Shown: piece after piece, positions 1 to 12,121 of the stretch
Numbering within the stretch: position 1 is the stretch's first letter
Layout: each line of letters opens with the position of its first letter
Assembly (NCBI GenBank): GCA_913049525.1
Contig: CAJWYZ010000023.1
Coordinates: 1 to 12,121 of the forward strand
DNA length: 12,121 nucleotides
From: an uncultured Fidelibacterota bacterium
GTDB lineage: Bacteria > Fidelibacterota > Marinisomatia > SCGC-AAA003-L08 > D37C17
Reading direction: 5' to 3'
Program-made: the position numbers and the translations under genes
The notes under the pieces: model-generated
Told to the model about the DNA's origin: nothing
The model's input: the letters and a program-made list of their open reading frames with translations, nothing else
Database searches by the model: none

Positions 1-1370
1 TTCTGGCTCAGGCAATCATTACGGAAGGTCTTAAAAATGTAACAGCTGGTGCAAACCCAATGGATTTGAAGAGAGGCATTGATCATGCAGTTACCCAGAC
101 AATAGATTATTTAAAATCTATTTCTAAAGATGTTTCCAACAAAGAAGAAATTGCTCAAGTTGGAACAATCTCTGCAAACAATGATAATTCAATTGGCGAA
201 CTTATCTCCGAGGCTATGGAAAAAGTTGGCAATGAAGGTGTTATTACTGTTGAAGAAGCTAAAAGTACGGAGACCTTTTTAGAAACTGTGGAAGGTATGC
301 AGTTTGATAGAGGATATCTTTCACCTTACTTCGTAACAAATGCAGATAATATGGAAGCTGAGTTAGAAAATCCATATATTCTTATTCATGAGAAAAAAAT
401 CAGCAATATGAAAGAACTTCTTCCTGTATTGGAAAAAGTGGTTCAAGCTGGTAGATCTCTCTTGGTAATTGCTGAAGATATTGAAGGTGAAGCTCTTGCT
501 ACATTAGTAATGAATAAGTTACGTGGATCTTTCAAAGTTGCTGCTATCAAAGCTCCTGGCTTTGGTGACCGAAGAAAAGCAATGATGCAAGATATTGCTG
601 TTCTTACTGGTGGTATTGTAATATCTGAAGAACAAGGTTATAAGCTAGAAAATGCTGATATCTCTTACTTGGGTGAAGCACGAAATGTAACTATTGATAA
701 AGATAATACAACTATCGTTGAAGGCAAAGGTAAGCAAGATGCTGTATTAGCTCGCATTAACGAAATCAAAGTGCAGATTGAAAAATCTACTTCTGATTAC
801 GATAAGGAAAAACTACAAGAGCGTTTAGCTAAACTTTCTGGTGGTGTTGCTGTACTAAATATTGGTGCTGCTACCGAAGTTGAGCTTAAAGAGAAAAAAG
901 CTCGTGTTGAAGATGCACTGCACGCTACTCGCGCTGCTGTGAAGGAAGGTATTGTTGCTGGTGGTGGAGTTGCTCTGCTACGTGCTATCGATGCTATCAA
1001 CACTAAAGGATTGCCTGCTGATGAAGCTGTTGGCGCTGGAATCCTCAAGAAAGCTCTGGAAGCTCCTTGCCGCATGATTGTTAATAATGCTGGTCTTGAA
1101 GAATCTGTAGTTGTAAATAAAATCAAAGAAAGTAAGGGTTCAAATGGTTTTGATGCACGACATGAAGAATATGTTGACATGCTGAAAGCTGGAATCCTTG
1201 ATCCTACTTTAGTAACCCGTACTGCTGTGCAAAATGCTGCTAGTATTGCCGGTTTACTTCTGACAACGGAAGCTACCGTTTCAGATAAGCCTGAACCACC
1301 TTCAGCTGCTGCTCCAGCTATGCCTGGTGGAGATATGGGTGGTATGGGCGGTATGGGCGGAATGATGTAA
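1..1370 (+). CDS. groEL: Chaperonin GroEL (60 kDa), 5'-truncated by window edge
   Basis: This is the large subunit of the ATP-driven GroEL/GroES folding chamber in the cytoplasm. The reading frame is open from base 3 ([12 protein letters not shown]), well upstream of the first ATG at 60, so the gene starts outside the window. By recall of E. coli GroEL the first visible residue matches about Leu95, so roughly 94 residues are missing, including the first nucleotide-binding segment. Visible family hallmarks are [10 protein letters not shown], the apical-domain stretch [23 protein letters not shown], the equatorial [12 protein letters not shown] followed by AGGGVALL, and the Gly-Met-rich tail [14 protein letters not shown] that lines the cavity floor. 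The stop is TAA, followed 27 nt later by a strong hairpin terminator. groES would be expected upstream but is not visible. Nothing in the visible part looks degraded. Confidence 0.98.
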
Positions 1371-1397
1371 TTGTTACATCTTTCTAACTGTATTGTT

Positions 1398-1427
1398 AAA
1401 AACGCCTCCTTTTAGGGGGCGTTTTTA
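1398..1427 (+). terminator. Rho-independent terminator of groEL
   Basis: A 12-bp stem (left arm 1398-1409, right arm 1415-1426, one G-U wobble) encloses a 5-nt loop. The right arm ends in a five-T run, with TATTT following. It lies directly after the groEL stop codon. Confidence 0.9.
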
Positions 1428-1470
1428 TTTACCCATCATTCTACCTTTTACCAAATTATCATATAAACAA

Positions 1471-1496
1471 AAAAGCCCCTGAAATCAGGGGCTTTT
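1471..1496 (-). terminator. Rho-independent terminator of the PpiD/SurA-like gene (possibly bidirectional)
   Basis: The stem GCCCCTG/CAGGGGC (1475-1481 with 1486-1492) is flanked by AAAA on the left and TTTT on the right. Read on the minus strand, it follows the stop of the gene ending at 1528 and runs into a T tract. The plus-strand T run is shorter, so it may also back up the groEL terminator. Confidence 0.85.
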
Positions 1497-1527
1497 ACTT
1501 TACAGCAATTTAAATATTGAGGTTAGA

Positions 1528-3087
1528 TCAGTATACTTCACTCCGGTAATCTTCCTGGTCAATCATTTTTTTTGCATCTGTGAGCCAGCTGGTAAATCCC
1601 CGAGTACGTTCAGTATTTAATAATTGATCTCGAATAGAAGTAAAATTATCTTGATATAATGAATCATTAAACTCATCTCTGGAGCTCATTTTTAAAAGTA
1701 AGACTGCATTGAAAGTCTCAATAACACCTGAGGTCTCTCCGGCATTCATAGCAAGGAGTGTGCCCGTTAGTTGATTGCTTTTCCCAATGCCCGTAAAGGA
1801 CCCACCTAAAGTTGAGGATTCACCTGAACTAAATTGAAGTAATGAATCTGAACTAGCCAACGCTTCCCAGTTATCTGTTCCAGATATGGCATTCAATTTA
1901 TTGGCGGCATATTCTTTTTTATTATCTCTCAGCAATGATCTGCGGATGCTTTCTTTCACATCAGCCATTGGTTTAAATCCACTATTTTTTTCACCTATTA
2001 AGTGGAAAACTGCTATTCCATTATTTGTAGTAATAGGGTCAGAAAGTGAACCCATTGAATTATCAAAAGCAAAACGCACAGCCGGTCTTAACACCCCCAT
2101 TTGAAATGGAATACCTGAATTTGCCTCAAATGTTTCATGCACATCAATTGTATCAACAGAACTTACTTCATGCTTTGAAACTGCTTCAGCAAAAGAATAA
2201 TCTTCCGCATCTGCAGAAAAATCTAACACTAACTGCATAACACTATCTTCAACGGCAGATACCATTAAACTATCATCACTGGTTACCGGTTTTGGAATTT
2301 GAAATACAATATACTCTAATGTTTTACGTTCTTTAACTGTATAAGAATCCTCTTTGTCTGTGTTGTATTTTTCGGAAATTTGATCATCACTTACTTCAAT
2401 TAATGAATCTGGGATACCACTTAATGTCAAATAAAGATAGTCCAATGTACAATTCACATTTTTCTTAATAAAATCTCTCTTCACATCTTCATCATTTACA
2501 GAACCCAAATTATTATAAATGGTCTGAAGCTTTCTATCCGCTAACCAAGTCCTGAGATAATTTTCCCAATTAACAAGTAGCGGATTCAATTCAACGGGAA
2601 TATTGCCATTTTCTACTGCTTGTTCGTAAGAGTCCGAATCAAATTTTCCATCCTCATTTAAAAAGAATCCTGCATTTGTAAGATCAGTCTGGAAAGCTGG
2701 AGGTGGAGTTATTAGAAGAAAATCATATATTTCATCCAATGAAACTTCTAATCCCAATTGTTTAATTTTTTCATCTTTTAGTTCGCGTTCAATAATTGCA
2801 TTCCATGCAAAGTCTCCCGCATTTTGGTAGGCACGATTATCAATTGCCTGTCCCTGTCGCCGCATTCGGTTTAGCTGATTTTCCCGTTGTTGTAAATATC
2901 GACTATGAGTAATGTTCTTTCCATTTATTTTGCCGGCGTTTAAACGAACATTTTTCCCACCGAAAACTAGATCCATAATATTAGCGCCTCCTACAAGTCC
3001 GCCAACTGCCATACTTAAAATAAAAAAGAAGAGTAAAAGCCATAATACTACATGGGATCTTTCTCTCAGTTGAGTCATATTAAACAC
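1528..3087 (-). CDS. Membrane-anchored PpiD/SurA-like peptidyl-prolyl isomerase/chaperone
   Basis: This is a periplasm-facing folding factor of the SurA_N/parvulin group, 519 residues long. A single membrane segment lies at about residues 12-33 (VVLWLLLFFFILSMAVGG), with RER just before it, consistent with an N-in anchor. Residues 45-240 look like the helical SurA_N chaperone region, including INGKNITHSRY and LGLEVSLDEI. Residues about 255-370 resemble a parvulin fold (TLEYIVFQIPKP, then AFDNSMGSLSDPI and GIAVFHLIGE). The start is a GTG at 3087: a GGAG lies 8 nt upstream of it, whereas the in-frame ATG at 3078 would be 17 nt away. The stop is TGA. tRNA-Ala lies 47 nt upstream on the same strand and may share its promoter. 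The general class is clear. Whether it is a true PpiD orthologue and keeps isomerase activity is uncertain, because the parvulin region is divergent. Confidence 0.87.
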   Translation of the reverse strand: MFNMTQLRERSHVVLWLLLFFFILSMAVGGLVGGANIMDLVFGGKNVRLNAGKINGKNITHSRYLQQRENQLNRMRRQGQAIDNRAYQNAGDFAWNAIIERELKDEKIKQLGLEVSLDEIYDFLLITPPPAFQTDLTNAGFFLNEDGKFDSDSYEQAVENGNIPVELNPLLVNWENYLRTWLADRKLQTIYNNLGSVNDEDVKRDFIKKNVNCTLDYLYLTLSGIPDSLIEVSDDQISEKYNTDKEDSYTVKERKTLEYIVFQIPKPVTSDDSLMVSAVEDSVMQLVLDFSADAEDYSFAEAVSKHEVSSVDTIDVHETFEANSGIPFQMGVLRPAVRFAFDNSMGSLSDPITTNNGIAVFHLIGEKNSGFKPMADVKESIRRSLLRDNKKEYAANKLNAISGTDNWEALASSDSLLQFSSGESSTLGGSFTGIGKSNQLTGTLLAMNAGETSGVIETFNAVLLLKMSSRDEFNDSLYQDNFTSIRDQLLNTERTRGFTSWLTDAKKMIDQEDYRSEVY

Positions 3088-3134
3088 TATATTTGCTCCA
3101 AATAATTAATGGTTTAGTTCCGTATTTCTCCTTG

Positions 3135-3207
<73 letters not shown>

Positions 3208-3328
3208 TTTTTTCTTTAGTGAAAATGTTATTTTTCTCCAAAAAAGACAGCCGTAAATTTATTTTTTCTACCTAACTCTCTCCAAGGAAAAGATTACAAT
3301 TGGGGGAACCTTTTATCCTGAAAACAGT

Positions 3329-3355
3329 TTGAACGTTCTGAATAATCCTTATAAA
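3329..3355 (+). promoter_or_regulatory. Candidate promoter for the rhodanese/selenoprotein operon
   Basis: TTGAAC at 3329-3334 and TATAAA at 3350-3355 are spaced by 15 nt, shorter than optimal. Transcription would begin only a few bases before the GTG at 3367, giving a leaderless or nearly leaderless mRNA. That would fit the lack of a Shine-Dalgarno sequence at this start. This is motif reading only, in an AT-rich region where TATAAA occurs easily. Confidence 0.3.
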
Positions 3356-3366
3356 TTTCATAAACT

Positions 3367-4449
3367 GTGGCACATAAAAAACAAATTATATTCATTATTT
3401 CGCTGACAATTGTTCTGGGGCTTATCCGTTTTTCACTCCTGGATGATCCTGAGTTTACCCTTATTAAAAAAGAGCGAATTGTGGAAACTATCAGTTCATT
3501 TTCTGTACCAGAGAATATGACTTCACCTATGGCAATAAATATAGAATTTGCCCAAAATCTTTTCAATGAGAAATCAGCCATTTTTATTGATGCCCGCGAT
3601 TCTGAGGATTATAATTCTGGACATATTGAGAATGCTATTAATATCCCCTTCGATTATTACGAAGATTACGAAGATATTATAAATGAACTGGATGATACTG
3701 CCCCCCATGTCATTTATTGTAGTGGTGAAGAATGTTCTCTCAGCATGGATTTGGCCGATTACTTTTTTAATGAATTGGCTTTTGAAAATATATTGATATT
3801 TGAAGGTGGCTGGCCTCAATGGAGAGATGCCGATTTACCATCATCACTCAATATTTCAGCTATTATTGATTCGCCCCCTACAGAAACTATTATTAATTTA
3901 GATGTTATAATATCCTGGATAACCCTAATCTCAGCAATTTTCATTGCCCTTCACTTTCTTTTAATAAAAGGATATATCTCAATCTCAATTTCTAGTATCA
4001 ATTCTTTGGATATCACTATAATTCCTCGAATAATATTGGGGGCAGTATTTATTATTGCCAGTTACCATAAAATTTTAGACCCTGCCTCCTTTTCGAATAA
4101 TATTCATAATTTTCATATTACACCGTCAGCAGTAGAAAATCTTGCTGCACTTTCCATTCCCTGGCTAGAATTGATTCTTGGTGTATTTCTCATTTTTGGG
4201 GTATTTTTAGAGGGTAGCATAAGCCTGACAATTGGACTATATATCTTTTTCATATTTATATTATCTCAAGCAGTTTTTAGAGGGATTGATGTGCATTGTG
4301 GGTGTTTTAAAACAGAAGCTGATGCTGGGGTCGCAGATTTGAAAATGGGCTTAATAAAACGAATTGGGGAAGATTTCTTGCTTTTAGGCATGGCTTTTAT
4401 TTATAAAATGAAAAACAAAATTACATTATCAAATAAGGAACACGAATGA
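3367..4449 (+). CDS. Membrane protein: rhodanese domain fused to MauE/DoxX-like domain
   Basis: A 360-residue protein. A membrane anchor at about residues 6-22 is followed by a rhodanese domain (about 60-150) with DARD at 75-78, GHIENAINIP, and the active-site loop YCSGEECSLS. There Cys118 is the expected persulfide-forming residue and Cys123 an extra loop Cys. From about 177 there are four to five membrane segments typical of MauE/DoxX-like proteins, ending near HCGCFK (310-315), a Cys-Gly-Cys motif that recurs in MauE-like domains. MauE is linked to disulfide formation in methylamine dehydrogenase maturation. The first segment probably places the rhodanese domain outside the cytoplasm. The start is GTG at 3367: an in-frame TAA at 3361 leaves no upstream alternative, and no Shine-Dalgarno site is visible. 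Its TGA stop overlaps the next ATG (ATGA, 4446-4449), so the two are probably translated together. The likely role is sulfur transfer or thiol redox at the membrane; the substrate is unknown. Confidence 0.85.
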   Translation: MAHKKQIIFIISLTIVLGLIRFSLLDDPEFTLIKKERIVETISSFSVPENMTSPMAINIEFAQNLFNEKSAIFIDARDSEDYNSGHIENAINIPFDYYEDYEDIINELDDTAPHVIYCSGEECSLSMDLADYFFNELAFENILIFEGGWPQWRDADLPSSLNISAIIDSPPTETIINLDVIISWITLISAIFIALHFLLIKGYISISISSINSLDITIIPRIILGAVFIIASYHKILDPASFSNNIHNFHITPSAVENLAALSIPWLELILGVFLIFGVFLEGSISLTIGLYIFFIFILSQAVFRGIDVHCGCFKTEADAGVADLKMGLIKRIGEDFLLLGMAFIYKMKNKITLSNKEHE

Positions 4450-5624
4450 ACAAAATATTTGGAATGATTATACTGATGCTTTTTCAGATCGGTTTGGCAG
4501 AAACTGTCGCTTCCAAACAGATACGAATTGTCGGCACCGCTAATGTGCATGGTGAAACCGACCCTTGTGGCTGAAAAAAGAAACCTCTGGGCGGTCTTGC
4601 CCGGAAAGCTACAATTATTGACAATCTCAGATCGGACGGATTTGATGTCATCATTTTAGATGCGGGGAATCTCCTCTTTAAAAAGGAAACCTTAGGTCCA
4701 GGATCTCCAACTGAAATTGCCAAAATGACTGCTGAAGTTATTGTTTCTACTTTTAATGAAATTGGCTGTCATGCATTCTCACCCGGCTCAAAAGATTTTG
4801 CAGCAGGACTTGCATTTATTCAAGAAATGCAAATGCTGGCAAATTTCCCATTTATATCAGCAAATATTCTTGATGTTAATGGCAATCGCCTTTTTGACCC
4901 TTATGTAATTGCTGATGTTGAAGGCGTCTCTGTTGGCATTATAGGTTTAGCATCTAACTTTATTCATTCAGATGTCTATATTCAAGATCCTATTGAAGCA
5001 TTAAACGAACTAGCAGGTGAAGTGAACAGTCAATCTGACGTATTGGTGCTAATGTTTGATTCTGAAGAAGCTGATATTATAAAAATGCAAACCTCTGGAT
5101 TTCCTATTGATTTGGTAATTCGTAGCAAATCTAAAACCCGATCCCAAGATGGTGGTAAACGCGACATTCCATCATATTCTTGTGGGGATAGAGGTAAATA
5201 TCTATATCAGTTTGACCTTACTGTTGCAGACCCAAATAAGCAATTTATAGATTTGGCGGTATATGAAAATCAGATGTCTCAAGCAGAAAAAAAACTAAAT
5301 AAAATGAGAAAAGGAAATCTGATTACAGATTTACATAATGTCTATAAAGATGATCCCCCAAGCTTGAAGAAAATCGAAACGTATGAATCTCAAATCCAAT
5401 CTGCGAAAGATGCCCTGAAAAATACTGTGAACTCAATAAAAATGAGTAAACATGAATTGGGAAAAACAGTAACAGACCGTCCGGATATTTTACAAATAGT
5501 CGATAATGGTAAGGCCAAAATCAATAACTCATATGGACCTCAACCTCCATCTGGTACACCACCGGGGAAAAATCAAAAAAAAATTGGACATGATCATGAT
5601 GGTGATGGAATTCCAGATCACTAA
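4446..5624 (+). CDS. Predicted secreted selenoprotein, 5'-nucleotidase/metallophosphatase-like fold with Cys-Gly-Sec motif
   Basis: A 392-residue protein if the in-frame TGA at 4572-4574 is decoded as selenocysteine (residue 43). The ATG at 4446 has AGGA 6 nt upstream and overlaps the previous stop. Residues 1-18 form a signal peptide. The N-terminal metallophosphatase-like region runs IRIVGTANVHG, DPCG-Sec-KKKPLGGLARK, IILDAGN (72-75) and SPGSKDF (112-118). Relatives recalled from several phyla carry PCGC before GGLARR, so Sec replaces the second Cys. Compared with UshA-type enzymes the metal-binding motifs are changed: NDxHG is ANVHG, DAGD is DAGN, and GNHEF is GSKDF. Phosphatase chemistry is therefore doubtful and a redox role more likely. 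Other Cys are at 108 and 246. A coiled-coil-prone stretch (about 277-340) and a tail with DHDGDGIPDH, resembling a calcium-binding loop, end the protein. A conventional start at 4725 (Met94) would remove the signal peptide and motif. Confidence 0.87.
4572..4605 (+). promoter_or_regulatory. Bacterial SECIS element downstream of in-frame UGA
   Basis: After the UGA (4572-4574), 18 nt lead to a hairpin loop GGUCUU (4593-4598). The stem is UCUGGGC (4586-4592) with GCCCGGA (4599-4605): seven pairs, one of them G-U. In E. coli fdhF the loop GGUCU also starts 18 nt after the UGA. Bacterial SECIS elements bind SelB through conserved G and U residues at the loop, which are present here. In both genes the codons GGU-CU(N) encode Gly-Leu at positions +7/+8 after Sec. 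Translation must pass through the hairpin, so it is both coding and regulatory. Confidence 0.85.
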
Positions 5625-5645
5625 TTTGTTTGGAATTTGACAGTA

Positions 5646-5680
5646 ATATCTGGTAAGATATCCACCCCTGAAATTCAGGG
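5646..5680 (+). other. Two small inverted repeats between the selenoprotein gene and tRNA-Gly
   Basis: ATATCT/AGATAT (5646-5651 with 5656-5661, loop GGTA) is followed by CCCTGAA/TTCAGGG (5666-5672 with 5674-5680, one base between the arms). Neither is followed by a T run, so neither is a standard intrinsic terminator. They could protect the mRNA 3' end or shape the tRNA leader. Function is unassigned. Confidence 0.35.
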
Positions 5681-5687
5681 TATATTT

Positions 5688-5760
5688 GCGAAAGTAGCTC
5701 AGCTGGTAGAGCATAACGTTGCCAACGTTAGGGTCGTCGGTTCGAATCCGATCTTTCGCT
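5688..5760 (+). tRNA. tRNA-Gly (anticodon GCC)
   Basis: A 73-nt cloverleaf with acceptor stem GCGAAAG/CTTTCGC, D-arm GCTCAGCTGGTAGAGC, anticodon stem TAACG/CGTTA with loop TTGCCAA giving GCC, T-loop TTCGAAT, and discriminator T as usual for glycine. CCA is not encoded. It is the first of three tRNA genes on this strand. Confidence 0.97.
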
Positions 5761-5764
5761 CAAC

Positions 5765-5822
5765 AGCCTCCATATCCTGAGCATTTAGCTTGTCCAAATA
5801 TCTAAGGGCAGGAGGCTTTTTT
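5765..5822 (+). terminator. Terminator-like hairpin between tRNA-Gly and tRNA-Cys
   Basis: AGCCTCC (5765-5771) pairs perfectly with GGAGGCT (5811-5817) and is followed by a six-T run (5817-5822). The intervening 39 nt is long for a terminator loop and may fold internally. tRNA-Cys begins 3 nt later, so full termination here would leave tRNA-Cys needing a promoter inside the loop; partial read-through or processing is possible. Confidence 0.5.
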
Positions 5823-5824
5823 AA

Positions 5825-5896
5825 GGCGTCGTACCCAAGCGGTAAGGGAGCGGTCTGCAAAACCGTCATGCACCAGTTCGAATCTGGTCGACGCCT
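5825..5896 (+). tRNA. tRNA-Cys (anticodon GCA)
   Basis: A 72-nt cloverleaf with acceptor stem GGCGTCG/CGACGCC and short D-stem CCC/GGG. The anticodon stem CGGT/ACCG encloses loop CTGCAAA, giving GCA. The T-loop is TTCGAAT and the discriminator is T, a strong cysteine identity element. CCA is not encoded. It is not tRNA-Sec: the anticodon is not TCA, and there is neither an extended acceptor stem nor a long variable arm. Confidence 0.97.
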
Positions 5897-5901
5897 CTTC
5901 T

Positions 5902-5926
5902 AGGGGGTTAATTTGATCCCCTTTTT
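5902..5926 (+). terminator. Rho-independent terminator after tRNA-Cys
   Basis: AGGGG (5902-5906) pairs with CCCCT (5918-5922), with a G-T pair extending the stem inward and a 9-nt loop. A five-T run (5922-5926) follows. It starts 6 nt after the tRNA-Cys discriminator base. Confidence 0.7.
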
Positions 5927-5930
5927 AATT

Positions 5931-5963
5931 GCCCAATAATTTCCACTTATTGGGCATGTTTTT
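5931..5963 (+). terminator. Hairpin plus T run immediately before tRNA-Leu
   Basis: GCCCAATAA (5931-5939) and TTATTGGGC (5947-5955) form a perfect 9-bp stem with a 7-nt loop. ATG and then five T (5959-5963) follow. The T run abuts the first base of tRNA-Leu at 5964. It may be a second terminator for the upstream tRNA unit or a processing signal in the tRNA-Leu leader. Confidence 0.5.
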
Positions 5964-6049
5964 GCCGAGATGGTGAAATTGGTAGACACAAGGGACTTAA
6001 AATCCCTCGGACATATATGTCCATCCCGGTTCGAGCCCGGGTCTCGGTA
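5964..6049 (+). tRNA. tRNA-Leu (anticodon TAA)
   Basis: An 86-nt class II tRNA with a long variable arm (CGGACATATATGTCC region). The acceptor stem is GCCGAGA/TCTCGGT; the G1-U72 pair also occurs in E. coli tRNA-Leu(UAA). The anticodon stem AGGGA/TCCCT encloses loop CTTAAAA, giving TAA. The T-loop is TTCGAGC and the discriminator is A, as required for leucine. CCA is not encoded. Confidence 0.97.
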
Positions 6050-6051
6050 CA

Positions 6052-6168
6052 GAAAAACCCTCATCAATAGTCGTGGATAAAGTGAAACCAAACGGCGGAA
6101 AATTAATTGAACATACCCAGAAAATTGGACAGCACGGATTCAGATTCATTATTTTGGATATTATTTAA
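6052..6168 (+). pseudogene. Probable remnant of a VOC/glyoxalase-family gene
   Basis: An open stretch ending at TAA 6166-6168 encodes, from a GTG at 6073, a peptide of 31 residues including VDKVKPNGGKLIEHTQ and IGQHGFRFIILD. This resembles the C-terminal signature of VOC-superfamily (glyoxalase/bleomycin resistance) proteins, recalled as KVKxNGGKVxxPKTxIGxHGF followed by DTEGN. The expected DTEGN ending is disrupted, and the first two-thirds of the domain is absent because the frame runs back into tRNA-Leu. It sits between tRNA-Leu and tldD, and its stop overlaps the tldD Shine-Dalgarno site. It is either a decayed 3' fragment or, less likely, a short real peptide. Family resemblance is judged by eye only. 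Confidence 0.45.
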
Positions 6169-6177
6169 GGAAAACAT

Positions 6178-7563
6178 ATGAACATACCCCATGATATAAG
6201 CCAATACAATCACCATTTTAGGGATTACACTGAGCTTCGGGTTCAGGAAAATCGTGTTACCCGAATATCACTCACCAATGGGGATGTAACTGGAAATGTC
6301 TCCAGTGCCCAGAGCGGTGTGTCCGCGCGGGTATTTAAAGATGGAAACTGGGGGTTTTCATCAGCACCTGAATTTAATGATGATAGTGTTGGCCGTGTTG
6401 TAAAATCATCTACGGAAAATGTCCAATTTATGAACTTAAAAAATACCAGCCGTTGCGGATTGATTTTACCGGACACATTAGGTGAGTATGAAATGGACTT
6501 TGCCACAAAGAAGCCTCGTGAAAATCAGAAATATTGGGTGGATTTTGCCCGTGAAGTAGATGGCTATCTCGAAAAGAAATTCCCGGAGCTTCTATCGAGA
6601 AATGTAATGGTTGCAGGTACCGATATGGAAAAATCTCTTTCTACTTCTGATGGATCCAAATCTTATTCCATGACCCCCCGAAGTTTTCTGGTTGTTACCG
6701 TGGCAATTGAAAAAGATGGTAATCCGGTAAACTTGTATGAATTTTTTGGTGGACTGGGACAGATGGAAGATAATTTGTTATCCCCCTCTGATTTCTTGCC
6801 TAAATTGGATGATTTGGTGAGTCGTCTCAAACAGAAAGCTGATGGAGTATTTCCCACAGCAGGTTTACAAAATGTAATAATGGATGCAGACTTAGCTGGT
6901 ATTCTGGCACATGAAGCTATTGGTCACACTACGGAAGCTGACTTGGTTCTTGGAGGATCTGTTGCAGGTGATTTGATGGGGCAGGAAGTTGTGAGTCCAT
7001 TAATAACGCTTGTTGATTATGCAAATACTTTTGATGATAAAACCTGCCCGGTACCGGTGTATGTGGATGATGAAGGTACTCCGTCAAAAGATACGGTTAT
7101 CATCAAAGATGGGGTATTGAAAAATTTCATGCATAATAAGGAGAGCGCACAGCATTTTGAGACTCAGCCGGATGGAAATGCAAGAGCTTATGCTTTTTCT
7201 GATGAGCCCCTTATCCGTATGCGTAATACTGCCTTTGTACCGGGAACAAATTCATTGGAAGACATGATATCTTCAATAGATGATGGATATTACCTCACAA
7301 AGAGCAGTAATGGACAAGCAGATTCTACCAGTGAATTTATGTTCGGAATTGCCATGGGATACGAAATTAAAAATGGTAAAATTGGCAGAGCCATTAAAGA
7401 AACTACCATATCAGGAATCGCCTTTGATGTGTTAAAAACGGTTGATATGATTTCTGAAGAAATGTCGTGGTCTGCTGGTGGAATGTGCGGTAAAAAGCAA
7501 TGGATTCCCGTTGGAATGGGTGGTCCTGCAATAAAATGCAAAGTAAATATTGGAGGTAGATAA
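6178..7563 (+). CDS. tldD: TldD family zinc metalloprotease, catalytic subunit
   Basis: This is the catalytic half of the cytoplasmic TldD-TldE protease, a heterodimer known from E. coli to trim unfolded peptides and to mature microcin B17 and CcdA. The protein has 461 residues, near the family length. The metal motif HEAIGH is at 245-250 (His245, Glu246, His250), followed by TTEADLVLGG. The usual C-terminal Cys ligand is in GGMCGKKQWIPVG (Cys437). Also visible are VYVDDEGTPSKDTVIIKDGVLKNFM and the family-typical C-terminal IGGR. The start is ATG 6178 with AAGGA 6 nt upstream. The stop TAA directly abuts the tldE start, so the pair is one operon. All visible ligands are intact, so it should be active. 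There is no nearby peptide-precursor gene to suggest a dedicated substrate, and a general peptide-clearing role is the simplest reading. Confidence 0.94.
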   Translation: MNIPHDISQYNHHFRDYTELRVQENRVTRISLTNGDVTGNVSSAQSGVSARVFKDGNWGFSSAPEFNDDSVGRVVKSSTENVQFMNLKNTSRCGLILPDTLGEYEMDFATKKPRENQKYWVDFAREVDGYLEKKFPELLSRNVMVAGTDMEKSLSTSDGSKSYSMTPRSFLVVTVAIEKDGNPVNLYEFFGGLGQMEDNLLSPSDFLPKLDDLVSRLKQKADGVFPTAGLQNVIMDADLAGILAHEAIGHTTEADLVLGGSVAGDLMGQEVVSPLITLVDYANTFDDKTCPVPVYVDDEGTPSKDTVIIKDGVLKNFMHNKESAQHFETQPDGNARAYAFSDEPLIRMRNTAFVPGTNSLEDMISSIDDGYYLTKSSNGQADSTSEFMFGIAMGYEIKNGKIGRAIKETTISGIAFDVLKTVDMISEEMSWSAGGMCGKKQWIPVGMGGPAIKCKVNIGGR

Positions 7564-8850
7564 ATGAATCAGTCAGATATTGCCAATTATTGTATCGAAC
7601 AACTTAAAGAGGCCGGCGCCCATAAATCTCAATGTGCTGTAACTTTTTCTGAGAAAAAAGAATTGAATGTAGAAACTGGTGAGATGTCACTTTTCAGAAC
7701 CACCTTTGATACCAATGTTGGCATGTCAGTTATTGTAGATCAGAAAAGTGGCAGTGTTGCCATAAATAAAACGGATAAGGACTCTATAAATGAAGCTGTG
7801 AGAAAAGTGATGGATATGGCGCAGTCATCTCAACCGGATGATGCCAATGATATTTCACCATCTCAGCCCAAACAATCTTTTTCAAAAGGCGATGAAAAGC
7901 CTGATATGGAAAAAATGTACCTTCGGCTGGATGAGTTTATGGGATATGTTAAAAAAACTCATCCCACAATAAATATGGAGGCAGCTATTGTTGATTTTTC
8001 CCACTCAACATCCGTTTTCCAAAATTCCAATGGAGTTGAATTTACAACTAAAGAAGGCATGTATGGATTCTCCAATATGTTCACAGCTAAAGAGGGGAAA
8101 GATACATCCTCCTTTAATGGGATGGGCATTTCTGCGTTAAACCTGAATACGCCATTTATTGAATCAGGGTCAGCCAAACGCTTGCTAAAGCAGTCAACTG
8201 AACAAGTGCGTACCAAGCCAGTATCAGAAAAATTTACAGGAGAAATTGTAGTCACTCCTGATTGTCTCAGTGATTTTCTTGGATTTATTACCGGGGATAT
8301 CAGCGATGGTAAAATTATTTCTAAGACCTCCATTTATAAAGAAAAGTTGAACAAACAGATTACGGATTCTAGATTCACGCTTCATGCGCGACCGGTATCT
8401 GACGAAATAACGGATGGATATTTTATTACCGATGATGGTTATGTTGCAGAAAATAATACCATAATTGATAACGGTGTATTGAAAACCCACCTATTAAGTT
8501 TATACGGTGCCAATAAAACCGGTGGAAAAAGAGCCGTTAACGGCGGTGGTGCTTTTGTGGTTGATGCCGGAGAAAAGCCAAAAGATGAAATTATCCGTAA
8601 TATCAAAAAAGGCATTTTATTAGAACGATTTTCTGGTGGAAGACCTTCTGCAGATGGTGAATTTTCTGGTGTAGCTAAAAATAGCTATTATATTGAAAAT
8701 GGAGAACTAAAATACCCAATAAGTGAAACTATGATTTCAGGAAATATTCAGGAGATGTTTAGTAATATAGGGGAAATTTCCAGTGATCGTATAGATTTTG
8801 GCTACTGTATTTTCCCATGGATATCTTTTAAAGGGGTGACCGTTTCGTAG
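7564..8850 (+). CDS. tldE: TldE/PmbA family, non-catalytic partner subunit
   Basis: The 428-residue partner of TldD. It shares the TldD/PmbA fold but has no HExxxH motif, as is usual for TldE. In the E. coli complex this subunit helps form the substrate channel. Family features include the N-terminal helix DIANYCIEQLKEAGA, a strand-rich first domain with VETGEMSLFRTTFDTNVGMSVIV, and the C-terminal GGRPSADGEFSGVAKNSYYI and ENGELKYPISETMISGN, matching the PmbA consensus. ATG 7564 follows the tldD TAA without a gap, and GGAGG lies 7 nt upstream, giving the strongest Shine-Dalgarno site in the window. The stop TAG lies inside the left arm of a terminator stem. Matched expression with tldD is expected from the coupling. 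Confidence 0.93.
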   Translation: MNQSDIANYCIEQLKEAGAHKSQCAVTFSEKKELNVETGEMSLFRTTFDTNVGMSVIVDQKSGSVAINKTDKDSINEAVRKVMDMAQSSQPDDANDISPSQPKQSFSKGDEKPDMEKMYLRLDEFMGYVKKTHPTINMEAAIVDFSHSTSVFQNSNGVEFTTKEGMYGFSNMFTAKEGKDTSSFNGMGISALNLNTPFIESGSAKRLLKQSTEQVRTKPVSEKFTGEIVVTPDCLSDFLGFITGDISDGKIISKTSIYKEKLNKQITDSRFTLHARPVSDEITDGYFITDDGYVAENNTIIDNGVLKTHLLSLYGANKTGGKRAVNGGGAFVVDAGEKPKDEIIRNIKKGILLERFSGGRPSADGEFSGVAKNSYYIENGELKYPISETMISGNIQEMFSNIGEISSDRIDFGYCIFPWISFKGVTVS

Positions 8851-8898
8851 AATAGTTTTAGTAATTTATCTACTTTAAAACTCCTATTCTACTTTTTT
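8847..8898 (+). terminator. Rho-independent terminator overlapping the tldE stop codon
   Basis: GTAGAATAG (8847-8855) pairs perfectly with CTATTCTAC (8884-8892). Inner TTTTA (8856-8860) can pair with TAAAA (8876-8880) across a 3-nt bulge. Six T (8893-8898) follow. The tldE stop TAG at 8848-8850 is part of the stem. The remaining bases up to 9004 hold no gene that I can recognise. Confidence 0.8.
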
Positions 8899-9004
8899 AG
8901 ATAATTCAATTATGTAGTGATTTCTTATTGAGTGATCAAGGGTATCCTTTCAACTCCATTATGTAGGTTTCCTATCTGAATGGCTGTAGTTTTAATTCCC
9001 AATT

Positions 9005-9559
9005 TTACACATCTATCCATTTGGGTTTTGAATGAATAATTTGATCATAAATGGCACATCCTTTTTCATGTGCACCTTTTAAATATCCGCTGCTCATGAG
9101 AAATTCATTGGTTATTTCTTTGCCGGTGAATTTGAATTTTTGTGTAAAGAGTTTTACCCAGTCATCTAATTCCATAGGGCAGTTTATTTCCAGCCAGTTT
9201 TTAAATGAACCATATTCTTGTTGTAGTTTAATAATTTGTCCTGCATTATAAATTGCGGCATTCACTTTTAGTTTATTCCTAATAATCCCCGAATCACTCA
9301 ACAGTCGTTCTCGTTCTTTTTCAGTATATGATGCCACTTTCTGAATATCAAATTGTTGGTAGGCTATTCTGAAATTTTCTTGTTTTTTTAAGATGGTAGT
9401 CCAATTTAAGCCCGCTTGATTAATTTCTAAAACCAATCGACCAAACAACTCATTATCTGATTCAATTGGAAACCCATATTGAGTGTCATGATAAACACGA
9501 TGCACATTGTCATCTTCAACAGTGGCCACAAATTCACAATATGTATTAGGTTTTGGCAT
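9005..9559 (-). CDS. tag: DNA-3-methyladenine glycosylase I (Tag)
   Basis: This base-excision enzyme removes 3-methyladenine from alkylated DNA in the cytoplasm. The protein has 184 residues, close to E. coli Tag. By recall of the E. coli sequence, YHDTQYG (23-29) matches YHDNEWG, LEINQAGLNW (44-53) matches LEGQQAGLSW with Glu45 and Trp53 at the E38/W46 positions, and SGIIRNKLKVNAAIYNA matches the helix-hairpin-helix region. The structural zinc site appears kept: Cys8, His24, and His164/Cys168 in HEKGC. The segment before the C-terminal zinc ligands is divergent: KFKFTG replaces FKFVG, and the following helix differs from the usual MQAxGxVNDH form. ATG 9559 lacks a clear Shine-Dalgarno site; TATAAA on the minus strand (9570-9575) could be a -10 element giving a very short leader. 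It is divergent from dnaG. Confidence 0.88.
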   Translation of the reverse strand: MPKPNTYCEFVATVEDDNVHRVYHDTQYGFPIESDNELFGRLVLEINQAGLNWTTILKKQENFRIAYQQFDIQKVASYTEKERERLLSDSGIIRNKLKVNAAIYNAGQIIKLQQEYGSFKNWLEINCPMELDDWVKLFTQKFKFTGKEITNEFLMSSGYLKGAHEKGCAIYDQIIHSKPKWIDV

Positions 9560-9765
9560 ATAAATTCACTTTATAGTTATTAATTTTTATTATTTACTTC
9601 AAACCAAACTTTCGTTGTCCTTATACTGAAATCTAATTACAAATAATGAAATAATTAATAAATTTTCTATTAATATATAAATTTAGAAGTACAAAAAATA
9701 ACCTATTAGAAATCAATAAAATATATACCCCAAACAGACAGATTGGTGTATTTTTTCACATTCTC

Positions 9766-11553
9766 ATGGGACGAATTTCAGAACAAATTATTGAACAAAT
9801 CCGCAGTACGGCTGATATCATTGAGGTGGTATCAGGATATGTGCAGCTTAAAAAACGAGGGCGAAATTATTTCGGACTCTGCCCTTTTCATGGGGAAAAA
9901 ACAGCCTCCTTTTCTGTGAGCCCAGAACGGCAGATTTACAAATGTTTCGGCTGCAGCGTAGGTGGTGGTGTTATCAATTTCATCATGGAAATTGAAGGAA
10001 TGGAATTTATAAATGCAGTGAAACACCTAGCTGACCAGTACAGCATTGAACTCCAGATTGATGAGTCGCCGGGGCAATCCAAAGATCTCATTACACAGTT
10101 ATTTGATATACATACCCAAACTGCACGTACCTTTCTGGAAAACTTAGGTACTGAAGAAGGAAGTAAAGTTCTGGCCCATTTAGAATCCCGGGGACTCACC
10201 AGAGATACCATTAAAAAATTCCAATTAGGCTATAGCCTAAAACAGAAAGATGCTCTACTATCTGCTTTTCGAAAAGATGGTGTACGAAGTGATGCCATGA
10301 AACAATCCGGTTTATTTATTGATACTAAAAGCGGATATATGGATCGTTTCAGGGGGAGAATCATGTTTAGTATCTCAAATTCCGCTGGCAAAATTGCTGC
10401 ATTCGCTGGGCGTGTTTTTGAATCAGATGATCTGGCAAAGTATGTTAACTCCCCGGAAACACCTATATATAATAAAAGTAAAATTCTGTATGGTCTGCAT
10501 GAAACCAAACAAATTATTCGGACTAGTAAATCGGTCATTGTAGTAGAAGGCTACCTTGATTTTCTTCAACTGTATCAATCGGGAATCCACAACATTGTGG
10601 CAATATCTGGTACTGCATTTACAGACCAGCATGCACTTCAAATAAAACGATTTTGTGAAAACGTACACCTTGCTTACGATGGAGATTCAGCAGGAATCTC
10701 TGCCGCTATTCGGGCAGGCTATGTACTTCTCAGGGCAGGTCTTTCTCCATTAATAGTAAATATACCAAATGGTTTAGATCCGGACGACTGGGTAAAACGA
10801 GATGGGAATATTCCCTTTCTAGAAGCTGTTGAAAATAGTGCCAAACTACTGCCCTTTCACTTTCAAAATTATAAAGGGGATGTTACCTCAACTACTGGTA
10901 AAACTGCATTTGTGAATGAGGTCCTTATGGAAATTATTCAAATTAAAGATCCTGTGAGCCGGGAATTACAAGGTCGGGAATTAAGCGAAATTGTTGGCGT
11001 AAGTGCAGAAAGTATTTTTCAATCACTGCACAATATGTTGGAAAAACAAAAACGTAGACAAAATTTCCAACAGAATAATCAAAATCTGAAGCCAAAACTC
11101 AGTGACAAAAAACAATTATTAGAAAACGATCTTATTCGACTTTGCTTTGCAGAAAATAGTACCATTCGTAAATTTTTATTCGATTTTGTTAAGCCGGAAT
11201 GGATTGCCACAGAGCTATCTCGAAAAATATATGAAAAAGTGTATATTCATTTACCTTCGGCGAATGCTCCCAAAGCAAGCCTGATTATGAATGAATTAAA
11301 AAATGATGTTCACCGGAGTAAATTGGCTGAGATTGTATTTGATTTAGAAAAATTTACACCTACAATTTTATCCGCTCAAGACTGTGTAATTCGACTGGAA
11401 AAAAATTGGATAAATCTTCATATTCAATCTCTCAGGGATGAGTTGAAAAATGCAGAATCTATGGGTAAAGACCCTCTCTCCATTATGAAAAATATTGAAA
11501 AATTACAAAACCAGAAGAATAATATCTCCCACCAATATTCAACAAATGAATAA
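9766..11553 (+). CDS. dnaG: DNA primase DnaG
   Basis: It makes the RNA primers for replication at the fork, working with the DnaB helicase. The protein has 595 residues, normal for the family. Domains in order: CHC2 zinc-binding domain with CPFH (Cys39, His42) and CFGC (Cys60, Cys63); the catalytic core with GYSLKQKDALL and DRFRGRIMFSI; the TOPRIM domain with VVEGYLD (Glu261) and YDGDSAG (Asp305, Asp307), the metal-binding acidic residues, followed by PNGLDPDDWV; and a helical C-terminal region that should bind DnaB. ATG 9766 begins MGRISEQIIEQIRSTADI, the normal DnaG N-terminus, but no Shine-Dalgarno site is visible. The preceding 206 bp (9560-9765) is very AT-rich and must hold the promoters for both tag and dnaG; I cannot fix them by eye. 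dnaG overlaps the next gene by 8 nt. Confidence 0.97.
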   Translation: MGRISEQIIEQIRSTADIIEVVSGYVQLKKRGRNYFGLCPFHGEKTASFSVSPERQIYKCFGCSVGGGVINFIMEIEGMEFINAVKHLADQYSIELQIDESPGQSKDLITQLFDIHTQTARTFLENLGTEEGSKVLAHLESRGLTRDTIKKFQLGYSLKQKDALLSAFRKDGVRSDAMKQSGLFIDTKSGYMDRFRGRIMFSISNSAGKIAAFAGRVFESDDLAKYVNSPETPIYNKSKILYGLHETKQIIRTSKSVIVVEGYLDFLQLYQSGIHNIVAISGTAFTDQHALQIKRFCENVHLAYDGDSAGISAAIRAGYVLLRAGLSPLIVNIPNGLDPDDWVKRDGNIPFLEAVENSAKLLPFHFQNYKGDVTSTTGKTAFVNEVLMEIIQIKDPVSRELQGRELSEIVGVSAESIFQSLHNMLEKQKRRQNFQQNNQNLKPKLSDKKQLLENDLIRLCFAENSTIRKFLFDFVKPEWIATELSRKIYEKVYIHLPSANAPKASLIMNELKNDVHRSKLAEIVFDLEKFTPTILSAQDCVIRLEKNWINLHIQSLRDELKNAESMGKDPLSIMKNIEKLQNQKNNISHQYSTNE

Positions 11554-12121
11554 GCAAATAAATTTACTCCTTATTCTTATTCTTTCATGTAGTGAGGATG
11601 ATGTAATAATTTCTAATACTCCCCCTAACCTTCCAAGTCAAAATTATAAGATAGACCTCCACAGTAATTCAGGCTCACTCCTTGAAAGTGTAACTATTTA
11701 TTGGAATAATACTGAGGGAGAGGTTGAATTAGATGATTCTGGGACACTCATTAATCCAGGCGGCAGCTCTCATACATTTAGTGGAATGAACCCTGGTGAA
11801 TTCCGGGATATTACAATACGAGTTGATGATTCTACTTATGTGGACAGTATCCAGATTTTCACCAGACCCGTTTATCCCGCAAGCAATTTTCGGCATGAAG
11901 TTGAAATGGTAATGCGTGGAAATGGAAAATGGGATGAGGGTGAAAATCTTACTGACCTTGATTCAAATAATGTTTGGAGTGAAGGAGAAGATTTTATTGA
12001 CATTGAATATCCTAAATACCATCGAGTCTTAAATTGGTCTCCAACAAGTGAACCAGATGAAACTTTTTCTAATTATATTATCTACCGAGCAGATAATGAT
12101 AATGCAGATAATCTAATAAAC
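11546..12121 (+). CDS. Putative secreted lipoprotein with W-[DS]-EGE repeats, 3'-truncated by window edge
   Basis: An open frame of 192 codons with no stop before the window end. It begins MNKQINLLLILILSC, a short hydrophobic signal with a lipobox-like ILSC (Cys15), followed by SEDD, so the mature protein should be lipid-anchored in the cell envelope. Residues about 30-110 look beta-rich (SLLESVTIYWNNT, FRDITIRVDDSTYVDSI), like an immunoglobulin or carbohydrate-binding-type domain. Then come two copies of an acidic motif, WDEGENLTD and WSEGEDFID, in a GNGKW context. The visible end, VLNWSPTSEPDETFSNYIIYRA, resembles the start of a fibronectin type III domain. The ATG overlaps the dnaG end by 8 nt and has no Shine-Dalgarno site, so coupling is possible. 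I cannot assign a function; such proteins are usually surface adhesion or polymer-binding factors. Confidence 0.7.
   Translation, partial: MNKQINLLLILILSCSEDDVIISNTPPNLPSQNYKIDLHSNSGSLLESVTIYWNNTEGEVELDDSGTLINPGGSSHTFSGMNPGEFRDITIRVDDSTYVDSIQIFTRPVYPASNFRHEVEMVMRGNGKWDEGENLTDLDSNNVWSEGEDFIDIEYPKYHRVLNWSPTSEPDETFSNYIIYRADNDNADNLIN

Follow-up and report, generated by a model that had tools for sequence, protein, structure and literature searches.

A heme-less UshA-like selenoprotein translationally coupled to a rhodanese–MauE membrane protein in a Fidelibacterota genome

The UGA codon at positions 4572–4574 (+) of the 12,121-nucleotide stretch that we analysed, which we call the window, almost certainly encodes selenocysteine. 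It lies in a gene at 4446–5624 (+) whose product is a UshA-like selenoprotein of 392 amino acids, a heme-less variant related to the family UshA_like_PCGU, with an N-terminal signal-like helix. Immediately upstream, and translationally coupled to it, is a gene for a rhodanese–MauE membrane fusion (3367–4449, +). The UshA-like selenoprotein family itself is already known; the window protein represents a distinct, marine form. As far as our literature searches show, what is new here is the heme-less variant coupled to rhodanese and MauE, the loss of its metal site, and the likely record in this family of changes from selenocysteine (Sec) to cysteine.

The reading frame and its in-frame TGA

An earlier note on this DNA proposed that a continuous frame runs from ATG 4446 through the TGA, and this holds: translated with TGA as U, 4446–5624 gives 392 residues without a break, and its only in-frame TGA falls at residue 43, the last position of a C41-G-U43 motif. 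The Shine-Dalgarno site and ATGA coupling that the note described are also there, as a Shine-Dalgarno-like AAGGAA at 4435–4440 (+), 5 nt before the ATG and identified by eye, and as an overlap in which the stop codon of the upstream gene (TGA 4447–4449) shares bases with the selenoprotein start. So are the motifs TANVHG before the TGA and PLGGLARK and IILDAGN after it, while the signal peptide appears as a judgement by eye and as an N-terminal helix in the structural model. Codon usage, scored after training on the window's other genes, favours the selenoprotein frame in all three stretches: +0.197 bits per codon before the TGA, +0.297 from the TGA to Met94 and 0.317 after Met94. The other two forward frames score negatively, and one reverse frame reaches a weak +0.087 in the stretch from the TGA to Met94. 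Three tRNA genes lie around the operon according to Rfam (3135–3207 on the reverse strand; 5688–5760 and 5825–5896 on the forward strand), and a fourth, Leu-like tRNA stretch was seen by eye at about 5966–6050 (+).

The homologues have either UGA or Cys codons at residue 43, as the earlier note had suggested they might. Among 108 loci (L011–L118) we could read the site in 104 that have a long frame around it, with a pattern that demanded C at 41 and accepted C, U, W, S, G or A at 43, so that Trp, Ser, Gly and Ala were permitted as well (L079 is a stretch of 10 bases). The codon is TGA in 87 loci, TGT in 13, TGC in 4 and TGG in none, in a set that includes some genes fetched twice–for example, L039 and L080. 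Because the rows were picked by a motif demanding C41, the invariance of that residue is not a result. Loci missed by the pattern were recovered by TBLASTN: two have Cys at the site (L041, DCGC; L051, EPCDC), and L077 has a stop there, which the phylum-wide search identified as one TGA. That search found a match to the window protein in 229 of 245 genomes, although weak matches may be ordinary nucleotidases. Among the 150 matches listed, 138 hold at least one TGA and 12 have no internal stop. The five copies from the same genus are intact, with one TGA each, so the random stops that the earlier note had named as a danger sign are absent from these close homologues; they do appear in more distant relatives, five of which, among the 138 listed with a TGA, have a further stop. 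Two loci (L025 in G177 and L031 in G179) contain an additional stop within the match, either another TGA or a TAA. The closest named relatives that we found are MAGs of Candidatus Neomarinimicrobiota (L081–L085), a phylum that NCBI taxonomy now names Fidelibacterota. The TGA recurs in several of these MAGs, which are of other origin, and so is not a sequencing error, another possibility that had been raised.

Downstream of the TGA is a bacterial SECIS apical hairpin at 4587–4604 (+), with arms at 4587–4592 and 4599–4604 and a loop at 4593–4598 (GGUCUU). It contains the octamer GGCGGTCT (4590–4597, +), which starts 18 bases past the first base of the TGA and whose flanks form six base pairs. 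After removal of N-containing, short and duplicate windows, 79 of the 104 rows were unique, and the octamer is present in all 65 unique TGA loci as against 1 of 14 Cys loci (Fisher P = 5e-14, ignoring kinship between loci). Rows with GGLAR have a loop of 6, with 272 of 276 cells paired, and rows with GGLSR or GGLPR have a loop of 5 and a one-base shift of the 3' arm, and 105 of their 114 cells pair; the formal pairing counts are 98.5% of cells (44 rows) and 92.1% (19 rows). Covariation scores were 0.321 and 0.359, compared to shuffled means of 0.151 and 0.164, and none of 500 shuffles scored as high. Versions of the hairpin that were slid along the sequence gave far lower scores. The number of pairs changed on both sides was by itself no better than in shuffles (444 and 468 of 500), and the energy of the window hairpin by itself is unexceptional (z = -1.64; 21 of 200 shuffles as good), so the case for the SECIS is comparative. 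We dropped a stronger claim based on the energy of the single hairpin. Across the family, the hairpin covaries in TGA loci and is gone in the Cys forms, save for the octamer in one locus (L050, described below).

Protein databases either cut this gene short or misread its site. As the earlier note had predicted for a standard call starting at 4725, with the loss of 93 residues, the relative P0012 from Candidatus Marinimicrobia (87% identity over 76% of the query) is entered as a hypothetical protein of 299 residues that starts at the equivalent of Met94. We found 238 protein homologues; among the 120 listed, 72 do not include the site and 48 reach it, all of them with PCGW, and none is entered as a selenoprotein reaching the site. 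The PCGW entries, which include P0002, P0003 and P0015, could mislead family models. Because no DNA locus has TGG, we infer that the W of the databases is TGA read by gene callers with translation table 4.

Two readings of the TGA compete with selenocysteine, and we regard both as extremely improbable. A reading of the TGA as tryptophan, by a reassignment like that of code 4, would fit the W in all 48 site-reaching homologues among the 120 listed, but TGG is absent from all 104 loci even though the filter permitted W. The same reading is at odds with the genuine TGA stops of the window (the rhodanese–MauE gene and that at 1528–3087 both end in one), with the Cys alternates, and with the SECIS. 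The TGA could instead be a true stop, with a protein starting at 4725 (Met94) or a gene in decay, which would fit the 299-residue product of the standard call (P0012) and the further stops in 5 of the 138 listed TGA-bearing copies. Coding signal and homology continue on both sides of the TGA, however, 138 of the 150 listed matches hold a TGA and the remaining 12 no stop, and the hairpin covaries. We tested the possibility of a pseudogene as well, and rejected it.

Selenocysteine machinery and exchange of Sec for Cys

The genome that contains the window (1.49 Mb in 236 contigs, 91.7% complete) has a tRNA-Sec (68.4 bits), selA (532 bits) and, adjoining selA on contig 64, selB (400 bits). Of the four genes that the earlier note had proposed looking for, only selD was not found over the cut-off in this MAG. 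It does exceed the cut-off in 3 of 5 genus-mates and 17 of the 23 family genomes, and for this reason we read its absence as a gap in the MAG. Each of the 17 selD copies over the cut-off in this family (f1) has one in-frame TGA.

Across the phylum, tRNA-Sec is over the cut-off in 153 of 245 genomes. We re-searched 34 low scorers, a subset picked by hand of which 33 have a listed TGA copy: 31 stayed below the cut-off, and the other three scored 47.1–49.0 bits, little above the best score (46.6) in the sister genus discussed below. A simple rule that a TGA copy implies a detectable tRNA-Sec therefore fails, because about 30 MAGs have a TGA copy without an over-cut-off tRNA-Sec. Their completeness is 55–96%, and 8 of the 9 members of f1 in the low-scoring set have a Sec-type selD, which makes gaps the simplest reading. 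The missing tRNA-Sec genes are probably assembly gaps, a divergent tRNA-Sec being another option, and these MAGs leave our near-certainty about Sec where it was. Three SAR406 single-cell genomes appear among organisms with an orphan SelD in one paper (PMC5029168); these may be incomplete genomes or other lineages.

A sister genus (g29, 24 reduced genomes) appears to have switched from Sec to Cys along with losing the Sec machinery. None of its 24 genomes is over the cut-off for selA, selD or tRNA-Sec, and gaps are a poor explanation for three genes missing from all 24. The best tRNA-Sec score, 46.6 bits, stays just under the cut-off of 47, most genomes reaching about 43, and these matches below the cut-off are presumably other long-arm tRNAs. 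The UshA-like gene itself is found in 19 of the 24 (as two pieces in one genome, G042), with no stop within any match, and the nine copies that we fetched (L041 and L042–L049) all have Cys at the site. The codon is TGT, in the motif DCGC, in L042–L049 and also in the named relatives L106–L109 and L118. The locus L050 (2835–3998, in genome G197) has TGC at the site and retains the octamer GGCGGTCT; tRNA-Sec and selD are both present in its genome. The locus looks like a recent switch from Sec to Cys with an apparent relic SECIS.

In a tree of 65 proteins, an alignment thinned by hand from 81 and with the site masked, Cys rows fall within groups of Sec rows at four points, and four Sec/Cys changes are required. 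The tree was made by a quick method with SH-aLRT support only, was rooted by hand on L110, L112 and L113, and has long branches at L117 and L111. Because the root was chosen in this way rather than inferred, and because the loci were sampled with Sec-type queries, the direction from Sec to Cys is only likely; with that reservation, the family likely records repeated switches of this kind. The claim of the earlier note that the TGA is Sec43 is thus one on which the site codons, the covarying SECIS, the presence of tRNA-Sec, selA and selB, and the joint loss in the sister genus all agree.

Family, fold and genomic partner

The family, which the earlier note had supposed to be undescribed, is in fact known. 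It is in NCBIfam, and the 2008 GOS selenoproteome paper lists 'COG0737, UshA-like, CxU' among previously described families (PMC2398784), in a row with the numbers 76, 20 and 92, which, from a header that is partly visible, we take as Sec sequences, samples and Cys homologues. Later tables also include the COG0737 UshA-like CxU selenoprotein in 2026 (PMC13188914) and the UshA-like family in 2022. The best NCBIfam match of the window protein is NF041198, 'UshA-like (seleno)protein', at 202 bits (E = 1.5e-59) against a cut-off of 275. This match spans positions 4–384 of the 519 in the profile and includes the N-terminal PCGU / GGLAR module, leaving the last quarter unmatched. Two of ten relatives scanned, L112 and L114, exceed the cut-off (347.7 and 357 bits), and both have a C-terminal cytochrome c554-like domain (PF13435), from which we take such a region to be a trait of NF041198. 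In the eight others the match ends at profile position 376–391 and scores 184.8–250.5 bits, so that the window protein and 8 of 10 relatives score too low to be named by the curated cut-off. PF13435 is absent from the window protein, to which no Pfam family matches at E = 0.001. With a match confined to profile 4–384, and with high scorers that carry PF13435, the window protein is a heme-less variant related to NF041198, and by its cut-off not a member. In L110, L112 and L113 the PCGU gene (509–513 amino acids) stands before a gene of some 745 amino acids whose start region has ATKSPKFCG, and the upstream ORFs of these loci, judged by eye, resemble another UshA-like copy.

The AF2 model of the window protein has a pLDDT of 90.3, the last folded helix ending at residue 363 and residues 375–392 falling below 50. 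Its fold is that of a 5'-nucleotidase/SoxB catalytic domain without the metal ligands. The matches, with Z-scores of mostly 31–32 to UshA, CD73 and 3ivd and of 30–31 to SoxB, cover the calcineurin-like metallophosphoesterase fold over the whole catalytic domain. We found no sign of a C-terminal 5'-nucleotidase substrate domain (no Pfam match, and the protein ends at residue 392). Of the 8 metal-site positions, 4 is the most that any row retains, and the window protein retains 1. The Asn-His dyad of motif III is kept in none of the 65 rows, the motif-II Asp in 37, the motif-IV His in 17 and the motif-V His in 14. Since two to four metal-site residues are kept in some clades, metal binding is possible there. 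With so degenerate a metal site in the phosphoesterase fold, the 'active site' of this protein should be understood as the CxU pair and not as the nucleotidase site.

The coupled upstream gene has a rhodanese domain (PF00581, about 3550–3828, +) and a MauE membrane domain with a CGC motif (PF07291, about 4015–4353, +), both assigned by Pfam. In 43 of 81 loci, BLASTP places rhodanese/MauE relatives next to the selenoprotein gene and on its strand; depending on the clade they lie upstream or downstream of it, and they are either fused or two genes. Every locus with a MauE hit (42 of 42) keeps the CGC of MauE, and every locus with a rhodanese hit (42 of 42) keeps the rhodanese Cys. In the other 38 loci BLASTP found no rhodanese/MauE neighbour; some of these are cut by contig ends and some are not. 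The Cys copies of the sister genus adjoin a gene that, by eye, resembles what we take to be a PepSY-type membrane protein. The swap of gene order while the partners are kept, the fusion of the partners and the fused cytochrome in other lineages suggest a role in moving electrons or sulfur, not in phosphate chemistry. The literature that we searched mentions neither a rhodanese or MauE partner of UshA-like selenoproteins nor the UshA-like family in Marinimicrobia. Rhodanese and MauE thus give a concrete, testable partner set for a selenoprotein family that is listed without a function in the passages that we consulted.

A proposed function and comparison with known proteins

We consider it reasonably probable, with much less assurance than for Sec itself, that the product of 4446–5624 is a periplasmic selenol oxidoreductase, built around CGU on a dead phosphoesterase fold and partnered by the rhodanese–MauE protein. 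SelB and tRNA-Sec almost certainly read UGA 4572–4574 as Sec, directed by the hairpin at 4587–4604, and the selenoprotein would be secreted to the periplasm. Judging by the alignment and the model, its 5'-nucleotidase/SoxB-type metallophosphoesterase domain has lost its metal ligands and catalytic Asn-His dyad, and its fixed chemical feature is the C-G-Sec pair, which sits in the loop that follows strand 1 and is probably placed beside the vestigial metal pocket. The selenol could attack a disulfide, persulfide or similar substrate, and the neighbouring Cys could resolve the selenol-substrate intermediate. The membrane MauE domain, through its CGC, may exchange electrons with the CGU protein, and the rhodanese domain, through its active Cys, may supply or accept sulfane sulfur. 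In the two over-cut-off members scanned (L112 and L114) the fused C-terminal cytochrome c554-like multihaem domain would be the electron partner, which points to a redox role as well. We infer the oxidoreductase role from the alignment, the model and the gene context. One published grouping counts against it: in the GOS paper, UshA-like, SelD and FdhA are exceptions among the major families in lacking a Cys-based redox motif, though its table has CxU (PMC2398784).

A broader version of this proposal, which we hold tentatively and would rate at somewhat below an even chance, is that metal-free 'pseudo-nucleotidases' throughout the phylum have turned into selenol-dependent sulfur/disulfide oxidoreductases. 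The CGU would have replaced the di-metal centre, a relay from rhodanese Cys to MauE CGC to soluble CGU would replace the fused cytochrome of the canonical family, and there would have been repeated switches from Sec to Cys, one of them with loss of the machinery.

Two other functions have to be weighed against an oxidoreductase, and both seem unlikely to us. The protein might still be a phosphohydrolase or a SoxB-like sulfur hydrolase, in which the Sec/Cys pair holds a metal with unconventional ligands or forms a structural bridge. The UshA/CD73/SoxB fold over the entire catalytic domain, the motif-II, -IV and -V residues retained in 37, 17 and 14 of 65 rows, the adjoining sulfur partner (rhodanese), and the GOS paper, which does not put UshA-like with the Cys-redox families (PMC2398784), would all suit a hydrolase; the loss of the motif-III dyad from all 65 rows, the single metal-site position of 8 kept in the window protein and the lack of any sign of a C-terminal substrate domain would not. 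Alternatively, the selenol or thiol could serve in the binding, detoxification or delivery of a metal or metalloid, bound by CGU together with the His/Asp-rich C-terminus GHDHDGDGIPDH. Many rows have an H-rich C-terminus (His384 is present in 22 of 65), and MauE and rhodanese partners could conceivably serve metal-thiol chemistry, but the H-rich tail is not common to the whole family, and in the window protein (residues 375–392) it lies in the low-confidence part of the model, with pLDDT below 50.

Compared to UshA, CD73 and other 5'-nucleotidases, the window protein has its metal and catalytic residues replaced, has a CxU motif, and has no C-terminal nucleotidase domain that we could see. It differs likewise from the SoxB thiosulfohydrolases (2wdc, 4uwq), whose metal-site residues are not conserved in the window family, and it scores 32.9 bits to the SoxB profile TIGR04486, which has a cut-off of 550. 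To UshA-like (seleno)protein family 2 (NF049981) it is a weak match (34.5 bits, below the cut-off of 140), and the motif tabulated for that family is CxxU (PMC13188914), as against CxU here. The closest likeness is to NF041198 UshA_like_PCGU, with which it shares PCG-U followed by GGLAR, a degenerate UshA-type domain and CxU; in place of the c554 end seen in L112 and L114, the window protein has a rhodanese–MauE neighbour.
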